A stretch of 64,000 nucleotides of DNA from a virus, in the IMG/VR virus record IMGVR_UViG_3300020193_000013, positions 1 through 64,000 of that record; one strand, written 5' to 3'. Each line of letters begins with the position of its first letter. The stretch's first letter is position 1. Below the pieces are notes generated by a model. The model was not told where the DNA came from and made no database searches. It worked only from the letters and a program-made list of their open reading frames with translations. Positions 1-64,000 of this stretch are shown piece after piece. A program made the position numbers and the translations under genes.

Positions 1-2
1 GA

Positions 3-335
3 GGTTCAAGCCTGTCTGCCCCAAAAGCTGGGTTAAACAAACGAATCATCTTGCTTAAAATTGAAAACGACCATGTTGTAGAACTTATTAACCCTGAAAT
101 TATTAAAAGTAACGAACCTGATGTTAACTATCAAGCTGTTGCAATTAAGTACCAAGACAGAAGTGGCTCAAAACAAACAGCCTTATTAACAGATGCAGAA
201 GCTGTCAGATTTAAATACGAACTTGGATATTTAAATGGTTTTTTAGAAGGGTCGTGCGAGCATGAATACGAAATTGTTCATGGACTTCAAGATTCTTACG
301 AACAATGTAGCAAATGCAGTATATCGAAGAAATAA
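3..335 (+). CDS. Hypothetical protein, 5' end beyond window
   Basis: The frame is open to the left edge of the window, so the true start may lie outside. The first start candidate inside is a TTG at 51 without a convincing ribosome binding site. From there the product is 94 residues and ends in a Cys/His cluster (C-x-H followed 16 residues later by C-x2-C) that could bind a metal. The next rightward gene begins 2 bp after its stop, so the two are probably cotranscribed. I do not recognise a family. That it is a real gene rests on the packing and coding-like composition. Confidence 0.65.
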   Translation, partial: GSSLSAPKAGLNKRIILLKIENDHVVELINPEIIKSNEPDVNYQAVAIKYQDRSGSKQTALLTDAEAVRFKYELGYLNGFLEGSCEHEYEIVHGLQDSYEQCSKCSISKK

Positions 336-337
336 AC

Positions 338-610
338 ATGTCCAATTCTTATTTAGAAATTAAAATTGTTCAAAGAGCTAACATGATAGCATCAAAAATG
401 ATTAGTGACGGTATACCTATTTCCATAGCACTGTATATTGCAAAGTACGCATCTTCCATCGAACTATCTGGAGACAAAAGAGATGTTCTTTTTAAACTAA
501 TAACTGAATGGGAAAAAGAAAAAAACGCAGACAAAAAAGATAAAATACTTTTTAATATAACTTCAATAGTAGAAAATCAAAGAAATAAAAATTTAAAAAC
601 CAATTTTTAA
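338..610 (+). CDS. Small hypothetical helical protein
   Basis: The start at 338 (MSNSYLEIK) is preferred over an upstream in-frame ATG at 314, because that one lies inside the previous gene, which ends at 335. The 90-residue product looks mostly helical, with a central hydrophobic stretch (residues about 20-40) and a very Lys/Asn/Asp-rich C-terminal half. It has no recognisable motif. It is the last rightward gene before a short gap and an oppositely oriented gene, so it probably closes an operon that enters from the left edge. Confidence 0.65.
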   Translation: MSNSYLEIKIVQRANMIASKMISDGIPISIALYIAKYASSIELSGDKRDVLFKLITEWEKEKNADKKDKILFNITSIVENQRNKNLKTNF

Positions 611-671
611 TTAACAAAAAACACAACAACAAAACACCAAGTTAAAACAATCGCTATTAAAACTTCAACCA

Positions 672-974
672 TTAAAACGTCCATCGTACACCAGCTATAA
701 AATTATTAGGCCTTACTCTAAAAGAAAAAGTGTCGTAATTGAAAACTAGTTCCTGTTTGTAAGCTATTGTGACCAGATAAAAAACTGTAGCTGTGTAGTC
801 ATTTCTAAACGATTTAATAAGCTCCGTATTCTCTAACTTGCTTTTAAAAGTTTGAACTTTACTGTCTATCATTTGGTTTGTTTCTATGGTTGCTTGTTTT
901 AAGGTTATAGAACAAGCATTTGCATGAGTATAAAGAGCTATTCCGCAAATGGTAGATATTAATTGATGCAACAT
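672..974 (-). CDS. Small exported protein candidate
   Basis: This isolated leftward gene lies among rightward ones. The start at 974 (MLHQLIST) is chosen because it gives a plausible signal peptide: a short polar start, a hydrophobic run and an A-N-A-C sequence near residue 20 that could be a signal-peptidase site or weak lipobox. A longer in-frame start exists at 1010. No strong ribosome binding site is seen. The mature part is polar and ends in aromatic residues (G-V-R-W-T-F), loosely like outer-membrane strands. Family unknown. Export is inferred only from the N-terminus. Confidence 0.5.
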   Translation of the reverse strand: MLHQLISTICGIALYTHANACSITLKQATIETNQMIDSKVQTFKSKLENTELIKSFRNDYTATVFYLVTIAYKQELVFNYDTFSFRVRPNNFIAGVRWTF

Positions 975-1026
975 GTTTATTATTTTACAGGTAGCTAACA
1001 TATATTGCAAATATTTTTAAAAAGTA

Positions 1027-1056
1027 TTGTTTTGTAAAAAAATATGGTACTATCTA
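1027..1056 (+). promoter_or_regulatory. Weak sigma70-like promoter before primase operon
   Basis: TTGTTT (1027-1032), an 18-bp spacer and TATCTA (1051-1056) precede the strong AGGAGG ribosome binding site of the small gene at 1079. The match to consensus is moderate, but the position is right: just after an opposite-strand gene and before the replication operon. Confidence 0.3.
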
Positions 1057-1078
1057 TTTGACCAGTACAGGAGGCAAT

Positions 1079-1192
1079 ATGGTACTTTTTTTACTAATTA
1101 CGCTTTTATGCATTGCTAATTTGGCTGGCTTTGCAATTTTGGGTTATATGTCATTTTATACAATTAAATTATTGTATTTATTGTTAAAATAG
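1079..1192 (+). CDS. 37-residue membrane peptide coupled to primase
   Basis: The ATG at 1079 follows a near-perfect AGGAGG ribosome binding site. The frame encodes 37 residues, almost entirely hydrophobic (one transmembrane segment, with Lys only near the C-terminus), and stops at TAG 1190-1192. The primase ATG starts 1 bp later at 1194 and has no good site of its own, so this peptide may act as a translational-coupling leader as well as, or instead of, working in the membrane. Function unknown. The strong initiation site is the main evidence that it is real. Confidence 0.6.
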   Translation: MVLFLLITLLCIANLAGFAILGYMSFYTIKLLYLLLK

Positions 1193-1193
1193 T

Positions 1194-2186
1194 ATGAACA
1201 GGCTTACTCCCGAAAGAATTAAACAAGTAATATCCGAGCAAGGTCTTGATTTTAAAGAAAAATCTAGAACTATTTATACAACATGTCCAGACTGTAATCA
1301 GTCTGACAAGTTTTCTATATTGAAAACTAATGGATACGCCATATGTTATAGAGGTTCATGCGAATTTAAAGGACCCAGGCCGTTTTATCAATGGCTCATG
1401 AGGACGGCCAAAATAAGCGCCAACGCTGCGATGGACATGCTTTATAATGATAATGAAGAGGAATATGGAGAAGAAGTACAGCTTAAATTAGAATTAAATG
1501 ACCAAATACCTAATAATACAAAGAATGAAGAAAATATATACCCTGTAGAATGGCCCTTAGCTTTTACAGAAACCCTTGATAGTAATGCATCTGCTCCAGG
1601 AGTTCTTTATTTAGAATCCAGAGGTATTCCTAAATCAATAGCAAAAAAATATAGAATTTGGTTTAACTATATAAACGAACGTATTATTTTCCCTATTTAT
1701 AGGGGGGACGTATGCATAGGATGGCAAGCCCGTACTATAAACAGTAACGTGCGGCCCAAAATGTTAAACAATACAGGGTTTCAAAGGGCGTCTTCCATAA
1801 TGTTTATTGATAACGTTAAAGAAGATGATTTTATAATTGTTGCTGAAGGTCCGATAGATGCGATTAAATTTGATTTATGTGGAAATTCCGTAGCTACTAT
1901 GGGTAAAATTATAAGCGAAAAGCAAATTGAGCTTATAATGGAAAGAAGGCCTAAAAAGGTCTATCTTGCATTAGATGATGACGCAGCTCCAGAAATGCGA
2001 AAGCTTCAATCTAAACTACAGGTACCAGTTTACAAAATTGACGTCCCTCAATCGGCCAAAGAAAGATGTACGTCGCAAAACAAAAAGGCTGACTTTGGTG
2101 AATGCTCATTTGAGGAATGTTTGGAAGCTTTTAAAAACGCAAGACAATTAAATCATTTAAGCACTGTGCTGTACTTGAAAGACTGA
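1194..2186 (+). CDS. DNA primase, zinc-ribbon plus TOPRIM
   Basis: A 330-residue primase that makes RNA primers for the phage replisome. An N-terminal zinc ribbon is formed by C31, C34, C51 and C56 (C-x2-C and C-x4-C). After an acidic linker, a TOPRIM core carries a VAEGPIDAIKF motif with the catalytic Glu near residue 218 and a DDDA motif near 262, the two metal-binding signatures of the fold. This is the primase-half architecture of T7 gp4-like proteins without a fused helicase. The helicase is a separate gene at 3184, with two small genes between. The tail past residue 300 has no clear domain. Confident family call. Confidence 0.9.
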   Translation: MNRLTPERIKQVISEQGLDFKEKSRTIYTTCPDCNQSDKFSILKTNGYAICYRGSCEFKGPRPFYQWLMRTAKISANAAMDMLYNDNEEEYGEEVQLKLELNDQIPNNTKNEENIYPVEWPLAFTETLDSNASAPGVLYLESRGIPKSIAKKYRIWFNYINERIIFPIYRGDVCIGWQARTINSNVRPKMLNNTGFQRASSIMFIDNVKEDDFIIVAEGPIDAIKFDLCGNSVATMGKIISEKQIELIMERRPKKVYLALDDDAAPEMRKLQSKLQVPVYKIDVPQSAKERCTSQNKKADFGECSFEECLEAFKNARQLNHLSTVLYLKD

Positions 2187-2187
2187 A

Positions 2188-2895
2188 ATGAAAAACATCA
2201 AGAAAAGAAATTCTATTAAAAACAATTTTGAAAACGTATACTTACGAAGTAATATACTACAAAAATATCTTAAAAAAACTGATCCATCTTTGTTTAAAGA
2301 TCAAAATTTCAACAAAATCGTATCTTATTTAACCAAAAAGCATTTTCTTAGGTCAAAACGGCTGTTTACCATGAACGGTTTTGAAATAGAAGATATTAAC
2401 AGCATTATTAAGGTTTATGCCATTGTATATTGGTCACACTGCAAAATTAAGACTAGAACTAAAAAAGACTATTTAATAATGATTAGATACGTAAATCAAC
2501 GTATGATTAATTTTACTAAATGGGTAGCCAAGAAATTTAATGTTAGCGATGTTTCTGTTGTAAGCATTGACCCAGCTTCGCAAATTTTAAAAAAAGAGTT
2601 TGCACAGGACTTTGAATCAAGCTCTGTAGACCTAGAAGACATTAAAAACGATAATTTTATAAAAAAACGTAATAAAAACAAAACTTTAATACCTAGAATG
2701 CTTAAAAATAAATTTTACGAAAATCCTTTAAAATATGAGAAAGATTTGTGTTATTATGCTACTACTAAATATGTATCTAGTGATGTACGTAAAAAAGCTA
2801 GAAACATATGCAAAAAATATAATATTAACTATGCGGAATGGTTAAAAAACGAATCAAAAAAAATGGATTTTGATTTTTCTAATTTTACTTATTAG
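2188..2895 (+). CDS. Divergent sigma-factor-like protein (region 2)
   Basis: A basic 235-residue protein starting 1 bp after the primase stop. Residues about 45-110 have the pattern of sigma70 region 2: a helix rich in K/R and aromatics, then F-x-I-E-D-I-x-S-I-I in the place of the usual D-x-E-D-L-x-Q-E-G-xx-G-L, then W, then a Y-xx-x-I-R-Y-V-x-Q-x-M helix resembling the -10-recognition segment. A C-terminal basic segment (residues 180-225) could be a degraded region 4. If so, it would redirect RNA polymerase to phage promoters. It could equally be an unrelated DNA-binding helical protein. Ends in TAG overlapping the next gene's ribosome binding site. Confidence 0.4.
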   Translation: MKNIKKRNSIKNNFENVYLRSNILQKYLKKTDPSLFKDQNFNKIVSYLTKKHFLRSKRLFTMNGFEIEDINSIIKVYAIVYWSHCKIKTRTKKDYLIMIRYVNQRMINFTKWVAKKFNVSDVSVVSIDPASQILKKEFAQDFESSSVDLEDIKNDNFIKKRNKNKTLIPRMLKNKFYENPLKYEKDLCYYATTKYVSSDVRKKARNICKKYNINYAEWLKNESKKMDFDFSNFTY

Positions 2896-2903
2896 GAGGA
2901 ATT

Positions 2904-3122
2904 ATGGGGTTTGATTGGGTTAAAATGCAAAGCACTTATGAATACGTTGACCATTGTGTGTGCGGAGGTTATTACGAACTTATAAAAGATGAACCAGTTA
3001 TATCTACATTTCCACCAAAATACCCCGTTAAATGCAGAATTTGTAACAAAAAAACTTATTCCATGTTAAAATCAGATGCTGAATCAAAAAAGAACGATGC
3101 GGGTGTTTCAAATAAAGAGTAA
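2904..3122 (+). CDS. Small zinc-ribbon protein
   Basis: The start is fixed by AGGAGG 5 bp upstream, overlapping the stop of the preceding gene. The 72-residue product has paired cysteines (C-V-C-G-G near residue 19 and C-R-I-C near 46), spaced as in a zinc ribbon, and a charged C-terminal tail. Phages carry many such one-domain ribbons; a nucleic-acid or protein-docking role is possible but not shown. It sits between the sigma-like gene and the helicase. Confidence 0.75.
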   Translation: MGFDWVKMQSTYEYVDHCVCGGYYELIKDEPVISTFPPKYPVKCRICNKKTYSMLKSDAESKKNDAGVSNKE

Positions 3123-3183
3123 ATATTATGGCTAATGTTTATGTAAATGCTAAATTTGAATATCAAATTATTGAAAGAAGTGC

Positions 3184-4851
3184 ATGGAAGAAGTAGTTTT
3201 AAAGTTTTCAGAAATCTGGCAGGACGCTATTATTGGGTATTGTCTTAAAGAATACTCGTTTTTCTTAAACTGTAGGACATATATCAATTCTCGATGGTTT
3301 CAACATCCAGATACTCAGGCATCGGCTAAAGTACTGTATGATCTGTATGATAGGCTTGAAGTTAAAAGGCTTATTAAACCAGAGGAGCTGAAACAGCAGT
3401 TTGTTAGGCTCCATCCAGATGTCAGGACTCAGCAGAAGTATTTTTTTCATATTGATAAATGTTTAGCAGCTACAAATCAGGTTGGTCTAGACTTAATGTG
3501 CCTAGATTTAACCACCTGGATTAAGATTATTAAGTTAAAGAATTTGTTACTTACTGGAGAATCTTTATTTAATAAACATGATTATCAAGCAGCTTCGGAT
3601 ATTCTTCAGAAAAACCTTAGAGAGCTTAATAATACATCTTTTAATCCAGATGATACCATCAGCTTCTTAGACCCTATATCATTTTTTGAAAAGCGTGTAG
3701 ATAGGCTTAAAGATTGCGTCACAATAGGTCACCCACTGTTTGACGACCTACTAATCCCAGGCTCTTCTAAAATACCCAAGAATGCATCTATTAATGATGC
3801 CAATGACATTGTTCAGCTTACTTCGGGTGGATTATCTAAAGGTGATTGCACCGTTCTTATTGGGGCATCTAACTCAGGTAAAACGAGTGCCGTTTTAAGT
3901 ATTATTAGTGCCAATATCAAAATGGGTAAAAGGGTGTTATTGATTACCCATGAGCAAAAGGCCGATGATATTAAGACTAGATTCTTCGAGAACTTCTGCG
4001 CTGTTAGCGGTATAGACCTTTCTAGGGTTTCTCATGATGTTGAACTTCAAAAGAAACTAGAAGTAGCTTCACATCAATTTAACGAGTTTTTAACGTATAT
4101 CCCGCACACAAAACCTAGTGAGATGTATGTGGAAAACGTAATAGCTATTATTGAAAAACGCCAAGAAAAGCTTATTTCTCAGATTGGTACGGGGTACGAC
4201 CTATTAGTAGTTGACTACCCAGCTAAATTGCGCTCGAGACACTTTTCAAATAAACCATCCTCAGTATGGGAAGAGCGTAGTTTTGTTTACGACCAATTCT
4301 ATACCACTACTAAGCATTATAATTTCCACGGCCTATTTCCAGTACAAGCTAATAGGGAAGGGGCTAAAATCAATCGTGGAGATTTAGATAGAATGTTAGA
4401 GATGGAAGACGTGGCAGAAGCATATAACATTGTCCAAGGTGCTGATAACGTTATTACAATTAATAGATCGGTTGATAATAAAGAAAGTAAAATCATTAAG
4501 TTCTACATATCAAAAAGCAGGCTTTCTCAAACTGGTAACTCTTTTGTATCTGAAACTAAACTTGAACAATGTAGAACTCATGGCTTAGGTTTAAAATGTG
4601 GTTCAGTATATACCAAATCTTCTAAAGAAGCCGATGCCTATGCCGCAGCTAATAAGATTTCAGATGTGGAATCTTTGCAGAAGTTTTCTCCTGTGGACGT
4701 GATGAAATACAGGAAAAATAATGTTGTTCAAACAGAAGAACAGCCTGTAGCAAGTCCAGAATCCCTTAAAGGGTTGGTTCAGGAAATGAAAGATGCTAAT
4801 TACCCAGATTTTAGAATGGATGATGGCGAAGACTTATTACATAATGACTGA
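3184..4851 (+). CDS. Replicative DNA helicase, DnaB/RecA-type
   Basis: A 555-residue superfamily-4 helicase expected to unwind DNA ahead of the phage polymerase. Residues 1-130 are helical like the DnaB N-terminal (primase-contact) domain. The RecA core starts near 215 with G-G-L-S-K-G-D, then Walker A GASNSGKT (about 227-234), a conserved THEQ segment (about 258) and Walker B LLVVDYP (about 340). An R-x-G-x-K region near 395 fits sensor or arginine-finger elements. The C-terminal 80 residues are acidic and probably disordered. A short unassigned frame begins at 3129 upstream. Partner of the primase at 1194. Confidence 0.9.
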   Translation: MEEVVLKFSEIWQDAIIGYCLKEYSFFLNCRTYINSRWFQHPDTQASAKVLYDLYDRLEVKRLIKPEELKQQFVRLHPDVRTQQKYFFHIDKCLAATNQVGLDLMCLDLTTWIKIIKLKNLLLTGESLFNKHDYQAASDILQKNLRELNNTSFNPDDTISFLDPISFFEKRVDRLKDCVTIGHPLFDDLLIPGSSKIPKNASINDANDIVQLTSGGLSKGDCTVLIGASNSGKTSAVLSIISANIKMGKRVLLITHEQKADDIKTRFFENFCAVSGIDLSRVSHDVELQKKLEVASHQFNEFLTYIPHTKPSEMYVENVIAIIEKRQEKLISQIGTGYDLLVVDYPAKLRSRHFSNKPSSVWEERSFVYDQFYTTTKHYNFHGLFPVQANREGAKINRGDLDRMLEMEDVAEAYNIVQGADNVITINRSVDNKESKIIKFYISKSRLSQTGNSFVSETKLEQCRTHGLGLKCGSVYTKSSKEADAYAAANKISDVESLQKFSPVDVMKYRKNNVVQTEEQPVASPESLKGLVQEMKDANYPDFRMDDGEDLLHND

Positions 4852-4863
4852 TAGAGAAAAAAA

Positions 4864-4968
4864 ATGAAACGAATCGAAATAGTGTATCAACCTGCAGGAT
4901 ACTTGTCTACAATGAATAAAAAAGGTTTTAATGGCGCAATACTTAAAATACATAATACTAATAAATAG
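4864..4968 (+). CDS. 34-residue peptide
   Basis: An ATG at 4864, preceded by a purine-rich AGAGAAAA stretch, opens a 34-residue basic frame (MKRIEIVYQPAG) ending at TAG 4966-4968. It fills the gap between helicase and next gene with normal phage spacing on both sides. No family recognised; real or not is uncertain because the ribosome binding site is weak. Confidence 0.4.
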   Translation: MKRIEIVYQPAGYLSTMNKKGFNGAILKIHNTNK

Positions 4969-4977
4969 GATGTAAAC

Positions 4978-5196
4978 ATGAAAGTTAAATTAAAAGACTT
5001 AGAGCTTGTATTAGAACATATCAAAACGAACACCACCAGTGAATCAATCGATATTGATTGGTCACCAGATCATGCGGGGGTAAACTTTAGTTTCACTGAT
5101 AAACTTAAAAACGTATCTACTGTAAAAGCTTTTGATGCTAATGTAAATGCTACCCCCGAAGTTAGCTCAACTAGAAAACTATATAAAAACAGCTGA
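4978..5196 (+). CDS. Small hypothetical protein
   Basis: A 72-residue product with AGGA 8 bp before the ATG. The N-terminal half looks like helix followed by beta strands (IDIDWSPDHAGVNFSF); the C-terminal half is polar. It has no recognised motif or membrane segment. It is the last clear gene of the primase-helicase group before a 314-bp gap. Confidence 0.65.
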   Translation: MKVKLKDLELVLEHIKTNTTSESIDIDWSPDHAGVNFSFTDKLKNVSTVKAFDANVNATPEVSSTRKLYKNS

Positions 5197-5510
5197 TGAG
5201 TAAAAACCTAAAAAACAAGGTTACAAGTTTATAATTTTAAAAAGGAAGAGGGTATAAAAGACATAGGCGGCATCCATATAAATACGCAAAAGGCATGGCT
5301 GCTCCATTCAGGAAGCAAGGCGAATTTTAAAATCAACCAGAACCAAAACAAAACCAAAGGGTGGATGGTTTTTACCTTTGTAAAATAAACTATAAGAATA
5401 AATAATTGTTAAAAAAACAATAAAAATCAAAAAGTTAAGTTAAAAAATAATTAATATGTACAATAACTATTGATTATGCAATAATTATACCAGACTGTAT
5501 AGGTGAAATT
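5197..5510 (+). other. Gap with start-less open frames
   Basis: I see no conventional gene here. A 12-codon frame opens at 5198 and stops. Downstream in the same frame, a basic stretch (GYKRHRRHPYKYAKGMAAPF) runs to a stop near 5329, and an overlapping frame of about 55 codons runs to a stop near 5388, both without a usable start. A weak A/T hairpin (AAAACC/GGTTTT) lies near 5335-5360. From about 5390 the DNA is very AT-rich and probably holds the promoter for the gene at 5511. A decayed small gene is possible. Confidence 0.35.
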
Positions 5511-5729
5511 ATGACTTTACCAAATGAAAGAACAAACGCTGTTCTAAACACTAAGATGCTTTTATTGGACCTCATGGACCCCAAGAAGACTCCAAGGGTT
5601 CCTATGGCCATTAGAAAACGAGCTAGGTCACTTTTAAAGCATTATCCAAACACTTTCGACTTTTATATGCTATTTAAAGGCGATAAGCAGGTTTTTGGTG
5701 AAACTGACGAAACCGCCGATTTAGATTAA
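5511..5729 (+). CDS. BPSL0761-like family protein
   Basis: This 72-residue protein matches the short BPSL0761-type family found in bacteria and phages: it opens with M-T-L-P-N-E-R-T-x-A-V-L, then L-L-x-L, P-R-V-P, a basic R-x-R-A-R-S-L-L-K-H-Y-P segment, and ends with V-F-G plus acidic residues. The family function is not established. AGGTGA precedes the ATG at a good distance. It begins a new rightward group after the 5.2-5.5 kb gap. Confidence 0.7.
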   Translation: MTLPNERTNAVLNTKMLLLDLMDPKKTPRVPMAIRKRARSLLKHYPNTFDFYMLFKGDKQVFGETDETADLD

Positions 5730-5732
5730 TTT

Positions 5733-5957
5733 ATGGATAAGCTAATTATACAAATTGGAGAATTAATTCAAGACATAGAGTTAGCTAGAACTTTCGTTCA
5801 TGGCCTTAAAAGCGATATAGTCTCTATTAGCTACAATAATGCAATATCTAATTACAAAAAATTAAACGCCCTAATGACAGATACAAACAAAAAACTAATA
5901 AAGTTGAAACCAATGATGTCAGAGCTGGAGAAGATAGTTAATGGGATACAAGAATAG
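5733..5957 (+). CDS. Small coiled-coil protein
   Basis: A 74-residue product, nearly all helical with heptad-like spacing of I/L residues from about residue 4 to the end, consistent with a short coiled coil. It begins 3 bp after the BPSL0761-like gene and overlaps the CYTH gene by 17 bp, which implies translational coupling. Function unknown. Confidence 0.65.
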   Translation: MDKLIIQIGELIQDIELARTFVHGLKSDIVSISYNNAISNYKKLNALMTDTNKKLIKLKPMMSELEKIVNGIQE

Positions 5958-6501
5958 AGAAATAGAAATAAAGCTTTTAGTTAAAGGGTGTAACAGTTTA
6001 AAAAAGATTGACAACTTTTGCAGAGAGCTTTTTAAACCTATCCATACTATTACAGACGAAAGAACCGATTATTACTGGCCAGCTATAGCGGTTGATTTTG
6101 TGCGCGTTAGGCAAATGGAGAAAAGTAAAAAAGGTAAAGGTCAGATGACTGTTAAAAAGTGCGACAAAGGCAGCAACCTAGACCGCCTTGAAATTGACTT
6201 AGACGTTATTGATGTTGACCAAGCAATTAAACTTAAGAGTGCTGAATACGGTAAGCCGCCGAAAAAACTAAAGAAACGATATACTGTATTATTTTTAGAC
6301 AATTTTGATACAAATGTTAGCATATATCAAGTAGTTGACGACAAGAAAGTGTTTGTTGAGGTCGAGTCAAGAAGTCTTAAAAAAGTTAATAAAATCGTAA
6401 ACATACTTAAAAAATCGCTGCCATTTCCACTTGAAATTATTAAAAAGTCGCTGTATGATATATTCATACTCAGGAAGGGTCTTAAAAATGGGAAACATTA
6501 A
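5941..6501 (+). CDS. CYTH-domain triphosphate tunnel enzyme
   Basis: A 186-residue CYTH (CyaB-thiamine triphosphatase, TTM) protein. It shows the defining N-terminal E7-x-E9-x-K11 motif (REIEIKLLV), an F-V-R-V-R-Q strand with two inward arginines, T-V-K-K and R-L-E-I-D-L-D strands, and a late V-F-V-E-V-E-S-R-S strand: the alternating charged residues that line the tunnel and bind metal and triphosphate. Family members hydrolyse thiamine or inorganic triphosphate or make cAMP; which applies here cannot be read from the sequence. Its 3' end overlaps the protease gene by 14 bp. Confidence 0.8.
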   Translation: MGYKNREIEIKLLVKGCNSLKKIDNFCRELFKPIHTITDERTDYYWPAIAVDFVRVRQMEKSKKGKGQMTVKKCDKGSNLDRLEIDLDVIDVDQAIKLKSAEYGKPPKKLKKRYTVLFLDNFDTNVSIYQVVDDKKVFVEVESRSLKKVNKIVNILKKSLPFPLEIIKKSLYDIFILRKGLKNGKH

Positions 6502-7222
6502 GCTAGTATTACTTTTAAGTCTAATTCTGGCAAACCTGTCGTTTGCTTTTGATTCTAGCCAGGCAACAGAAATATTATACCTGTCAAAATTTACGGACAA
6601 AAGAAAACCAGTTGTGGTTTTAGATACAGGAGTAGATTTTAAAGACAGCAAAATTACTCCGTACCTGTGTGTTAATGGTCACAGGGACTATACCGAGGAG
6701 GGGTTATATGACTATAATGGTCATGGCACCAATGTTGCATGGCAGATCATTAAAAGGTTTAATAAGAAAAAATATTGCATCTTGGCAGTTAAGTATTATT
6801 CCCGTGGTGGCATGTTTTTATCCAGTAACTTAAAAAACGAACTAAAAGGTCTTGATTATGCTTTAGAACTAAAAGCCGCGCTGATAAATTTTAGTGGTGG
6901 CGGCGAATCATATAGTAAAGACGAAGATTTTGCGATCACTAAGGCACTTAGATCTAACATTAAGGTAGCGGTGGCCGCAGGGAACAGTAATTCAAATTTA
7001 AATGAAAAATGTAATTTCTTCCCAGCATGCCTTAAACCTAACAAAAATTTACATGTAGTCGGTAGCGTAGACAAAGGAGGCAAGAAAATGCAGCATTCAA
7101 ATTACGGCTCAGCCGTAACAAATTGGGCTTTAGGCGACAGCGTTGAAGATCAAAACGGTAAGCCGCTTACTGGTACTTCCCAGGCTACGGCTGTTTTTAG
7201 CGGTCTATTACTAAAGGACTAA
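6488..7222 (+). CDS. Secreted subtilisin-like serine protease (S8)
   Basis: The start at 6488 is chosen over 6431 because AGGAAGGG lies just upstream and it gives a classic signal peptide (MGNIKLVLLLSLILANLSFA). The 244-residue product carries the subtilase triad in order: Asp46 in V-L-D-T-G, His79 in G-H-G-T and Ser231 in G-T-S-Q-A, plus the oxyanion Asn166 in A-A-G-N. It is much shorter than typical S8 enzymes and has no obvious propeptide. An exported protease is unusual in a phage replication-side operon. It could act on the host envelope during lysis or after release; that role is inference. Confidence 0.85.
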   Translation: MGNIKLVLLLSLILANLSFAFDSSQATEILYLSKFTDKRKPVVVLDTGVDFKDSKITPYLCVNGHRDYTEEGLYDYNGHGTNVAWQIIKRFNKKKYCILAVKYYSRGGMFLSSNLKNELKGLDYALELKAALINFSGGGESYSKDEDFAITKALRSNIKVAVAAGNSNSNLNEKCNFFPACLKPNKNLHVVGSVDKGGKKMQHSNYGSAVTNWALGDSVEDQNGKPLTGTSQATAVFSGLLLKD

Positions 7223-7224
7223 AT

Positions 7225-7434
7225 ATGATTATTACTATTACATTAAAAGATATAGCTTTACTATTGACGTTGCAGGTTATCATAGCGTTTACAACAGCCA
7301 TGATTGTTCAATTTATTAATTACGATCCATATAGGCCATTTGGTTTAATTGGCTATAATGAAGACAGAAACAATCCAGGTTTTTTTAAAAAAATAAAGTT
7401 TTTTATAGGGCACGTTTTAGGAAAGAACTATTAA
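7225..7434 (+). CDS. Small membrane protein
   Basis: A 69-residue protein with one strong N-terminal transmembrane segment (residues about 5-30, IALLLTLQVIIAFTTAMIV) and a short polar and basic C-terminal part. It starts 2 bp after the protease stop, so it is cotranscribed and possibly coupled. No family recognised. A holin-like role cannot be excluded, but only one membrane span is clear. Confidence 0.65.
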   Translation: MIITITLKDIALLLTLQVIIAFTTAMIVQFINYDPYRPFGLIGYNEDRNNPGFFKKIKFFIGHVLGKNY

Positions 7435-7435
7435 T

Positions 7436-7705
7436 ATGAAATGTCCAAGCTGCTCATCATTGATGAAAACTGATGCTTTGTTTACCAGTGTTAAATATGA
7501 ATGCGGGAGTTTGTATTGTGGCCTAAAAGAAAGTGATGGTTGGTTTTTTTGGCCAGAATTTAAAGAGAGGTATCATACAATAAATAAAAGCGTTTTAGTT
7601 GAATACATAAATAAAAGTAACAGCTCTGGTAGATTAAGGCTGGACAACTTTAACCATTTTGAATACGACAAAACTCTAAAGTTTAGATTTATTGAGGAGG
7701 ATTAG
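7436..7705 (+). CDS. Zinc-ribbon protein, paralogue of 47324 gene
   Basis: An 89-residue protein beginning M-K-C-P-S-C-S, with a second cysteine group (C-G-S-L-Y-C) near residues 28-33 that completes a ribbon. The pattern M-x-C-P-x-C...A-L-F-T...Y-x-C...D-G-W-F is shared with the product of the gene at 47324, so the two are diverged copies 40 kb apart. The C-terminal half holds further beta-like segments. It ends at TAG, directly adjacent to the next ATG. Function unknown. Confidence 0.7.
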   Translation: MKCPSCSSLMKTDALFTSVKYECGSLYCGLKESDGWFFWPEFKERYHTINKSVLVEYINKSNSSGRLRLDNFNHFEYDKTLKFRFIEED

Positions 7706-7816
7706 ATGTCCAATAAAGATTTAATTAAAAAGATTGAAACACGTTTATTAGATACTGCACAGTATTGTAGGTCAGCAACGGAAAATAGGTCAGAAGACGC
7801 GCCTAAAGGTCCTTAG
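7706..7816 (+). CDS. Small protein truncated by in-frame amber codon
   Basis: The ATG at 7706 follows a strong GAGGAGGA site. The frame gives 36 residues (MSNKDLIKKIETRLL) and stops at TAG 7814-7816. The same frame then stays open for 24 more sense codons to TAA at 7889-7891, with natural-looking sequence (SVPGSIGLRSLRG) and normal spacing to the next gene. Either a nonsense mutation has shortened a 61-residue protein, or the amber is read through. TAG ends other genes here, so general amber recoding is unlikely. Confidence 0.6.
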   Translation: MSNKDLIKKIETRLLDTAQYCRSATENRSEDAPKGP

Positions 7817-7904
7817 ACGTCCGTTCCTGGTTCTATTGGGTTAAGATCGTTAAGGGGCCTTGAATTAATATTAAAGCATAACCATCAATAAAAGGAAAAT
7901 GACA

Positions 7905-8099
7905 ATGGACAATGAAAAAAACAAACCGCTTGAAGACGAAGCTCAAAAAAATCGTATTAAAATAAATAAATATGTTTTTGCTCAACTGTACGATAACAAT
8001 AAAAAAGTAAGACTTATTAACGAAAAAGAAGGCACTTTTATATCATTAAAAATAAATACGCTGTTCAAAACAGTACAGAAAGTAAAAGATAATCAATGA
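7905..8099 (+). CDS. Small hypothetical protein
   Basis: The ATG at 7905 (MDNEKNKPLE) is preferred to an in-frame ATG at 7899, because AAGGA lies 8 bp upstream of it and too close to the earlier one. The 64-residue, charged product has a central helix and a strand-like FISLKI segment. Its TGA overlaps the next ATG (ATGA), indicating coupled translation. Family unknown. Confidence 0.6.
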   Translation: MDNEKNKPLEDEAQKNRIKINKYVFAQLYDNNKKVRLINEKEGTFISLKINTLFKTVQKVKDNQ

Positions 8100-8356
8100 A
8101 ATTAAAAAAGAACCCGTTTCTCTTGCTTGCAATCCTATCTAGTAGTATTGTTCAAAGGCAGATTCAGGCATACAGGTTCACACAAGACATTATAGACACC
8201 CTTGGAAATCGAATAAATGAACTGTTCCTTCCTGTGCCCAAGGACAGGAAGTTGCAGGCCAAAGTAATTAAAGATGTGAAAAACGCAATTCATGCGAGGG
8301 CTGAGGCCCGTGAAGCATCACGCCTCGCTCGCATGGAGGTAATCGGGGAACTTTGA
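8096..8356 (+). CDS. Small basic helical protein
   Basis: An 86-residue product overlapping the previous gene by 4 bp. The N-terminus is weakly hydrophobic (FLLLAILSSSIV), followed by amphipathic basic helices rich in Ala and Arg (ARAEAREASRLARMEV). Family unknown. It is the last gene of the rightward block; the next gene is convergent, 47 bp away. I see no clear terminator in between. Confidence 0.65.
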   Translation: MKLKKNPFLLLAILSSSIVQRQIQAYRFTQDIIDTLGNRINELFLPVPKDRKLQAKVIKDVKNAIHARAEAREASRLARMEVIGEL

Positions 8357-8403
8357 TTCGGACCAGCCACCCTCTAACATAAAAATATCAAGAATAATAC
8401 CCC

Positions 8404-8622
8404 TCACTTGTATTTTTCCATTTCAAGCATACAATATTTGCATTGCATCACTTTAGATGAAAAACAGATAAATTCGTTAAAATTATGGCAACATTGGTTC
8501 TGCAGCTCTTTTATATCTTCGTATGCTTTTTGTAGTTCTTCGGCCTCGCACTTTGATAGATTACCATATCTGCCAGTATATTTACTAATAATGGCCCTGC
8601 AGTTATCTATGCTTTTATACAT
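8404..8622 (-). CDS. Small Cys-rich hypothetical protein
   Basis: A 72-residue leftward gene at the end of the late operon, 2 bp after the M15 peptidase gene. The N-terminal two thirds are helical (A-E-E-L-Q-K-A-Y-E-D-I-K-E-L). The C-terminal part holds C-C-H and C-K-Y-C, a possible metal site. No family recognised. An accessory lysis role is conceivable from position only. Confidence 0.6.
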   Translation of the reverse strand: MYKSIDNCRAIISKYTGRYGNLSKCEAEELQKAYEDIKELQNQCCHNFNEFICFSSKVMQCKYCMLEMEKYK

Positions 8623-8624
8623 GG

Positions 8625-9071
8625 TCAGTTATATTTTAAATCGTATTTGCCATCCCAGATATCATCTGCTTTGGCTGGTTTGGTCGAAGGTACATAAATT
8701 CTTTTTTTAGACTTTGGCGGTACCATTTGAAAATGGACCCAAATTGGAGTCCATCTCTTATCTTCTAGGTAAATTCCTAGTTCTTTCATTAAGTTAAGGT
8801 TCAATAAAACCCACTTCCATAATGAGCCATCCGTATCTCTAATGTCTACGGCAAGACCTTTTAAATGATTTGAATTTTTAGCAGCATTTGAAGTACCTTC
8901 GTTAATTTCAGCAGGCCGCCATCCAGACTCAACGATCATAGGTTTTCCGTAAGCCGTGCGTACTTTGTTCATTATTTTAAGCAATTTATCAATATTATCA
9001 GAAATCTCTTTGGTATATTCTTTAGGATATTTTTTGTCCCTACCCATTAAAATTTCATCTTTTGAGATCAT
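8625..9071 (-). CDS. M15-type peptidoglycan peptidase (endolysin candidate)
   Basis: A 148-residue D,D/L,D-peptidase of the M15 (VanY/hedgehog-like) type. The zinc ligands are visible: His69 in S-N-H-L-K-G, Asp76 in A-V-D-I, and His113 in W-V-H-F-Q, with the usual S-G-W-R-P segment near residue 49. Family members cut stem or cross-link peptides of peptidoglycan. It has no signal peptide or membrane span, so it would need a holin or act from the virion. The position at the end of the fibre genes suits an endolysin. It has its own TTAATCT element upstream. Confidence 0.85.
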   Translation of the reverse strand: MISKDEILMGRDKKYPKEYTKEISDNIDKLLKIMNKVRTAYGKPMIVESGWRPAEINEGTSNAAKNSNHLKGLAVDIRDTDGSLWKWVLLNLNLMKELGIYLEDKRWTPIWVHFQMVPPKSKKRIYVPSTKPAKADDIWDGKYDLKYN

Positions 9072-9079
9072 ATACTATA

Positions 9080-9087
9080 AGATTAAT
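9080..9087 (-). promoter_or_regulatory. ATTAATCT element upstream of M15 peptidase
   Basis: Reads ATTAATCTTATA on the minus strand, 8 nt before the ATG, overlapping the stop of the preceding gene. One member of the recurring late-gene element. Confidence 0.35.
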
Positions 9088-9556
9088 TAATCCTGATAAA
9101 GTAATTTATGGTGACGTTTTTAACACGCGTTTCTATGCCAGTTCTTGGTGTACCATTAACTGTATCTGAAATTGGATCGCTTACAGGGGTAGAAGGAGCA
9201 TAATCAAATCCCATAGAGCCGGTTCCTAATTCTGTATAAGGCGAGGTATTAGCATGAGTCGCCTGAGTATGACGGTGCCCCTGAAACTGATCATTTTGAA
9301 AACTACCCAAAGGCCTTTCTCCAGCTGGGTCCTGGTTGCCATCAGACCTAGAATTGTTTTTCCCTCTCAAAACCTGGCCACGAAGATCTGGAACAGATGT
9401 ATTCCCAGTTATAGAAGTATATTTACTGCCAGTAACCGATCTGCCATCAGCTAGAATCCACCCAGTTCCAAATTGATCTTGAAATTGGGCTTCAGTAATC
9501 ATGGCAGGCTGAACAGCACCTATTGCAGAAGATGAGCTATCAAAAACTTTTGGCAT
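9083..9556 (-). CDS. Tail-collar domain fibre protein
   Basis: A 157-residue protein of the phage tail-collar (microcystin-dependent protein) type. It has W-I-L-A-D-G-R-S-V near residue 33, the hallmark V-P-D-L-R-G-Q-V-L-R-G near 55-65, a G-H-R-H histidine pair near 94, and a terminal I-N-Y-F-I-R strand. Such domains form trimeric fibre tips or adaptors involved in host adsorption. It is the shortest of the collar proteins in this cluster and lacks the usual N-terminal shaft, so it may be an accessory or exchangeable tip. Confidence 0.8.
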   Translation of the reverse strand: MPKVFDSSSSAIGAVQPAMITEAQFQDQFGTGWILADGRSVTGSKYTSITGNTSVPDLRGQVLRGKNNSRSDGNQDPAGERPLGSFQNDQFQGHRHTQATHANTSPYTELGTGSMGFDYAPSTPVSDPISDTVNGTPRTGIETRVKNVTINYFIRIN

Positions 9557-9558
9557 AA

Positions 9559-10023
9559 TTACTCCTGCACCACTGTTATAGAATTTGCTGTACCATTGTC
9601 AGTTATAGATAAGCTGGTACCTTGAAAGCATTCTTTAATAAAATTACCATTTGAGTTTATAACTATATTAGACATAAATCTTAAATTTTTTATTGTGCTA
9701 TAATTAGATCCACCATTTAAAGTAAAAACACCGTTAATATTTGTACCATGTCCTTGGCCTTCAATAAAATAATTTCCAGATATGGTAACAGCTTCATTAT
9801 AAGTGCCGCGTAGTACTAAAATTTTACCACCCACTGGAATACTAGAAAAAGCAGCTGCAAAAGTAGTATGAGTAGCTGCACCACTGTTAACTTGCAAAGT
9901 AGACCCTATGATAGCATCATATAAGGCAGTTATTCTATTTGCTATTACCGGTGATTCTAAAGTATCAGCTTCAGTAAACTGTTTTATTTGGGCCTTTTTA
10001 TTTATAATTTTAATAACTGGCAT
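9559..10023 (-). CDS. Beta-helix-like fibre accessory protein
   Basis: A 154-residue protein. From about residue 50 it reads like a right-handed beta helix: V-P-V-G-G-K-I-L-V-L-R-G-T-Y, then G-N-Y-F-I-E-G-Q-G, N-L-R-F-M-S-N-I-V-I, and I-K-E-C-F, the Gly/Asn-turn pattern of pectin-lyase folds. The N-terminus (MPVIKIINKK) may attach it to another fibre. Placed between two collar-domain genes with 2-8 bp gaps. A fibre or polysaccharide-binding role is inferred; no catalytic residues are identified. Confidence 0.6.
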   Translation of the reverse strand: MPVIKIINKKAQIKQFTEADTLESPVIANRITALYDAIIGSTLQVNSGAATHTTFAAAFSSIPVGGKILVLRGTYNEAVTISGNYFIEGQGHGTNINGVFTLNGGSNYSTIKNLRFMSNIVINSNGNFIKECFQGTSLSITDNGTANSITVVQE

Positions 10024-10031
10024 AATACACC

Positions 10032-10604
10032 TTAATATTTAATTATATAGTTTACGTAAGCATTTTTTGGTCGGGATTCGTTGCCTCCCGAACTAACCAA
10101 CGGATTTCCAGACCCGCTCGATGTGCTTTCACTGGCATCAGCTTGATTTTCACTATGGGTCACCATTGGGCCTGACATGTCTACTTGTGGAAACCCATGA
10201 GAGTCGTGTCCTCCACCAGTCTCATGACTAAGACGAATACCATGTTTATGTAGTTTAAACGCATCTGCTTGTATGCTGCCAACATTGTTACCAGTATTTC
10301 CACCAGCCGCCATGGCAGTTCTTGCCCCTGTATCCGGGTCATTTCCTGCCGAAGCGTCAACACCCCTTAAAAATCTACCCCTCAAGTCAGGTAAATTAAA
10401 TCTAGAGCCGCCTGGTGTACCAAAAACAGTTCCTGTAGTTCCGTCACCAAATGACGTACCTATTTTTTGATATAAAGCAGCATATTGAGTTTGGCTTAAA
10501 CTTCTACCATCGCAAACAAGGTAACCATTTGGAGAAGAAACGTTACCCCATGCTTTTATTGTTCCTGGTAAATCACCTGTATTTTTTCCTACAATTTTAG
10601 CCAT
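10032..10604 (-). CDS. Tail-collar domain fibre protein
   Basis: A 190-residue collar protein: P-G-T-I-K-A-W near residue 14, Y-L-V-C-D-G-R-S-L near 28-36, a Y-Q-K-I-G segment, N-L-P-D-L-R-G-R-F-L-R-G-V-D near 73-86, then an H-K-H and Gly/His-rich variable region and a final V-N-Y-I-I-K-Y. Expected to be a receptor-contacting tip or its adaptor. The last seven residues recur in several neighbours with different codons. Confidence 0.85.
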   Translation of the reverse strand: MAKIVGKNTGDLPGTIKAWGNVSSPNGYLVCDGRSLSQTQYAALYQKIGTSFGDGTTGTVFGTPGGSRFNLPDLRGRFLRGVDASAGNDPDTGARTAMAAGGNTGNNVGSIQADAFKLHKHGIRLSHETGGGHDSHGFPQVDMSGPMVTHSENQADASESTSSGSGNPLVSSGGNESRPKNAYVNYIIKY

Positions 10605-10612
10605 AAAAAAAC

Positions 10613-10927
10613 CTAATACTTAATAATATAATTCATTGCAATTTTTCCCGCACCTTGCGTGGCAGCTTGTCCCACACCTTGAGAAACAGCTTCAGTTGCA
10701 CCCGCTTTTACGGCCTCGGCTGTACCAGTTTTAGCGGCCCCGGCTGTACTTACTGCTACTGAACTACCACTACTCAAAGCCGCTCCGATACCGCCGGTAA
10801 CCGCGCCAATACCGGCACTAATAGCCGCCCCCTTTAAGATATCACCAAAACTCTCCCCTTTAGCAATACCGACCCCAGTTCTAACAACTGCCCCGATAGC
10901 CATAGGTATAAAAATTGCTGGGCCCAT
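10613..10927 (-). CDS. Gly/Ala-rich hydrophobic protein ending NYIIKY
   Basis: A 104-residue protein dominated by Gly and Ala (A-I-S-A-G-I-G-A-V-T-G-G-I-G-A-A-L), with glycine-zipper periodicity and an amphipathic A-G-A-A-K-T-G-T repeat. It has no collar signature, yet ends M-N-Y-I-I-K-Y exactly like the collar proteins around it. The start overlaps the GNAT stop by 1 bp. It may insert in a membrane or pack into the fibre base; both are inference. The shared terminal tag suggests the same interaction as the collar proteins. Confidence 0.65.
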   Translation of the reverse strand: MGPAIFIPMAIGAVVRTGVGIAKGESFGDILKGAAISAGIGAVTGGIGAALSSGSSVAVSTAGAAKTGTAEAVKAGATEAVSQGVGQAATQGAGKIAMNYIIKY

Positions 10928-11442
10928 TATTCATCCCCCCTAACTAAACTAAACATGCACTCGTCGTGAAATGTATTTTTCCAAAACAAACTTTTCCGAG
11001 AAACACCCTCAAACGTAAAACCCCATGTCTTTAAAAGCCGTGAGATGTGGGGTCTATTTGTTAATGTTCGTGTCCAAATTCGAGTATAATCCATGTAATC
11101 AAAAACGTAATCTTTAATTTGTCGGCTTGCTTCCACTAAAACCTGTATTTTATTGGGGCATGTTTTTATCATTAATAACCCATACTCGACGGATTTGTTT
11201 TGAAGATCAAACGAAGCTAAAGCACACATACCTACTATTACCTCATCAACACGTATAAAATAAGAAGCACAGTGCATGTTTGCAACGGCCTGATCATCGC
11301 CCCATAAAAATTCAGGTGGGTAACGCCGAAAATAATCCTCATAATAAGGATCTCTTGACCAGGAGCGTATAATATGGGCCTGGTCGGCGGTTATTACCGC
11401 TAACGAAATTACTGGGCTAGTTTTTTGTAGTGCTAAGGTCAT
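10927..11442 (-). CDS. GNAT-family N-acetyltransferase
   Basis: A 171-residue protein with the GNAT layout: N-terminal I-R-S-W helix, Y-F-I-R-V-D-E-V-I-V-G-M-C-A-L strands (motif D), a V-E-Y-G-L-L-M strand, an A-S-R-Q-I-K-D-Y helix in the place of the acetyl-CoA-binding helix, and the terminal N-x-x-H-I-S-R-L-L-K-T-W-G-F-x-F-E-G-V-S pattern of ribosomal-protein or small-molecule acetyltransferases. It lies inside the fibre cluster, so it may modify a virion protein; the substrate cannot be told. 2 bp from the upstream gene. Confidence 0.8.
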   Translation of the reverse strand: MTLALQKTSPVISLAVITADQAHIIRSWSRDPYYEDYFRRYPPEFLWGDDQAVANMHCASYFIRVDEVIVGMCALASFDLQNKSVEYGLLMIKTCPNKIQVLVEASRQIKDYVFDYMDYTRIWTRTLTNRPHISRLLKTWGFTFEGVSRKSLFWKNTFHDECMFSLVRGDE

Positions 11443-11444
11443 AA

Positions 11445-13223
11445 TTAGTATTTAATGATGTAGTTTAAGGATAAATTAACAGGTCTATTTTCTGTTGCTG
11501 TTGGCACAACTAATGATGAATCAAATCCTATCCGATCTGAGGTTTCTGGCCCGCCGCTATGCGTTGATGATCCTGTATTAAGACCTGCACGATAAAATGC
11601 CCCAGAATTATTGTTGGGATCGGTATTATTTAAATTAGCAAAAAAAGTTCCTGTAATATTTCTAATTGCATCGCCCTGCTCAACCCCTAAAATGCCAGAA
11701 GGTGTTATACCACCAATAACAGTTCCATGAATACCAGCACCACGAATAAACATACCACGACAATCCGGTACTTTAAAATCAGTACTATTGGTGCCGCCAT
11801 AAATATTTTGAATAACATTATAAAGAGCAGAATATTCAGGATTTGTATTTAAATTTAAAGTTTGACCTTGACACAACAAATACCCACTTGGCACAGAAGA
11901 CCCGGCATAAGTTAAAACCGTACCAACAGGATTCATTAATTGTACAACTTGATTTCCAATATCAATAACGTTTGCTGGTCTTATAATTTCAACAGAATAA
12001 TTATACCCGCTATAATCGGAATCTAATTCAACGGTGTCGCTGGTTATTTCGTTATAAAACGCATCACTTGCACTAGTGGAACCAGCTACATATCTAGGTA
12101 TTTTTTGACCATTAATGAAAACTTCTAGTTGACCATTAACCGTGCCTGGATTAATGCCCATCGTGTAGGAAGGAAGGCCAGTTATTCTAGTTTTAGAAGA
12201 AGCTACTGTAGGCTGGCTGCAATTAATTGGGGTAGTTGAAGTATCGGTAAAACAATAAGATTGATTTAACGCAAAACCACCGCTAATTGTTGTAGCTGAA
12301 TTATGAAAAAATGCTTCATAACTCAATAAATTAACAGTGCCCGAACCAATCAAGCTTGGTGAAGCAAAAAATCTTATATATAAACTTGTATTAGCAGTTG
12401 GCAACGATACTATTTGTTTTGTATCTGTTAATCCAGACCTACTGCTTACTAATGAGTAATCTGAAGGTACTCCAGAAGCTGACGCAGTAAATGAAACTTT
12501 TGGGTTTGATGTAGTATCTGGTATGTTACCAGAAGTAGCATCGTTATAGTTTAAAACCAGATCTCCTATTGGATCAGTATAAACTTGAGATATTGAAGCT
12601 TCTGTTCCACCGTTATTAAAGTTATTTATATCAATTGTATGCACTGCTTGCGATATAGTTCCTTCGGCATTTGTCGGGTTAGTTAAAAATCCCGTTTCAA
12701 TAGTAAAAGATTGTTGATTTGTAACAGTTATAATTTTTCTAGCTTCATTGTTGTATATGATAACGTCGCCAGTTTGAACAGTAAAAGTTGGTGCAGCAGA
12801 TAATGTTACTGCAGTTCCAATTGCGCTAATAGTTTTGGTTACACCGTCAAAAGCTTCGTAACTTATAGTATAATATTGACCGCCGCTATGCGTAGCTTTA
12901 GTTATAGAGGTTTGTATTCCATCTGTAGCTGAATTTGTGGCAGAACTAAAATCATCGGCAAAGCTAGCATTATAAACTAGCGAATCTAAACCGTAATCAC
13001 CACCAGTGCCACCAGTGCCAGCGCTACCAGAACCCGCAGGAATCCAAACGCCAGATTTTTTAATGTAAATTTCAGAGTTTATACCAGACACCCTAACGTA
13101 AATGTCACCGTCAGTTCCATCGGCATTATTGGGCAAAGAAGCCCCTGAAGTCAACGTAGAATATGGAGATATCGTTAAGTCCCCAGTTCCAAGTCTTATC
13201 TTTTCCGTTTTAACTTCTGCCAT
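11445..13223 (-). CDS. Large tail fibre with C-terminal collar domain
   Basis: A 592-residue fibre protein. The N-terminus (M-A-E-V-K-T-E-K-I-R-L-G, then D-G-D-I-Y-V-R) resembles fibre attachment segments followed by a Gly-rich hinge near residues 65-80. The centre is beta-rich. The collar domain starts near 430 (P-V-G-T-V-L-T-Y-A-G), with Y-L-L-C-Q-G-Q-T, V-P-D-C-R-G-M-F-I-R-G-A-G and the final L-N-Y-I-I-K-Y. In the third position the usual DLRG reads DCRG. Likely a structural fibre whose tip contacts the host. Confidence 0.8.
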   Translation of the reverse strand: MAEVKTEKIRLGTGDLTISPYSTLTSGASLPNNADGTDGDIYVRVSGINSEIYIKKSGVWIPAGSGSAGTGGTGGDYGLDSLVYNASFADDFSSATNSATDGIQTSITKATHSGGQYYTISYEAFDGVTKTISAIGTAVTLSAAPTFTVQTGDVIIYNNEARKIITVTNQQSFTIETGFLTNPTNAEGTISQAVHTIDINNFNNGGTEASISQVYTDPIGDLVLNYNDATSGNIPDTTSNPKVSFTASASGVPSDYSLVSSRSGLTDTKQIVSLPTANTSLYIRFFASPSLIGSGTVNLLSYEAFFHNSATTISGGFALNQSYCFTDTSTTPINCSQPTVASSKTRITGLPSYTMGINPGTVNGQLEVFINGQKIPRYVAGSTSASDAFYNEITSDTVELDSDYSGYNYSVEIIRPANVIDIGNQVVQLMNPVGTVLTYAGSSVPSGYLLCQGQTLNLNTNPEYSALYNVIQNIYGGTNSTDFKVPDCRGMFIRGAGIHGTVIGGITPSGILGVEQGDAIRNITGTFFANLNNTDPNNNSGAFYRAGLNTGSSTHSGGPETSDRIGFDSSLVVPTATENRPVNLSLNYIIKY

Positions 13224-13239
13224 ATAATATCCTATCGTT

Positions 13240-14367
13240 TTAAAGTTTAATAATATAATTTAATCCCATATGTGCTGGATGAGTTTGCGTATAAATTCCA
13301 CTAGAAAATGTATGATTGTGAGAACCATTTTGTGTCGTTTGGGTAAATGGGGCACCATACCAAAACGCGTAATTATCACCGGTGTTTCCAGAAGACATAT
13401 AATTGCCGATTCTAGTAAAAACACTAAAATGACTATGTCTATGATTGTTTCCAGAAACAATAGTTAAATTATTTACCGCAGTTCTGTCAGAATCTTTTGC
13501 AGCTAAAGTAGCAGAGTACTGTTTACCGTTAATCAAACTGCCGTGAACTCCAGCACCTTTCACGAATAAACCTTGCAGGTCTGGCAAGTTGAAATTACCG
13601 TTTGGTGTAGGTCCAGGTGCGAATCCAGACCCTCCATAAAGATAAGTTATTCCGTCCCAGTACAGAGATGCTAAATCTGGGTATAAAGCTGCGCTTTTAG
13701 GACTTCCATCACATAATGAATACCCGCTTGGAATTGAAAGAGAACTACCACTAAATGCAATTATAGCACCAGAAGGAACTATATCTGTGGTTCCAATGCT
13801 ACCTAAAAAACCACTTGTGCCTGGTGCCCAATAAAAGCCGCTAGGATTCCACCAAAGGTTGTTTCCTTGCCGGACTGCAATAGGTATACATATGGTACCC
13901 TGGAAGGAAGAGTTTTGTTCGTTTTTTAAAATTGGCATTCCAGAACCTACAACCGCCCTTTGTCCTGCTGTTCCCCCGCTATTGTAAATAGTTATGTTAC
14001 CGGAAGTTAATATGTTTCTGTTTAATTCAATATAAAAAATGTCACCGTCGTTTGCTAAATTTACTCCAGCAGCAAAATCACTATAGTTTAACACTAAGTT
14101 AACTACTTGACCGTTTGAATTTTGCATGAATTTAATGATAATATCAGTATTAAAATCAGGAGTTATTTTATTTAAATCCCAAGTTACGGTCCCAGTTGAC
14201 ATTACTACCAAGCTTTGTTTTCTTAAGGTATCTTGCATTGCGGTAACTATTTGATTAATTACGGTATCGGCATTTTCTCGCACCTCAGTATTTAATAACG
14301 GATAAGCATTATCGGAAGACACTTCCGATAATTTAATAAATCCTTTTAATTTATCTAGTAAACCCAT
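13240..14367 (-). CDS. Tail fibre, collar type, paralogue A
   Basis: A 375-residue fibre and the first of three tandem paralogues. It starts M-G-L-L-D-K-L-K-G-F-I-K-L-S-E-V-S, continues with a beta-rich shaft, and has the collar domain from about residue 195 (S-G-A-I-I-A-F-S-G, Y-S-L-C-D-G-S-P-K, N-L-P-D-L-Q-G-L-F-V-K-G-A-G). The stretch between the collar motif and the final M-G-L-N-Y-I-I-K-L differs from its siblings (N-H-R-H-S-H-F-S) and is the likely receptor-contacting part. It shares identical DNA tracts with both siblings. Confidence 0.85.
   Translation of the reverse strand: MGLLDKLKGFIKLSEVSSDNAYPLLNTEVRENADTVINQIVTAMQDTLRKQSLVVMSTGTVTWDLNKITPDFNTDIIIKFMQNSNGQVVNLVLNYSDFAAGVNLANDGDIFYIELNRNILTSGNITIYNSGGTAGQRAVVGSGMPILKNEQNSSFQGTICIPIAVRQGNNLWWNPSGFYWAPGTSGFLGSIGTTDIVPSGAIIAFSGSSLSIPSGYSLCDGSPKSAALYPDLASLYWDGITYLYGGSGFAPGPTPNGNFNLPDLQGLFVKGAGVHGSLINGKQYSATLAAKDSDRTAVNNLTIVSGNNHRHSHFSVFTRIGNYMSSGNTGDNYAFWYGAPFTQTTQNGSHNHTFSSGIYTQTHPAHMGLNYIIKL
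13466..13573. repeat. 108-bp tract identical to 15747-15854
   Basis: Direct repeat shared by fibre paralogues A and C, read base for base. It covers the coding region just before the collar DLRG/DLQG motif. Paralogue B has a related but diverged copy at about 14644-14724. Confidence 0.9.
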
Positions 14368-14371
14368 TTTA
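14317..14371. repeat. 55-bp tract identical to 15469-15523
   Basis: Direct repeat covering the 5' coding ends and start codons of fibre paralogues A and B. Paralogue C is diverged here. With the other two tracts, each pair of paralogues shares a different identical segment. Confidence 0.9.
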
Positions 14372-14376
14372 CGCCT

Positions 14377-15519
14377 TTATGCCTTTACTATATAATTTAA
14401 TCCCATATGTGCTGGATGAGTTTGCTGCTCGGCTGATGAGATAGTGTGAGAATGGTTTGGATCTGTACTGACAGACCTGGCCGTAAGTTGATCCCATACT
14501 TCCTGTCTTCCTCCCATTTCAATAGTATCACCACCGCTTGCTCTACCGAGTCCGCCAGTTACTCCTGAGTAATCATTAAAATGGTTATGCCTATGTAATC
14601 CATTAGTTGAAGTAGTTAATTGATTTGGGGCAGTTCTGTCAGAATCTTTTGCAGCTAAAGTAGCAGAGTATTGTTTACCGTTAATTAGAGTACCGTGCGA
14701 TCCAGCACCTTTCACGAATAAACCTCGCAGGTCTGGCAAGTTGAAATTACCGTTTGGTGTAGGCCCTGGAGTAAACCCACTACCGCCATATATGTAATCA
14801 GTACCCGTCCAATAAATTGTTGCCAGCGCGGGGTATAAAGCTGCGCTTTTAGGACTTCCATCGCAAAGAAGATACCCGGCGGGCGCATTGGTTTCTTCGC
14901 CTGTAAAAGTAAGTATAGAGCCTGTTGGTATTGGATCGGTAGTACCTATACTGCCAATTATACCACTTGTGCCTGGTGCCCAATAAAAGCCGCTAGGATT
15001 CCACCAAAGATTTACACCCTGCCTAACAACAAGAGGTATACATATGGTACCTTGGAAGGAACCTGATTGATTATTTGTTAAAGCAGGAAGGCTTGATGCG
15101 ACAACGGCCCTTTGACCTACATTAACTCCGCCATTGTAAATATTTACAGTAGTACCTGTAATAACAGATCTGTTTAATTCAATGTATAAAATATCACCGT
15201 CATTTAAAAACGGTATCCCAGAATTAAAATCAGCATAATTTAATACTAAATTTGTAACTTGACCCGTTTGACTTTGTAAAATTTTAATAATAATATTAGT
15301 ATTTGCATCTAAGGTTAATCTATTTAGAGACCAAGTGACAATCCCCGTAGAAGTAGCTACCAAACTTTGTTTTTTTAACGTATCGTCTAAAACTAAACTT
15401 GATTGGGTAATTACGGTATCGGCATCCTCTCTTGATTGAGTATCAAAGAGAACATGTTTGCTGTCTACAGACACTTCCGATAATTTAATAAATCCTTTTA
15501 ATTTATCTAGTAAACCCAT
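14377..15519 (-). CDS. Tail fibre, collar type, paralogue B
   Basis: A 380-residue sibling of the neighbouring fibres with the same M-G-L-L-D-K-L-K-G-F-I-K start, shaft and collar motif (N-L-P-D-L-R-G-L-F-V-K-G-A-G near residue 275). Its tip insert (L-H-R-H-N-H-F-N-D-Y-S-G-V-T) is unique, and its last 30 residues are close to those of paralogue C (S-S-A-E-Q-Q-T-H-P-A-H-M-G-L-N-Y-I-V). 55 bp at its 5' end are identical to A and 70 bp at its 3' end are identical to C. Likely host-range determinant. Confidence 0.85.
   Translation of the reverse strand: MGLLDKLKGFIKLSEVSVDSKHVLFDTQSREDADTVITQSSLVLDDTLKKQSLVATSTGIVTWSLNRLTLDANTNIIIKILQSQTGQVTNLVLNYADFNSGIPFLNDGDILYIELNRSVITGTTVNIYNGGVNVGQRAVVASSLPALTNNQSGSFQGTICIPLVVRQGVNLWWNPSGFYWAPGTSGIIGSIGTTDPIPTGSILTFTGEETNAPAGYLLCDGSPKSAALYPALATIYWTGTDYIYGGSGFTPGPTPNGNFNLPDLRGLFVKGAGSHGTLINGKQYSATLAAKDSDRTAPNQLTTSTNGLHRHNHFNDYSGVTGGLGRASGGDTIEMGGRQEVWDQLTARSVSTDPNHSHTISSAEQQTHPAHMGLNYIVKA
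14387..14456. repeat. 70-bp tract identical to 15531-15600
   Basis: Direct repeat covering the 3' coding ends of fibre paralogues B and C, identical over all 70 positions. Paralogue A matches only about half of it. Confidence 0.9.
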
Positions 15520-15520
15520 T

Positions 15521-16657
15521 TTATACTCTTACTATATAATTTAATCCCATATGTGCTGGATGAGTTTGCTGCTCGGCTGATGAGATAGTGTGAGAATGGT
15601 CACCCCCAAAATCGGTTAACGGGACGCCGCCTGGATAGTGACGCCACCCAGATCTGTCAGATCCTGCTTCACAATTACGTATTCCGTTAGGACCTAATCC
15701 ATCATCAGCATAACTATGGGTGTGTGAACCGCCTGGGTCTACAACTAAATTATTTACCGCAGTTCTGTCAGAATCTTTTGCAGCTAAAGTAGCAGAGTAC
15801 TGTTTACCGTTAATCAAACTGCCGTGAACTCCAGCACCTTTCACGAATAAACCTCGCAGGTCTGGTAAATTAAAGCTACCGGGCGGCGTTTGTGTGCCAA
15901 TCGGTGCAGTGCTTCCGCCGTAAATATATGATCCAGTAGATGGTCGCCAAAACAAAAGAGCTAAGGCTGGAAACTGAGATGCAACTTTAGGGCTTCCATC
16001 GCAAAGAAGATACCCGCTTGGAACATCTGTTATATCACCTGAAAATTTTAGTATAGATCCAGTAGGAACTGGTGGCGTTGAACCAATCGCACCAATTATT
16101 TCAGTTTTACCGGGCGGCCAATAAAACTGATTTGGTACCCACCAAAGATTTACACCCTGCCTAACAGCAAGAGGTATACACATAGTACCTTGAAAAGGTC
16201 CTGTTTGGCTGTTTGTCATAGCTGGCAACGAAGAAGCCACTAAAGCTCTTTGACCAATATTAACTCCACCATTATAAATAGGAATGGTCCCGGATGAAAT
16301 TAGGTTTCTATTAAGTTCCACGTAAAAAATATCACCATCGTTTAATAAATCAATTCCAGAGGAAAAATCACTATAGTTTAACACCAAATTAACAACCTGT
16401 CCGTTTGGGTTTTGTAAAAATTTTATTATTATATTTGTCCCAACATCTAAAGAGATTTTATTTAATGACCAAGTTACATTTCCTGTAGATGTAACTAATA
16501 CACTTTGTTTTCTAAGCGCATCTTCTAATGCGCTTACCGATTGAGAAAAAACAGTAATTGCGCTTTCATTCGATGCAGTGTTAAGTAAAGTATTAGCACT
16601 ATCTGTTGACACTTCTGATAATTTTATAAAACCTTTTATTTTGTTTAACAGGCTCAT
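15521..16657 (-). CDS. Tail fibre, collar type, paralogue C
   Basis: A 378-residue fibre, first transcribed of the three siblings. The N-terminus M-S-L-L-N-K-I-K-G-F-I-K-L-S-E-V-S-T is the most diverged at DNA level, while the collar region (N-L-P-D-L-R-G-L-F-V-K-G-A-G) shares a 108-bp identical tract with paralogue A. The tip insert (S-H-T-H-S-Y-A-D-D-G-L-G) differs from both. It starts 8 bp after the large fibre gene, so all are one operon. The siblings could form homo- or heterotrimers; undetermined. Confidence 0.85.
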   Translation of the reverse strand: MSLLNKIKGFIKLSEVSTDSANTLLNTASNESAITVFSQSVSALEDALRKQSVLVTSTGNVTWSLNKISLDVGTNIIIKFLQNPNGQVVNLVLNYSDFSSGIDLLNDGDIFYVELNRNLISSGTIPIYNGGVNIGQRALVASSLPAMTNSQTGPFQGTMCIPLAVRQGVNLWWVPNQFYWPPGKTEIIGAIGSTPPVPTGSILKFSGDITDVPSGYLLCDGSPKVASQFPALALLFWRPSTGSYIYGGSTAPIGTQTPPGSFNLPDLRGLFVKGAGVHGSLINGKQYSATLAAKDSDRTAVNNLVVDPGGSHTHSYADDGLGPNGIRNCEAGSDRSGWRHYPGGVPLTDFGGDHSHTISSAEQQTHPAHMGLNYIVRV

Positions 16658-16664
16658 AAAATAC

Positions 16665-19600
16665 CTATGCGCTACTACTAACTATCTGCCACTCAATCGT
16701 TACAGCCCAATTAAATTGAACAGATGGATGACCAATTAAAATACCTAAAGCAGTATCTGGATTCATAACGCCAAATATAAATGATGTTGAAGCTCCATCA
16801 CCGTCTTGACATATAATCGTACTAATGGGCGAACCAATAGCTGTTAAGTTACCAGCCTCACGTTTAAACATACCTTCAACTCTATATGATGCATATCCAG
16901 TGTTTGTATCTGAACGTCCTACTGCGGTCATGCATACTCTTAACGCACTAGAAGTATTAACTGCTACATCAGAACCGGTTACAATAGCTGGTGAACTGTT
17001 AGTAGTTACTTGAACTGCAGTTTTGCTTGACCAAGCTGAACCAGTCCAGTTTGCATGAGTCTTAATAGATTCTTTAGCGGTCCATGATTCTGCTGGTTTA
17101 TTAGATTCGTCACCAATTACAAAATTTTGATCCGAACTACCAAAAATACCATTTAATGGTGAAGCCCCGCTTCCGTTAATTTCTAGGTTTCCAGTTAATG
17201 AAAGTGCTGTATCAGCGCCAGTAGCTGTAATAGTTGCTGGATTAGACAACGATGTGTTAATTGTATTACCAGCATTATATGAAGACTGTAGATCAATAAT
17301 CCCAGCACCACTTGAATGTACTGGTGAACCTACAGTGCTTAAAGTTCTAAATCTAATTCTGGTATTATAAGGTAAATCTCTGTCAATTCTGATTTTAGCT
17401 TTAGGTCCACCAAAAGTTTCGGTATAGTCAATGTTAGCTTCTCTGACGCTATCGTTTGCAATAACTAATAAGTCTTCGCCAGAAAGAACGTTATCGCCTT
17501 TGCTATAAGACGAATTGGTTGGCCAAGTTAAATATGTGGAACCATTAACAATTTGAGCCCTTCTATTTGGCGGCAAAACAAGTTCAACTACATCAGAAGC
17601 TAGTACTTGAGGAGAAGTAAAATCTGGGTTACCAGCGTTATTAATTGTACCGATAGCTACGCCAGATTGATAAACTGTCGTTCCATGGGTAAATCCACCG
17701 TTTGTGCCAGAACTATAAACATGCACTAAACCAGTGCTTGCTCCAAATACTGAGCCGCCTGGCATTGTAGTAGAAGAACCTTCTATAGTTTCGGAGCTTG
17801 ACGAAGAACCATAAAGAACCCAAGCCAAGGATGTTGGGGCACTTTGGCTACCGATATATACATGTTTGCCAGACTTTAAACTTTGTCCAGGATTTAAAGT
17901 TAAAGGCATTACTTGCAAATAAACAGATTCATCGTAAACTGGTCTGGATAATTCAGTATTAACTTTGGCTAATTCCCTATCTTCTTTTCTTATTGCCAGT
18001 GTTAAATTATCAGATTCGCTTATTGCATAATTGATTCTGTAATATGTAATGGTTTCGCCGTTTGTTAATGCAGATACGTCTTCTTTAACTATTACAGATT
18101 TATTTGTTAATATGGATTCAATTGTATAAAAATTGCCCGAACTGTCTTCAAGCTTGTCTTCTTTTTGGAAACCTAAATCTGGGGGCGACAAGAAACTTAA
18201 CTGCCTGCTATAACTATCAATTGCGCTCGAAGCTTCTAATTCTAAAGATTGGGTTTTAGACCATTGGCCATTGTTAATTTGAGTATAATTTGGGGAAGTT
18301 GCAGCTTCCGTGCCAGCACCAGTATAAATCAATAGATTGTTTGGCTGGTTATCGTTAATTGTTCGCTCTTCACCAGGTTGAAGTTCTAATGACCTAAAGT
18401 AAACTTTTGAAGCTCCACCGAAATCTCTTCTAACGGCTAACCAGTATATGTCAGCTGAAGCGTCAACTTGCCAATGTGGGTCAACATAAACTGTACTGTA
18501 ATCACCTTTTGAGTATAAAAGGACTCCACTGTTAGCGGGTCTTTGAGACGTAGTGGGTGCCCCGCCGCTATCATTAACTAAATTAATGGTGTTTCCAATA
18601 ACGCTAGCAATCTTCAACCAATATTGATCACTTTCATTTGCAAACTTAACGAAATCGCCAGCTACTAATGGATTCCCGCTAGAATCAACTGGTGCAGAAG
18701 AACCGACAACAGGTCCGCCAGCAACTGAAGTAAATAACTGGCTACTACTAACTGGCTTGTTTCTATCTAAAACTACATAAGCTGCTTCGCCATCTTCTAA
18801 ATAAGCTGTACCAGAACCATAGATATCTGCCGTACCAGCGGGATCAGCCGTAGCCGTTGAAGAAATTTTGTAATATCTATTGCCCACTATACCTTTAATA
18901 TAGATATCGCTGCTCCAGCTAACTGGACCATTATATGGATTTGATGTAGCACCTGAAGGTAAATCACCAACAGCTGAAACATTAGAATCGGTTACTACAC
19001 CATCAAAAATAATAGCTCCAGTACCGTCAATTGGAGCTGGTAAAGAACTTGAACCGATTGAATAAACAAATTCTACTGGAGAATAAGCTGAAGCATTAAC
19101 AGAAAAAGTGTTATAATCTTCAGGATTTGCATCTTTTACTGCTAAATCAAAGCTTGCTGCTGAAGCATAATTGTATTTATAAGGGTGTGAGCTTTGGTCT
19201 ACTTCGGATGTTACATTAGCTAATGTAATTGCTCCAACAGCTACACCATTTAAATTTTTAGTTTTAAATGTAAAGGTATTTAAAGCCGCACCTTGAACGT
19301 AAACTACTTTCTTATCTGTTCCATCAATAATACACGCAATGTCACCATCGTTTAATCCGTGACCAGCAGAAGTAACTGTGTATTCGTCAGATCCAGGACC
19401 GGATGCTAAAGTAGCGGCTACTGTGGTCGCAGTGGAAACTGGTATTCTTTGGTAAAGTGCGTATCTAGTACCACCGCTAGTAAAGGTAGTTAGATTAAAT
19501 AAATTAGCATTATGTCTAAAGAGTCTTCTGTTATCAATTGGCTCAGGTGTTCCGTAATCAAAAGATCCGATTACATCAGTAACTAAAAGATAACTATACG

Positions 19601-20657
19601 TTGCGTCATTGATAACGTTGTTCAATGTAGCAGTTGCACCCGAAATAGCACCTTTAATATAAGAGTCACCAGGAATTACCCCTGTTGACCAATCAGATGC
19701 TAGGTCAGCTTGTAGAACATAATTGTAAGCTACGTTACCAGAACCAGCCATTACTGAACCAGCACCGGAATCAAACCATACATTGGCTAAACTTAAAGAA
19801 CCTGCTGAACCAGATGGCAAATTACTATCAACGTACCAGTAAGCAGATCCAGTCAGTTCTTTGAATCTAGTCATTACTGCGTCCATCCACTCTTTTAATG
19901 AATGAATAGACCAATCGCCATAATCAAACGCATTGGCATCATCGCCAGGTGCAGCGCTTACTGGATTGGTTGTATTAGATCCAGTATAAATAAATTCTCT
20001 TCTATTGCTAGATTGCGGATTAGTTAGATTACCATAAGAAAACGAATTAAATGGATTTGGGTTCGCTCCACCAGAACCCAGTCTAAACAATGAAGGCTTA
20101 GAGTTTGTTACAAATGTTACGAATCCATTTGAATCAACGCCAACTATGTATAAAGGTAATAGATTGCCAAACCCAGAAGTAGTAATAACAAACTTGTATT
20201 CTAGAACTGACGAGATGGGAACAGTTCTTTGAAACTCTAGCTTTTCAGATGGTGACCAACCAGCAGTTTGATCAATCGATTCTTCGTCTGTTACTCTTCT
20301 ATAATCAATGGCAACATAGTTAAGTACACCATTTTGAAACGAACCAATAACTTTATCATTTAATGCGTTTAATGTTTGAGTAGCTTCAGTTGACGGTACT
20401 TGTAAAATTGTACCGCTTTCACTTGCAGTACTATGAAGGATAACGCTGTTAGCGGCTTGGATTTGAAAGTTAGAAGCTTGCAATCCAACAGTGTTTACAA
20501 AATCAAATCCTCTAACAACATATGGACTTGTTATGCCAGTAATAACGCCACGTAACGCTGAATCAAAATCATAAGATATAGATGATTCTAAAGATCTTAT
20601 ATGTGGTATATCAAGACGAATACCGCTGTAAAATTTTAATCTTCGTTTGACTGACAT
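16665..20657 (-). CDS. Large tail fibre or baseplate wedge protein
   Basis: A 1330-residue structural protein. The N-terminus (M-S-V-K-R-R-L-K-F-Y-S-G-I-R-L-D-I-P-H) is followed by long beta-rich stretches of Thr/Ser/Gly/Asn repeats. Near residue 430 is the module V-T-S-A-G-H-G-L-N-D-G-D-I-A, which also occurs in the neighbouring baseplate proteins. No enzymatic motif is seen. The position between the collar fibres and the small tube-like gene, and its size, suggest the proximal fibre or wedge that connects fibres to the baseplate. Starts downstream of a TTAATCT element. Confidence 0.7.
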   Translation of the reverse strand: MSVKRRLKFYSGIRLDIPHIRSLESSISYDFDSALRGVITGITSPYVVRGFDFVNTVGLQASNFQIQAANSVILHSTASESGTILQVPSTEATQTLNALNDKVIGSFQNGVLNYVAIDYRRVTDEESIDQTAGWSPSEKLEFQRTVPISSVLEYKFVITTSGFGNLLPLYIVGVDSNGFVTFVTNSKPSLFRLGSGGANPNPFNSFSYGNLTNPQSSNRREFIYTGSNTTNPVSAAPGDDANAFDYGDWSIHSLKEWMDAVMTRFKELTGSAYWYVDSNLPSGSAGSLSLANVWFDSGAGSVMAGSGNVAYNYVLQADLASDWSTGVIPGDSYIKGAISGATATLNNVINDATYSYLLVTDVIGSFDYGTPEPIDNRRLFRHNANLFNLTTFTSGGTRYALYQRIPVSTATTVAATLASGPGSDEYTVTSAGHGLNDGDIACIIDGTDKKVVYVQGAALNTFTFKTKNLNGVAVGAITLANVTSEVDQSSHPYKYNYASAASFDLAVKDANPEDYNTFSVNASAYSPVEFVYSIGSSSLPAPIDGTGAIIFDGVVTDSNVSAVGDLPSGATSNPYNGPVSWSSDIYIKGIVGNRYYKISSTATADPAGTADIYGSGTAYLEDGEAAYVVLDRNKPVSSSQLFTSVAGGPVVGSSAPVDSSGNPLVAGDFVKFANESDQYWLKIASVIGNTINLVNDSGGAPTTSQRPANSGVLLYSKGDYSTVYVDPHWQVDASADIYWLAVRRDFGGASKVYFRSLELQPGEERTINDNQPNNLLIYTGAGTEAATSPNYTQINNGQWSKTQSLELEASSAIDSYSRQLSFLSPPDLGFQKEDKLEDSSGNFYTIESILTNKSVIVKEDVSALTNGETITYYRINYAISESDNLTLAIRKEDRELAKVNTELSRPVYDESVYLQVMPLTLNPGQSLKSGKHVYIGSQSAPTSLAWVLYGSSSSSETIEGSSTTMPGGSVFGASTGLVHVYSSGTNGGFTHGTTVYQSGVAIGTINNAGNPDFTSPQVLASDVVELVLPPNRRAQIVNGSTYLTWPTNSSYSKGDNVLSGEDLLVIANDSVREANIDYTETFGGPKAKIRIDRDLPYNTRIRFRTLSTVGSPVHSSGAGIIDLQSSYNAGNTINTSLSNPATITATGADTALSLTGNLEINGSGASPLNGIFGSSDQNFVIGDESNKPAESWTAKESIKTHANWTGSAWSSKTAVQVTTNSSPAIVTGSDVAVNTSSALRVCMTAVGRSDTNTGYASYRVEGMFKREAGNLTAIGSPISTIICQDGDGASTSFIFGVMNPDTALGILIGHPSVQFNWAVTIEWQIVSSSA

Positions 20658-20677
20658 AAATTGTACGTTTAATTATC

Positions 20678-20685
20678 AGATTAAG
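20678..20685 (-). promoter_or_regulatory. CTTAATCT element upstream of large fibre
   Basis: On the minus strand TATAAC directly precedes CTTAATCT, 20 nt before the ATG; a TTGATA lies 16 bp upstream of TATAAC, so a sigma70-like promoter overlaps the element here. Confidence 0.4.
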
Positions 20686-20716
20686 TTATAATTAAAAAAA
20701 GAGCAATATCAATACC

Positions 20717-21163
20717 TTAACCTGGCTCTAATAATATACCACTAAATGTTAATGAACACCTTAAAACATTCCTAGTTGATACAGAAATAGTGTAAGACGA
20801 CACCTTGCAATTTTTGATACCATACACCAAAGTTCTAGAAGCTCTATCGTAAATATTAATATCTATATACTTTGAGTTAGTTGATATTATCTCTCTAGCG
20901 TCATCGCTTCTATAAGGCACTAAACCTATCTTTTCTAAGTTGGTGCCTTTTAAAATATAAATAGCCATTGTACCACGAATCAAAGATGGTGAAGCGCCTT
21001 GAGCTATTTCAAATGGAAATGGACTATCAACTGCAAAAATCTCTTTTTGGCCTTGTGATACGTTTAACTGTAAATCGGTCGCATATCCAACAATCTGTTC
21101 AAAGCCGTCTTCTGGCTTGACCTTAACTATTAATGACGGACCTGTTATAATTCTACTAATCAT
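20717..21163 (-). CDS. Tail-tube-fold baseplate protein
   Basis: A 148-residue protein resembling the tail-tube candidate at 45421 along its length: V-G-Y-A-T-D-L-Q-L-N-V-S-Q-G-Q against V-G-L-F-T-N-C-T-W-S-M-T-Q-G-K, and a shared D-R-x-S-x-x-x-x-Y/F-x-x-x-x-C-x-V late segment. By analogy with tube-fold baseplate proteins of other myophages, it may form the first ring linking the baseplate to the tube. The duplication is my reading; the exact role is inference. Confidence 0.55.
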   Translation of the reverse strand: MISRIITGPSLIVKVKPEDGFEQIVGYATDLQLNVSQGQKEIFAVDSPFPFEIAQGASPSLIRGTMAIYILKGTNLEKIGLVPYRSDDAREIISTNSKYIDINIYDRASRTLVYGIKNCKVSSYTISVSTRNVLRCSLTFSGILLEPG

Positions 21164-21171
21164 AAAAACCT

Positions 21172-23562
21172 TTAAGTTGCGCTAGATGCCCATACGTATG
21201 TGGCCGCTTCGGATATTGGGGCTGCTTGATAAGCAGATGTCCCATCGCCCTCGTTACTTAAACCTAAGTCGCTTGGGTAAATAACAATAACTTCTAGTTT
21301 AATGCCGCAAGCTATTATTTTCCTTAATAAATCTTCGCAGTATATCCTAGCATCAGCAGAGCCTGTTAAGTATGCCGTATAATCAGAGCCATCTATGCTT
21401 GGCGTATAAGTTAACGGGCTTGATAGCAAATCTATATCAGAAACTATATGGTGAGTCTTTTTAAACTGATATCCAGATTCTAATGTTATCTGATACGTAT
21501 TATCTTCTATTAATGTAGTACTGGTACCACTTGTTTCGATTGCGCTTCCAAATGACGTATGCACAAAATCGTATACATTAGATGATGGCACGTTTGTTAC
21601 TATCCAAGTACCGTTAAAAGTTGTAGTTCCAGCTATAACCACTTGTGAGCCTGGAACAGCATTATGAGGTATTGATGTGGTTACTGTGACGCTATTGCCA
21701 ATTCTAGATATATTGATTATATTAGCGATAACATTAGATTTTTGCTTCTGACTGTACGAATATTTTACAGGGCCTTCTTGTGCCTCTGTGTTTAAATCAA
21801 ACATTAAGTAGCCTTCTGATTGAGCAAAGTTGCCAGTTACCAGTATGTTTGTCTTAATATCGCCAGCTTGTATTTTTGATCTAATAAGTCCAGTTGGAGT
21901 TGCTAATGTATAGTTTGCTTCAGCGTCAAAAGTGTATGGCCCTAAAAATGAATTGATGGGATCGTCTATTAATAAATTAGTTGCGTTTACGGTTATAATT
22001 GCGCTCGAATAGTTCTTAGCTACATCTTGCTTCTGCCAGTAGAAAGGATTTGAATCAGGTTGTTTTGAACCACCATAAGAAGGCCCGCTATTTTGCAAAG
22101 CTAACCAACTAAAGTTATTATATATTTTGATGGCTCCTGTGGTGTAATCTATACCATTTAACCATTCATTGTCGCCAGTAAGTCCGTGCGGCGTTTTGGT
22201 TACTATAGTTACATAATTGTTTTCTCTGTAAATCTGATCTATATCTAAAACTGTGGGGCCAGGTAGGGTAACTGTTCCACTATCGGCCTCGTTATCAGAT
22301 CTTGCTTGGTGATACCTAAATGAGTATGCGTTAATGATTTCTATTTTTTTGTTGTCATCTAACGCATCGCCAAAAGTTCCGTCAAGATCGCTGTAGTTGT
22401 ACAGCATATGTAGATGCGCTGCGCCAATTAAATCTCTTTCTAAAATTGTAGTAGTGGCGGGCAAGTACATTTTTAAAAGATTGGCGGCTGGTTCAAAAGC
22501 CAAAGCGTATCTCTTTCTAGAATGCGCCGTACTCTTTTTAGCTAAAAAGAATTTTAAATCATCATAAACTACTTGGTTTACAGTATAACTATATGTATTT
22601 CCAGGAGTATTTATTGGCGGATAAACATTTGGAGAAGAGTTTTTTAAATCTTGTATAACCGTCTTTATTTCAAACCAACCAGAATCAGGGCTTGGTATAG
22701 TTTGAGGAGGGCTTACGTTTGTTACAGTAAAAGTTCCATTTAGTTCTGAGTTAGCAGTTTGAAACGGATAACCATAAATCATAACTCTATCATCAATTAG
22801 AACTTCGTCTAGTTTTGGTTTAGGTCCGCCATCCCATCTAAACCTAATAGTAGTTTCATCGTGCTTTGTTATTTGCCATGTTGTAGTATTTAATGGTGAT
22901 AATTTAGTATCACGCATTTGTGGGAACTCTAATATCGATTGCGCTCTTCCACCCCAAACTTGTATTAAGCTGTAAGGACCTTTTGCTCCAGCAAACAGTT
23001 TTACATATTTAAGGTCAGTATCAAAATCGGTCTCAACTGTAGCATATCCAGTTAAACCCTGGTTCTTAATCCAAACGTTTATAACGTTAGCAATTTCTTG
23101 AGCCGAGGCTTGGAAGGCGTTGCTAAAGCCTGATGAGTTAAAAACCAAAGTTCTTACTTCCCCGTCTTCAAATATTAAACTTAAATCTGGTTCGCCCGAA
23201 ACGTCATATGGTTCATACTTTGTAGAAATTGTACTCCCCCTGACATACTCAGGCCCGTAAAAGATTTCAAGTATTGAATGCAGTGCGCTAGATATTTGTT
23301 TAGCCGCCGTTACGTTAATACCAATCTTTCTAAAGTAGTAATCTGAAATCCCAAGCTCTGGCGGCCTTGTTATACCTAAATCGCTTAATATGTTATCTAG
23401 GTAAACATCAGAAGCTGTTGAAATCGTTAACTGATCTGTTACTGCAACGCCATTTTTTTCTAATATATTATACGCTTCGCCAAAAGCATAAAGAACAGCA
23501 TCAATATTAGGTCCATTTAAGAAGTTGGACAAATACTGTTTGAATAATTTAGTATTATCCAT
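21172..23562 (-). CDS. Baseplate protein with carbohydrate-binding-like module
   Basis: A 796-residue baseplate component encoded 2 bp after baseplate J. The N-terminal 100 residues are helical (M-D-N-T-K-L-F-K-Q-Y-L-S-N-F-L), perhaps for docking. Near residues 470-520, Y-T-T-G-A-I-K-I-Y-N-N-F-S-W-L-A followed by Q-P-D-S-N-P-F-Y-W matches the chitin-binding-like modules in baseplate J. A H-N-A-V-P-G-S-Q-V-V-I-A-G beta module with F-N-G-T-W-I-V follows near residue 640. The position resembles P2 gpI, but no sequence match is evident. Confidence 0.65.
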   Translation of the reverse strand: MDNTKLFKQYLSNFLNGPNIDAVLYAFGEAYNILEKNGVAVTDQLTISTASDVYLDNILSDLGITRPPELGISDYYFRKIGINVTAAKQISSALHSILEIFYGPEYVRGSTISTKYEPYDVSGEPDLSLIFEDGEVRTLVFNSSGFSNAFQASAQEIANVINVWIKNQGLTGYATVETDFDTDLKYVKLFAGAKGPYSLIQVWGGRAQSILEFPQMRDTKLSPLNTTTWQITKHDETTIRFRWDGGPKPKLDEVLIDDRVMIYGYPFQTANSELNGTFTVTNVSPPQTIPSPDSGWFEIKTVIQDLKNSSPNVYPPINTPGNTYSYTVNQVVYDDLKFFLAKKSTAHSRKRYALAFEPAANLLKMYLPATTTILERDLIGAAHLHMLYNYSDLDGTFGDALDDNKKIEIINAYSFRYHQARSDNEADSGTVTLPGPTVLDIDQIYRENNYVTIVTKTPHGLTGDNEWLNGIDYTTGAIKIYNNFSWLALQNSGPSYGGSKQPDSNPFYWQKQDVAKNYSSAIITVNATNLLIDDPINSFLGPYTFDAEANYTLATPTGLIRSKIQAGDIKTNILVTGNFAQSEGYLMFDLNTEAQEGPVKYSYSQKQKSNVIANIINISRIGNSVTVTTSIPHNAVPGSQVVIAGTTTFNGTWIVTNVPSSNVYDFVHTSFGSAIETSGTSTTLIEDNTYQITLESGYQFKKTHHIVSDIDLLSSPLTYTPSIDGSDYTAYLTGSADARIYCEDLLRKIIACGIKLEVIVIYPSDLGLSNEGDGTSAYQAAPISEAATYVWASSAT

Positions 23563-23563
23563 T

Positions 23564-26500
23564 TTATGTACCTGTTATGGTAACAGTTATATCCGTGGAT
23601 GGATTTATAACCAAAGCCTTTTCATCTGGATTTACTTTAATAAGGTCGCTACCTAATGCAAAGGTAGGATCTGTTATAACTACAGATACAACCCCTTCGA
23701 GATTTGTAGCAGTAGCTATAACCCCTGATAGAGACACGCTTTCACCAACCCCTAATGTTGCAATATATCCAGCTATCGCAGCTTTTACTGAGTCTTGGAC
23801 TTCTGAATAGCTTAAGTCAGTTTTAATTCTAACGCTAACAGACATTGTAATCTTTTTAATAATGGCTGGTTTAATATCAACATTAGCTCCAGCAGCTTTC
23901 ACCCCAGGATATTGAATTGAAGATGTTGGATCGCCGTAGATTACTTTATTGACTTCTTGCATTAATCCAGTGTAATGCTGATAGCCATCAATACCATGAT
24001 GAATGTTAGTATCATAGTTAAGCTTATTAAGTGCTGTCAAGTATGCACCATTTGAACTAGATAATCTTGTGATTAGTTCTGGCGAATCAACCAATATGTT
24101 AGCTAAGTCACCTTCAGCTGGACCAACCGATACAATCTTTTTATACATCTTAACTGGTTTTTTTTCTAAAAAAAAGAATTGGTCAACTTTATTGCTTAAA
24201 GATTTTGACGCAGCGTTTTCAACAAATGCTTTTGTATACAAAACCGAAGATTGCGGGAATAAGGATGAACCATCTACTGCATCATTTAAAACTTCATATT
24301 GTCCTGTATTCTTTTGACCCAATACGTCACCAGATACAACTAAAATATCGCCCGGCATAATTGAATCATAACTATAGAAAGTCATATCGGCTGGATCTAA
24401 TATTTGGGTTACCTCTTCAACTAAATTGCCTTCAACCCAAAAAGCGTCTTGACCATAAGTTCTAACAATTCTGTAAATTCCATAGTTGCCAACATCAAAC
24501 TCTAATTTTTGCCAAACTGTGTCATCTGTTCCAGGAGTTACTGGCGATGCTGGTGTGTTAATTGCTAAAGCTTTCCAAAGCCTGTCACCATATAATGTAT
24601 AGTCACCAATTGAATACGATACGCTTGTTGAATAATCACTGTATTGTTTCCAAAACGCTGGTGATACATCCGGCTGCTGATTTATTCCATTTTGAATACT
24701 AACGTATCTAAGTTGAGAAATTCCATATTTTACTTTATTTCCAATTACATATGATTTGGCAGCGCTCCACGTTTGAGGTAGTACTCCAGCAATTCTTACC
24801 CAGTCACCCTCAATAACGCCAGCGGTATATAGTGCTGGGGAAGTGCCGTTTATTCTAATGAATGCTGTAAAATTCCCGTGTCTTTCAACTTTAAATAATG
24901 TAGTGCTATCAATTGAAATATTTCTTTTGGTTACGAATTGGCCAGAGCCGCTAGATATTGTAACTGTTGCTATAGTTGATGTTGTTGAAACATCTATTAC
25001 CGTACTATCACTAAACCCATTTGTTTTCTTTTCTTGGATTATCTGACTCATAGATATCCAATTTCCAGGTACCAAACCTTTTCGCAATTGATAAGGAATG
25101 TTTACAAGTCCAAGTCTGTTGTTTTGAAATTTTCCAGAACCAATTAAAGCAACTGTGCTTGAATTTGCTGTACCGCCAATAACTTCAACAGAACCCAAAG
25201 AACCTAATAACTGACTAGATATTTGTAACTCTTCATTATATTTAGAGTTTTCTATGCTAGCGACATTTTTAATACCACTAACAATTAACCTGTTCCATAG
25301 TGAATATAAATGTTTTTTAGTTGCCGCTACAATACAAATTTCTTCACCAATTTCTGGAGCATCCACCCAAGACTGTTTTAAATTAAACTGAGGATTTAAA
25401 GTTAGATCGCTAGTTGAAATACTATTGGCTCCATCATATAACATTATATATGGTAAGCTTCCAAGATATGTTCCAGCGACGGCGTTGCTAGATGTTACAT
25501 TTGAAAACTTCTCAGACTGGCAGGTTATTAAGCTTCCGCCGCCAGATGTAATACTATCTAAAACTGTGTATGTTTTATTGTAATCCGCAGAAACCCCTGA
25601 AACCGTAATAGTACTACCTTTTGGGACAACCACCGATGTGGTAAACACAACTTTGCGAGAACTCTTGGTAGTAGTGTAATTTATTATATTTCCAGTTAAA
25701 TAAGATGAAGAATTTTCAGTGTTTACACTAATACTTGCAGAAGTAATACCACCAGTGTTATTAGATATACTAATGATATCATTCATGTTGTTTGCTGCGT
25801 AATCTATAACCTCTTGAGCTGTCGAACCAACGGACATGATCTTTAAGTAATCAGTGCTTCCACCAATACATCTAGCAAGCTTAGCTACAGACTTCATTTT
25901 TGAAGCCGTTCCGCTGGTAGCAGAACACGAACCAGATGTAGAACGATGCTTGTACGTAAATGTAAGCGGTCCAGTGTTTGTTACGATATAAACACCTTCA
26001 AGACTTTCATCCGTCAAGGTCCAGAAGGTTGGGGTTATATCGGGTTGGTTGTTTAGATTGGCTGCTTGCAGTGATTTATACAAAAGTGAGTTGTACTTAA
26101 TGACATCGCCTATGGCATAAGTTGTAGCATTACTCCAAGCCTGAACATTTAATCCAGATATTTGTACCAAATCACCGGTTGATGGTGTGTATGGAGGTGC
26201 GGCAGATAACGTAACCGTTACCGTTGATCCAGACCTTGACACGGATGAAATCGGTGAGGCGTTTGTTACATCTGCCCCATAAGATTGGAAGTCGTAACGG
26301 CTTGCGGCACCGATACTAAACGTGCCTGCCGTATTGTCTATTGTGCATTCAAAGAATCCGACCCCAACATTAAAAACCTGATAAACCTTATTAGAAAAAC
26401 TGGCGCCAATATTTCTAAACATTACTAAATCGCCAGCAGATAACCCAAGCACATTAGTATAAACTTTAAACGTTGCGTTAGTTAAAGTAGCACTTGTTAT

Positions 26501-29500
26501 AAGTCCGCCAGGAATGCTTGTGTTTATAGGAACTGTGATTGTAGAACCAGAAACGCTTGATACAAAGTATGTGCTATTGGCTGGTCTGATAGATGGGTTT
26601 GATGCGGAAGCTGTAGTATCGTAAAGACCAATTCTATCCCCAGTTGATACATTATGTGTTAATGAATAAGTTAATGTTATCTTCCCGGATGGGAACCCGC
26701 CCGATGGAGTTCCATCGATGCTTATTGAATCAAATACTAAAGCATCACTAACAGATGACCCTGTTTTCCTCTTAATAGTAAATGAAGTAGGTGTTACTCC
26801 AGTAACAATAGCAGTTAAATCTTCATTATTACTTAAGAAATCTGAATATCCACTTATCATTACTATATCATCTGTACTTACAGCAGATACTGTAATTAAG
26901 CTAGGCTGAGTTCCGACTCTATATTGATATGTTACGTATTCTTCGCCGTTTACTCCAGGTGAAACGGATACCGTAAAAGCGCTGGTGCCATCCCAACTTG
27001 GAGTCCTTAAAGATTTTACTGGCAATACAATACCAACATCCACCGTATCGCTAACATCTATAGTATAAGAAAGACTTGTTTGAGTACTGTCCGATGGGTA
27101 TAAAAATCCAAACCTTATCAAGTTACCAGAAGGTCCGAAATCAGCGGAACTTATTTTAATGTCTAGCCCAGTTAACCCATCTTGGATATTATAATGAGCC
27201 TTTCTCCAAGCTTTAAAATCTGCAAAGTTAAAACTGTTAAATGAGTTTACGTCATTAAGCGTTAAATCAGATTGAGCGTCATCAGCACTAAAAGATGTTG
27301 TGGTAGGAGCAATAGTATTATTAACCGACAGCCTTCTAGCTACAGGCAAAGAATAATATTTAATTTTGCTGTCACCGTCTATCGTTACGTTTACAGAATC
27401 TTCGCAATCTAACTGGTATGATTTTCTTAAAAAGAATCTATCGCCAATCTGCGGTATACTTTGACCAGCTGTCATATAATTAGGAACAAGCCCTGTTATT
27501 ACACCAGTTAAATTATCGTAATTCTTAACAAAAACTCTTCTTAACCTGTTTGACTCTGAAATATTCGATTTATTTGCGATATCATATTGATCTAAAAACT
27601 GTATGTAATCAGAAGTATCACCCTTTAAATCAATATAGTTTAAAGTTGGAGTAAACTCCGAATTAACCAAGTTTATAGCTGAAACGGTATCATATGTAAA
27701 GGATGGTATTCCGTAAGTTAAATCATCTGTTACATTAAAACCAACATGAGAAGTTGTATTTTTAATAACTTGACCAGTTGACAGTAATAATGATGTAGCA
27801 TTTTCATCTGCCGCAACGCATAATATCTCACCAGTAGAATCTAATGTAGAAGTAGAAATTCTAAGCCTGCTACCAACTATATCAACTATAGAACCTAATA
27901 GCTGAGATTGAACTTGAGACTGCATCGAAGACAAACTTGCAGGCCCGGTAATTGAAACCTTTTGCATCGGAGCTAGGCTTCTGGTAAACAGAATTTTATT
28001 AATTGGAGGATTTGTTATCCATCCAGTAGTGGCACCTAAAGCATTTTTAAAGGTTAATTGACCCGGTGCGGCAGTTTCAATTCTCCAGAACCCCGCATTA
28101 GTTTGTAGTCCGTCAGAACCATTTGTCCAGACTAGTAACCAATCGCCTTCTTGTACTTCTTCAAATCCTTCTGGGTTAGCTGGCGTTATAATGTTTCTAC
28201 CATTTAATGTTACCGTACTGCCAGATATTGTAAATTTAATTTGGGTGGTGCCTCTAATACCGCTAGGAATGACTTCTGAACCACCATCCAAAATAAACCA
28301 TAAATTTCCGCTAGTTGAAATGCCATTTGGTAGTTCGCCAGTTAAAAGTTTGGCACGTGTAAATTTAGAACCAGCAGTAAACGAATCACCTTCTGGAGCT
28401 TCTTCGACTAAGCCCACCTGTGATGTATTTCTGTTTAGCGTGTAGTCAGAACTTCTACCTTCAGATATTAGGGCAGTGCTTGTATCAAAAATTTTAGTTG
28501 CTAAAGTGCCACCAACTATTTCAATTCTAGCTAAATCATTTAAACCTTTGTTACTGGCAAATTTGATCTTATCCCCGTCAACAGAAGCTGTTACGCCAGG
28601 CATCAAACTGTTAAGAACTTTCACCCAAACTTCAATACTTTCAGTAGAATTTACCGTAGATGTTGGATTGATTCTTTGAAAATCAATGTTTGTTAGGGTT
28701 ACGGTAATATCTTGAGTATTATCAATATTATATATTAGTGTGTCATTAGGAATGATGCCTGTTGACCATAACGACTTTGATTTACTATAAAGCTGAGCAG
28801 GCAACCCATCTTGGTATAAAAGCTCATCGTTTTTATAAAGCCTTAATGTAAATTCTTCATTATCAAATGGAAACTTTAAAGCTGAGTTTGCATTATTAGA
28901 TGTTAAAGTGTTTACTTTAATATTGTTTAAAGTAGGGTCTTTAGGGAAAATGACAACGCTTTTGCCGCCTCCTGCAGTATTAGCAGAAAAGTTTAAATTT
29001 GAGTTAGCGTTTATAGATGCGGCTACTTCCTGAGCTGTAGCTGCGGTAGCTACTCTAAAATCAGCGCTCTTAAATTGATGTATAGATGAAACTCCGTTTA
29101 CAGAAACACTTAAATAAGACAAATCAGCGATATTATAAGGATATCCTACGTCAGTTTTTAATCTAGCTTGCGCTACAGGTATATTCCTTAGTTGAAGATT
29201 TATTTCTCCACCTAAAGCTTCGGCTATTACCGTTTCTAATCCAATGCCGCTAAATATAGGCTCGTAGCCTGTACCGTCATCAAATACTAATGCGGCGCTA
29301 GAATCGGAATGGTTAACAACACTGCTTGATGTTGTAGTTTTAAGTTCATCTGGAGAGGTAACGTTTAAACTAGCGGCCTTAATAGAATCTGATGTACCTT
29401 TAGCCTTAAGCTGTTCATAGTCTTTAATTCTTTGCCTAATTGCTTCATCGTTATCAGCATCTTTACCATTAGTAAACGGCAATGGATTTGTAGCCGAAGC

Positions 29501-30268
29501 CGTAAACGGTAAATTTAAAGCTAATTGTATAGCGTTTTTATAAATATTTCCAATAGTTCCAGGCTGTTGACATACAACAGGTATATATTCTGATGTTGTT
29601 TCACCGTCCAATATTGTGGCAGATATTGTAGTAAAGAAAGAAACACTAGTGCTTAGTTGTCCTTGTGGAGTTTGAACTAAAGTACCAGCAGGTATAGTCC
29701 TATTATTACCTTGCCCCATAATTACAGTTTCACCTATATTGTGAAACTTAACTGTTGGAGAAGTTGGGCTTAAATTGATCGAATAGTAGGTTCCGCCAGA
29801 CTGAGGCGTGATAGAAGTGTACGTTAAGGGTCCTTCGGAATTATCGGTACCCCTACCTATATAAATAGTGCCTGCCGAAAGAAACTGAGAAGCATCGGAT
29901 ACATAAATTTTTAAAGAACCCGCAACCGGTGCTGGTTGTCCAGAATAAACATTTGTTTGAATTTTTTGAAAGCTTAAATCTACTATATTAATGTTACCAG
30001 ATGAAGGTAACGCTGGAAATATAGGTACATTTTTATCTACTGCTAACCTTTGAAGCGCCTCGCCTACTGCTCTATCTACCGATAAAGCATCTATCATACT
30101 AATTACATCAGCATAAGGTTTATATATAACCTGACCAACAGATTCTGCAAGCTGAGTAAGCGTAGAACCTGGGTTAAGATCGTTTACATCTTCAAGCCTA
30201 GCAAGCATAGAATCTATAATCAGACCTATGAGTTGCTCTCTTGTAATAAGTTGAGGTAGATTAGCCAT
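23564..30268 (-). CDS. Baseplate J-like wedge protein, very large
   Basis: 2234 residues, several times longer than P2 gpJ. The start has the gpJ signature: D-L-N-P-G-S-T-L-T-Q-L-A-E-S near residue 30, V-G-E-A-L-Q-R-L-A near 70 and D-A-D-N-D-E-A-I-R-Q-R-I near 270. The last 170 residues are the gpJ C-terminal part (V-S-V-R-I-K-T-D-L, G-E-S-V-S-L-S-G-V-I-A). Between them lie about 1700 residues of beta modules, with three chitin-binding-like units (W-S-N-A-T-T-Y-A-I-G-D-V near 1373; W-S-A-A-K-S-Y-V-I-G-N-K near 1833; V-S-Y-S-I-G-D-Y-T-L-Y near 1876). It builds the baseplate periphery and may bind envelope sugars. Confidence 0.85.
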   Translation of the reverse strand: MANLPQLITREQLIGLIIDSMLARLEDVNDLNPGSTLTQLAESVGQVIYKPYADVISMIDALSVDRAVGEALQRLAVDKNVPIFPALPSSGNINIVDLSFQKIQTNVYSGQPAPVAGSLKIYVSDASQFLSAGTIYIGRGTDNSEGPLTYTSITPQSGGTYYSINLSPTSPTVKFHNIGETVIMGQGNNRTIPAGTLVQTPQGQLSTSVSFFTTISATILDGETTSEYIPVVCQQPGTIGNIYKNAIQLALNLPFTASATNPLPFTNGKDADNDEAIRQRIKDYEQLKAKGTSDSIKAASLNVTSPDELKTTTSSSVVNHSDSSAALVFDDGTGYEPIFSGIGLETVIAEALGGEINLQLRNIPVAQARLKTDVGYPYNIADLSYLSVSVNGVSSIHQFKSADFRVATAATAQEVAASINANSNLNFSANTAGGGKSVVIFPKDPTLNNIKVNTLTSNNANSALKFPFDNEEFTLRLYKNDELLYQDGLPAQLYSKSKSLWSTGIIPNDTLIYNIDNTQDITVTLTNIDFQRINPTSTVNSTESIEVWVKVLNSLMPGVTASVDGDKIKFASNKGLNDLARIEIVGGTLATKIFDTSTALISEGRSSDYTLNRNTSQVGLVEEAPEGDSFTAGSKFTRAKLLTGELPNGISTSGNLWFILDGGSEVIPSGIRGTTQIKFTISGSTVTLNGRNIITPANPEGFEEVQEGDWLLVWTNGSDGLQTNAGFWRIETAAPGQLTFKNALGATTGWITNPPINKILFTRSLAPMQKVSITGPASLSSMQSQVQSQLLGSIVDIVGSRLRISTSTLDSTGEILCVAADENATSLLLSTGQVIKNTTSHVGFNVTDDLTYGIPSFTYDTVSAINLVNSEFTPTLNYIDLKGDTSDYIQFLDQYDIANKSNISESNRLRRVFVKNYDNLTGVITGLVPNYMTAGQSIPQIGDRFFLRKSYQLDCEDSVNVTIDGDSKIKYYSLPVARRLSVNNTIAPTTTSFSADDAQSDLTLNDVNSFNSFNFADFKAWRKAHYNIQDGLTGLDIKISSADFGPSGNLIRFGFLYPSDSTQTSLSYTIDVSDTVDVGIVLPVKSLRTPSWDGTSAFTVSVSPGVNGEEYVTYQYRVGTQPSLITVSAVSTDDIVMISGYSDFLSNNEDLTAIVTGVTPTSFTIKRKTGSSVSDALVFDSISIDGTPSGGFPSGKITLTYSLTHNVSTGDRIGLYDTTASASNPSIRPANSTYFVSSVSGSTITVPINTSIPGGLITSATLTNATFKVYTNVLGLSAGDLVMFRNIGASFSNKVYQVFNVGVGFFECTIDNTAGTFSIGAASRYDFQSYGADVTNASPISSVSRSGSTVTVTLSAAPPYTPSTGDLVQISGLNVQAWSNATTYAIGDVIKYNSLLYKSLQAANLNNQPDITPTFWTLTDESLEGVYIVTNTGPLTFTYKHRSTSGSCSATSGTASKMKSVAKLARCIGGSTDYLKIMSVGSTAQEVIDYAANNMNDIISISNNTGGITSASISVNTENSSSYLTGNIINYTTTKSSRKVVFTTSVVVPKGSTITVSGVSADYNKTYTVLDSITSGGGSLITCQSEKFSNVTSSNAVAGTYLGSLPYIMLYDGANSISTSDLTLNPQFNLKQSWVDAPEIGEEICIVAATKKHLYSLWNRLIVSGIKNVASIENSKYNEELQISSQLLGSLGSVEVIGGTANSSTVALIGSGKFQNNRLGLVNIPYQLRKGLVPGNWISMSQIIQEKKTNGFSDSTVIDVSTTSTIATVTISSGSGQFVTKRNISIDSTTLFKVERHGNFTAFIRINGTSPALYTAGVIEGDWVRIAGVLPQTWSAAKSYVIGNKVKYGISQLRYVSIQNGINQQPDVSPAFWKQYSDYSTSVSYSIGDYTLYGDRLWKALAINTPASPVTPGTDDTVWQKLEFDVGNYGIYRIVRTYGQDAFWVEGNLVEEVTQILDPADMTFYSYDSIMPGDILVVSGDVLGQKNTGQYEVLNDAVDGSSLFPQSSVLYTKAFVENAASKSLSNKVDQFFFLEKKPVKMYKKIVSVGPAEGDLANILVDSPELITRLSSSNGAYLTALNKLNYDTNIHHGIDGYQHYTGLMQEVNKVIYGDPTSSIQYPGVKAAGANVDIKPAIIKKITMSVSVRIKTDLSYSEVQDSVKAAIAGYIATLGVGESVSLSGVIATATNLEGVVSVVITDPTFALGSDLIKVNPDEKALVINPSTDITVTITGT

Positions 30269-30300
30269 TACATGCCTAATTAAATTTCCGTATACTTATA

Positions 30301-30308
30301 ATATTAAG
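30301..30308 (-). promoter_or_regulatory. Variant CTTAATAT element upstream of baseplate J
   Basis: Minus-strand ACTTAATATTATAAG, 32 nt before the baseplate J start, in the 71-bp gap after the LysM protein gene. One base differs from the TTAATCT core. Confidence 0.25.
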
Positions 30309-30339
30309 TAAAACCAGAAAAATTAATTAAATTAAATAT

Positions 30340-32928
30340 TTATACACTATTAATTGGAACAGTAGTAGTAACTGGTAAATTTACATTTGTATTTTTTGTG
30401 CCTACTAACAAAGTTAAATCTACTGCCGGACCCTTTACTTGTAAATTACTTACTAGTATACCAGTAAATCTTTCATCTTGCGCAAATAATTGATTTATTT
30501 GAGATAAATAATTTTTTGCATTAAAATCCGATATTGAAATGCCATCCTTTAATGGATTACCAAAGTTTGCTCTATGCAGCATGGAGCCTTGATAAGTAAA
30601 AAGTTTCATTTTTGCGGCCTGGCTTAGATTCGTTAAACCAATAGCTCTTGCTATGTTTCCGTTTGGTTGCAAAACTAGGTCGCCGCTACTACTCAATAAA
30701 AAATCAATTTTAGATAGTTGCGCAATACTATTTAACTGATCAAGCCCCGGACCTAAGTTTACTTGATCATTGTTAACGGGCTGCTGAGATGATGGTATTG
30801 CTATTAGCATTTGAGAATTAACGGTATTTGGTAAATACGCATGTATTTTAGCTTCGTCAATTAATTTGTATGCTGATAGGTCTAAGTCGCCATCAAAAGA
30901 AATTAAAAATTCTGTCTTTGAAAACTCTGTTATTTCTTTTATTTTAAGTTTTTTAGAAACTTCTGTATTTGAAAGTATTTCTACTACTTGACCAACATAT
31001 AAATTTTCTCTTGAGTCTAATAAAACGGTATTTTGATTTCCGTTAGATTTTAATATCAAATAGAACCCTTCTTCGTCTATATACGGGCTTTTTAACCCAT
31101 TTAAAGCTGCAATTTCAAGCCATCTACCGGAGTTGCCTAAATATTGATACGAAAGCGATTCCAAGGTAGTTTCGGTTGGAAATGGAACAAAAAATTTAGA
31201 TGTGGATTTATTTAAAGCTATTCCATTAGCAACAGCGTAATCAATGTAGTAACTGTAATAATCATTTAAACTGCTTTTTGGTTGATTCCTGTAGTAATTA
31301 ATTAATGTGTCTAAAGTTATAAGTAATGTATTAATTGAATTGGACAGCGCAACATCATTTAAATTTATTTTTTTGTTTTGCAAAATTAAACTAGAAACTT
31401 TTTTTGAAAAAATAGTTACCGATTTTTTATGTTCTTTAAATGTGTATATATTTGTTTGTCTTACTTTATCAACTTTTGCATTAATTGCACTTCTTGCTTT
31501 CTGATCCAAATCCACCTCATCCATGTCAATTAAATCAAATATTTTCCAATATTTATATGGATTTTTTTCTATATCTTTTGGTAATATATTTTCCTGAGAT
31601 TTATTGCTAGCACTTGTTTTGTTTAATTCATTGCTTAATGCGGAGCTGTTATCAGAATAGCTTCCATAATTAAAGTTATTTTTATTGGTTTCATCTATAA
31701 CAGATTTAAAAGTTGACCAATTATTTTTAACATGTCCAGATATAGACGAACTAAAGCTGCCATTTTTAAATTGATCAATAAAATCTGTTGCAGTTTTTGA
31801 TAAACCTGTTGCATCTTTAGATAAAAGCATTATCTCATTAATTGGACCTATAATATTTTCATATAAATCTTGATTGGCACAGCTTACTAGATTTTGTAAT
31901 GATAAAACTGTTTGTCTTAGACTACTTATTGTTTGCCTAATGGTTGAAAATAAATCAAATTTACTTGAAGCTGGCATTGAAGCTATTGTAAATGGTTCTT
32001 GAAGGTCTGTTGGTGATGCTGCTAGTTTTTTCCATGCTGTTATGCTAATTGAATAGTTATATTCGATGCTTCCAGGTATTTTTTGCCATCTAAAGTTGCC
32101 TAAAGTAACTTGAAAAAATTGCTTGTCTTTATACATATTAAAGCCAAGAACAACATTTTTGCCTCCAGCGCTCTTCTTTAATAAAAGATATATTTCAAAA
32201 AATCTTAATAATGAATGAAACCAGTAAAAACCAGTTCTTTTTTTAATTTTATCATCTTGAGAGTTTAACGGATAAAAATTAATTCCACCCAAACCCAAAG
32301 CCCGACTTATATTTTGAATTGCATTGGTTCCAGTTTGAACAACATTCTGTATTCCACCAACGGTATTACCTAGTCCGCCATACCTAATTGCATAATCCGC
32401 AGCAGTTTTATACCAAGGTTCCGATGAAGCAGCCGAAGACTGCTCATTAAAAATTGTAGATGCCTGATTTACAATTCCAGTAGAACCAGAAATACTTATA
32501 TTTCTTAATGGAGCACCATTGCTTTCTTCCACAATACCGTTTAGTGTTACCGTTAATTGAGATGCTGATGGTATATCCATGCTAAATGCGCTTGGTGGCA
32601 ACGGTAAAAATATTTCGTAAGTTTTCTTTGCAATAGTTAAAGAAAAACTATAAGGATAAATTTTTCTAAAATCATTACCATCTATACCAGCAAAAGCAAA
32701 AAATAAATCACTGGCAAATAACCCCAAATTACCTTGAAGTTCTTCAGGATATTGCCAAATTGAATTGGCACTATCAATAGAAGAAACATCAGCTATTTGG
32801 GATTCTTGAAACACTTTTGATAATGCATTGCCTGTTGCTTCTGCACCGAAATTTAATTTGTCATTAACTCTGCTAGTAGCATTTTTAGCTATTCCAGTAA
32901 TATTTTGATCTCCTGTAAATTTTTCCAT
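30340..32928 (-). CDS. LysM and gp25-like baseplate protein
   Basis: An 862-residue baseplate protein with two recognisable parts. Residues about 575-660 hold a LysM-like unit (T-L-E-S-L-S-Y-Q-Y-L-G-N-S-G-R-W-L-E-I-A). Residues about 735-860 resemble the T4 gp25/P2 gpW wedge family (S-G-D-L-V-L-Q-P-N-G-N-I-A-R-A-I-G, N-L-S-Q-A-A-K-M-K-L). The N-terminal 130 residues (Y-S-F-S-L-T-I-A-K-K-T-Y-E-I-F-L-P-L-P-P) are typical of hub-proximal LysM proteins. It likely links hub and wedge. AAGGAG gives a firm start. Confidence 0.75.
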   Translation of the reverse strand: MEKFTGDQNITGIAKNATSRVNDKLNFGAEATGNALSKVFQESQIADVSSIDSANSIWQYPEELQGNLGLFASDLFFAFAGIDGNDFRKIYPYSFSLTIAKKTYEIFLPLPPSAFSMDIPSASQLTVTLNGIVEESNGAPLRNISISGSTGIVNQASTIFNEQSSAASSEPWYKTAADYAIRYGGLGNTVGGIQNVVQTGTNAIQNISRALGLGGINFYPLNSQDDKIKKRTGFYWFHSLLRFFEIYLLLKKSAGGKNVVLGFNMYKDKQFFQVTLGNFRWQKIPGSIEYNYSISITAWKKLAASPTDLQEPFTIASMPASSKFDLFSTIRQTISSLRQTVLSLQNLVSCANQDLYENIIGPINEIMLLSKDATGLSKTATDFIDQFKNGSFSSSISGHVKNNWSTFKSVIDETNKNNFNYGSYSDNSSALSNELNKTSASNKSQENILPKDIEKNPYKYWKIFDLIDMDEVDLDQKARSAINAKVDKVRQTNIYTFKEHKKSVTIFSKKVSSLILQNKKINLNDVALSNSINTLLITLDTLINYYRNQPKSSLNDYYSYYIDYAVANGIALNKSTSKFFVPFPTETTLESLSYQYLGNSGRWLEIAALNGLKSPYIDEEGFYLILKSNGNQNTVLLDSRENLYVGQVVEILSNTEVSKKLKIKEITEFSKTEFLISFDGDLDLSAYKLIDEAKIHAYLPNTVNSQMLIAIPSSQQPVNNDQVNLGPGLDQLNSIAQLSKIDFLLSSSGDLVLQPNGNIARAIGLTNLSQAAKMKLFTYQGSMLHRANFGNPLKDGISISDFNAKNYLSQINQLFAQDERFTGILVSNLQVKGPAVDLTLLVGTKNTNVNLPVTTTVPINSV

Positions 32929-32938
32929 AAGTTTCTCC

Positions 32939-33622
32939 TTAAGTTACTTTACCTGTGCCCATTCCAATACCTGGAGAAGCACCAGCTCCAGATATAATAA
33001 CTTTGGCAGTAGATCTATTATGAACAGTGTTTACATAAGAATCGGCCAATATTTCAGCAAAATTTGGCCAAAACTCTCCATTAAAACTTGGAATTATAGA
33101 TATTATTGAATTTTTAATATTTAAAGATATTAAACCGCTAAATCCACCGTATTTTACCGTTCCCGTTCCTATGCAAATAGGATTATGAACAGAAGTTAAA
33201 ATTAAATCGGTAAAATAAACTTCTTTTATAGAATCTGCTATAGCTTTTAATATGGCCACTAGATACCTGCCAGAGTTGTTTTGTGGAGGCGGGTACGGTA
33301 AATGAGTAGTCTGTCCAAATTTTCTTATTACTTCAGATCTTATTTTTTCGTATGCAATTTTTACCATATATTCACTATCAAAATTTATACTTTTTCCTAC
33401 ACCAACTCCAGATCCACCAAGAGGATTAAATGCACCCACATCAAAACTTTTATATACTATCATTTTGGTTTCTTTTGCAATTCCGTTACCTAAACCAATA
33501 CAAAAGTTATTAAAATATTCTGGATTAGGCTGTTCGGCAGGGCCTCTACCGCTTAATTGCGAAATATTTTCTATCATTTTTTGCCTTATCAGAATACCAA
33601 GTTTTACCCCATTAATTGGCAT
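32939..33622 (-). CDS. Tail/baseplate structural protein, unknown
   Basis: The start at 33622 (MPINGVKLGILIRQ) is preferred to an in-frame codon at 33652, because the upstream gene ends at 33627 and AGGTTAA lies just before 33622. The 227-residue product is Gly-rich, with amphipathic helices, a P-Y-P-P-P-Q loop near residue 117 and a Gly-rich end (S-G-A-G-A-S-P-G-I-G-M-G-T-G-K). No family recognised. Between spike and LysM protein genes, so a baseplate role is likely by position. Confidence 0.6.
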   Translation of the reverse strand: MPINGVKLGILIRQKMIENISQLSGRGPAEQPNPEYFNNFCIGLGNGIAKETKMIVYKSFDVGAFNPLGGSGVGVGKSINFDSEYMVKIAYEKIRSEVIRKFGQTTHLPYPPPQNNSGRYLVAILKAIADSIKEVYFTDLILTSVHNPICIGTGTVKYGGFSGLISLNIKNSIISIIPSFNGEFWPNFAEILADSYVNTVHNRSTAKVIISGAGASPGIGMGTGKVT

Positions 33623-33626
33623 AAAA

Positions 33627-34370
33627 TTAACCTGATCTAACGTTTTTAACACCTATAGATGGAACACCAGTTATTAAATCAACTACAGGGTTTAACGTAT
33701 CTGTCATAACCGCACCAGAAGATCCGTTTATATTAACCATAGGTGCGGTAACTGTAACGGGTCCAGATGAATTTAAATTTGTAGTTCCGTTTGATTTAAT
33801 ATTTATGCTTCCAGCAGTTACAGAAGCGCTACCAGATACATTTATAGTAGCTTTACCTTTTACTTCAACGTTCCAAGTCTCGCACTCCAAAGTGATTTTT
33901 TTATTATCTTTATCTATTGTAATTTTGTCTCCAGATGCATCGTCTAGTATAATACTATTAGTATTTAATTGAATATTTGTTTTACCAATTAAAGACTTTA
34001 AAGAATAATTATTGTCTTTTGATATAAATTCTTCAATATTATTAAATCTTTTTTTATAATGCTGCCCCAATAACGGGTCAGTCTGACTCCCGTGCAATCT
34101 TACAGCCCCTATTATTACACCCAATGTGGTATCGTTATTTATAAAAGTAACTAAAACTCTTGAGTTTAATTCTAATATATGATCATCAAAATTATTAACC
34201 GAACCATATTTTTCAGACAAAATGCAATTTACTGGTATTTGCGAATAACTGTCTAAAGTTATTTTTACTCTGTAAACGTATTGATAACCATAAAAGTTAT
34301 TTTTATTATTTGGTGGAAAAATTTTTTCAACCACACCCAAAAAAACTTTACTGACATCTATTTTCTGCAT
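33627..34370 (-). CDS. Baseplate spike protein (gpV/gp5-like)
   Basis: A 247-residue protein with an N-terminal OB-fold-like part (residues 1-95: V-Y-R-V-K-I-T-L-D, L-N-S-R-V-L-V-T-F, G-V-I-I-G-A-V-R-L-H-G-S) followed by a repetitive beta-helix (N-T-N-S-I-I-L-D-D-A-S-G-D-K-I-T-I-D, then V-S-G-S-A-S-V-T-A-G-S-I-N-I-K-S). This is the layout of central spikes that pierce the outer membrane. No lysozyme domain is fused. Placed 3 bp after the hub gene, as in P2-like modules. Confidence 0.75.
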   Translation of the reverse strand: MQKIDVSKVFLGVVEKIFPPNNKNNFYGYQYVYRVKITLDSYSQIPVNCILSEKYGSVNNFDDHILELNSRVLVTFINNDTTLGVIIGAVRLHGSQTDPLLGQHYKKRFNNIEEFISKDNNYSLKSLIGKTNIQLNTNSIILDDASGDKITIDKDNKKITLECETWNVEVKGKATINVSGSASVTAGSINIKSNGTTNLNSSGPVTVTAPMVNINGSSGAVMTDTLNPVVDLITGVPSIGVKNVRSG

Positions 34371-34373
34371 AAA

Positions 34374-36365
34374 CTATTTCCCATCTTTTTTTGTTTTAGA
34401 TGTTTCATAGCTGATATGTGATAAAATTTTATTTTTTGAATTTGGTCCAAGAGCGCTAGAAAAATAAACTGGGGGTTTTTTATCGCTTTCAAGACCTTTT
34501 GAGTAAAGTCCGTTTGATAGTTGTAAAGCTGTTGTAAAAGTTTTAATTCCGTTTGAATTGATTGAACAATTATGTGATACAGATTCTATATGATATACAA
34601 TATCGTTTATTTGTACGTTATCACCCTCACAAATAGGTTCAACAATGCCTTGTAAACTAACGGAACCAGATAATTTTAAATGTCCATTAAACATCCAGTC
34701 AGCTCTTTTTTTTGTCCATCTGTTTAAATGATATTCTTCCCCTTCGCCGCTTGAATAAGTCAAAGAAAATGAATCTTGATGTACATCAGCTCTTAACCCA
34801 TTTCTAGTTATATCCTTAAAATCAATTATTGAAGATCTATTTAATTCATTATATTTTATTGCATCATTTGTAGTTTGTAAGCCGCCCATTAAATCAGAAG
34901 ATGTTGGATATATTAAACAAAAGTTTACTCTTTTTGATTCATCTTTAATTAAATTAACAGAACTAATAATTGAATTATTAATCACCCATCTGGGAAGGTT
35001 TCCAAAAAAGGTTCTATTAGATGCTAAATCAATTTTTTTATCTTCTTTTTCCGAGGTTGTATTTTTTGTTGGATCTTTTGCTAAGCTACGATTTGTTTCG
35101 GGGCTAGTTTCGTATGTTTTGTTTTCTTGATTTGTTTTATCTATATCAGACCAATACTGAATGTTTTCATCTACTGCACCATTTTTAAAAAAATTATACA
35201 ATCCGGTGCTAAATGGCTTTTCTCTTATTGTTAATGACGGACCAATACAATTGTTTGGATTAATTCTTAACGAGGTAAACATTTCATTTAAAACATTATG
35301 ACTAAATTGATTTAATATGTTCCATATAGATTCATTATCCCATAAAGGCATTCTCCATTTAACAAAACCTTCGGTTCTTATTGGTGTTCTCCATATTACG
35401 TTGTATTTTTGTTTATTTAAATCTATTTTTTCACCCTTGCTTGTAACAAATGTTTTTTCAAGCATTGGATTAAAAAAAGACCACGGCTTGCTACTACCTT
35501 TTGATGAACTATATCTTTGGATTCCACCATAAAAATTATATATTTCCCATGCTTCATTTGCTGTTTCCCTGCCTAAAACTTTAGATATCTGTGGCGGTAA
35601 AAATATGCTATCTGTATAGCTCCCTGGGATTCCTTTAGATCCTATAAAGTCTTCTCTATGTATTCCAAGTAAAAATAAAAAAAGCTGTAATACTATATCA
35701 TCTGGGCACTTTGAATTTACTGATTCAGAAAAATAAGAATCTAATTTTTCATTTAATTGTCTAAATTTTTTTTGAGCTTCTTGCAAACTAAGAACTGCTC
35801 CAGGACCTTCATTTTTAATATTATTAAATTCTGCCCCAACTAAAAGTTCATAAGTAAAATATACAGAATTTGCTAATTCTAAAAAAGATTGACATTGAAT
35901 GTTTTGAGTAACTGTTATTCTACCGTTTGGAGAAGAAGATAGGTTAGAAGATACTCTTAAGACCCTGCCAACAAACTTTAATCCAGAACTCCAATTACAT
36001 AAATCGTTTTTATAATCAGCGTTTAATTTTAGTTTATCTGCCAAAGAATCAATTTTAGATTTATCATTTGATATCCAAACTACAACCCAATCACCAGGAG
36101 ATATTTCTGATTCATAATTAAAATCACTAACTTTCATTAAAAGATTACATATTTTAGCAAAAGAACTTTTAGAGTTTTCAATGGTTACGGATATGCAATC
36201 ATTTTTAACTATCACACCACTTGTATCTTTTAACCCCGATTTATTACCTTTAGGGTTAAAGGAGGAAACTGGTTGATTAAATTTTACAAAATAAACTAAC
36301 CACGCTGGATTTATTTGGTGAGAATCTTTCGAATTAGATCCTAATATGTAACTTGGATAGTTCAT
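34374..36365 (-). CDS. Baseplate hub protein (gpD/gp27-like)
   Basis: A 663-residue protein. The early region (G-D-W-V-V-V-W-I-S-N-D, F-V-G-R-V-L-R-V-S-S-N) and the late region (G-D-N-V-Q-I-N-D-I-V-Y-H-I-E-S-V-S-H, T-T-A-L-Q-L-S-N-G) match the two tube-like barrel halves of gp27/gpD hubs, where one strand set carries G-D-x-V and I-x-x-V-x-H. The middle is a large insert. Its position between tape measure and spike supports the hub role. Typical hubs are shorter, so the insert is notable. Confidence 0.65.
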   Translation of the reverse strand: MNYPSYILGSNSKDSHQINPAWLVYFVKFNQPVSSFNPKGNKSGLKDTSGVIVKNDCISVTIENSKSSFAKICNLLMKVSDFNYESEISPGDWVVVWISNDKSKIDSLADKLKLNADYKNDLCNWSSGLKFVGRVLRVSSNLSSSPNGRITVTQNIQCQSFLELANSVYFTYELLVGAEFNNIKNEGPGAVLSLQEAQKKFRQLNEKLDSYFSESVNSKCPDDIVLQLFLFLLGIHREDFIGSKGIPGSYTDSIFLPPQISKVLGRETANEAWEIYNFYGGIQRYSSSKGSSKPWSFFNPMLEKTFVTSKGEKIDLNKQKYNVIWRTPIRTEGFVKWRMPLWDNESIWNILNQFSHNVLNEMFTSLRINPNNCIGPSLTIREKPFSTGLYNFFKNGAVDENIQYWSDIDKTNQENKTYETSPETNRSLAKDPTKNTTSEKEDKKIDLASNRTFFGNLPRWVINNSIISSVNLIKDESKRVNFCLIYPTSSDLMGGLQTTNDAIKYNELNRSSIIDFKDITRNGLRADVHQDSFSLTYSSGEGEEYHLNRWTKKRADWMFNGHLKLSGSVSLQGIVEPICEGDNVQINDIVYHIESVSHNCSINSNGIKTFTTALQLSNGLYSKGLESDKKPPVYFSSALGPNSKNKILSHISYETSKTKKDGK

Positions 36366-36379
36366 AAATATTTTTTAAA

Positions 36380-38554
36380 TTATGGTTTAGTTGGACCAAT
36401 CATTGGTGTACTCGCCATCCAGTCAGCAAATTCATCAGCCCAGCTTTTTTTGCCAGCGGCTTCCAATTCTTTTGGAAGATCCCTTATTCTTTTAGCCGTC
36501 GCCTCTAATCCGCTTGCAACTTCCTCAGTTATCCCCTTTCCTAATTGCCGTAATTGTTCGTCCGCAGTTAACCCAGCGCCAGTTACTTGAGCTTTTCTTT
36601 GTGCTACTATATCAACTGGCGACGGCGCAACTTCTGTTGATACATCAGAAATTACACTTTTTGTAGCTGCAGATGTAAATAAATCACCTTTAGCGGCAGC
36701 TTCGGTTCCAGATAAAACATTTTCAAATCTTCTAGCTTTAATTAATTCCGATTCCGGTGCTATACCTAATGAAGCAGCGGCAGAAGACCTGGCCCAATCT
36801 TTAAATGTTTTTACTCCCTGTGTTTTAACAAATTTACCTTGTGAAAATGCAACAGGATCTAAACCTGACTCTAAAACAGCTTTTGCGGCCCTTTCTCCGC
36901 CCATCATTTCAACAGAAAATTTTTGAAACTTTTCCATTGTTCCAGCCGTCATACCTAAAATATCTTCTGGAGATAAATTTTTTCCAGTGTAATTGTTAAT
37001 CATTTCAATAGCTTTATCTGATTGTCCAGTTTTAAACATTTCAACTAAAATCGCAATAAATTTTGGATTTGTAATTCCTACTTTTCTTAGGGTATCTGCT
37101 ATTGAAAAATATTGTGCATCCAAAGCCTCGTTACCTTGTCCACCCTTTAATAGTCTTGCAACGTCTTGTATATTTTGAGCTTGGAGTTCTGGAGTTAACC
37201 CATCCTTAGATAAAATTTTTGCCGCTTCAACTAAGGGTGCGGCAGACGATGCAACAGTTGCATATGGGTTTGCGGCAACTTCTAAAGCCGCTTTTCCTAT
37301 AAGATCGGAATAAATTGGAGTTTCAGCTCTAGCTGTGCCAGAACCCATTTGCCTTAAAATTCTATTCATCGATTCAATTGATGTTTCACCAATTGACCTT
37401 CCTCTATAACCAAAGGTCATAGCTGCTTTGGAGGCAGCGCCGCTATACATAAATCTTCTACTGGTTCCAATGGTGTACTCAGGAATATCCATCATTCCTA
37501 TACCCATGTTTAAACCTAAAGCTTGTGTACCTGCAATATCTTCAAGAGTATACCTTCCAGATTGTAATAAAGGGGATAAAATATTTGTTCCTAAAGTTTG
37601 TCCGTAAAGTCTATAAGTTTCATTGAAAGCATCATATCCAGTCATAGCGGCTGGTACAAATTCTTGAAACCTTACCCCATAAAGTTCTTTGTCTACGTCT
37701 TGCTTTGTTTTTACATATTGACCACGAATTAGTTCTGGACTTAAAACGGATGATAATTGTTGAAAACCTTTATCAAAACTACCGGTTATTATATTACCTA
37801 AACCAGATAAAACATTACCTAAACCAGTAGTTGCATATGCTGCACCATAAACTCCTGGCCCACGTTCTTCTGCAGTGCTTCCTAATCCTACACCTAAAGT
37901 TTTTAAAGTAGCTAAAGTAATATCCCCGCTAGCGGCTTCTGTTGACACTCTCATTCTGTATCTTTGTCGTTCCGCTTCTTGCGATTCAAAAACTTGGCCC
38001 GTTGCAAACAAATCAAGTGCCCTTAGTCCAGCAGCGGCTGCTAGACCACCCGCAATATACGGAGAAGCAGATGCGCCAAAAGACCTCATCTGTCTCATCA
38101 TTCCAGGTATTCCCATGCCGCCACCACCTGCCCCACCCGCTGCCACCCCACCACCTGCACCACCACCGCCGCCCGCTCCACCACCTGATAAAATACTAGA
38201 AATTATTTGCTGGTTTGCTGAAAAGGAAGTTGGCGGAGTAAACCCGCCCGAAGCTGAGAACATTTGGGATACGTTTTGACCCCCGCTGACCGCACCTGCC
38301 CCAGTAGTAACAAACAGATTTTGAATCGCAGAAGCTAAACTATTTACTTGCTGTATTGCACTTCCTGTTTTACTTGAAAGTATTGTATTGATAAAATTAT
38401 TAAATGCTGTTCCGCCGTTTTTATCTAAATTTTCAGTAGAAATTTTTATGTTTTGAATTTTTTCATCTATTTCTTCAAGCATTTTTAATGCTTTTGACGC
38501 ACTTGCCTCGTCAACGGTAAAAGAAATCTTTATACTCTTTTGTTCATCTGGCAT
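36380..38554 (-). CDS. Tail tape-measure protein candidate
   Basis: A 724-residue protein with a helical coiled N-terminus (E-A-S-A-S-K-A-L-K-M-L-E-E-I-D-E-K-I), a very Gly-rich run near residues 120-150, and a hydrophobic Ala/Gly segment near 165-180 (I-A-G-G-L-A-A-A-A-G-L), all common in tape measures. It follows two small chaperone-like genes and precedes the hub, the canonical slot. By the usual rule of about 0.15 nm per residue, it would set a tail of roughly 100 nm. A small internal structural protein is the alternative. Confidence 0.6.
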   Translation of the reverse strand: MPDEQKSIKISFTVDEASASKALKMLEEIDEKIQNIKISTENLDKNGGTAFNNFINTILSSKTGSAIQQVNSLASAIQNLFVTTGAGAVSGGQNVSQMFSASGGFTPPTSFSANQQIISSILSGGGAGGGGGAGGGVAAGGAGGGGMGIPGMMRQMRSFGASASPYIAGGLAAAAGLRALDLFATGQVFESQEAERQRYRMRVSTEAASGDITLATLKTLGVGLGSTAEERGPGVYGAAYATTGLGNVLSGLGNIITGSFDKGFQQLSSVLSPELIRGQYVKTKQDVDKELYGVRFQEFVPAAMTGYDAFNETYRLYGQTLGTNILSPLLQSGRYTLEDIAGTQALGLNMGIGMMDIPEYTIGTSRRFMYSGAASKAAMTFGYRGRSIGETSIESMNRILRQMGSGTARAETPIYSDLIGKAALEVAANPYATVASSAAPLVEAAKILSKDGLTPELQAQNIQDVARLLKGGQGNEALDAQYFSIADTLRKVGITNPKFIAILVEMFKTGQSDKAIEMINNYTGKNLSPEDILGMTAGTMEKFQKFSVEMMGGERAAKAVLESGLDPVAFSQGKFVKTQGVKTFKDWARSSAAASLGIAPESELIKARRFENVLSGTEAAAKGDLFTSAATKSVISDVSTEVAPSPVDIVAQRKAQVTGAGLTADEQLRQLGKGITEEVASGLEATAKRIRDLPKELEAAGKKSWADEFADWMASTPMIGPTKP

Positions 38555-38574
38555 AACTATTTGAAATAAATAGA

Positions 38575-39015
38575 CTAATCGCTATCAATGTCATCACTAA
38601 ATGACAAATCGCTTAAGTCGCCTTGTTCCGGTATGTCTAATAGATTAAGTTCTTCTGGAAGAGTTTGAGATTGTTCACTTTTTTGTTCTTCCTCAACTTG
38701 ACGCTGCATTTCTTTAACCCACTCTTCGTCCTCATCTTCAGCTTCTTTTAGTTCTTCCTCATATATAATATTTTGCCTAGCTTCCTCATAAAGCTTACGT
38801 TGTTCATCATCGTTACTTTCCAGCATTTCCTTAAAGCGTTCTTCAAACCATATTTGTAATATTTCTTCTTCTGAATATTCGTCAACTTTATTTAAAGGAA
38901 TGGAAAATGTTTTAGAAAACCACCTACAAATAAATCTAAACTGATCTTCATACGTAGGATTTTCTATGGCCTTAATAGCCAATATTTGAATTGCTTTTAG
39001 TGTTTTTGAATCCAC
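38575..39015 (-). CDS. Tail assembly chaperone-like protein 2
   Basis: A 146-residue acidic protein starting at GTG 39015, 6 bp after the stop of the preceding gene and in the same frame, with TAA and TGA between. The N-terminal half is helical (F-R-F-I-C-R-W-F-S-K-T-F); the C-terminal half is extremely Asp/Glu-rich. Position directly before the tape measure and pairing with a 130-residue gene match gpG/gpGT chaperone pairs. I looked for a slippery heptamer that would fuse the two and found none. It may instead rely on reinitiation. Confidence 0.6.
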   Translation of the reverse strand: MDSKTLKAIQILAIKAIENPTYEDQFRFICRWFSKTFSIPLNKVDEYSEEEILQIWFEERFKEMLESNDDEQRKLYEEARQNIIYEEELKEAEDEDEEWVKEMQRQVEEEQKSEQSQTLPEELNLLDIPEQGDLSDLSFSDDIDSD

Positions 39016-39021
39016 TTTTCA

Positions 39022-39414
39022 TTATTCTTTTGTTTCATCTTTTTTAATTAAAGATTGTTTTGCTTCATCGGCTTTTTTGGACAATCCTGTTTTTCTTTCA
39101 TTCTCAATTTCTACGCACTTGTTAAAAAGTAAGCTTATTACATTTACGTCTTCTAACTCTAAGCCAAAGTTTGATTCTGCCCAAAATTTAGGGGCCTCGA
39201 CGATTCTTACATAAAGCTGACCTAACATAAAAGCTTCTGCTCTTAAAGCATCAAGAGCTGTTTCCCCATTTGGACCTAGAATATCTCTACGTCTTTGGTC
39301 CGACAAAAACATATCTGATCGGGTCAAAAGAGTTTTAACTTTAAAAACACCTGAGTAATCTCTTCCGCTATTCTCGCCTTTTTCAGAAAAGCTAAATTGA
39401 GTAAACTTGTCCAT
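39022..39414 (-). CDS. Tail assembly chaperone-like protein 1
   Basis: A 130-residue protein with AAGGAGA before the ATG. Its pattern, F-K-V-K-T-L-L-T-R-S-D then D-x-R-R-R-x-I-L-G, L-x-A-E-A-F-M-L-G-Q-L-Y-V-R-I-V-E-A-P-K-F-W, reads like tail-chaperone or baseplate-associated small proteins of large myophages. It is helical, with a Lys-rich C-terminus. Together with the next gene it precedes the tape measure and likely coats it before tube polymerisation. Confidence 0.6.
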   Translation of the reverse strand: MDKFTQFSFSEKGENSGRDYSGVFKVKTLLTRSDMFLSDQRRRDILGPNGETALDALRAEAFMLGQLYVRIVEAPKFWAESNFGLELEDVNVISLLFNKCVEIENERKTGLSKKADEAKQSLIKKDETKE

Positions 39415-39439
39415 AATATCTCCTTATCATATTAATATA

Positions 39440-39634
39440 TTACTTTTTTTCGCTTTCTTTGTAAAGCCTGATCGTATCTGTAACAAAAAACCAATAGATT
39501 GCTAATGCTGCTGCAGTGGCTATTGAAACCCTAATTTCTGCATAAATTAAAGAAGTTATGAAAACCCCAATTCCAGCTACCGCATACCCAGCGCTAAGAA
39601 GCGCTAATAAAACCCTCAAATTTAAAATTTTCAT
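39440..39634 (-). CDS. Small two-span membrane protein
   Basis: A 64-residue protein with two transmembrane segments (residues about 8-30 and 34-52) joined by a short A-E-I-R turn, and a basic/acidic C-terminus. The size and topology suit a class II holin, but it lies at the head of the tail operon, not beside the endolysin. First leftward gene after the divergent promoter region; its mRNA may run on into the tail genes. Confidence 0.6.
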   Translation of the reverse strand: MKILNLRVLLALLSAGYAVAGIGVFITSLIYAEIRVSIATAAALAIYWFFVTDTIRLYKESEKK

Positions 39635-39688
39635 TTTTAACCTTTTTTTTAAAAGCTAAGTTATTGTTTTAATTAGTTTTTTATACAG

Positions 39689-39717
39689 TTGACCATATTA
39701 TAACATAATCTTATAGA
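39689..39717 (+). promoter_or_regulatory. Sigma70-like promoter, rightward
   Basis: TTGACC (39689-39694), 17-bp spacer, TATAGA (39712-39717). Directs transcription toward the gene at 39806. It shares nearly all its bases with the leftward promoter, so the two probably exclude each other. A second -35-like TTGACT occurs at 39758. Confidence 0.55.
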
Positions 39718-39725
39718 TATCACAA
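39697..39725 (-). promoter_or_regulatory. Strong sigma70-like promoter, leftward
   Basis: Minus strand TTGTGA (39725-39720), exactly 17 bp, then a perfect TATAAT (39702-39697). The start point would be near 39690, about 55 bp before the small membrane gene and the tail operon. It overlaps the rightward promoter at 39689-39717. Confidence 0.65.
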
Positions 39726-39805
39726 CAATATTTTCATCACGTAAATTTTTGTAACTGTTGACTTTTTTGGTATATTTATTAATAATAAGACAAAAGAGGT
39801 TAAAA

Positions 39806-40246
39806 GTGTCTGAAAAAAAATATCACTTAGCATCATTAATCCCTCATGAGCAACTTGCTTTAAAACTGTTATTAAAAAACATGTTTAAGCACAAAACTAA
39901 AGAATTAATGAACAAGTTGATAGGGGAAGTTGATCCTATAAAAGTTGAGTTAAAATATAAAGATTTTGTCAGGCTGTTTAATTCTTTCGATGATTTATCT
40001 GGACCACTACCGACTTATATGAACGTAGAAAAATCAAAAAGCAAACTTTTTTATTTTACAGAGCATGGCATTAATTTTATGCTCGAGTCTCTTTATATTT
40101 ACGAAGACGGAAAAAATTCAACTCTAGACAGTGAAGATATTCAATTGATTGAAGAATTTTTTTCACAAATTAAAAATCTTTTAACCGAATCTAGAAACTA
40201 TACCTACTCTGCTGATGAAATTTCCAAGGCTTTAAAAAGAGGGTAA
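39806..40246 (+). CDS. Hypothetical helical protein
   Basis: The start is set at GTG 39806 (MSEKKYHLASL), since AGAGG lies 8 bp upstream. An earlier in-frame TTG at 39758 belongs to a promoter-like TTGACT. The 146-residue product is helical and charged, with a F-Y-F-T-E-H-G segment near residue 85 and an acidic helix after it. No family recognised. First gene of a two-gene rightward unit. Confidence 0.65.
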   Translation: MSEKKYHLASLIPHEQLALKLLLKNMFKHKTKELMNKLIGEVDPIKVELKYKDFVRLFNSFDDLSGPLPTYMNVEKSKSKLFYFTEHGINFMLESLYIYEDGKNSTLDSEDIQLIEEFFSQIKNLLTESRNYTYSADEISKALKRG

Positions 40247-40247
40247 A

Positions 40248-40691
40248 ATGCGGCAAGTTATAGTTAAAAAAACCAACAGAATAGACAAGGATGTTTTTAA
40301 CAACTTCAGTCTATCTTTTGATAAAAAAATTATAATAAAGCCAGGATTGCAAAGAATAACTTTGGAGAATCCGATACTTGTTATGGCTGGCGGACAAATT
40401 AACTGGAGGGGACAACTTTGTGAGGCTATGGTTTCTTCCGGTTTAGTTTTGTCTGGAATTTATTTTAAAGATGTAACAATTACTGTATATGTTTTTAACA
40501 CAAACACTCAGGCATTAGAAATTCAACCAGAAATTTCAATAGTTGAACTTCATGCATACGAATCAGTGTCCGTTAGACAGGTTGAACAAGAATTTAATAA
40601 GGTAATTGTTATAAACAAAGAGCTCTCAAAAACAGAAGGAATTAAAGAAGAAAAAGCAGGGCTTAAAAAGAAAAAATCAAAGAAAAAATAA
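40248..40691 (+). CDS. Possible dUTPase-fold protein with Lys-rich tail
   Basis: A 147-residue protein. Residues 20-115 follow the strand order of trimeric dUTPase/dCTP-deaminase folds: K-I-I-I-K-P-G, then S-S-G-L-V-L-S-G-I-Y-F-K-D-V-T-I-T-V in the place of G-V-I-D-x-D-Y-x-G-x-I, then F-N-T-N and I-x-P-E-I-S-I-V-E-L in the place of G-D-R-I-A-Q. The catalytic Asp is not obviously kept, so it may be a non-enzymatic relative. The last 25 residues are almost all Lys. It ends at 40691, where a long inverted repeat begins. Confidence 0.6.
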   Translation: MRQVIVKKTNRIDKDVFNNFSLSFDKKIIIKPGLQRITLENPILVMAGGQINWRGQLCEAMVSSGLVLSGIYFKDVTITVYVFNTNTQALEIQPEISIVELHAYESVSVRQVEQEFNKVIVINKELSKTEGIKEEKAGLKKKKSKKK

Positions 40692-40977
40692 GGCAACTAT
40701 TCCTCGACGACAAGCAATTCAACATCTAAACTAAAGATCGCATCGCTTTTTGCTGGTGCTGGTGGCCCGGACCTAGGCTTTATATAAGCGAGGCACAAGG
40801 TGGTCTAGGCAATCGACAACGATTTCGATGCTTGCTAGACATACTTCCGTCCAGTTTTTCTCTTTTCTTTCCGATAGGTAATTGGACATCAAACTCCAAA
40901 GATTTGAATTGTTTAATTGTGCACTTCATAAAGAGATTATGACATGAAGCGTTACTTGTCGTCAAGGGGTAGTTACC
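40692..40977. repeat. Structured element closed by 26-bp inverted repeat
   Basis: The arms 40692-40717 and 40952-40977 pair over 26 positions: 21 Watson-Crick pairs, two G-U pairs and three C-A mismatches. Inside, GTCTAG/CTAGAC (about 40803-40840) encloses ATCGA/TCGAT, and GCTT/AAGC and TTGGA/TCCAA form smaller hairpins. The DNA looks GC-richer than its surroundings and holds no gene with a ribosome binding site. It lies between two convergent units, starting right after one stop codon. It could be a noncoding RNA or a remnant of a mobile element (MITE-like). Confidence 0.6.
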
Positions 40978-40987
40978 AAAAATAATA

Positions 40988-41197
40988 TTATTTAGTTTTT
41001 TTGACAACTTCTTTTTTAGAGGCTTTTTTCTTGGAAAAAATACCTTCTGCGGAATTAGCCCCAGCAACCCCTAAAGCCACGGTAGCAATAGCTTCAGCAA
41101 CTACGACACCTTTAAAAAAACCTAAAACAAAAAGACATGATATGGCGAAAACCGCTATAGTTGATCTTCTGCATTTTAAAACTGATAACGGTTCCAT
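40988..41197 (-). CDS. Small membrane protein with Lys-rich tail
   Basis: A 69-residue protein: short basic N-terminus, a hydrophobic stretch at about residues 13-50 (I-A-V-F-A-I-S-C-L-F-V-L-G-F-F-K-G) giving one or two spans, and a C-terminus of mostly Lys. It begins 2 bp after the membrane-anchored gene upstream, so both form one unit. Lysis-related or host-membrane roles are possible; nothing specific is visible. Confidence 0.65.
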   Translation of the reverse strand: MEPLSVLKCRRSTIAVFAISCLFVLGFFKGVVVAEAIATVALGVAGANSAEGIFSKKKASKKEVVKKTK

Positions 41198-41199
41198 AA

Positions 41200-41808
41200 T
41201 TATTTCCTTGTCCTTAAAATCAAAGAAAGCGAGTTTAGAGTTTTTTCAATCATGTCTAATTGTTCTTTATTGGGCTCTTTGGATTCGTTTTGCCAAGAAA
41301 CAATAACAAAACCGCCTATATGGGGTTCCGACCCGACCTTTACCATTAAAATGGTTTTTGTACCGTTTAAGATCTTAATTGATTTCCAGTCGCCGTCTAC
41401 TAAATTGTCCACCCTGCTAAAGAAACATTTATCCCTAATGGTGTTAGGCACATAATTGCCTAAACTAGTGACTATAACGTTGCTATAGCACGTTAAAGCG
41501 TTCTGGGGGTATGCTACCCCTGCTTTTAAAGACAAATGCGTTATAGAGCATTTTAAAGCAGAATCCCCATTGATGTAACGATCTCCGTTATGGAACTGAA
41601 AAAGCTTAACCCTATCCGCACCCAAAATAATACGAACTTCAGTTAATTTCTCTTGAATCTGTTCGTTTTTTTCAAGTAAAATAGTTAAACTGTTGTATTC
41701 TTTAGTCTTTATGCGCTCTCTTACTTTTTCGTAAATCATAAACAATAAAAGTACGGTAAAAGCAAAAGTTTCAGATAAAGTCTTAAGAGTAGTTAAATCA
41801 AACTTCAT
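41200..41808 (-). CDS. Membrane-anchored GAF-like sensor protein
   Basis: A 202-residue protein with one N-terminal transmembrane segment (residues about 10-27), a coiled helix to about 60, and a globular domain from about 62: D-R-V-K-L-F-Q-F-H-N-G-D-R-Y-I-N-G-D-S, later G-V-A-Y-P-Q-N and P-H-I-G-G-F-V-I-V-S-W. This resembles GAF-type ligand-binding domains seen in small membrane proteins of phages and hosts. It has no output domain. A role in sensing or in membrane/lysis timing is inference. A CTTAATCT element lies 26 nt upstream. Confidence 0.6.
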   Translation of the reverse strand: MKFDLTTLKTLSETFAFTVLLLFMIYEKVRERIKTKEYNSLTILLEKNEQIQEKLTEVRIILGADRVKLFQFHNGDRYINGDSALKCSITHLSLKAGVAYPQNALTCYSNVIVTSLGNYVPNTIRDKCFFSRVDNLVDGDWKSIKILNGTKTILMVKVGSEPHIGGFVIVSWQNESKEPNKEQLDMIEKTLNSLSLILRTRK

Positions 41809-41834
41809 ATGGGCATAAAAGTAATATCAATAAA

Positions 41835-41842
41835 AGATTAAG
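41835..41842 (-). promoter_or_regulatory. CTTAATCT element upstream of GAF-like gene
   Basis: Minus-strand GACTTAATCTTTTATT, immediately after the stop codon of the preceding gene and 26 nt before the ATG at 41808. Confidence 0.35.
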
Positions 41843-42088
41843 TCATGCGTCGTAAAAATCGGTAAATTTTGAGTACATAAACGTGCCAAAATTTCCAAAT
41901 TCTGCTGTGTTATGTATGTTATCTAATAAAGCATCGAAACCCTTAATTAATTCATCTTTGGAAAAACCTAAAGTGATGTGCATATGCTTAAATAAGTCGT
42001 TAAATTTAACACTTTTCAATAAATATTCTTTTTTTTGACTGTTATATAATGAAAACTGATTAGGACCTGCCATGTAAACACGATACAT
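41843..42088 (-). CDS. Small hypothetical protein
   Basis: An 81-residue protein with GGGAG before the ATG at 42088. It starts with beta-like M-Y-R-V-Y-M-A-G-P-N-Q-F-S-L-Y and continues as helices. No family recognised. It is the first leftward gene after a 160-bp intergenic region that also serves the rightward small gene at 42249. Confidence 0.65.
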   Translation of the reverse strand: MYRVYMAGPNQFSLYNSQKKEYLLKSVKFNDLFKHMHITLGFSKDELIKGFDALLDNIHNTAEFGNFGTFMYSKFTDFYDA

Positions 42089-42121
42089 ATTTTTACTCCC
42101 TGGGTTAAACTTATTCCTAGT

Positions 42122-42139
42122 TACAATGTTTATATTGTA
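42122..42139. promoter_or_regulatory. Operator-like inverted repeat
   Basis: TACAAT-GTTTAT-ATTGTA, a perfect 6-bp inverted repeat in the divergent region between 42088 and 42249. The TACAAT half could serve as a -10 for the leftward gene (TTGAAT lies 16 bp upstream on that strand). A binding site for the nearby small ribbon-helix-helix-like protein is an inference. Confidence 0.3.
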
Positions 42140-42248
42140 CCAAGTTGACCAATTAATTCAATCAAAACTTTTTTAAAAAACTAGTAGATTTTTATTTTTG
42201 TAAAATCTATAATATATAAAGTTAAAAATTTGCAAATAAGATATTATT

Positions 42249-42383
42249 ATGATTAAAGAACAAATTAGAGTTCACGTGCCATATGCACATTTTAAACTTT
42301 ATCAAATGGCAAAAAAATACAATAAGCCCTTTAGACAATTTTTAATTGATAGCGGCGTTAAATGGCTAAAGAGGTTTAAATGA
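42249..42383 (+). CDS. 44-residue ribbon-helix-helix-like protein
   Basis: A frame of 44 codons from ATG 42249 to TGA 42381-42383, overlapping the next ATG by 4 bp. The product (MIKEQIRVHVPYAHFKLYQM) has an N-terminal strand I-R-V-H-V followed by two helices, A-H-F-K-L-Y-Q-M-A-K-K and P-F-R-Q-F-L-I-D-S-G-V-K-W-L, which is the size and order of Arc/CopG-type DNA-binding dimers. No strong ribosome binding site is seen. The upstream inverted repeat at 42122 is a candidate target. Confidence 0.5.
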   Translation: MIKEQIRVHVPYAHFKLYQMAKKYNKPFRQFLIDSGVKWLKRFK

Positions 42384-42751
42384 GTTATTTAGTGGTCAAA
42401 AATAAACATACAAAAAAACTTAAAGACCTTAGAAAAGAAGACTGGGATCTTGCCAAAAAAAACGAGGTTATACTTATAAATTTAACTTCCTTGTCTTATT
42501 ATGATAATAATACAGATAATTGGATTTATATTTTAACCATACAAGACACTAACAAAAAAAACGTTACTAAAAAGACACTAGAAAGAAACGATTTTATAAA
42601 AATTAGAACCATAGCTCATGACTTTTTTATGCAAAAGGGTGTGGAGGTCAATGCGCAAGAATACATGAGAGATTATCTACTTTTTTCTGCATTAGAAGAA
42701 TATCTACATCGAAACAAAATTGACCCTGGTTTTACAACTAAAAAGCCTTAA
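42380..42751 (+). CDS. Hypothetical protein
   Basis: A 123-residue charged protein overlapping the previous stop (ATGA). It has strands near the middle (N-W-I-Y-I-L-T-I-Q-D) and helices at both ends (Y-M-R-D-Y-L-L-F-S-A-L-E-E-Y). Family not recognised. The pairing with a possible DNA-binding 44-residue protein hints at a two-gene regulatory unit, but nothing in the sequence proves it. Confidence 0.65.
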   Translation: MSYLVVKNKHTKKLKDLRKEDWDLAKKNEVILINLTSLSYYDNNTDNWIYILTIQDTNKKNVTKKTLERNDFIKIRTIAHDFFMQKGVEVNAQEYMRDYLLFSALEEYLHRNKIDPGFTTKKP

Positions 42752-42797
42752 GTTGAATTGTTTTTAATTTTGTGTAATAATAAGGGGAGAGGTAAAA

Positions 42798-43919
42798 ATG
42801 AAACTTTTAAAACTTTTATCAAAACTAGGTCTTAAATCAAACCCTAAAATTAAAAAACCTGAATCTCAACCTCAAGAAGACGCCGCTGTACAAAAAGACG
42901 CTAAACCTAAAACAAAATATCCGGTATCTATTTTTGAATTAATTAAAAAGCATGGAAATGAACCAGAAGCTCAAAATGTTATTATTAAGAGGTTGCAAGA
43001 AATGGATGAAGCCGCTCGTGGTTACGCTTTAGACAGTTTAATAGATAATTTTGGCGAAGATCCTAAAACAATCAAACTTTTAGATAAGTATTTAAAACTT
43101 TTAATTGAAGAAGATAAAATCCAGGCATTAAAAGATTTTGCGATTCATCATGGGGATATTGAACAAATTATAAGTTTAATCGACAAATACATACCAGAAA
43201 TAAGTGAAAATGACAAGTATTGCTTGCTTTCAGACTTAACCGATCATCACGGCAAAAACGTTAATGTTCAAAAACTTATCGTTAAGCATATTAAGCATGT
43301 AAGCGTTCTACATCAATATGATGTTTTACTCAGGTTATATCACTCCCATGGCCTAGATAGAGAGTTTCCAGAAAAACTCACCCCCTCTGACCTAAAAAAT
43401 TTAACCGAAACGCAAATCAAAAGAATTTTTAGTTTAGCACCTGAAGTAACCGAAGATTTGGTAGGAAATCATATTAATAGTTTAAGCGAAAAAAACAGAA
43501 GTATATTAATTAAAAATGCTTCTAAAGACAAAGAAGAATCTATGGAAAAGAAAAAAGAAAAAAAAGTTGCTAAACAGCAACTAAACGAATTAGAAAAAGA
43601 GGTTATTTTACTTGATTTGAGCAACCTCAAAAAAGTAAAAAACGCTTTAGGGGAAGAAACGCTCGAAGTTAATTTTCAAAACCCCGTTAAAATATACCCA
43701 TATGTATACGAAAAAAATGAAGATACTCAAATTGGCGATGCTTTTTTAACCGTTAAAGGCAATAAAATTTATGCAACAATTACATTGTGCCCGCAGCTTA
43801 GGGAGATAGTTGAAAATATGCCCGATAGAAAACCAATTTATAAGCCATCTGGAAATCTTTCCATACACAAAGGTGAGGCTAAACGCATGATGGTAGATTT
43901 TATTTATATGGTGTTTTAA
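42798..43919 (+). CDS. Helical-repeat protein
   Basis: The start is set by GGGGAGAGG. A 373-residue protein. Residues about 45-200 contain four to five helical repeats of roughly 37 residues, each with a kink marked by H-G or F-G followed by a helix: K-K-H-G-N-E-P, D-N-F-G-E-D-P, I-H-H-G-D-I-E, D-H-H-G-K-N-V, H-S-H-G-L. This resembles HEAT-like alpha solenoids that bind proteins or nucleic acid. A charged linker (240-262) leads to a C-terminal beta-rich domain. Overlaps the HAD gene by 1 bp. Confidence 0.65.
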   Translation: MKLLKLLSKLGLKSNPKIKKPESQPQEDAAVQKDAKPKTKYPVSIFELIKKHGNEPEAQNVIIKRLQEMDEAARGYALDSLIDNFGEDPKTIKLLDKYLKLLIEEDKIQALKDFAIHHGDIEQIISLIDKYIPEISENDKYCLLSDLTDHHGKNVNVQKLIVKHIKHVSVLHQYDVLLRLYHSHGLDREFPEKLTPSDLKNLTETQIKRIFSLAPEVTEDLVGNHINSLSEKNRSILIKNASKDKEESMEKKKEKKVAKQQLNELEKEVILLDLSNLKKVKNALGEETLEVNFQNPVKIYPYVYEKNEDTQIGDAFLTVKGNKIYATITLCPQLREIVENMPDRKPIYKPSGNLSIHKGEAKRMMVDFIYMVF

Positions 43920-44266
43920 TGAAAACGCTAGAGTCAGATAAAATCGTATGCTTTGACGTTGATGATACTTTAATAACTCAGGATTTTCATGAAGAGGGGG
44001 TTGAGGTTGTAGTAGAGTGCAACGGGTATAAAACTGATGTTTTAATTATAAACAACAACATAGATTCGCTTAAAAAACACAAACGTCAAGGGCAAACTGT
44101 AATTGTTTGGTCCGCTGCTGGCCATAAATGGGCAGAGTCCGTAGTTAAGGCTCTAAATTTAGAAAAATATGTAGATTATGTAATGTCTAAACCAAATTGG
44201 TATTATGACGATTTGCCGTGTGAAAAATGGATGGGTAAACCCAGGTGGGGCAGGGACAGGAAGTAA
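43919..44266 (+). CDS. HAD-superfamily phosphatase
   Basis: A 115-residue minimal HAD hydrolase. Motif I is D13-V-D15-D-T (nucleophile and acid Asp), motif II is V-W-S-A-A near residue 62, a Lys in S-K-P near 85 is motif III, and Y-D-D-L near 93 is motif IV. There is a short insert after motif I (E-E-G-V-E-V-V-V-E-C-N-G-Y) but no large cap, so a nucleic-acid-end or macromolecular substrate is as likely as a small one. Overlaps the previous gene (TAATG). Confidence 0.8.
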   Translation: MKTLESDKIVCFDVDDTLITQDFHEEGVEVVVECNGYKTDVLIINNNIDSLKKHKRQGQTVIVWSAAGHKWAESVVKALNLEKYVDYVMSKPNWYYDDLPCEKWMGKPRWGRDRK

Positions 44267-44279
44267 AAGGAGTTTAAAA

Positions 44280-44519
44280 ATGAGAAACTTAGTAAACTTG
44301 GTAATGCAGCAGCAGATAATAGTGGTAACTTTAATTTTATTGGTAATGTACATAATTGCAGTGGTACCAAAAGCTATTGAATTACTTAAATATATATCAA
44401 AAAATAAAAGTTTTCTTAAAAAAACAATGTTTAGTTTATTTTTTCTAGTGTCTATTTCTGCAGACTTAGCAATAATGGTTTTAGCTATTCATGGATTGGT
44501 TTATTTTTTAAACCCTTGA
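44280..44519 (+). CDS. Small two-span membrane protein
   Basis: The start at 44280 (MRNLVNLVMQQ) follows AGGAG at 9 bp; in-frame codons further upstream lie within the HAD gene. The 79-residue product has two transmembrane segments (about residues 12-35 and 50-76). Family unknown. It is followed by an RNA hairpin and another gene in the same direction. Confidence 0.65.
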   Translation: MRNLVNLVMQQQIIVVTLILLVMYIIAVVPKAIELLKYISKNKSFLKKTMFSLFFLVSISADLAIMVLAIHGLVYFLNP

Positions 44520-44538
44520 TCAACAGAGAGAAACAAAA

Positions 44539-44567
44539 GGGCACTTAGGATTTATATCCTGGTGCCC
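44539..44567. promoter_or_regulatory. Stable hairpin before GAGG ribosome binding site
   Basis: GGGCAC (44539-44544) pairs with GTGCCC (44562-44567), and inside AGGAT pairs with ATCCT around a TTAT loop. CGAGG, the ribosome binding site of the next gene, follows directly. On the minus strand the hairpin is followed by TTTTGTTT, so it could also end leftward transcripts from the tRNA and tube genes. Confidence 0.55.
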
Positions 44568-44580
44568 CGAGGTAAAACTT

Positions 44581-44922
44581 ATGTCGCCGACAAAGAAGAA
44601 AGAAAAAATATACCACCTAATTACATTTTACACCCCAGTAATTAGCCCCGTAGATTACGATCTCTCTTTCTCTGGAATAACAGCTAGAATTATTGACATT
44701 GGGGATGATTTTTACTTTTTAACGGCTTTTTTTATGGACAGAAGTGGGAAACTAAATGCATTTAATATGTATATACCATATACAAATATAGCTGGTATGG
44801 CAGAATTAAAAGAAAGTTCTGAAAAATTTGAGCCTGAAGAAGAAAAAGACAGTGGCAAAGAAGAGTTTACTGGGAATGTGATTAACCTCGACAGGAGAAG
44901 AGAGGAAGAAAAAAATGAGTAG
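44581..44922 (+). CDS. Hypothetical protein with acidic tail
   Basis: A 113-residue protein. The first 75 residues are strand-rich (I-Y-H-L-I-T-F-Y-T-P-V, F-Y-F-L-T-A-F-F); the rest is strongly charged (Glu/Lys/Arg). No family recognised. Preceded by GAGG and a hairpin that could control its translation. It overlaps the following gene by 8 bp. Confidence 0.65.
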   Translation: MSPTKKKEKIYHLITFYTPVISPVDYDLSFSGITARIIDIGDDFYFLTAFFMDRSGKLNAFNMYIPYTNIAGMAELKESSEKFEPEEEKDSGKEEFTGNVINLDRRREEEKNE

Positions 44923-45226
44923 GTTTATAATTTTAATTGCATTACTGTTTACAGTCAAATTTGCAAAAGCAGAAGATAGTTACTCTTTTAGTAGCAACCA
45001 AAAATTAAGAATTGCCACCACTATTTTAATTTCTCAAGCTATGTCAAGATTGCTTTACGAACTAGGTGCCAGCAGCTCAGGAAGAACAACCATCAGTAAT
45101 TTTTTAATTTTAGGGCCAGCAATTACTTCAGAACTTCTAAGCGAAAAGCCGTCCCAAAACAATCTCATTTCAACTGGTATAGGTATAGTAACTAGTAACC
45201 TGATTAGCATTTCTCTTGATTGGTAA
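44915..45226 (+). CDS. Exported or membrane hypothetical protein
   Basis: A 103-residue protein with a signal peptide (M-S-R-F-I-I-L-I-A-L-L-F-T-V-K-F-A-K-A) ending in an A-K-A cleavage site near residue 19. The mature part is Ser/Thr-rich, with two hydrophobic segments (I-S-N-F-L-I-L-G-P-A-I and G-I-G-I-V-T-S-N-L-I-S). Probably periplasmic or outer-membrane-associated; family unknown. Last rightward gene before the tRNA. Confidence 0.65.
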   Translation: MSRFIILIALLFTVKFAKAEDSYSFSSNQKLRIATTILISQAMSRLLYELGASSSGRTTISNFLILGPAITSELLSEKPSQNNLISTGIGIVTSNLISISLDW

Positions 45227-45299
45227 AATAAAAAAACCTCTACTAAAACAAACTAGTTGTCTTAATAAAGGCAAGGCGGGGTCTGCAATTTTTTTAAAA

Positions 45300-45377
45300 T
45301 GGCTGTGGGAGCTGGGATCGAACCAGCCTCCATCCGAGTTAACAGCTCGGTGCTCTCGCCTTGAGAGCTATCCCACA
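45300..45377 (-). tRNA. tRNA-Asn (GUU anticodon)
   Basis: The minus strand folds into a full cloverleaf: acceptor TGTGGGA/TCCCACA, D stem GCTC/GAGC, anticodon stem CCGAG/CTCGG with loop CTGTTAA (anticodon GTT), T arm GCTGG-TTCGATC-CCAGC, discriminator G and an encoded CCA (45300-45302). Reads Asn AAC/AAU, useful for an AT-rich, Asn-rich proteome. It lies 43 bp downstream of the tail tube gene on the same strand. Confidence 0.95.
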
Positions 45378-45420
45378 CTCTATAAGCCTGTTAATAGAAC
45401 GAGGCTTACTTAAACTTTAA

Positions 45421-45882
45421 TTAAAAGCTAGCGGCTCCTGGCTCGTCATCGCCGCCATTTTTGCTGCTAGTTTCGTCTTCACCTTTAAGGCCCATAATAT
45501 CTAATCTAACGTCAGATACGCCTCTTGAAGAAACCCCCGAAGACCATCCTAATACTCTGCAACCAACAGCAGTAAAAATTCTTTCTCCAGATTGTCTATC
45601 AATGATAGCAACTGCGAAATCTTCTTCGTTTAATAAATTCTTGAGCTGTGTAGCATTTGCTACAGCGTAAGGACCGGAACCCACAACTCTAAAACCAGAA
45701 AGGCTTAAACGAACAGCATCTTGATCAATTGGAGTAATCTCAACTGGACTAAATCTTCCGAGAATAAAAGCAGGTACTTTACCTTGGGTCATAGACCAGG
45801 TGCAGTTTGTGAACAGGCCGACCTCTTGATTATTAATAAGAACTTTGGCTCTTGCCCCAGTCATTATTTTAGCTTTTGCCAT
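45421..45882 (-). CDS. Tail tube protein candidate
   Basis: A 153-residue protein with a strong AGGAGA site. It has the profile of a tube protein: A-R-A-K-V-L-I-N-N-Q-E-V-G-L-F-T-N, W-S-M-T-Q-G, then F-A-V-A-I-I-D-R-Q-S-G and V-G-C-R-V-L-G-W-S-S-G-V-S, and an acidic flexible end. A similar protein is encoded at 20717 in the baseplate region. It follows the sheath in transcription order, with accessory genes inserted between. In an assembled tail it would stack as hexamers inside the sheath. Confidence 0.6.
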   Translation of the reverse strand: MAKAKIMTGARAKVLINNQEVGLFTNCTWSMTQGKVPAFILGRFSPVEITPIDQDAVRLSLSGFRVVGSGPYAVANATQLKNLLNEEDFAVAIIDRQSGERIFTAVGCRVLGWSSGVSSRGVSDVRLDIMGLKGEDETSSKNGGDDEPGAASF

Positions 45883-45910
45883 CTTTTTCTCCTAAAAAGT
45901 ATTATATACA

Positions 45911-45918
45911 AGATTAAG
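45911..45918 (-). promoter_or_regulatory. CTTAATCT element upstream of tube gene
   Basis: Minus-strand GTCTTAATCTTGTATATAAT, 28 nt before the tube ATG. A TATAAT directly follows the element here. Confidence 0.4.
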
Positions 45919-45976
45919 ACAGTTTCAACATATTGTTTTTGTCAATAAAAAAACCAATAAAATTAAACAATTACAA

Positions 45977-46810
45977 CTATTTAGGTTTGTTCCTGTCTTC
46001 ATATACCTTCTTTAGTTCATTTATTTCTTCATCTTCTTCTGGTTCTGCGTCTAAATCCCAATCAATATTTAATGGATTCCATTCACCGTCAGCCCGCATA
46101 CCCTCTCTGCCAGGAAATATTGGGTGTATTTCAAAAAAATGCTTTCCTTGCTTTGACACACCACACTTTTTAACCGCTATAAGTTCGCCAGGTTTAGTTC
46201 CAGCGGGTATTTTAATGGTCCTGGCACCGTACATTGTAGTAACTTCTTCTTTGCCGCCTTTAATCATTTTGATGAGCGGTACTTTAGCTACCGAGTAAAC
46301 GTCCGTTCCTTGTATTTTATAGTGCGGGTGTTCGTTTACGGCCAAGTTAATAAATAGACTTCCAATGTCCGCACCTTTTTGTATTCCTTTACCTTTAAAA
46401 GTATAAGCTTTTTGTCCGGTCGTTCCTGGATCTACGGTGAACTTAAATTTTTCTAAAATAATCTCGCTTTCATCATTATTCTTGTCTATTTTCATCATGT
46501 TTGAATTCAAATTTAAATGTAATTCTTTACCAAAAAAACCTTCCTCAAAAGTAATAGTAAAATAAATATTTACGTTTAAGTTAGTAAAGTCTCTTATTTG
46601 TTTCTGTTTAAAGTCTGGATTAGTGAGCATTTCGTATGCCCAATGAACCTCGTAAAACTTATTCTTCTCGTTTGGATTTAAATCTGGATGATATTTTTTA
46701 GCTAGTTCTCTATAAGCCTTTTTGATTTCTTTTAAATCTTTTGTAGGTTTGATTCCTAAAACTTTAAAGCATTCTTCAGCAGTTCTAGCTTTATAAAAAT
46801 CATCGGCCAT
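45977..46810 (-). CDS. DnaJ-type co-chaperone (J domain)
   Basis: A 277-residue J-domain protein. Residues 10-75 form the J domain with the diagnostic K-K-Y-H-P-D-L-N loop. Two beta-rich substrate-binding regions like those of DnaJ/CbpA follow (I-Y-F-T-I-T-F-E-E-G-F-F-G, V-D-P-G-T-T-G-Q, F-K-G-K-G-I-Q-K-G, V-K-V-P-L-like segment, I-K-I-P-A-G-T-K-P-G). The Gly/Phe region and zinc centre of classical DnaJ are absent. It would recruit host DnaK, plausibly for virion folding. Acidic C-terminus. GTTAATCT lies 8 nt upstream. Confidence 0.85.
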   Translation of the reverse strand: MADDFYKARTAEECFKVLGIKPTKDLKEIKKAYRELAKKYHPDLNPNEKNKFYEVHWAYEMLTNPDFKQKQIRDFTNLNVNIYFTITFEEGFFGKELHLNLNSNMMKIDKNNDESEIILEKFKFTVDPGTTGQKAYTFKGKGIQKGADIGSLFINLAVNEHPHYKIQGTDVYSVAKVPLIKMIKGGKEEVTTMYGARTIKIPAGTKPGELIAVKKCGVSKQGKHFFEIHPIFPGREGMRADGEWNPLNIDWDLDAEPEEDEEINELKKVYEDRNKPK

Positions 46811-46818
46811 AGTTTATA

Positions 46819-46826
46819 AGATTAAC
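46819..46826 (-). promoter_or_regulatory. GTTAATCT element upstream of dnaJ-like gene
   Basis: Minus-strand GTTAATCTTATAAACT, 8 nt before the ATG at 46810; first base of the core differs from most members. Confidence 0.3.
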
Positions 46827-46872
46827 ATATTGCAGGCTTTTTTAAAACCTGAAAGATTATTTAAGATTAGTA

Positions 46873-46901
46873 TTGATAAACAAAAAAGCATGTGAGATAA
46901 T
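46873..46901 (+). promoter_or_regulatory. Sigma70-like promoter, rightward
   Basis: TTGATA (46873-46878), exactly 17 bp, GATAAT (46896-46901), about 50 bp upstream of the ATG at 46953. Host-type promoter for the short rightward unit. Confidence 0.6.
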
Positions 46902-46952
46902 AAATTCATAAATTTTAAACCCCTAACAAATTCAATAATTTAGGAGAAAAAT

Positions 46953-47129
46953 ATGTCAGATGGAATGAGTGAGGTTTACAGGCGTAAATATGCTATTGAA
47001 AGATTCAAACTTGCACTTGGTGACCTTTATAGAGAAGCTCCGAATGATTGGACCGAAATCGTTATGAAATCAATTGCACTTAAGTTTGCTAAAAAAACAA
47101 AAGTTAAAAAGTTAAAAAAAGTTAAATAA
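46953..47129 (+). CDS. 58-residue basic protein
   Basis: An ATG at 46953, preceded by AGGAGAAAA, opens a 58-codon frame ending at TAA 47127-47129. The product begins M-S-D-G-M-S-E-V-Y-R-R-K-Y, has helices (I-E-R-F-K-L-A-L-G-D-L-Y, W-T-E-I-V-M-K-S-I) and ends in a Lys-rich run. Small basic early-type protein; family unknown. Good promoter and ribosome binding site. Confidence 0.75.
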   Translation: MSDGMSEVYRRKYAIERFKLALGDLYREAPNDWTEIVMKSIALKFAKKTKVKKLKKVK

Positions 47130-47130
47130 A

Positions 47131-47337
47131 ATGTGGATCGGTAGAGTTCGTGTACTTTTTATTTGGAAGTTTCCTCAATCTGATGAAATTTACGTTATCC
47201 CATTTAAATTTATGCGAAGCGTATGCGGCTGCAAGGTAGTAATATTGTTTAATTTTGCTTTTATTTTTCCTACTAAGGCATGCTATAAAGAAGCCAAAAG
47301 GCTTTTAAAAAAGAAAAATAAAGATGATCTGCCCTAG
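47131..47337 (+). CDS. Small basic hypothetical protein
   Basis: A 68-residue product starting 1 bp after the previous stop and overlapping the next gene by 14 bp. The N-terminal two thirds are hydrophobic and strand-like (V-R-V-L-F-I-W-K-F, V-V-I-L-F-N-F-A-F-I-F); the C-terminus is Lys-rich. Family unknown. The overlaps imply coupled translation. Confidence 0.6.
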   Translation: MWIGRVRVLFIWKFPQSDEIYVIPFKFMRSVCGCKVVILFNFAFIFPTKACYKEAKRLLKKKNKDDLP

Positions 47338-47689
47338 ATGTAAAAATGAAATGAACCAAGAAGCTTTATTTACAACTATAAGCTACAAGTGTGTTTGCGA
47401 AGACGGCTGGTTTACTATTGAACAAATAAAAGAGAAACTGTGCCCGCCTGATTCAGACATACTAGAGCGTCCAATTCATTTAAAATTTAGGGATTCAAAA
47501 CAAGACGGTGATGTTTTTGTGGGTAATATGGATTACTTTGATCATTGTCCAAAAGATCGTAAATTTAAAATGGACTTAACAATGGGCAATAAAGTCGCAA
47601 TTTCGGATGAGACTGAATACGCAAATTTTTTGTACGGATATTCAATAATTAACGATCAAGCTTATTTTCTTTTGTTTTTAGGTAAGTAG
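47324..47689 (+). CDS. Zinc-ribbon protein, paralogue of 7436 gene
   Basis: A 121-residue protein starting M-I-C-P-R-C-K, then A-L-F-T, Y-K-C-V-C, D-G-W-F, the same order as in the gene at 7436. The four cysteines fit a zinc ribbon. The C-terminal 80 residues (F-D-H-C-P-K-D-R-K-F-K-M-D-L) are longer than in the paralogue. The 3' end overlaps a convergent small membrane gene by 28 bp. Function unknown. Confidence 0.7.
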   Translation: MICPRCKNEMNQEALFTTISYKCVCEDGWFTIEQIKEKLCPPDSDILERPIHLKFRDSKQDGDVFVGNMDYFDHCPKDRKFKMDLTMGNKVAISDETEYANFLYGYSIINDQAYFLLFLGK

Positions 47690-47826
47690 ATATAAAGAAG
47701 ACTAGTATAAGCCAGAGATATTACCAATAAACTATTTGTATTACATGCTTTAAAAGCAAAACAAGTTTTAAAGGACATTAACAAACCAGAAATACAAATA
47801 AAAAACACTAATACTCTTAATAACAT
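47662..47826 (-). CDS. 54-residue membrane protein
   Basis: Leftward frame from ATG at 47826 to TAA at 47662-47664, with AGGAA 8 bp before the ATG. The product (MLLRVLVFFICISGLLMSF) has one clear transmembrane segment at residues 1-20 and a second at about 33-50, and a basic C-terminus (P-K-N-K-R-K). It overlaps the convergent zinc-ribbon gene by 28 bp. The ribosome binding site and membrane pattern support a real gene. Confidence 0.55.
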   Translation of the reverse strand: MLLRVLVFFICISGLLMSFKTCFAFKACNTNSLLVISLAYTSLLYIYLPKNKRK

Positions 47827-47881
47827 TTTTAATTCCTAGATAGGGCGGCTCACCAGCTATTTATTCTAAATAGCAACCAAG

Positions 47882-48082
47882 TCAATCTACGTCAGGATCT
47901 TTCTCTTTACCTTTTAATTCATCAAAGAGATCCAACATATGATAAAAATCTTGCTTGTCTAATTGATCGGCGTTGTTTGTAACAATATTAGTTAGGTTGG
48001 CATCAATCATTTCGCCTAAATTTCTAATGGCCTCTTCTTTAGTTAAAAGACCTTTTTGGTATTCAAAGCATATTAAACACAT
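47882..48082 (-). CDS. Small helical acidic protein
   Basis: A 66-residue product (M-C-L-I-C-F-E-Y-Q-K-G) with helical content and an acidic C-terminus. It has an L-D-K-Q-D-F-Y-H-M-L-D-L-F-D-E-L helix and a possible Cys pair at residues 2 and 5. Family unknown. Downstream of a strong leftward promoter at 48197-48225. Confidence 0.6.
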   Translation of the reverse strand: MCLICFEYQKGLLTKEEAIRNLGEMIDANLTNIVTNNADQLDKQDFYHMLDLFDELKGKEKDPDVD

Positions 48083-48091
48083 ATTATTTTA

Positions 48092-48190
48092 TTATTTTAA
48101 TACCTCTAAAAGCTTGTCAAAACTTAAACACATAGTAATAAATAGAAAAACCATAAACCAGATTAAACCTTCTACTTTATTACTACTCAT
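48092..48190 (-). CDS. 32-residue single-span membrane peptide
   Basis: Leftward frame from ATG at 48190 to TAA, encoding 32 residues with one transmembrane segment (L-I-W-F-M-V-F-L-F-I-T-M-C-L). No ribosome binding site is present, and the predicted transcription start of the promoter just upstream falls at or next to the ATG, so it would be a leaderless message if real. Confidence 0.4.
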   Translation of the reverse strand: MSSNKVEGLIWFMVFLFITMCLSFDKLLEVLK

Positions 48191-48196
48191 GTGTTT

Positions 48197-48225
48197 ATTA
48201 TAATAGGTTAAGATTGCAATATCAA
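48197..48225 (-). promoter_or_regulatory. Strong sigma70-like promoter, leftward
   Basis: Minus strand TTGATA (48225-48220), 17-bp spacer, perfect TATAAT (48202-48197). Expected start near 48190. It lies immediately after the homing endonuclease stop region (48229) and drives the small genes to its left. Confidence 0.65.
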
Positions 48226-48228
48226 CTA

Positions 48229-49656
48229 TTAAATATCCTTAATAAATCTATAGTGACCTGTTCCAAATATTTTATGGTAACCTTCTGATCTCATTTGATC
48301 GTCTTTTTTGCCCCAAGATGCCCTTCTTGAAAGCCTAATCTCCTTATCAGTCCAAAACATATCTGGGGGAGTAATGCCGTCCAATTTAAAGCCATTTTTG
48401 ATATAAACTTGACCGTTGCTTATTCTTTTATCTGCATAGGACATGATTGAATTATAACCTAGTTTTTTAAGTTCGACTTGAGAATGTGACATTAGTTTAG
48501 AAAACCCGCCTACAACTGATGCATTTTTAACAGTGCAAAACCTTACCAATTCAACACCATATTTTTTGTTTTTACCAAAAGTTATTAATTGAACTAATTT
48601 GCCGTCTTTTTTAAGACCGATATTTAAAAATGAGCTTCTAAATCCCATTAAGTGATTATCGTTGCAAAAATGTTTAGTTTTTTTAAAGCTAATTTTAATT
48701 ACTTCACAATCTCTTGCGTTGATTTTGTTTTCAGTTATATTAAGCTTGTTAGCTATAATTGAGCATACCAGATCAAATTTAAAATTAATTTCATCTTCAA
48801 AAAACGATATTAATTTGATTTCCTGAGATTCTGCTAATTCATGTTTTTCTTTGTTACTATATTTTTCTTTATTTAATTCGCAATGCCAATATAAACCATC
48901 TATTTCTATTCCAATATTATAGTCTGGTAGATAAATATCTATTTCTAATGGATACCCACCCTTTTTTAAAATTTTTTGATTCCTTTTAAAATTTATGTTT
49001 TTTGATTCTAAAAAATTACATACTTTTTGTTCTATTAAAGGATTGTTTTTATGTTTTGGATGTCGAGTTTGATTAAAAATAACATTATACGGTAACGCTT
49101 CCCATTCGCCAAATTTAGGATCAATAAAAATAGCCCGTGAGTGCATTTTAATATACGTTTCTTTTTTAATTTTTATACCAGTTCCCATAGAATCCAGCCT
49201 AGACTGGATTTCATCTGGATGGATCAATTTATATTTCTTTTTTCTATCGGACAATCTTTTAGGGTGTGGGTACCTACTACTTAAAACATATTCAACTATT
49301 TTTGTAAACTCTCCGTAATCTTTATCTATAAAGGTTGCTGTTTTTTTAGTGCCTAAATACGTACTTTCAATAATTGTTACTTCTGGTGGTAATTTTTTTT
49401 TAATTTCCTCTACAGGAGTTTGCATGCCTCTATAAGATCTATTTGGATGCTTACCACCTTTTAAAAGTCTATTGGGAATTGCCCAAAAATCTCCAAAATC
49501 TTTATCAGTAAAAAGTGCTTTAAATTTCGTATTAACGTAAGTAGATTTATCTACTGAAATAATTTCAGGGTATTTTTCTTGGATTTTTTGAAGAGTTTTT
49601 TCAGATGTCCAAGTTTTTTTCTGAGATATTAAAATTGATTTTTTACTTTTTTCCAT
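48229..49656 (-). CDS. Vsr-like homing endonuclease with repeat array
   Basis: A 475-residue protein. Three N-terminal repeats of about 60 residues share Y-x-x-x-x-x-A-x-F-x-D-x-x-(F/Y)-G-(D/E)-(F/W), ending in H-P-(N/K): at about 46-82, 104-140 and 167-203. They are likely DNA-contacting. The core (about 210-310) has L-E-I-D-I-Y-L-P-D-Y-N-I-G-I-E-I-D-G-L-Y-W, a Vsr/EDxHD-type nuclease signature like I-Bth0305I. The C-terminal third is a separate G-F-R-S-S-F-L-N-I-G-type domain. A free-standing selfish nuclease placed beside the sheath gene. Confidence 0.75.
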   Translation of the reverse strand: MEKSKKSILISQKKTWTSEKTLQKIQEKYPEIISVDKSTYVNTKFKALFTDKDFGDFWAIPNRLLKGGKHPNRSYRGMQTPVEEIKKKLPPEVTIIESTYLGTKKTATFIDKDYGEFTKIVEYVLSSRYPHPKRLSDRKKKYKLIHPDEIQSRLDSMGTGIKIKKETYIKMHSRAIFIDPKFGEWEALPYNVIFNQTRHPKHKNNPLIEQKVCNFLESKNINFKRNQKILKKGGYPLEIDIYLPDYNIGIEIDGLYWHCELNKEKYSNKEKHELAESQEIKLISFFEDEINFKFDLVCSIIANKLNITENKINARDCEVIKISFKKTKHFCNDNHLMGFRSSFLNIGLKKDGKLVQLITFGKNKKYGVELVRFCTVKNASVVGGFSKLMSHSQVELKKLGYNSIMSYADKRISNGQVYIKNGFKLDGITPPDMFWTDKEIRLSRRASWGKKDDQMRSEGYHKIFGTGHYRFIKDI

Positions 49657-49700
49657 AAATTACATATAGTTATTATACACTATTATGAATAAAAGGCAAC

Positions 49701-49733
49701 AAAAAAGCGCAAGATGTAAAATCCTGCGCTTTA
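49701..49733 (-). terminator. Intrinsic terminator after sheath gene
   Basis: AAAGCGCA (49704-49711) pairs with TGCGCTTT (49725-49732), extended by GAT/ATC inside, followed on the minus strand by a run of T (complement of 49701-49706). It lies 16 bp after the sheath stop and isolates the sheath operon from the endonuclease gene. Confidence 0.8.
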
Positions 49734-49748
49734 TATAAACAATTGATT

Positions 49749-52562
49749 TTATTGAGCTTGTGAAGCAGTTTGCTCAACTTGACTAATTTCGAACTGTATA
49801 GGCACAAAATAAATGAGTCCTGCTAGCTTAGCCTCTAAATATATACTCATTACTCCGCCCTTTAATGACACTTTGGCGTTTTTATAGCCCTTTGGAGCGT
49901 CATCTGAAGGGGCAATGAACCTAAGCCTCAAGAAGTTAAACATTTCGCTTTCTAGGAACACTAGAGCAACTTGAGCGCTGATTTCAGCTACAGATTTACC
50001 AACAATAGCCCTGTCAAAGTTTTGAATCAGTGTTAAGGCCATAATGTCAGCAACGTATACAGCTTGTAAGCTATTATATACAAAGTTGTTATCTACAGCA
50101 TAGGTTGTTTGATCCGAAACCCATCTAAATCCACCAGTTTGAACTGGCTCAAGAATTAGCAATCCTGCAGTTAAAGCGTCTTCTAGTTTAGACGGGATCT
50201 TGGTATCGAAATCCTTTTCAGGTTTAACAATACCACTGATATTTGCAAATTTCTTAACAATACCACGGTAACCAGCAGCTGCTTGCATTCCAGCAGCAAT
50301 TACTGCGGCCATCCAAGGCTGATATTGAACAATTGTGCCGCTTCCGCTTAAAGCTTTAACGTCTTGGAAAGCCATCGCAACTCTAAAACTTGATAGAGCA
50401 GCAGCAGATTGCTTTTGAGCTTCATAAGTACCGCTTCTTGAAACAAGTGCTGAACGGTTTTTGCGAGCTTTTAAAGAACTCATGTCAATTACATGAGATT
50501 TTAAATAAGCATTTACTGCATCAACAGTATAAGTTGAACTTGATTCTGTTTCACCAGCAAGGATATCTTCAGAAGCATCTTTACTGATAAGAGGAACCAT
50601 AAAGTTCGTAATAACACCTTGGCAGGCATCAATTGCTGATACCCAATCGGCTCCAGTGCTACCACCTTTAGCTCCACCACTTAAGAATTTGGCTAGGTCC
50701 ATAGCTTCTGGTAAACCAGATTGAGAACCGCTTTGTAGAGCAGATGTAGCTAAAGAACCACCGCTTACATTTGCTTGCCATTCAACAGCATCTTTTTTTA
50801 CTCTTCCTGGCTTAGAAGAAGCTCCTGAAGCACTGATTTTAAAAGTACCTCTATCAAGGCTGCTAGAAGCTACTAGGTTAAAGCTAGACAAAGAAACTGC
50901 AGATGAAAAGCTAGTTTGAGTTGCAGCAAAATCAACAACATCTTTCAATGTTGGGAATTGGCTGTAAGCGCATGAAAAAATTTCTGTTCCGTTAACTCTA
51001 AATTTAATGTCCGAAGAACCAACTATCATATCGGCTAGTTCTTGGGTGCATCCAAAGCTTGCAACTACATTACCACCAGCGCTAAATACGTCAGTTACGT
51101 TACCACGGCTGATTGTAGTAGTTACTTTGCTTTCTGCGCTAGAAACCAAAAGAGGTTTACCAGTAGCAAAAGAAGCCGCTGCACCAGTAGCTGGGTTTTT
51201 ACAAATGTCAGAAGGCTCAGAAACAATTTCCATGCTCTTTCCAAGACCATCAATAGCTGGCTTTAAAACAGTAAATGGTTGAGCACCTTGAGCGATAGGT
51301 CCAGCAACCAATTGAGAGCCTGTTGCACCAGATGAACCGTTTGAAAGTCTAGCGCAAGTAAAAGAATTTGAAGTAGAAGCTGTTACTTGATATAAACCAG
51401 CGGCAACTCCAGCAAATGGAGCAGCTACTTTAACATAGTCACCAGCTTTTGGCTGAGCTGCCCACGCAGTATCTAACGACATTACGAATGTGCCATTTGA
51501 ATTTGAAGTTGTGTTAAAAGTAACTGCGGAAAGACCTACACTTGATTGTCTGTCCATTCCAGAGATATTTTTAATTTCAACTTGAGTATAACAAAGTACA
51601 TCTTCATCAGAACCAATTGGGGTAGATAGAACAGCTGCAACAGATGGAGCACCTGATGGAGCGTTTAATCTTTTAGCTGTAATGATAGCAGTTGTAGTTC
51701 CGTTAACTACGTCAGTTACAATATAAGCACCACGGTTTGCATCTGCAGCTCCGATAATAGCCGAATCAGCTAGAGCAGCGAAGTCACCAGTTTTGGGAAT
51801 AGTTAAAGTATCCCCAACAGAAGGTAGATTTGCTGAAGCAATAGACCCTGGCATGCTGATAGCAATTAAGCTAGCGCCAGCATCAACTACTGCAACCGAA
51901 ATATTTCCTACAGCAGATGTTAAAGGTTTTTTAAGAGTTCCGCCAGAGGCTAGAGTTCCTAAAGAAATACTTTCCATTGTAGCCGCAAAAGTAGGTCCAT
52001 CAGTTAAGCTACTGATAGAATTTGAATCGACTGCAGAACCATTTTGTCTTAGGTTAAAAGACACAGCTGAAACTGCGTAATGAGGCATATAAGTAAATTT
52101 GCCAGTTGTAGGAGGCAATTCTGCAGCAGCAGTATCTACTTTGTATTTAATTAAATTACCGGGGGCACCAGCTCTTCTAGCAGTTAGGGTAGCATAGCTG
52201 CCAAATCCAGCTCTAGCTAAAATATCTGCAGCAGTAGAAGAAGCATTAACTTTCACAATTTTCACACCTGAAACTGAACCCACAATAGCGGGATCATTTG
52301 CAGCTGCTACGATAGCCCTAAAAGCATCTACTAACCGTCCAGATCCGTATTTAACTAATACAGAGGCGATGTCATCTGGAGCAAAAAGATTAGAGTTTAA
52401 ATCTGATTCTTGAGTGTGGTCTGGTCCTTCGTTAGCTTCACCAATTAAAGTAACAACACCAGCAGCAGCAATTCCGCCTTGATTAGCACGGACTTGTTGT
52501 TCTACATAAGTACCTGGAATCTTTAAAGTTATCCCACTGTTTGTAGTATATGATTGAGCCAT
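49749..52562 (-). CDS. Tail sheath protein
   Basis: A 937-residue sheath protein, long for the family. The N-terminus carries the hallmark K-I-P-G-T-Y-V-E-Q-Q, and a Gly-rich V-V-T-L-I-G-E-A-N-E-G-P follows. The C-terminal 250 residues have the conserved core (R-W-V-S-D-Q-T-T-Y, F-D-R-A-I-V-G-K, L-R-L-R-F-I-A-P, E-A-K-L-A-G-L-I-Y-F-V). Residues about 150-600 are inserted beta modules, one resembling the A-G-D-Y-V-K-V-A modules of the baseplate proteins. AGGAG before the ATG. It contracts to drive the tube into the cell. Confidence 0.9.
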   Translation of the reverse strand: MAQSYTTNSGITLKIPGTYVEQQVRANQGGIAAAGVVTLIGEANEGPDHTQESDLNSNLFAPDDIASVLVKYGSGRLVDAFRAIVAAANDPAIVGSVSGVKIVKVNASSTAADILARAGFGSYATLTARRAGAPGNLIKYKVDTAAAELPPTTGKFTYMPHYAVSAVSFNLRQNGSAVDSNSISSLTDGPTFAATMESISLGTLASGGTLKKPLTSAVGNISVAVVDAGASLIAISMPGSIASANLPSVGDTLTIPKTGDFAALADSAIIGAADANRGAYIVTDVVNGTTTAIITAKRLNAPSGAPSVAAVLSTPIGSDEDVLCYTQVEIKNISGMDRQSSVGLSAVTFNTTSNSNGTFVMSLDTAWAAQPKAGDYVKVAAPFAGVAAGLYQVTASTSNSFTCARLSNGSSGATGSQLVAGPIAQGAQPFTVLKPAIDGLGKSMEIVSEPSDICKNPATGAAASFATGKPLLVSSAESKVTTTISRGNVTDVFSAGGNVVASFGCTQELADMIVGSSDIKFRVNGTEIFSCAYSQFPTLKDVVDFAATQTSFSSAVSLSSFNLVASSSLDRGTFKISASGASSKPGRVKKDAVEWQANVSGGSLATSALQSGSQSGLPEAMDLAKFLSGGAKGGSTGADWVSAIDACQGVITNFMVPLISKDASEDILAGETESSSTYTVDAVNAYLKSHVIDMSSLKARKNRSALVSRSGTYEAQKQSAAALSSFRVAMAFQDVKALSGSGTIVQYQPWMAAVIAAGMQAAAGYRGIVKKFANISGIVKPEKDFDTKIPSKLEDALTAGLLILEPVQTGGFRWVSDQTTYAVDNNFVYNSLQAVYVADIMALTLIQNFDRAIVGKSVAEISAQVALVFLESEMFNFLRLRFIAPSDDAPKGYKNAKVSLKGGVMSIYLEAKLAGLIYFVPIQFEISQVEQTASQAQ

Positions 52563-52591
52563 TTTAAAATACTCCTATATCTTATAGTATA

Positions 52592-52599
52592 AGATTAAG
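52592..52599 (-). promoter_or_regulatory. CTTAATCT element upstream of sheath
   Basis: Minus-strand AACTTAATCTTATACTATAAG, 29 nt before the sheath ATG. Clear example of the element, followed by TATA-like bases. Confidence 0.45.
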
Positions 52600-52621
52600 T
52601 TATTTGATTTCTTTGTTCTTT

Positions 52622-52864
52622 TTAAAATCCAAAGTCTTTTAGTCCTTCGTCAAACCTATTATCTTTCATGAAACCTTTAGCTTCAAAATGAAACTTTAAG
52701 GCTTCTTTAAGGCCGCTATTAAATTTTCTTTCAGTAGCCACTTTAGTAAACCATGCGTCAAAGCTTAATTGAGGCAAAGGTTCTTTATATTCGGCTATTG
52801 ATTGTTTTTCGGCAATTTTGTCCGAATATTCAATATTATTATATTTTTTGTCTTTTTTTGACAT
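52622..52864 (-). CDS. Small charged hypothetical protein
   Basis: The start at 52864 (MSKKDKKYNN) is preferred to an in-frame start at 52900 inside the preceding gene, whose TAA ends 1 bp upstream. The 80-residue product is rich in Lys, Glu and Phe, with a helix (F-D-A-W-F-T-K-V-A-T-E-R-K-F) and a Gly/Phe end. Possibly a small virion or cargo-associated protein by position. Confidence 0.6.
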   Translation of the reverse strand: MSKKDKKYNNIEYSDKIAEKQSIAEYKEPLPQLSFDAWFTKVATERKFNSGLKEALKFHFEAKGFMKDNRFDEGLKDFGF

Positions 52865-52865
52865 A

Positions 52866-53687
52866 TTACTTTTTCTTAGTATCAGTACCGCCAGGAACAT
52901 CTTTTTCTTCTGGCATGATATCTGGAGAAAATTTTTCTTTCAATTCTTTTCTAGTGGCGATTCCTTTTTCTTTGCCACGAACTATAGGTTGACCTTCTTT
53001 TGGTGTTTCAACAGAAGGTAAACTAGCTATTTTCTTTTTTTCTTTAAAACTATAAATATCTGCCTTTTCAAAAGTATTTTTAACTAAATTTCTGTAATAG
53101 TTTTCTGATTTAGCAATTTTAGGAATTTTATAAATGAACTTTACTGGCTTTTTAAACTTTTTATTATTGCCATTATCAGAACTTGCCGGAGCTGAAGGTG
53201 GTACAATTTTTGTAGCCAAGCTAGGTTCTACTTGTTCTTTTTCTAATTCTTTTTTCTCATTCGGTTTTTTGCCAGCTTTTCTGCTTTCTGAGCTTCTTAG
53301 CTGAGATTTATCTTCTAAAGATCTTAAATGTGTTAGCATTTCTTCTTTAGAATCAGTGCTTTTATCTTTTAAATCATGAATAGCTTCTTTTACGCTTTCG
53401 CCTTCTTCTGCAACATCATGAGCTTTGTCTTCTGGCGTTCCTGGCAGATGCGGCTTATCATCTTTATCCATTGATTCTTTTTGCATTTTTTCCATGCAAG
53501 CTTTTATTCTTTTGGATAGTTCGTCAATTCTTTTTTTCTTGTCATCTTGGGGTGACATTTCCATTTCAACGTGCTTAGACTCTTCAGAACGAGCTTTAAT
53601 AAGTTCTTGAAATGCTTGAAGTGCTTTAGGGTCGTTTTCTATGGTTTTTAGCAATTCTTTTGCTTGTTCTAATATCGACTTAGACAT
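52866..53687 (-). CDS. Charged cargo/scaffold-like protein with SExYY motif
   Basis: A 273-residue protein made almost entirely of Lys/Glu/Ser/Asp helices, with low-complexity linkers, like scaffold or internal head proteins. Near residues 197-230 it contains A-K-S-E-N-Y-Y-R-N-L-V-K, then A-D-I-Y-S-F and K-I-A-S-L-P. The same order occurs in the next upstream gene product (S-E-x-x-Y-F-x-x-L-A-K, A-K-I-Y-D-F, L-A-D-L-P). So it shares a module with the multidomain cargo protein. No enzymatic domain. CTTAATCT lies 16 nt upstream of its ATG. Confidence 0.6.
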   Translation of the reverse strand: MSKSILEQAKELLKTIENDPKALQAFQELIKARSEESKHVEMEMSPQDDKKKRIDELSKRIKACMEKMQKESMDKDDKPHLPGTPEDKAHDVAEEGESVKEAIHDLKDKSTDSKEEMLTHLRSLEDKSQLRSSESRKAGKKPNEKKELEKEQVEPSLATKIVPPSAPASSDNGNNKKFKKPVKFIYKIPKIAKSENYYRNLVKNTFEKADIYSFKEKKKIASLPSVETPKEGQPIVRGKEKGIATRKELKEKFSPDIMPEEKDVPGGTDTKKK

Positions 53688-53703
53688 AATTACCTCTATA
53701 TAG

Positions 53704-53711
53704 AGATTAAG
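53704..53711 (-). promoter_or_regulatory. CTTAATCT element upstream of 273-aa protein
   Basis: Minus-strand TTACTTAATCTCTATATAGAGG, 16 nt before the ATG at 53687; the downstream TATA-like bases form a small palindrome that includes the ribosome binding site. Confidence 0.4.
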
Positions 53712-53748
53712 TAATTTTACCTATAACATTATTATTTAATAAAATCAA

Positions 53749-56640
53749 CTATTTATTTTCTTTTTTACCAAAGAATCCAGTAATCTTTATAGCTGTGTCT
53801 TTAACGGCTGGCATACCTAAACTATTTTGAAACGATTGAGATACTTGTGAAGCAGGGCTTGTATTGCCTTTTGTACCTCTAGGCTGTTCTTTAAGACTTG
53901 TACCGTTTAAAGATGGTCTGGTTTGACTAGGCGATACTACCGGCATAGTAGTTGCAGTAACACCATCAATCTTTTTAAGCTTTTGTGCAAAATAATGCTT
54001 CAAGTGGTTGCTTTTTTTAAAACTATTAAAAGTCTTTTCAGATGCTGCTAGCTTTGACGTATTTTTGATTTCATTTTTAAATGGACTATCTAAATTAAAT
54101 TCTAACTTACCAGTTTTATCAGAAAACGAATGTGTAACATAACCTTCGTTTGGCCTTGAATGCCTAACTATAATTTCATTTTCACCTGAATAATCGTTAG
54201 AGCTTTTTATTTTTTTACCTTTATGTCTTTCGTATACATTTCCTGCCATTTTAGGGAAATGGTGAATATTATCCTCATGAATCCAAGATCCTAGAATATG
54301 TCCCATTCTTTTATTAGCAAACCTGCTAGCTATTCCTTGGTGTGGCGACCATGAAGTGTTTACGTCTTTTGGATAGTTCATTGATTTATCATCTAATACG
54401 CTATTTTTTTCTGAATCGCTAACGCCCCTGTACAAAAGAAATTCCCTTTTTCCATCTTTAGATCTTCTTACTTTTGTCAACCCTGATAATCTATGTAATG
54501 CCCTATCTCTTAAGTTTCCAGTTAATGGTTTAATTAAACCTCTTGTTGGCGTGTATTGTTTGGTTTGCCATTCATCAATTAACATGGCATTCATTTGGGA
54601 TTCTTTATTTGGATCTGCTGGCATTTTTCTTTGCCTAGATCCCTTTTTTAAATTCTGAAAGTATTTTTCAGATGCGGCTAATGGTATTTTGGTTGTTTTT
54701 TTGTTTGCTTCATCTTGTATTTCTGAAATTTCATCGTCATTGTACCCCTGGGCTTTCTTTTCCTCGATATCAATTTCCCTATCAATTTCCCCCATGGCTT
54801 CTTGATATGTCTGCCTTTTAACTTTTTGTTCTGGCATTTTTGGGTAATTTATATTAACGTTTTTGCCTTGTTCTTTTAAACCAGAAGCTAATTTTCTTTT
54901 TTTAGATACTTCTGAATGATTTTGAGGGTCTTTTATATCTATTTCAATTGTTCCAGGTTCATTAACTTCCATAAATGGTATTTTAGCATGAATTGGGTGA
55001 CCTTCTTCGTTTAAAATTGGATTACCATTTTCATCTTCATAATAATTTTCTTCTTCGTTCCATTTACCAGGTCTTGTATCTTCTATAAAAATCATGTCAA
55101 AGGGGTGAGGTGCGCTTTTTTTATATTCAGGGTCCTTATCTGACAAAGCTTTCCAGGCATCGCTGATATGCTTCCTTCCTTCTTCTATAGAATTAAAAGA
55201 CAATGCTTTATATGGCAATATATTATGCCGGCCATTACCGTCATAAAATAATTGACCTGGGTTATACGTCCCATCTGACAACATACCTCTAGGAGTAACC
55301 GCTATAAATTTTTTAGCTTTTGACAAATTAAAACTTTTAGCTAAAGATTGAAAATAGGTTTCTGTTTTTTTAACTCTATTAACAGCTTTTATATATGGAT
55401 CATTTAAGATTTCGCTATCGGACCTGGTTTTAGCGGCATTAATTCCGTTTCTCCAAGCATATGCAGCTCTATTTTTGTTATTACTAAAAATTTTTAAAAG
55501 CTTTTTATAATGTGAATTTGCTATTTCGTTTTCAATTTCTGGATTTTTATTAATAAAATCAGTTAATTGATCGTGATTCATTGAAACCGTTTGTGGATAT
55601 CTATCAGCTAAGTGCTTATCTTTCTTAACAGTTTCTTTAATAGTTATAGGCATTAACCCTGTAGCCCCTGCTGCAGTGTGGCCAATGTTAACTCCAGTTA
55701 ATACTTTTTTATGATGCTTGTTTCTGCCGTAATTACTTTCTATACCAGAAATATGCACTAAGTCTGGATGAAGCTTTACTTGGCTTTCTTTAGGTTTAAA
55801 GGCTTGTTGTTTTTCTTGAGAAATTGGTGCAGACACCAAAAGACTACCTAAAGCTGCGGTAGCTAATTTAGTTTTAAGGCTTTTTTCTAACAATTCATTA
55901 AAGTAATCTTCAGATTTTTTGGTTTCTGTGCTAGGTGTTGGTAAATCGGCTAAAAGTTTCTTGCTTGAAAAATCATAAATTTTAGCTTTAGCTAATGATT
56001 CAAAATACAAAGTGCCTTCGCTTTTACATGCCCATCTTCTTCTAGCTAAACAAACTCTTTTATCTGGAGTTTTAGAGCAGCTGATATTATGCATTTTCAT
56101 TTGGCCTTTAGATCTAGCACAAAATGATTTTTTACGCTTACCGCCTCCTGGCTGTGGCCTTTTAAGTTTGCTTCCAGTAGCTTTATTATAAGCTTTTCTG
56201 CCTGCTTCTGTTAACCCGCCTTTTTTAGATTTATGCTTAGCTTTAAATTGGAAAGACTTTTTTTTCTTTTCTAAGGATTCGGCGATTAAATCAAAAGTAG
56301 ATTGTGGCACGCTTTCGCCAACTTCTAAGTCAATATTACCATTGTCATAAATAGAAATCTGTAATTCAGATTTGCCCATTGGCTTAGTCAGCTTTGGTAA
56401 TGGCGGCGGCTTTGGGGTTGATTTTGGTTTATGCGGTACAATTCTTATTGCTGGGTCTTTTTCAAGATTTTGTACCTTGCCATAATCTTGTACTATTTGT
56501 TTATAAGTTTTTGGTTTAGTTATAGGCTGGCCTTTGTGATTAATAACATACTTTTGCTCACCTGTGCCGACCTGTGGCGGCATGGATTTATCACGTTGGC
56601 CGCTAGTCAATTTTGATAGTATGTCTTTAAAATACTTCAT
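53749..56640 (-). CDS. Multidomain cargo protein: transglycosylase plus ADP-ribosyltransferase-like
   Basis: 963 residues. In order: a basic Cys-containing domain (about 90-205; K-K-G-G-L-T-E-A-G-R-K-A-Y-N, S-F-C-A-R-S; DUF6321-like in my reading); a lytic transglycosylase-like domain (about 290-400) with E-S-N-Y-G, A-A-G-A-T-G-L-M-P-I and A-Y-A-W-R-N-G; an unknown domain (430-640); and an ADP-ribosyltransferase-like domain (about 700-850) with L-Y-R-G-V (734), T-S-W-S-P (761) and E-N-E-I-I-V (818). SExYF-type motifs occur near 207, 243, 427, 657 and 866, separating the domains. AGGTGA before ATG. Likely packaged in or on the virion; the mosaic order is direct, the role inferred. Confidence 0.7.
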   Translation of the reverse strand: MKYFKDILSKLTSGQRDKSMPPQVGTGEQKYVINHKGQPITKPKTYKQIVQDYGKVQNLEKDPAIRIVPHKPKSTPKPPPLPKLTKPMGKSELQISIYDNGNIDLEVGESVPQSTFDLIAESLEKKKKSFQFKAKHKSKKGGLTEAGRKAYNKATGSKLKRPQPGGGKRKKSFCARSKGQMKMHNISCSKTPDKRVCLARRRWACKSEGTLYFESLAKAKIYDFSSKKLLADLPTPSTETKKSEDYFNELLEKSLKTKLATAALGSLLVSAPISQEKQQAFKPKESQVKLHPDLVHISGIESNYGRNKHHKKVLTGVNIGHTAAGATGLMPITIKETVKKDKHLADRYPQTVSMNHDQLTDFINKNPEIENEIANSHYKKLLKIFSNNKNRAAYAWRNGINAAKTRSDSEILNDPYIKAVNRVKKTETYFQSLAKSFNLSKAKKFIAVTPRGMLSDGTYNPGQLFYDGNGRHNILPYKALSFNSIEEGRKHISDAWKALSDKDPEYKKSAPHPFDMIFIEDTRPGKWNEEENYYEDENGNPILNEEGHPIHAKIPFMEVNEPGTIEIDIKDPQNHSEVSKKRKLASGLKEQGKNVNINYPKMPEQKVKRQTYQEAMGEIDREIDIEEKKAQGYNDDEISEIQDEANKKTTKIPLAASEKYFQNLKKGSRQRKMPADPNKESQMNAMLIDEWQTKQYTPTRGLIKPLTGNLRDRALHRLSGLTKVRRSKDGKREFLLYRGVSDSEKNSVLDDKSMNYPKDVNTSWSPHQGIASRFANKRMGHILGSWIHEDNIHHFPKMAGNVYERHKGKKIKSSNDYSGENEIIVRHSRPNEGYVTHSFSDKTGKLEFNLDSPFKNEIKNTSKLAASEKTFNSFKKSNHLKHYFAQKLKKIDGVTATTMPVVSPSQTRPSLNGTSLKEQPRGTKGNTSPASQVSQSFQNSLGMPAVKDTAIKITGFFGKKENK

Positions 56641-56656
56641 TTTTCACCTAAATAAA

Positions 56657-56664
56657 AGATTAAG
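56657..56664 (-). promoter_or_regulatory. CTTAATCT element upstream of cargo protein
   Basis: Minus-strand AAACTTAATCTTTTATTTAGG, 16 nt before the ATG at 56640, in the 65-bp gap after the mCpol-like gene. Confidence 0.4.
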
Positions 56665-56705
56665 TTTTAAGTATTTTAGTAAAATAATTTAATAATATCA
56701 ATTAT

Positions 56706-57638
56706 TTACTCAGGCTTTTTAGTTAAAAGACCTTCTTTTTGGTATTTTTCTTGCGGCGTTTCAGGCTTTTCATCATGTTGGGATATGATAGATTCAATCT
56801 CAGGGGTCCATTCATTTACTTGGTTTTTACCTTTTAATTTGCCGTATATCATTGCGTGAGCAGCTTCTGAAATACTTCTACCTACCCCAACAGTAATGGT
56901 GTAACCTGTAGCTTCATGATATTTATTTCTTAAATCTTCTATTTCATTTAGATATTTTTTATGTAGGGTAAAAGAAATGTCATCGCCGCCATCAATATAA
57001 ATTGAGCCATGATGTTTTTTAATCCATTTTCTTATTACTTGGTTGCCTCTTTTAATGATTTTATCTTGTTTTTTGATTTCTTTAATATCGTTTGATAATG
57101 CCACACGTTCAACTGAAGCACCAATATTATCACCATCAGTAGCTATATAAACTATATTTTTTTGAGCTTTGGATAAAAGTTTAAAAAGATCTTCAAAACC
57201 TTTAGTTAATACATCTAACTCTGATTTACCGAAATCAAAATTATGAGTAAAATAAAAATCTTTTCCTGTTTGATCTTTAAGATGGGTATAAAAATCCTGG
57301 GGTTTGGCTTCATGAAATACTGTACCTTCACCACTAACCGATGTACCAGCTTTTGGACCATTTAAGTATAGCATTTTATGATTTTTGCCATTTGAATAAA
57401 TTACCGATTCTTGACCTGTATCTCTAGCCAGTTTTATTATATCATTTACATTTTTTGGGTTTGAAACGATAATAGAAGATTCTGGGCTACCGTAATGCCC
57501 TTTAGAATTAATTGCAGTTTCGCCTTGAGTTTTTAACCAATTTAAAGTATTTTCATGGGTTGGTGGCGGTTTAATCCCCTGATGCATGGGGTTTTCTACT
57601 GAAAAAATCAAATGTGGTTGTTGAATTAAATCTTTCAT
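56706..57638 (-). CDS. mCpol/GGDEF-like palm nucleotidyl-cyclase domain protein
   Basis: A 310-residue protein. Residues 1-130 form a DUF3293-like domain (P-P-P-T-H-E-N-T-L-N-W-L, G-Q-E-S-V-I-Y-S). Residues about 155-275 look like a palm-type polymerase/cyclase: Y-I-A-T-D-G-D-N-I-G near 160, Y-I-D-G-G-D-D-I-S-F near 214 and I-T-V-G-V-G-R-S-I-S-E-A-A near 247. The D-x-D and G-G-D-D metal motifs and their spacing match mCpol (minimal CRISPR polymerase) and Cas10/GGDEF relatives, which make cyclic or oligo-nucleotides. ATGA overlap with the next gene. A G-K-S-E helix (about 137) precedes the palm. Confidence 0.65.
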   Translation of the reverse strand: MKDLIQQPHLIFSVENPMHQGIKPPPTHENTLNWLKTQGETAINSKGHYGSPESSIIVSNPKNVNDIIKLARDTGQESVIYSNGKNHKMLYLNGPKAGTSVSGEGTVFHEAKPQDFYTHLKDQTGKDFYFTHNFDFGKSELDVLTKGFEDLFKLLSKAQKNIVYIATDGDNIGASVERVALSNDIKEIKKQDKIIKRGNQVIRKWIKKHHGSIYIDGGDDISFTLHKKYLNEIEDLRNKYHEATGYTITVGVGRSISEAAHAMIYGKLKGKNQVNEWTPEIESIISQHDEKPETPQEKYQKEGLLTKKPE

Positions 57639-60418
57639 GACAGTTTTATTTCTTCATGTATTTGTTTTGGATGAAATATCATGGCTGTGTTTTGAATAAC
57701 TGGATGCGCACTTGGATCTTTTGTAACCACACCATGATATCCAGCATTTTTAACTTTATTGAAAATCTTTTCAAAATTCCAAGCCATGTTATTTTCTTTA
57801 AGGGCTTGTAGCAGAAGTCCGTCTTTATCGCTGTAAAGATCGTACAATTTTTGATGTGGCTCTAATTTAACTGTATATTTTGATTTAGCACCTGATCTAA
57901 CTATGTCTTCTGGGGTATCATTAATATAATAAAAGGTTACATGTGGGTAATTTTTTATTTGGTGCGGTAAAAACCTTTTAGTATGATCACCCTTAACGCC
58001 CATGCCTTCTTTTCTGGGATCTAGTTCTTTTAATCCTGGATGCTTTGAGTAATGATATAAAATAGCTGGCTGTTCTTCAGTTTTGCTTAAATCGTCCATG
58101 AATTTAATTTCAGTATCTCCATCATGCCCATGAACTTCATTAACATCTTTTAATGAATTATAAAAATTAAACGATGGAGTATCTGTCATCCAATTAACTA
58201 AGCATTTACCATCAGGGAACTGGACGCCTACAGCTACAATTCCTGTACCATTGTTCCCCTCATGATCTTCTTTCCTGTTTAAATAAAACCGTTTAAACTT
58301 TTTAAGTTTTGGCTTTCTAGCCTTAAAAAGTATGTCTATATTTACTTCTGACTTTTTGGCCATGAGCCTATTTAAATCTTCTTCGGTAATTTTTTTAGCT
58401 TTTCTGGTCAATTGTTTCCAAGAGGCTTTTAATCTATTGTAATCTATTGGCTGCCAATTTGCAGGATTTTCTTTTTTTAAAGCATTGTGCTCTTGTCTTT
58501 GTATTTTATTCGTCAGTAAATCTCTTGTATGCGTTAAAATTTCTTCATTGATTTCATTTTCAGGTAAATCTTTATATGAAGGTTTTGATCTAACAAATTT
58601 TTCAATAGCTTCTCTTTCATTAGGATGCAGATGTACATTTAATAAATGATCTACCAATCTATTTTTAGTATCTTCGCCGTATTTAGCTCGTAAAATATTT
58701 AATAAATGATGGGCAGCTTCATGCTCTTGAACAACATGAGCTTTGCCTGCTTTAAAGGCTTCTGGTTTTATGTACGGTTGACTAAAATCATCCTTATAGG
58801 CTTCAGTATAACCTCGGGTTATAAAAGTTCCTTCTGGGGTAACCTTAATATCAGACTGACCGCTAACCGCTGATTCAGCGGCTTTTCTTTGTGATTCTCT
58901 ATGTTTTGGAGTAGCTTCTTTAGCCCGAGGTTGTGCCATTAAAATCTTATTGGCTGTTTTTTTATTTTCTAGCGTTTGTCTAGAAATGATTCTAGGTCCG
59001 CCTGCCATGGCTTCAATTGCTTTATCTTCTTCAGTTATAGAAGGTACTTCGAGAGGTTCGTCAGAAATAAACTTAACGTCCTGCTCTGGTCTAGTAGGTA
59101 GCTTTTTAAGCCCTTTAAATCTTAAAGCTGGTTGAGACATTTTAATTAACTCTTCTTTAGCTAAACTTACGATTTCATTAACGTATTTATATATTTCTTT
59201 TGATAATCCAGTATTACTATGATTGTTTTGAATTTCAATAGTTTGCGGTAATACTAAATCACCAAACTCTATTTTAAAGTCTGCCTTAGCTACTTGCAAA
59301 TTATTTTTATCTTTAACTTCAACTTTAATTAAATTATCTATAACATTGTGGAAAAATTGATAAATTTCTATGTTTTTAAATTCTGATTTGTTAGTTTCAT
59401 TTAAATTGCTTGGATCGTAACCAAATTCATGAATAGAATTGGAATCGGTATACACATGCTTAGCTGGAACTACTTTGCTTACTATTTTGTACTTGTTACC
59501 AAGATTAGCCTGACCATGCTCTTTTGCATACTTTCTATTTAAAGTAACCCAATCACCAGGATTGATATTAAGTTTTTTTGCCGGTTGATCTGGTAATGTT
59601 TTTAATTTTTCATACTCATCGCTTATTTGATTGTAATAGTTAGATCTATCACTGGCATTAACGCCTTTAGGTATTTTTCCAGTTTTTAAAATATAAGCTT
59701 TATGGCTCTCTATTTCAGCCATTCTCTCTTTAGGTAATTGCTTATGCGGAACAGCTCTATAAATTCTGACCATTTTATTCGGTTTATCTTTAACGCCATG
59801 CAAATGATTAATAGATTCTTGATCGTATGGTACACCATGACCGTAGTATTTAGCAGCGTTTGAGCCGTAAATATCATCTGGATATATATCTTTTAAATTA
59901 TGAATAGGTTTTGAAAAGCCGTCATTTTTTGGAGCTTCGTGTTCACCTTTGTAGTCTTCTTCAGCTTTTTTGATTTCGGGTTTTTTAAGTTCACCTTTTA
60001 AATAAGTGACTACTATGTTTTCACCGTTAGGCTGGTATAGGTCGTCGTGCTCTAATGGATTAATAAATTTTAACTCTTTAAATTCTTCATCTTTGTCGCC
60101 AGTAAAATCCATACTCTCGTGATGGTATGGTTTTTTACAAACAAACAAATGAACAGTTAAATTTTTATCTTCTTGAGTATTGTAATGCTCTGCTCCGATA
60201 TGCTCTAAATCATTTAGGTTTAATTCTAATCCAGTTTCTTCTTTAGTTTCTCTAACTGCAGCATCTTTTAAAGATTCTTCATTATGTACGTGTCCACCTG
60301 GAATGCTCCATTCATTAGTGTCTTTTCTTTTGCCGTGTAAAATAAGATCTGGAAATTCGCTATGTCTAATGACAACGGCAGAAGCTACTGGTGGTTTTTT
60401 GTCTTTTGGATCACCCAT
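57635..60418 (-). CDS. Nudix-ART-metallopeptidase multidomain protein
   Basis: The start at 60418 (MGDPKDKKPP) is preferred to TTG 60457, which lies within the upstream gene. 927 residues. Nudix domain at about 8-100 with G-G-H-V-H-N-E-E-S-L-K-D-A-A-V-R-E-T-K-E. ART-like region at about 215-337 (I-Y-R-A-V-P, P-G-D-W-V-T-L-N-R-K-Y-A, H-E-F-G-Y). A Q-E-H-E-A-A-H-H metallopeptidase motif near 564. A domain with V-N-E-V-H-G-H-D-G-D-T near 760. A C-terminal ART-like domain (787-927; L-Y-H-Y-S, A-G-Y-H-G-V-V). Nudix enzymes cleave NAD, Ap4A or ADP-ribose and could pair with ARTs. Catalytic state untested. Confidence 0.7.
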   Translation of the reverse strand: MGDPKDKKPPVASAVVIRHSEFPDLILHGKRKDTNEWSIPGGHVHNEESLKDAAVRETKEETGLELNLNDLEHIGAEHYNTQEDKNLTVHLFVCKKPYHHESMDFTGDKDEEFKELKFINPLEHDDLYQPNGENIVVTYLKGELKKPEIKKAEEDYKGEHEAPKNDGFSKPIHNLKDIYPDDIYGSNAAKYYGHGVPYDQESINHLHGVKDKPNKMVRIYRAVPHKQLPKERMAEIESHKAYILKTGKIPKGVNASDRSNYYNQISDEYEKLKTLPDQPAKKLNINPGDWVTLNRKYAKEHGQANLGNKYKIVSKVVPAKHVYTDSNSIHEFGYDPSNLNETNKSEFKNIEIYQFFHNVIDNLIKVEVKDKNNLQVAKADFKIEFGDLVLPQTIEIQNNHSNTGLSKEIYKYVNEIVSLAKEELIKMSQPALRFKGLKKLPTRPEQDVKFISDEPLEVPSITEEDKAIEAMAGGPRIISRQTLENKKTANKILMAQPRAKEATPKHRESQRKAAESAVSGQSDIKVTPEGTFITRGYTEAYKDDFSQPYIKPEAFKAGKAHVVQEHEAAHHLLNILRAKYGEDTKNRLVDHLLNVHLHPNEREAIEKFVRSKPSYKDLPENEINEEILTHTRDLLTNKIQRQEHNALKKENPANWQPIDYNRLKASWKQLTRKAKKITEEDLNRLMAKKSEVNIDILFKARKPKLKKFKRFYLNRKEDHEGNNGTGIVAVGVQFPDGKCLVNWMTDTPSFNFYNSLKDVNEVHGHDGDTEIKFMDDLSKTEEQPAILYHYSKHPGLKELDPRKEGMGVKGDHTKRFLPHQIKNYPHVTFYYINDTPEDIVRSGAKSKYTVKLEPHQKLYDLYSDKDGLLLQALKENNMAWNFEKIFNKVKNAGYHGVVTKDPSAHPVIQNTAMIFHPKQIHEEIKLS

Positions 60419-60432
60419 TTTAATACCAATTA

Positions 60433-61395
60433 TTACTCGTCGTCTTCCATTTCCCAAGTTGGTGAATAATCTTTGGGGTTTGCTCCTGGTGGTGTTTTAG
60501 GGCCATCTGCAATTCTAATAACGCCACGCACATCTTGGAGTTTTGGTGCGGCATATTTAATAAAGTTAATCTCTACTTGACCTGATAAAACTATATTTCT
60601 ACTAAAAATGCGGTCAGTCTCTTTAAAATTTGGATTTAAATACATTGCATCTGATTGCATAGTACTTAATTCAAACCCTCTGCCTTCAAAGTAAACTTCT
60701 TTACATCTTAGTAGAATGTACCATATTGTATCATGAAGCCATTGATTTTGCACTGGATCTGATTGCGTGTGTACACCTATATAAACAGTTTCACTTACAA
60801 AGGTTACTTCTCTTTGCAAATTCCATACTGACACTGGTGGAACAACATAAGCATCGGTAAAATCTTCATTTACATTTTCTTTGATTCTAAATTGAGTATT
60901 TCCAACAATTTCGAGTATTTGATAAGCTTTACCAGTCCTAGAAGATACTAAAAATTGACCTACTACAGCATATTCTGTAGTAATTCCGCTAGGAAAGGTC
61001 ACTATACCGTTTTCTTTATTGTATTCTGAAGGGGTGAAGTTTTCGTAAACTTTAATAGGATTTATTGAAACTTTTTCAGTACTTATGTCTTCTGGTCCGC
61101 CCAATGTATCGCCTAAAGCAGTTCTAGGCAATAATTCTACCCTTGGTGAGCTTGTTATGGTAATACAAGGCATTTCGGGTGAATCTATCCTAAAATCTAA
61201 GTAAACTGGAATTTTATTGGTTAAAAACCATTGTTTATAGGCGTGTATCTCTTTATAACCGTATTCGGTTTTAGAAAGTGTGTCTGTAGCTAGTCCAGCT
61301 ATCACGTCATCTAGGATGAAATTATTCTTTCTGAGGTCATTTAAACCAGCTTCAAGGGCTGTTTTGACTAATATATCTGTAGGTATAATGGCCAT
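60433..61395 (-). CDS. Neck/tail-terminator-like structural protein
   Basis: A 320-residue protein with an early helix (V-K-T-A-L-E-A-G-L-N-D-L-R), beta-rich central part, and a late W-Y-I-L-L-R-C-K-E-V-Y-F-E-G-R-G-F-E-L segment. The helix plus strand pattern L-R-x-K-E-V-Y-F-x-x-R-G-F-x-L-S-T and F-S-R-N-I-V-L-S-G-Q-V resembles tail-completion or neck proteins of large myophages. Acidic C-terminus (W-E-M-E-D-D-E). It follows another neck-type gene, 20 bp downstream. CTTAATCT lies 7 nt before its ATG. Confidence 0.55.
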   Translation of the reverse strand: MAIIPTDILVKTALEAGLNDLRKNNFILDDVIAGLATDTLSKTEYGYKEIHAYKQWFLTNKIPVYLDFRIDSPEMPCITITSSPRVELLPRTALGDTLGGPEDISTEKVSINPIKVYENFTPSEYNKENGIVTFPSGITTEYAVVGQFLVSSRTGKAYQILEIVGNTQFRIKENVNEDFTDAYVVPPVSVWNLQREVTFVSETVYIGVHTQSDPVQNQWLHDTIWYILLRCKEVYFEGRGFELSTMQSDAMYLNPNFKETDRIFSRNIVLSGQVEINFIKYAAPKLQDVRGVIRIADGPKTPPGANPKDYSPTWEMEDDE

Positions 61396-61402
61396 ACCTA
61401 TT

Positions 61403-61410
61403 AGATTAAG
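61403..61410 (-). promoter_or_regulatory. CTTAATCT element upstream of neck gene
   Basis: Minus-strand GTCTTAATCTAATAGGT, only 7 nt before the ATG at 61395, so the ribosome binding site (TAGGT) overlaps the downstream edge of the element. Confidence 0.35.
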
Positions 61411-61415
61411 ACTGG

Positions 61416-62270
61416 CTACCTACCGCCAAATTCTTGGTTAATTCGCCTAATGGCTTCATCCATTAAAGTTTTAGCAAAGTCATGTGCGGCTGGAAAGGCA
61501 TTTAAAGGCTTTTGTTCTGGATAATACCACCTGCCTTCAGCCTCATGCTTAGTTGATATTGTCCTAAAAGTTAAAGCTTCCTTAATTACCTTGCCGTCTT
61601 TGCCCATTCTTTGGGTAACTGCTAAACCTTGTAGCTTATGTATCCCAGAATGTGGCTGCAATGCAATTTTGGCCGCCACTTCTTGACTTCTTGGTGTAGA
61701 AAAATTAGCTCTATTTTTATCATCGGCTATAAAGCCTGACATGTCTACTTTATGTAAAACACCTAGCTTTGGAGTTCCGTCAGTATTTGTTTCAATTTTT
61801 TTTAAATCAATGTTTTGATCTTTTAATGTTTTACTTACTATGTCAAAAAAAGCAGCTCTGGGATCGTTTACTTTTGATGTAGTACCTTTTTTACTGAATC
61901 CGCTGTGAGAAAATGGTATACTTGCATACCTGCTACCATCTTTAGCTGTTTTGGCTTTAGGGTTCTTATCAATAAGCCAACGCATAAACTTTTTAGGTGA
62001 ACCGTTTTCTATCTCAAGTGCCTTATTGTCTAGCTCGATTAAATAGATGCCGTCACCCAATTTACTCATTTTAACGTTTTCATGGTCTTTTCCGAGATAC
62101 GCTTGCTGTTGAAAGGTATTTAATTCGTTTAAAGCTTTACCGATAATAAAAGCCCTTACTTGAGCAGCTATTGTTCTTGATTCTTCATCTGCTCTTGCTT
62201 TTAATTTTTCTATGTCAGATGATACTTTTGCTGCTAAATCAGAAAAATCGTGTTCCAATTTAAAGCGCAT
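61416..62270 (-). CDS. Neck/head-completion-like structural protein
   Basis: A 284-residue protein. An N-terminal helical part (L-A-A-K-V-S-S-D-I-E-K-L-K-A-R-A-D) leads to a domain ending in R-W-Y-Y-P-E-Q-K-P-L-N-A-F, then F-A-K-T-L-M-D-E-A-I-R-R-I. This end pattern occurs in HK97 gp10-like and other tail-completion or virion morphogenesis proteins. In the middle are basic loops. Followed by the 320-residue neck gene and preceded by the Q-rich gene with 1 bp spacing, so head-tail junction assembly is the likely role. Confidence 0.55.
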   Translation of the reverse strand: MRFKLEHDFSDLAAKVSSDIEKLKARADEESRTIAAQVRAFIIGKALNELNTFQQQAYLGKDHENVKMSKLGDGIYLIELDNKALEIENGSPKKFMRWLIDKNPKAKTAKDGSRYASIPFSHSGFSKKGTTSKVNDPRAAFFDIVSKTLKDQNIDLKKIETNTDGTPKLGVLHKVDMSGFIADDKNRANFSTPRSQEVAAKIALQPHSGIHKLQGLAVTQRMGKDGKVIKEALTFRTISTKHEAEGRWYYPEQKPLNAFPAAHDFAKTLMDEAIRRINQEFGGR

Positions 62271-62271
62271 A

Positions 62272-63525
62272 CTATTCTTTTTCTAGGTTTCTAGATTTGA
62301 TTGATATTGGATTGCCTTTATTGTCTCTAACGATACCAGATGCTACTGATCTCCAAACTGGTTTATCATTAACTAAAACTTTTATTTTTCTTCCCTTTAG
62401 TGTTCCTATTGGATAGCCAGTGCCCTTAGCTCTTTTGATTCTTTTTCTGATATTTTTTTCTAATTCTTCTGCTAAAGATATATCACTTTTTTGAATTTTG
62501 CTTCTAGAAAGTTTAAGCATTTTATTAATTAGCCCCATAACCTGTTTAAAAGCATCTGGGTTAGATTCATGAAGCCTCATTAAATCTGGCATTTGTTCTT
62601 TTAATTGCCCTAAAAAATTTAAAAGCTTTAAAGAAACCTTATCGTGCTCGTCTTCTTCTGGACCAGCTTCTTGCGGTATAGTTTCTTTTGTTAAATCTTG
62701 ATCTTCTCCGTGTATTACTGGAGTTCCTTCTAATTCATCTTTCTCTGCTGGTTGCTGCATTGCTTGTTCTTCTGGGGCATTTTGCAAATCCTGAGTAGCT
62801 TGTTCTTTTTCTTGCTGAGCCTGCATCTGTTGTTGAGCCATTTGCTGCTGCTGAGCCATTTGTTGTATTAATTGAGCTTGCTGCTGGATTTCTTTTTTAG
62901 GGAAAAGGAGCTCGTCTAATGTTTTATCAATTAAACTTTTTTGACCTTGAGCTTCTTGTTCTGCATTTGGTTTTAATTGCGGCTTATCTGGCTTTACTTG
63001 ATTTAATCTATATTGACCATCTTGAATAGGCCTTTTAGGTGCTATTACTTGTGTTGTTATGTTTTTGCTATCGGGTAATTCTGGGTCAAAAACATTTGTA
63101 GGTATATTCACTGCAGGCCTTACCAGCTCATCATCTTTCATTAATTCATTTTTAATATATTCTGATGGTTTATGTGAGCTTTCATAGAGTTCGATTTTTT
63201 TAGTTTGTAGAGATTTTTTAGATGCTTCATTAGCTTCTTCAAAATCCATTCCAATTCCAATACCCATTTTGCTGCTTAAATTAGGCATGTAATTTTCAAT
63301 AATATTTGGGATTTGTTCGGCTACTTCTAAAGAAACTTCTAGTATTATACGTTCATATAACATCAAATGAACGTTTCCGCCATGAGTCTGGCAAACGCTT
63401 TTTAGTTTTTTAAGGAAATTGTCTAGGTAATATTTTACAGATTGGGAGTCTTTAAAATTTCCTTTATCAATAAGACTGTTTAAAGTATTACTGATATTGG
63501 TAGCATTTATAACTATCCAAACCAT
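62272..63525 (-). CDS. Virion-associated protein with Gln-rich linker
   Basis: A 417-residue protein. Residues 1-100 look globular (N-A-T-N-I-S-N-T-L-N-S-L-I-D, L-M-L-Y-E-R-I-I-L-E-V). A long Gln/Glu/Pro-rich region (about 185-270; Q-Q-M-A-Q-Q-Q-Q-M) may form a coiled coil or disordered linker. The C-terminus has a helix (D-K-V-S-L-K-L-L-N-F-L-G-Q-L-K-E-Q-M), an S-D-I-S-L-A-E-E-L-E-K segment and a basic K-G-T-G-Y-P-I-G-T-L-K-G-R-K domain. The last basic domain resembles DNA-contacting parts of virion proteins. No function recognised. Confidence 0.55.
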   Translation of the reverse strand: MVWIVINATNISNTLNSLIDKGNFKDSQSVKYYLDNFLKKLKSVCQTHGGNVHLMLYERIILEVSLEVAEQIPNIIENYMPNLSSKMGIGIGMDFEEANEASKKSLQTKKIELYESSHKPSEYIKNELMKDDELVRPAVNIPTNVFDPELPDSKNITTQVIAPKRPIQDGQYRLNQVKPDKPQLKPNAEQEAQGQKSLIDKTLDELLFPKKEIQQQAQLIQQMAQQQQMAQQQMQAQQEKEQATQDLQNAPEEQAMQQPAEKDELEGTPVIHGEDQDLTKETIPQEAGPEEDEHDKVSLKLLNFLGQLKEQMPDLMRLHESNPDAFKQVMGLINKMLKLSRSKIQKSDISLAEELEKNIRKRIKRAKGTGYPIGTLKGRKIKVLVNDKPVWRSVASGIVRDNKGNPISIKSRNLEKE

Positions 63526-63536
63526 AAAAGATCTCT

Positions 63537-63995
63537 TTATTTTGAGATCTTCTTCGCCAGAAGTCCCAATTTTAATGTGAGTAAGAAAGACTTAACAGAT
63601 TCTGGATCTGCTTTAGAATTAAAATAAAGTTTTGAACCAGTTTCAGTTTTAATTAATTTAACAAAAGGTTCTTTATTTTGATTTTCTGAAGCAAAGCAAA
63701 TGCATGGTGTAAACTTGTGTTCATTTTTAGTCAATGTAAATTGCGGTTTATTGCAATCTGTACATTTATTGCTTAGTTCTGCTTCGGTGATTATAAATTC
63801 GTTTTTAGTGACTTTTTCTTCAGCTTGTTTTTCTGCTTTGATAGCCATTCCAGGTGCTGCTTGTTTTTTTGGTGCGCCTGGCTTTGGTGGTTTTGGCATT
63901 GCTTGTTTACCACCAGCAGAAGCTTGAGCTTGCTGTGTAGCTAAAGAAACAGGCTTTTTAGATGGCGTTGCAGGTGGAATTGGCATTTTAGGCAT
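63537..63995 (-). CDS. Pro/Ala/Lys-rich protein with zinc ribbon
   Basis: A 152-residue protein from the ATG at 63995; because only 5 bp remain to the window edge, an earlier start cannot be excluded. The N-terminal 60 residues are Pro/Ala/Lys-rich and probably disordered (P-K-P-P-K-P-G-A-P-K-K). A zinc ribbon follows (C-T-D-C near residue 77, C-I-C near 98), then a small alpha/beta end. Located before the Q-rich virion gene in the same operon (11-bp gap). Role in assembly or DNA packaging is possible by position only. Confidence 0.6.
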   Translation of the reverse strand: MPKMPIPPATPSKKPVSLATQQAQASAGGKQAMPKPPKPGAPKKQAAPGMAIKAEKQAEEKVTKNEFIITEAELSNKCTDCNKPQFTLTKNEHKFTPCICFASENQNKEPFVKLIKTETGSKLYFNSKADPESVKSFLLTLKLGLLAKKISK

Positions 63996-64000
63996 TTTTG

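Follow-up and report, generated by a model that had tools for sequence, protein, structure and literature searches.

The assemblin-like head-maturation proteases of T4 (gp21), phiKZ (gp175) and SPN3US (gp245) act at short linear sites, both in head proteins and in internal ones. They cut after Glu, at L/I-x-E, S/A/G-x-E or A-x-E; gp22, the scaffold of T4, is reduced to many fragments, and the reported SPN3US sites take off N-terminal propeptides, save the protease's own C-terminal one (PMC9026906, PMC10052503, PMC5694885). T4 also packages, processes and ejects Alt and IPI-III, one of which is an ADP-ribosyltransferase (PMC9026906). Polyvalent proteins are described, in the available part of the source, as multidomain products of late genes that combine ART, lysozyme and other effector domains and are thought to be injected; assemblin-like peptidases are noted there in a few of them, processing is ascribed mainly to built-in metallopeptidase domains, and that part gives no cleavage code (Iyer et al. 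2017, PMC5512222).

We analysed a window of 64,000 nt from a 70.9-kb phage record (IMGVR_UViG_3300020193_000013, positions 1 to 64,000), in which cargo genes adjoin the sheath gene. As in polyvalent proteins, several effector or enzyme domains are found per late-gene protein (mCpol, Nudix and DUF6321 by HMM, an LT-like module by homology, an ART-like module weakly); unlike the processing described for that class, metallopeptidase models gave no match among the window proteins. The cargo also differs from Alt and IPI-III, which come from one gene each, carry a targeting peptide at the N-terminus and are not multi-enzyme chains, and whereas the SPN3US sites remove propeptides, the putative sites described here divide several enzyme modules of one chain.

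Motif copies in the cargo proteins

The first-pass annotation had placed an SE/TE motif near residues 207, 243, 427, 657 and 866 of a 963-aa protein, with one further copy in its 273-aa neighbour and looser K-S-E copies in the mCpol and Nudix proteins, and all of these were located. Every gene concerned lies on the minus strand. In the 963-aa ORF (53749..56640) the copies are ACKSEGTLYFESLAK (AC-KSE, residues 206-208, 56017..56025), TKKSEDYFNELLEKS (TK-KSE, 242-244, 55909..55917), VKKTETYFQSLAKS (VK-KTE, 425-427, 55360..55368), LAASEKYFQNLKK (LA-ASE, 656-658, 54667..54675) and LAASEKTFNSFKKS (LA-ASE, 866-868, 54037..54045). A sixth copy, MG-KSE at residues 90-92 (56365..56373), stands without the Y/F-rich helix. 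The 273-aa ORF (52866..53687), which has many charged residues, holds IAKSENYYRNLVK (IA-KSE, 193-195, 53103..53111). The 310-aa mCpol protein (56706..57638) carries FG-KSE (138-140, 57219..57227), and the 940-aa Nudix polyprotein (57635..60457; PF00293, 1.2e-14) carries IK-KAE (164-166, 59960..59968), TN-KSE (357-359, 59381..59389), AK-KSE (702-704, 58346..58354) and LS-KTE (792-794, 58076..58084).

Copies were counted with a regular expression for the pattern of the first-pass annotation, and the expectation was taken from composition shuffles. The 963-aa protein gave 4 matches against 0.003 expected, the copy at residue 242 lying just outside the expression and hence being uncounted. Across all ORFs of the record there were 5 matches, every one in the 963-aa or the 273-aa protein, where about 0.004 would be expected by chance in the two together. 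The SE/TE motif is real, non-random and placed at module borders.

Modules and their borders

The 963-aa protein reads as N-terminal segment, DUF6321, LT-like module, a segment without assignment, ART-like module and C-terminal tail. DUF6321 (HMM, E=1.4e-17) ends at residues 203-205, directly before the copy at 206-208; the LT-like module, which has a 32% match to a 'NUDIX hydrolase' protein of Myxococcus phage Mx1, begins at the copy at 242-244 and ends at 425-427; and the ART-like module begins at 656-658, where the relative G001 has I-N-K-S-D, and ends at 866-868. The label 'ART-like' is tentative, because the model has a mean pLDDT of 59.5 and its ART-fold matches are weak only. Seventeen of 30 related records matched parts of the protein. 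No PDB sequence was matched by the LT, ART or protease module, and scans of viral contigs with the 963-aa and Nudix proteins as queries returned nothing beyond the widespread DUF6321 tail or G001. The 310-aa protein consists of a SAM-lyase-like module (residues 1-140; PF23780, sub-threshold at 22 bits) followed by the mCpol module (141-310; PF18182, 2.4e-19, also NF033576).

In G001, a 144-kb relative, these modules are distributed differently over the proteins, and homology breaks at the motif, e.g. ...FDFGKSE| and ...INKTE|. Homology between the 963-aa protein and G001 breaks at or near residues 92, 208, 242, 655-673 and 868, the first being where similarity to a 383-aa G001 protein stops. 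The two halves of the 310-aa protein occur in two separate G001 proteins, divided exactly at FGKSE. In the Nudix protein, G001 has an ART-like module at the IKKAE copy, and at LSKTE the homology to its 865-aa protein ends and that to its 1233-aa protein starts. Fourteen of 25 breakpoints had a motif no more than 12 aa away, where 3.3 would be expected (0/5000 permutations), both sides of one event being counted. The motif was held by 19 of 25 inter-module gaps, against 5.0 expected, and was missing from 6, with a module definition that leaned partly on motif positions. Together the end of DUF6321, the G001 breakpoints and the gap counts agree with the earlier placing of the copies at domain boundaries, and this comparison of sequences supports the motif as a marker of borders between cargo modules.

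The signal in head genes of related phages

We compared 63 related head-gene loci, together with G001 and Mx1. KSE was the most over-represented tripeptide in the head and cargo clusters of the three phages (42 vs 12.1 expected), whereas it was below expectation outside them (8 vs 27.1), and in the 63 further loci it again ranked first (414 vs 113). Retention by homologues in related phages, on which the first-pass reading had been made to depend, is seen as a conserved core Phi-x-K-S-E in the 63 loci, with Phi mostly L or M. A hydrophobic residue stood at -2 in 78% of nonredundant contexts against 11-17% in anagram controls. When each position was varied in turn, K was the strongest determinant (P3-equivalent place, 7.5x) and S was fixed too (5.1x). 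The window phage and its nearest relative use a looser form, Phi-x-[KA]-[ST]-E; LAASE, TKKSE, ACKSE and VKKTE depart from the strict form, and the LAASE copies break the strict-K rule.

The logo of 259 nonredundant sites was flat downstream and gave no other strong flank preference, and on this the amphipathic Y/F helix was rejected as the conserved element. The helix, which had been taken as part of the motif, occurs only in the window phage and its closest relative, and the downstream residues are unconserved in Mx1 and the wider family. A T4-type N-terminal capsid-targeting sequence was likewise rejected, as the copies lie inside the chains, in many cases more than one to a chain, and relatives do not conserve the helix. 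The last residues of the helix in G001 and the window phage are usually Phi-x-K-[SANTG], roughly 10 residues past the first K, and it forms the C-terminus of two G001 proteins. It may have a lineage-specific role in these two phages. It is conceivable, if rather doubtful, that the peptide K-S-E-x-Y-F-x-x-L-x-K-S, lying between two Phi-x-K-[small] sites, is a module-targeting helix that is later excised; such a role, for which the second site and the two helix-ended G001 proteins speak and against which stands the absence of the pattern from Mx1 and the wider family, would add to protease processing and not replace it.

The protease and scaffold are known from relatives only, because the record of the window phage lacks capsid genes. 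The gene in the scaffold position, directly upstream of the capsid gene, contained 182 copies of Phi-x-K-S-E against 3.8 expected, with 0-2 for anagrams, and carried the signal in 88% of 57 loci. Its proteins are acidic and hold numerous copies at close spacing. S-E at the start of a helix is a normal capping sequence, so that the motif could be an ordinary helix N-cap or a charged linker, frequent in K/E-rich proteins. The acidity of the scaffold-position proteins, and KSD in place of KSE at some homologous sites, would suit this explanation, which is nevertheless very improbable: composition shuffles and anagram controls did not reproduce the enrichment, the hydrophobic residue two before K does not belong to a capping motif, and no helix pattern follows downstream. 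The copies might also be mere footprints of cassette shuffling, i.e. homologous recombination in short repeated linkers with no processing role. The linkers do recur and the modules are shuffled, but scaffold-position genes, although no part of the shuffled cargo, are enriched in the motif too, and it is found again in loci of 31-70% GC; we consider this explanation very improbable as well.

The gene order, portal-protease-scaffold-capsid, is syntenic with SPO1. The signal was also found in the G001 protease linker and in the G001 and Mx1 portals, and in fused polyproteins the motif lies at the junction following the protease domain. In Mx1 the Glu of the sites is residue 610 or 1255 of a 1479-aa cargo protein, 198 or 237 of the scaffold and 49 or 641 of the portal, and the predicted start of its mature capsid protein is at K|A-M-E. 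Across G001, Mx1 and the 63 loci the same short motif is thus shared by scaffold, protease, portal and internal proteins, as in prohead-protease substrates generally. The capsid protein has at its N-terminus K-[AT]-[LM]-[ET], without K-S-E and with only the related Phi-x-K-[AT]. The protease matched PHROG 1028 'head maturation protease' (E=1.8e-9), with H40, H93 and S118 invariant in 14 sequences; the top PDB matches of its AlphaFold model were herpesvirus proteases, with T4 gp21 fourth, at weak E-values of 3e-3 to 0.2.

Proposed cut position and processing of the cargo

SPO1 and Staphylococcus phage 812 (Herelleviridae) share the gene order and have a homologous capsid protein; their scaffold repeats Phi-x-K-S, and their capsid has a K-[SA] site. 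They differ in the residue that follows S, in most cases V, I, L, A or Q, but E at some sites of SPO1. The scaffold-position protein of phage 812, a kayvirus, contains 7 Phi-x-K-[SAT] against 1.7 expected. The deposited phage 812 capsid chain (9row) starts at S25, after V-V-K24, a start that may reflect the depositors' assignment, and trypsin also cuts after Lys. On the homology to this capsid protein, whose mature chain as deposited follows V-V-K, we lean slightly towards a predicted cut between K and S. A cut after E, favoured by the phiKZ and T4 precedent, is a plausible but less probable prediction. The phiKZ rule itself, S/A-x-E with cleavage after E, which had been proposed for the motif, is not supported: unlike in the T4, phiKZ and SPN3US sites, Lys and Ser are fixed in addition to Glu, with a hydrophobic residue two before K, and the homologous phage 812 capsid site points to a cut between K and S. 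A phiKZ/SPN3US-type site (P1 Glu, small P3, free P2) was rejected as incompatible with the strictness of K, only the LAASE copies matching A-x-E. An open-access literature search found no published cleavage site for Mx1 or Herelleviridae, and no proteomics were found in the literature for the window phage, Mx1 or close relatives.

Instead of being cut, the motif could serve for docking or capsid targeting, as a short linear motif that ties cargo and scaffold to each other or to the shell. It is common to scaffold-position and cargo proteins, five residues are long enough to dock, and in T4 a 10-residue sequence targets the internal proteins (PMC9026906). We regard this as improbable, since scaffold copies are many and closely spaced, cargo copies lie between modules and not one per chain, in fused polyproteins copies follow the protease domain, and the deposited phage 812 chain starts at the homologous site. 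Of the earlier proposal of a protease site or capsid-targeting helix, the helix is not supported as a general element; the density in the scaffold and the breakpoints make the motif very probably the recognition site of an assemblin-like prohead protease.

We infer that this protease cuts the motif and that the cargo is packaged. The cargo polyproteins would co-assemble with the scaffold into the prohead. At maturation the protease would cut the scaffold at its many sites, so that the scaffold can leave, and would cut the same site between the folded modules of the cargo. The freed enzymes (lysozyme-like, ART-like, Nudix, mCpol and possibly SAM lyase) would remain in the head and reach the host together with the DNA. 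Since modules start and finish at the site, they would be swappable between proteins as cassettes. With evenly divided confidence, we propose more broadly that in Mx1-like phages a prohead protease of new specificity (hydrophobic-x-Lys | Ser-Glu) serves as a polyprotein processor, the five-residue border letting any enzyme join the packaged precursor. Such a border would free any added enzyme in the head, and therefore the whole injected arsenal would be readable from the cut tags.

If true, this would add a new type of site for head-maturation proteases, which in T4, phiKZ and SPN3US cut after Glu, and would show how a large multi-enzyme phage protein could be divided even when it contains no protease of its own. 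It would also provide a readable code for the proteins and domains that Mx1-like phages pack and inject, making virion effectors predictable in dozens of uncultured relatives; Mx1 itself is a cultured phage.

Distribution of the motif among head genes

We ranked tripeptides, after removal of tandem-repeat proteins, in the head and cargo gene clusters of the window phage, of its nearest relative (G001, the 144-kb contig IMGVR_UViG_3300032319_001025, with cargo proteins 65-83% and tail sheath 87% identical) and of Myxococcus phage Mx1, the nearest cultured relative found, which has the gene order portal, protease, cyclase, capsid, Nudix, sheath in common. KSE was the most over-represented tripeptide (42 versus 12.1 expected), while the remainder of the three genomes contained 8 versus 27.1 expected. 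KSE again ranked first in 63 other loci (414 versus 113), the next tripeptide being far behind, with an absolute p-value that is inflated because of homologous copies. The same-head set, defined by capsid alignment, consisted of 65 viral contigs and a further contig that had been assigned to a bacterial genome bin; records compared are mostly metagenomic and ORFs are mechanical calls. The residue two positions before K was L, M, I, V or F in 78% of 259 nonredundant contexts (anagrams 11-17%), and no other flanking position of these contexts was strongly constrained. Position scans gave a preference for M/L, then K (7.5-fold), S (5.1-fold, A second) and E (7-fold); KAE, KTE, KNE, KSD and KSQ are weaker variants.

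The strict form Phi-x-K-S-E (Phi hydrophobic) has 306 occurrences, where shuffles give about 25; the 94,298 residues that lie outside the clusters hold just 3. The gene immediately upstream of the capsid gene holds 182 copies (3.8 expected; anagram controls 0-2), other genes of the loci 96 (17.4 expected) and the three discovery clusters 28 (3.5 expected). This upstream gene, taken as the scaffold because of its synteny with SPO1 gp3.1-3.2-3.3-6.1, has at least one copy in 88% of 57 loci. Staphylococcus phage 812 and SPO1 likewise repeat Phi-x-K-S in their scaffold-position proteins (L225:3366-4316, L222:5186-5920). Capsid genes are absent from the window's record and present in G001; the capsid protein lacks K-S-E, and its N-terminus carries L-x-K-[AT]-[LM]-[ET] in all 58 sequences.

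Motif copies and module borders in the cargo proteins

The first-pass annotation had described an SE/TE motif followed by a Y/F-rich helix between domains of the cargo proteins. Its positions were confirmed in the 963-aa ORF (53749-56640, minus strand; residues 206-208, 242-244, 425-427, 656-658 and 866-868) and the 273-aa ORF (residues 193-195). A regular expression for the whole pattern, which just missed the 242 copy, matched the 963-aa protein 4 times (0.003 in shuffles); across the entire 70,943-base parent record, of which the window covers 1-64000, all 5 matches fell in these two proteins. The helix is present in the window phage and G001 and confined to them, Mx1 sites often having prolines there. 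In the window phage the helix may have a role of its own; there it usually runs into another Phi-x-K-[small], so that a decapeptide would be bracketed.

The proposed location at domain boundaries held up: of 25 homology breakpoints, 14 are no more than 12 residues away from a motif, where 3.3 would be expected and 0 of 5000 permutations did as well, one event being countable from both sides. Across relatives, a motif is present in 19 of the 25 gaps that separate recognised modules (expectation 5.0). In the 310-aa protein, residues 1-140 end in FDFGKSE and are matched by a G001 protein as far as its own FDFGKSE, and residues 140-308 (mCpol) match a different one straight after INKTE. Homology of the 963-aa protein to a 383-aa G001 protein covers the first 92 residues and stops at MGKSE; for the 940-aa Nudix protein, the matching G001 protein changes at LSKTE.

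Pfam recognised mCpol (E=2.4e-19), Nudix (1.2e-14) and DUF6321 (1.4e-17). The mCpol module (PF18182; 56709-57218, minus), which lies in a virion gene cluster, also matched the PADLOC defence model CARF_HEPN_mCpol. DUF6321, itself a basic Cys-containing tail, is at 56026-56364 (minus); it lies behind about 400 matching viral-contig stretches and is found in cyanophages too. The N-terminal module of the 310-aa protein (57219-57638, minus) is SAM-lyase-like by a weak match to the S-adenosylmethionine lyase model PF23780, which at 22 bits falls short of the cut-off of 28; if it is a SAM lyase and is packaged, it would be anti-restriction. The LT/lysozyme-like module is assigned from its homology with Mx1 together with an SLT match below threshold; LT-like matches in G012 and G008 (L170, L177) cross in-frame TGA, TAG and TAA stops, for which frameshift, decay or recoding are possible causes. 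The ART-like module conserves the R, S-W and E positions with a weak fold match, and G001 has two additional GNAT modules. The module set is similar to that of polyvalent proteins (PMC5512222).

A pair of large proteins encoded just upstream of the cargo genes carries NPNLHPE(L/A)QTKLAQSQ in tandem repeats (L001:5842-10883; 65841-70942 of the record). A 475-aa protein adjoining the sheath gene (48229-49656, minus), with weak Vsr/PvuRts1I-like nuclease matches and a close G001 copy, is possibly a homing endonuclease.

The protease and the position of a proposed cut

The protease of G001 hits PHROG 1028 'head maturation protease' at E=1.8e-9 and has invariant His, His and Ser; herpesvirus proteases are closest to its model and T4 gp21 is fourth, with weak E-values. 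It has motif copies beyond the catalytic domain, and portal proteins have copies as well. In some relatives the protease is fused at its C-terminal side to a 1,100-1,440-aa polyprotein (L126, L136, L139, L140, L143, L146, L148, L158, L162, L166 and Mx1, L082:5419-9138), with motif copies at the junction past the protease domain, in several cases as Phi-x-K-[STA]-E. Within the protease there is also a copy of about 35 residues of the capsid N-terminus (K.[LM][ET]AGN.NAAPS.L..GSAL) with invariant K (L089:13761-14663; L082:5419-9138).

In T4, gp21 fragments the scaffold extensively by cutting at L/I-x-E, and in phiKZ and SPN3US cuts are at S/A/G-x-E and A-x-E (PMC9026906, PMC5694885, PMC10052503). 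The motif is distributed here in a comparable way, with many copies in the scaffold and others in the protease, in the portal and at cargo borders. A cut after E, as made by these characterised enzymes, is a tentative reading; breaks in homology fall just past E, and LAASE copies have no K. We lean slightly towards a cut between K and S. The deposited capsid chain of phage 812 (9row, residues 25-463) begins after V-V-K24, and in the alignment its start falls opposite the K-[AT] site of G001, although the phage 812 evidence comes from a deposited sequence rather than from an explicitly reported experiment, and trypsin too cuts at Lys. Seven copies of Phi-x-K-S in the scaffold-position protein of 812, where 1.7 of Phi-x-K-[SAT] would be expected, likewise speak for a cut between K and S. 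The sequence comparison suggests that the protease code reaches into Herelleviridae.
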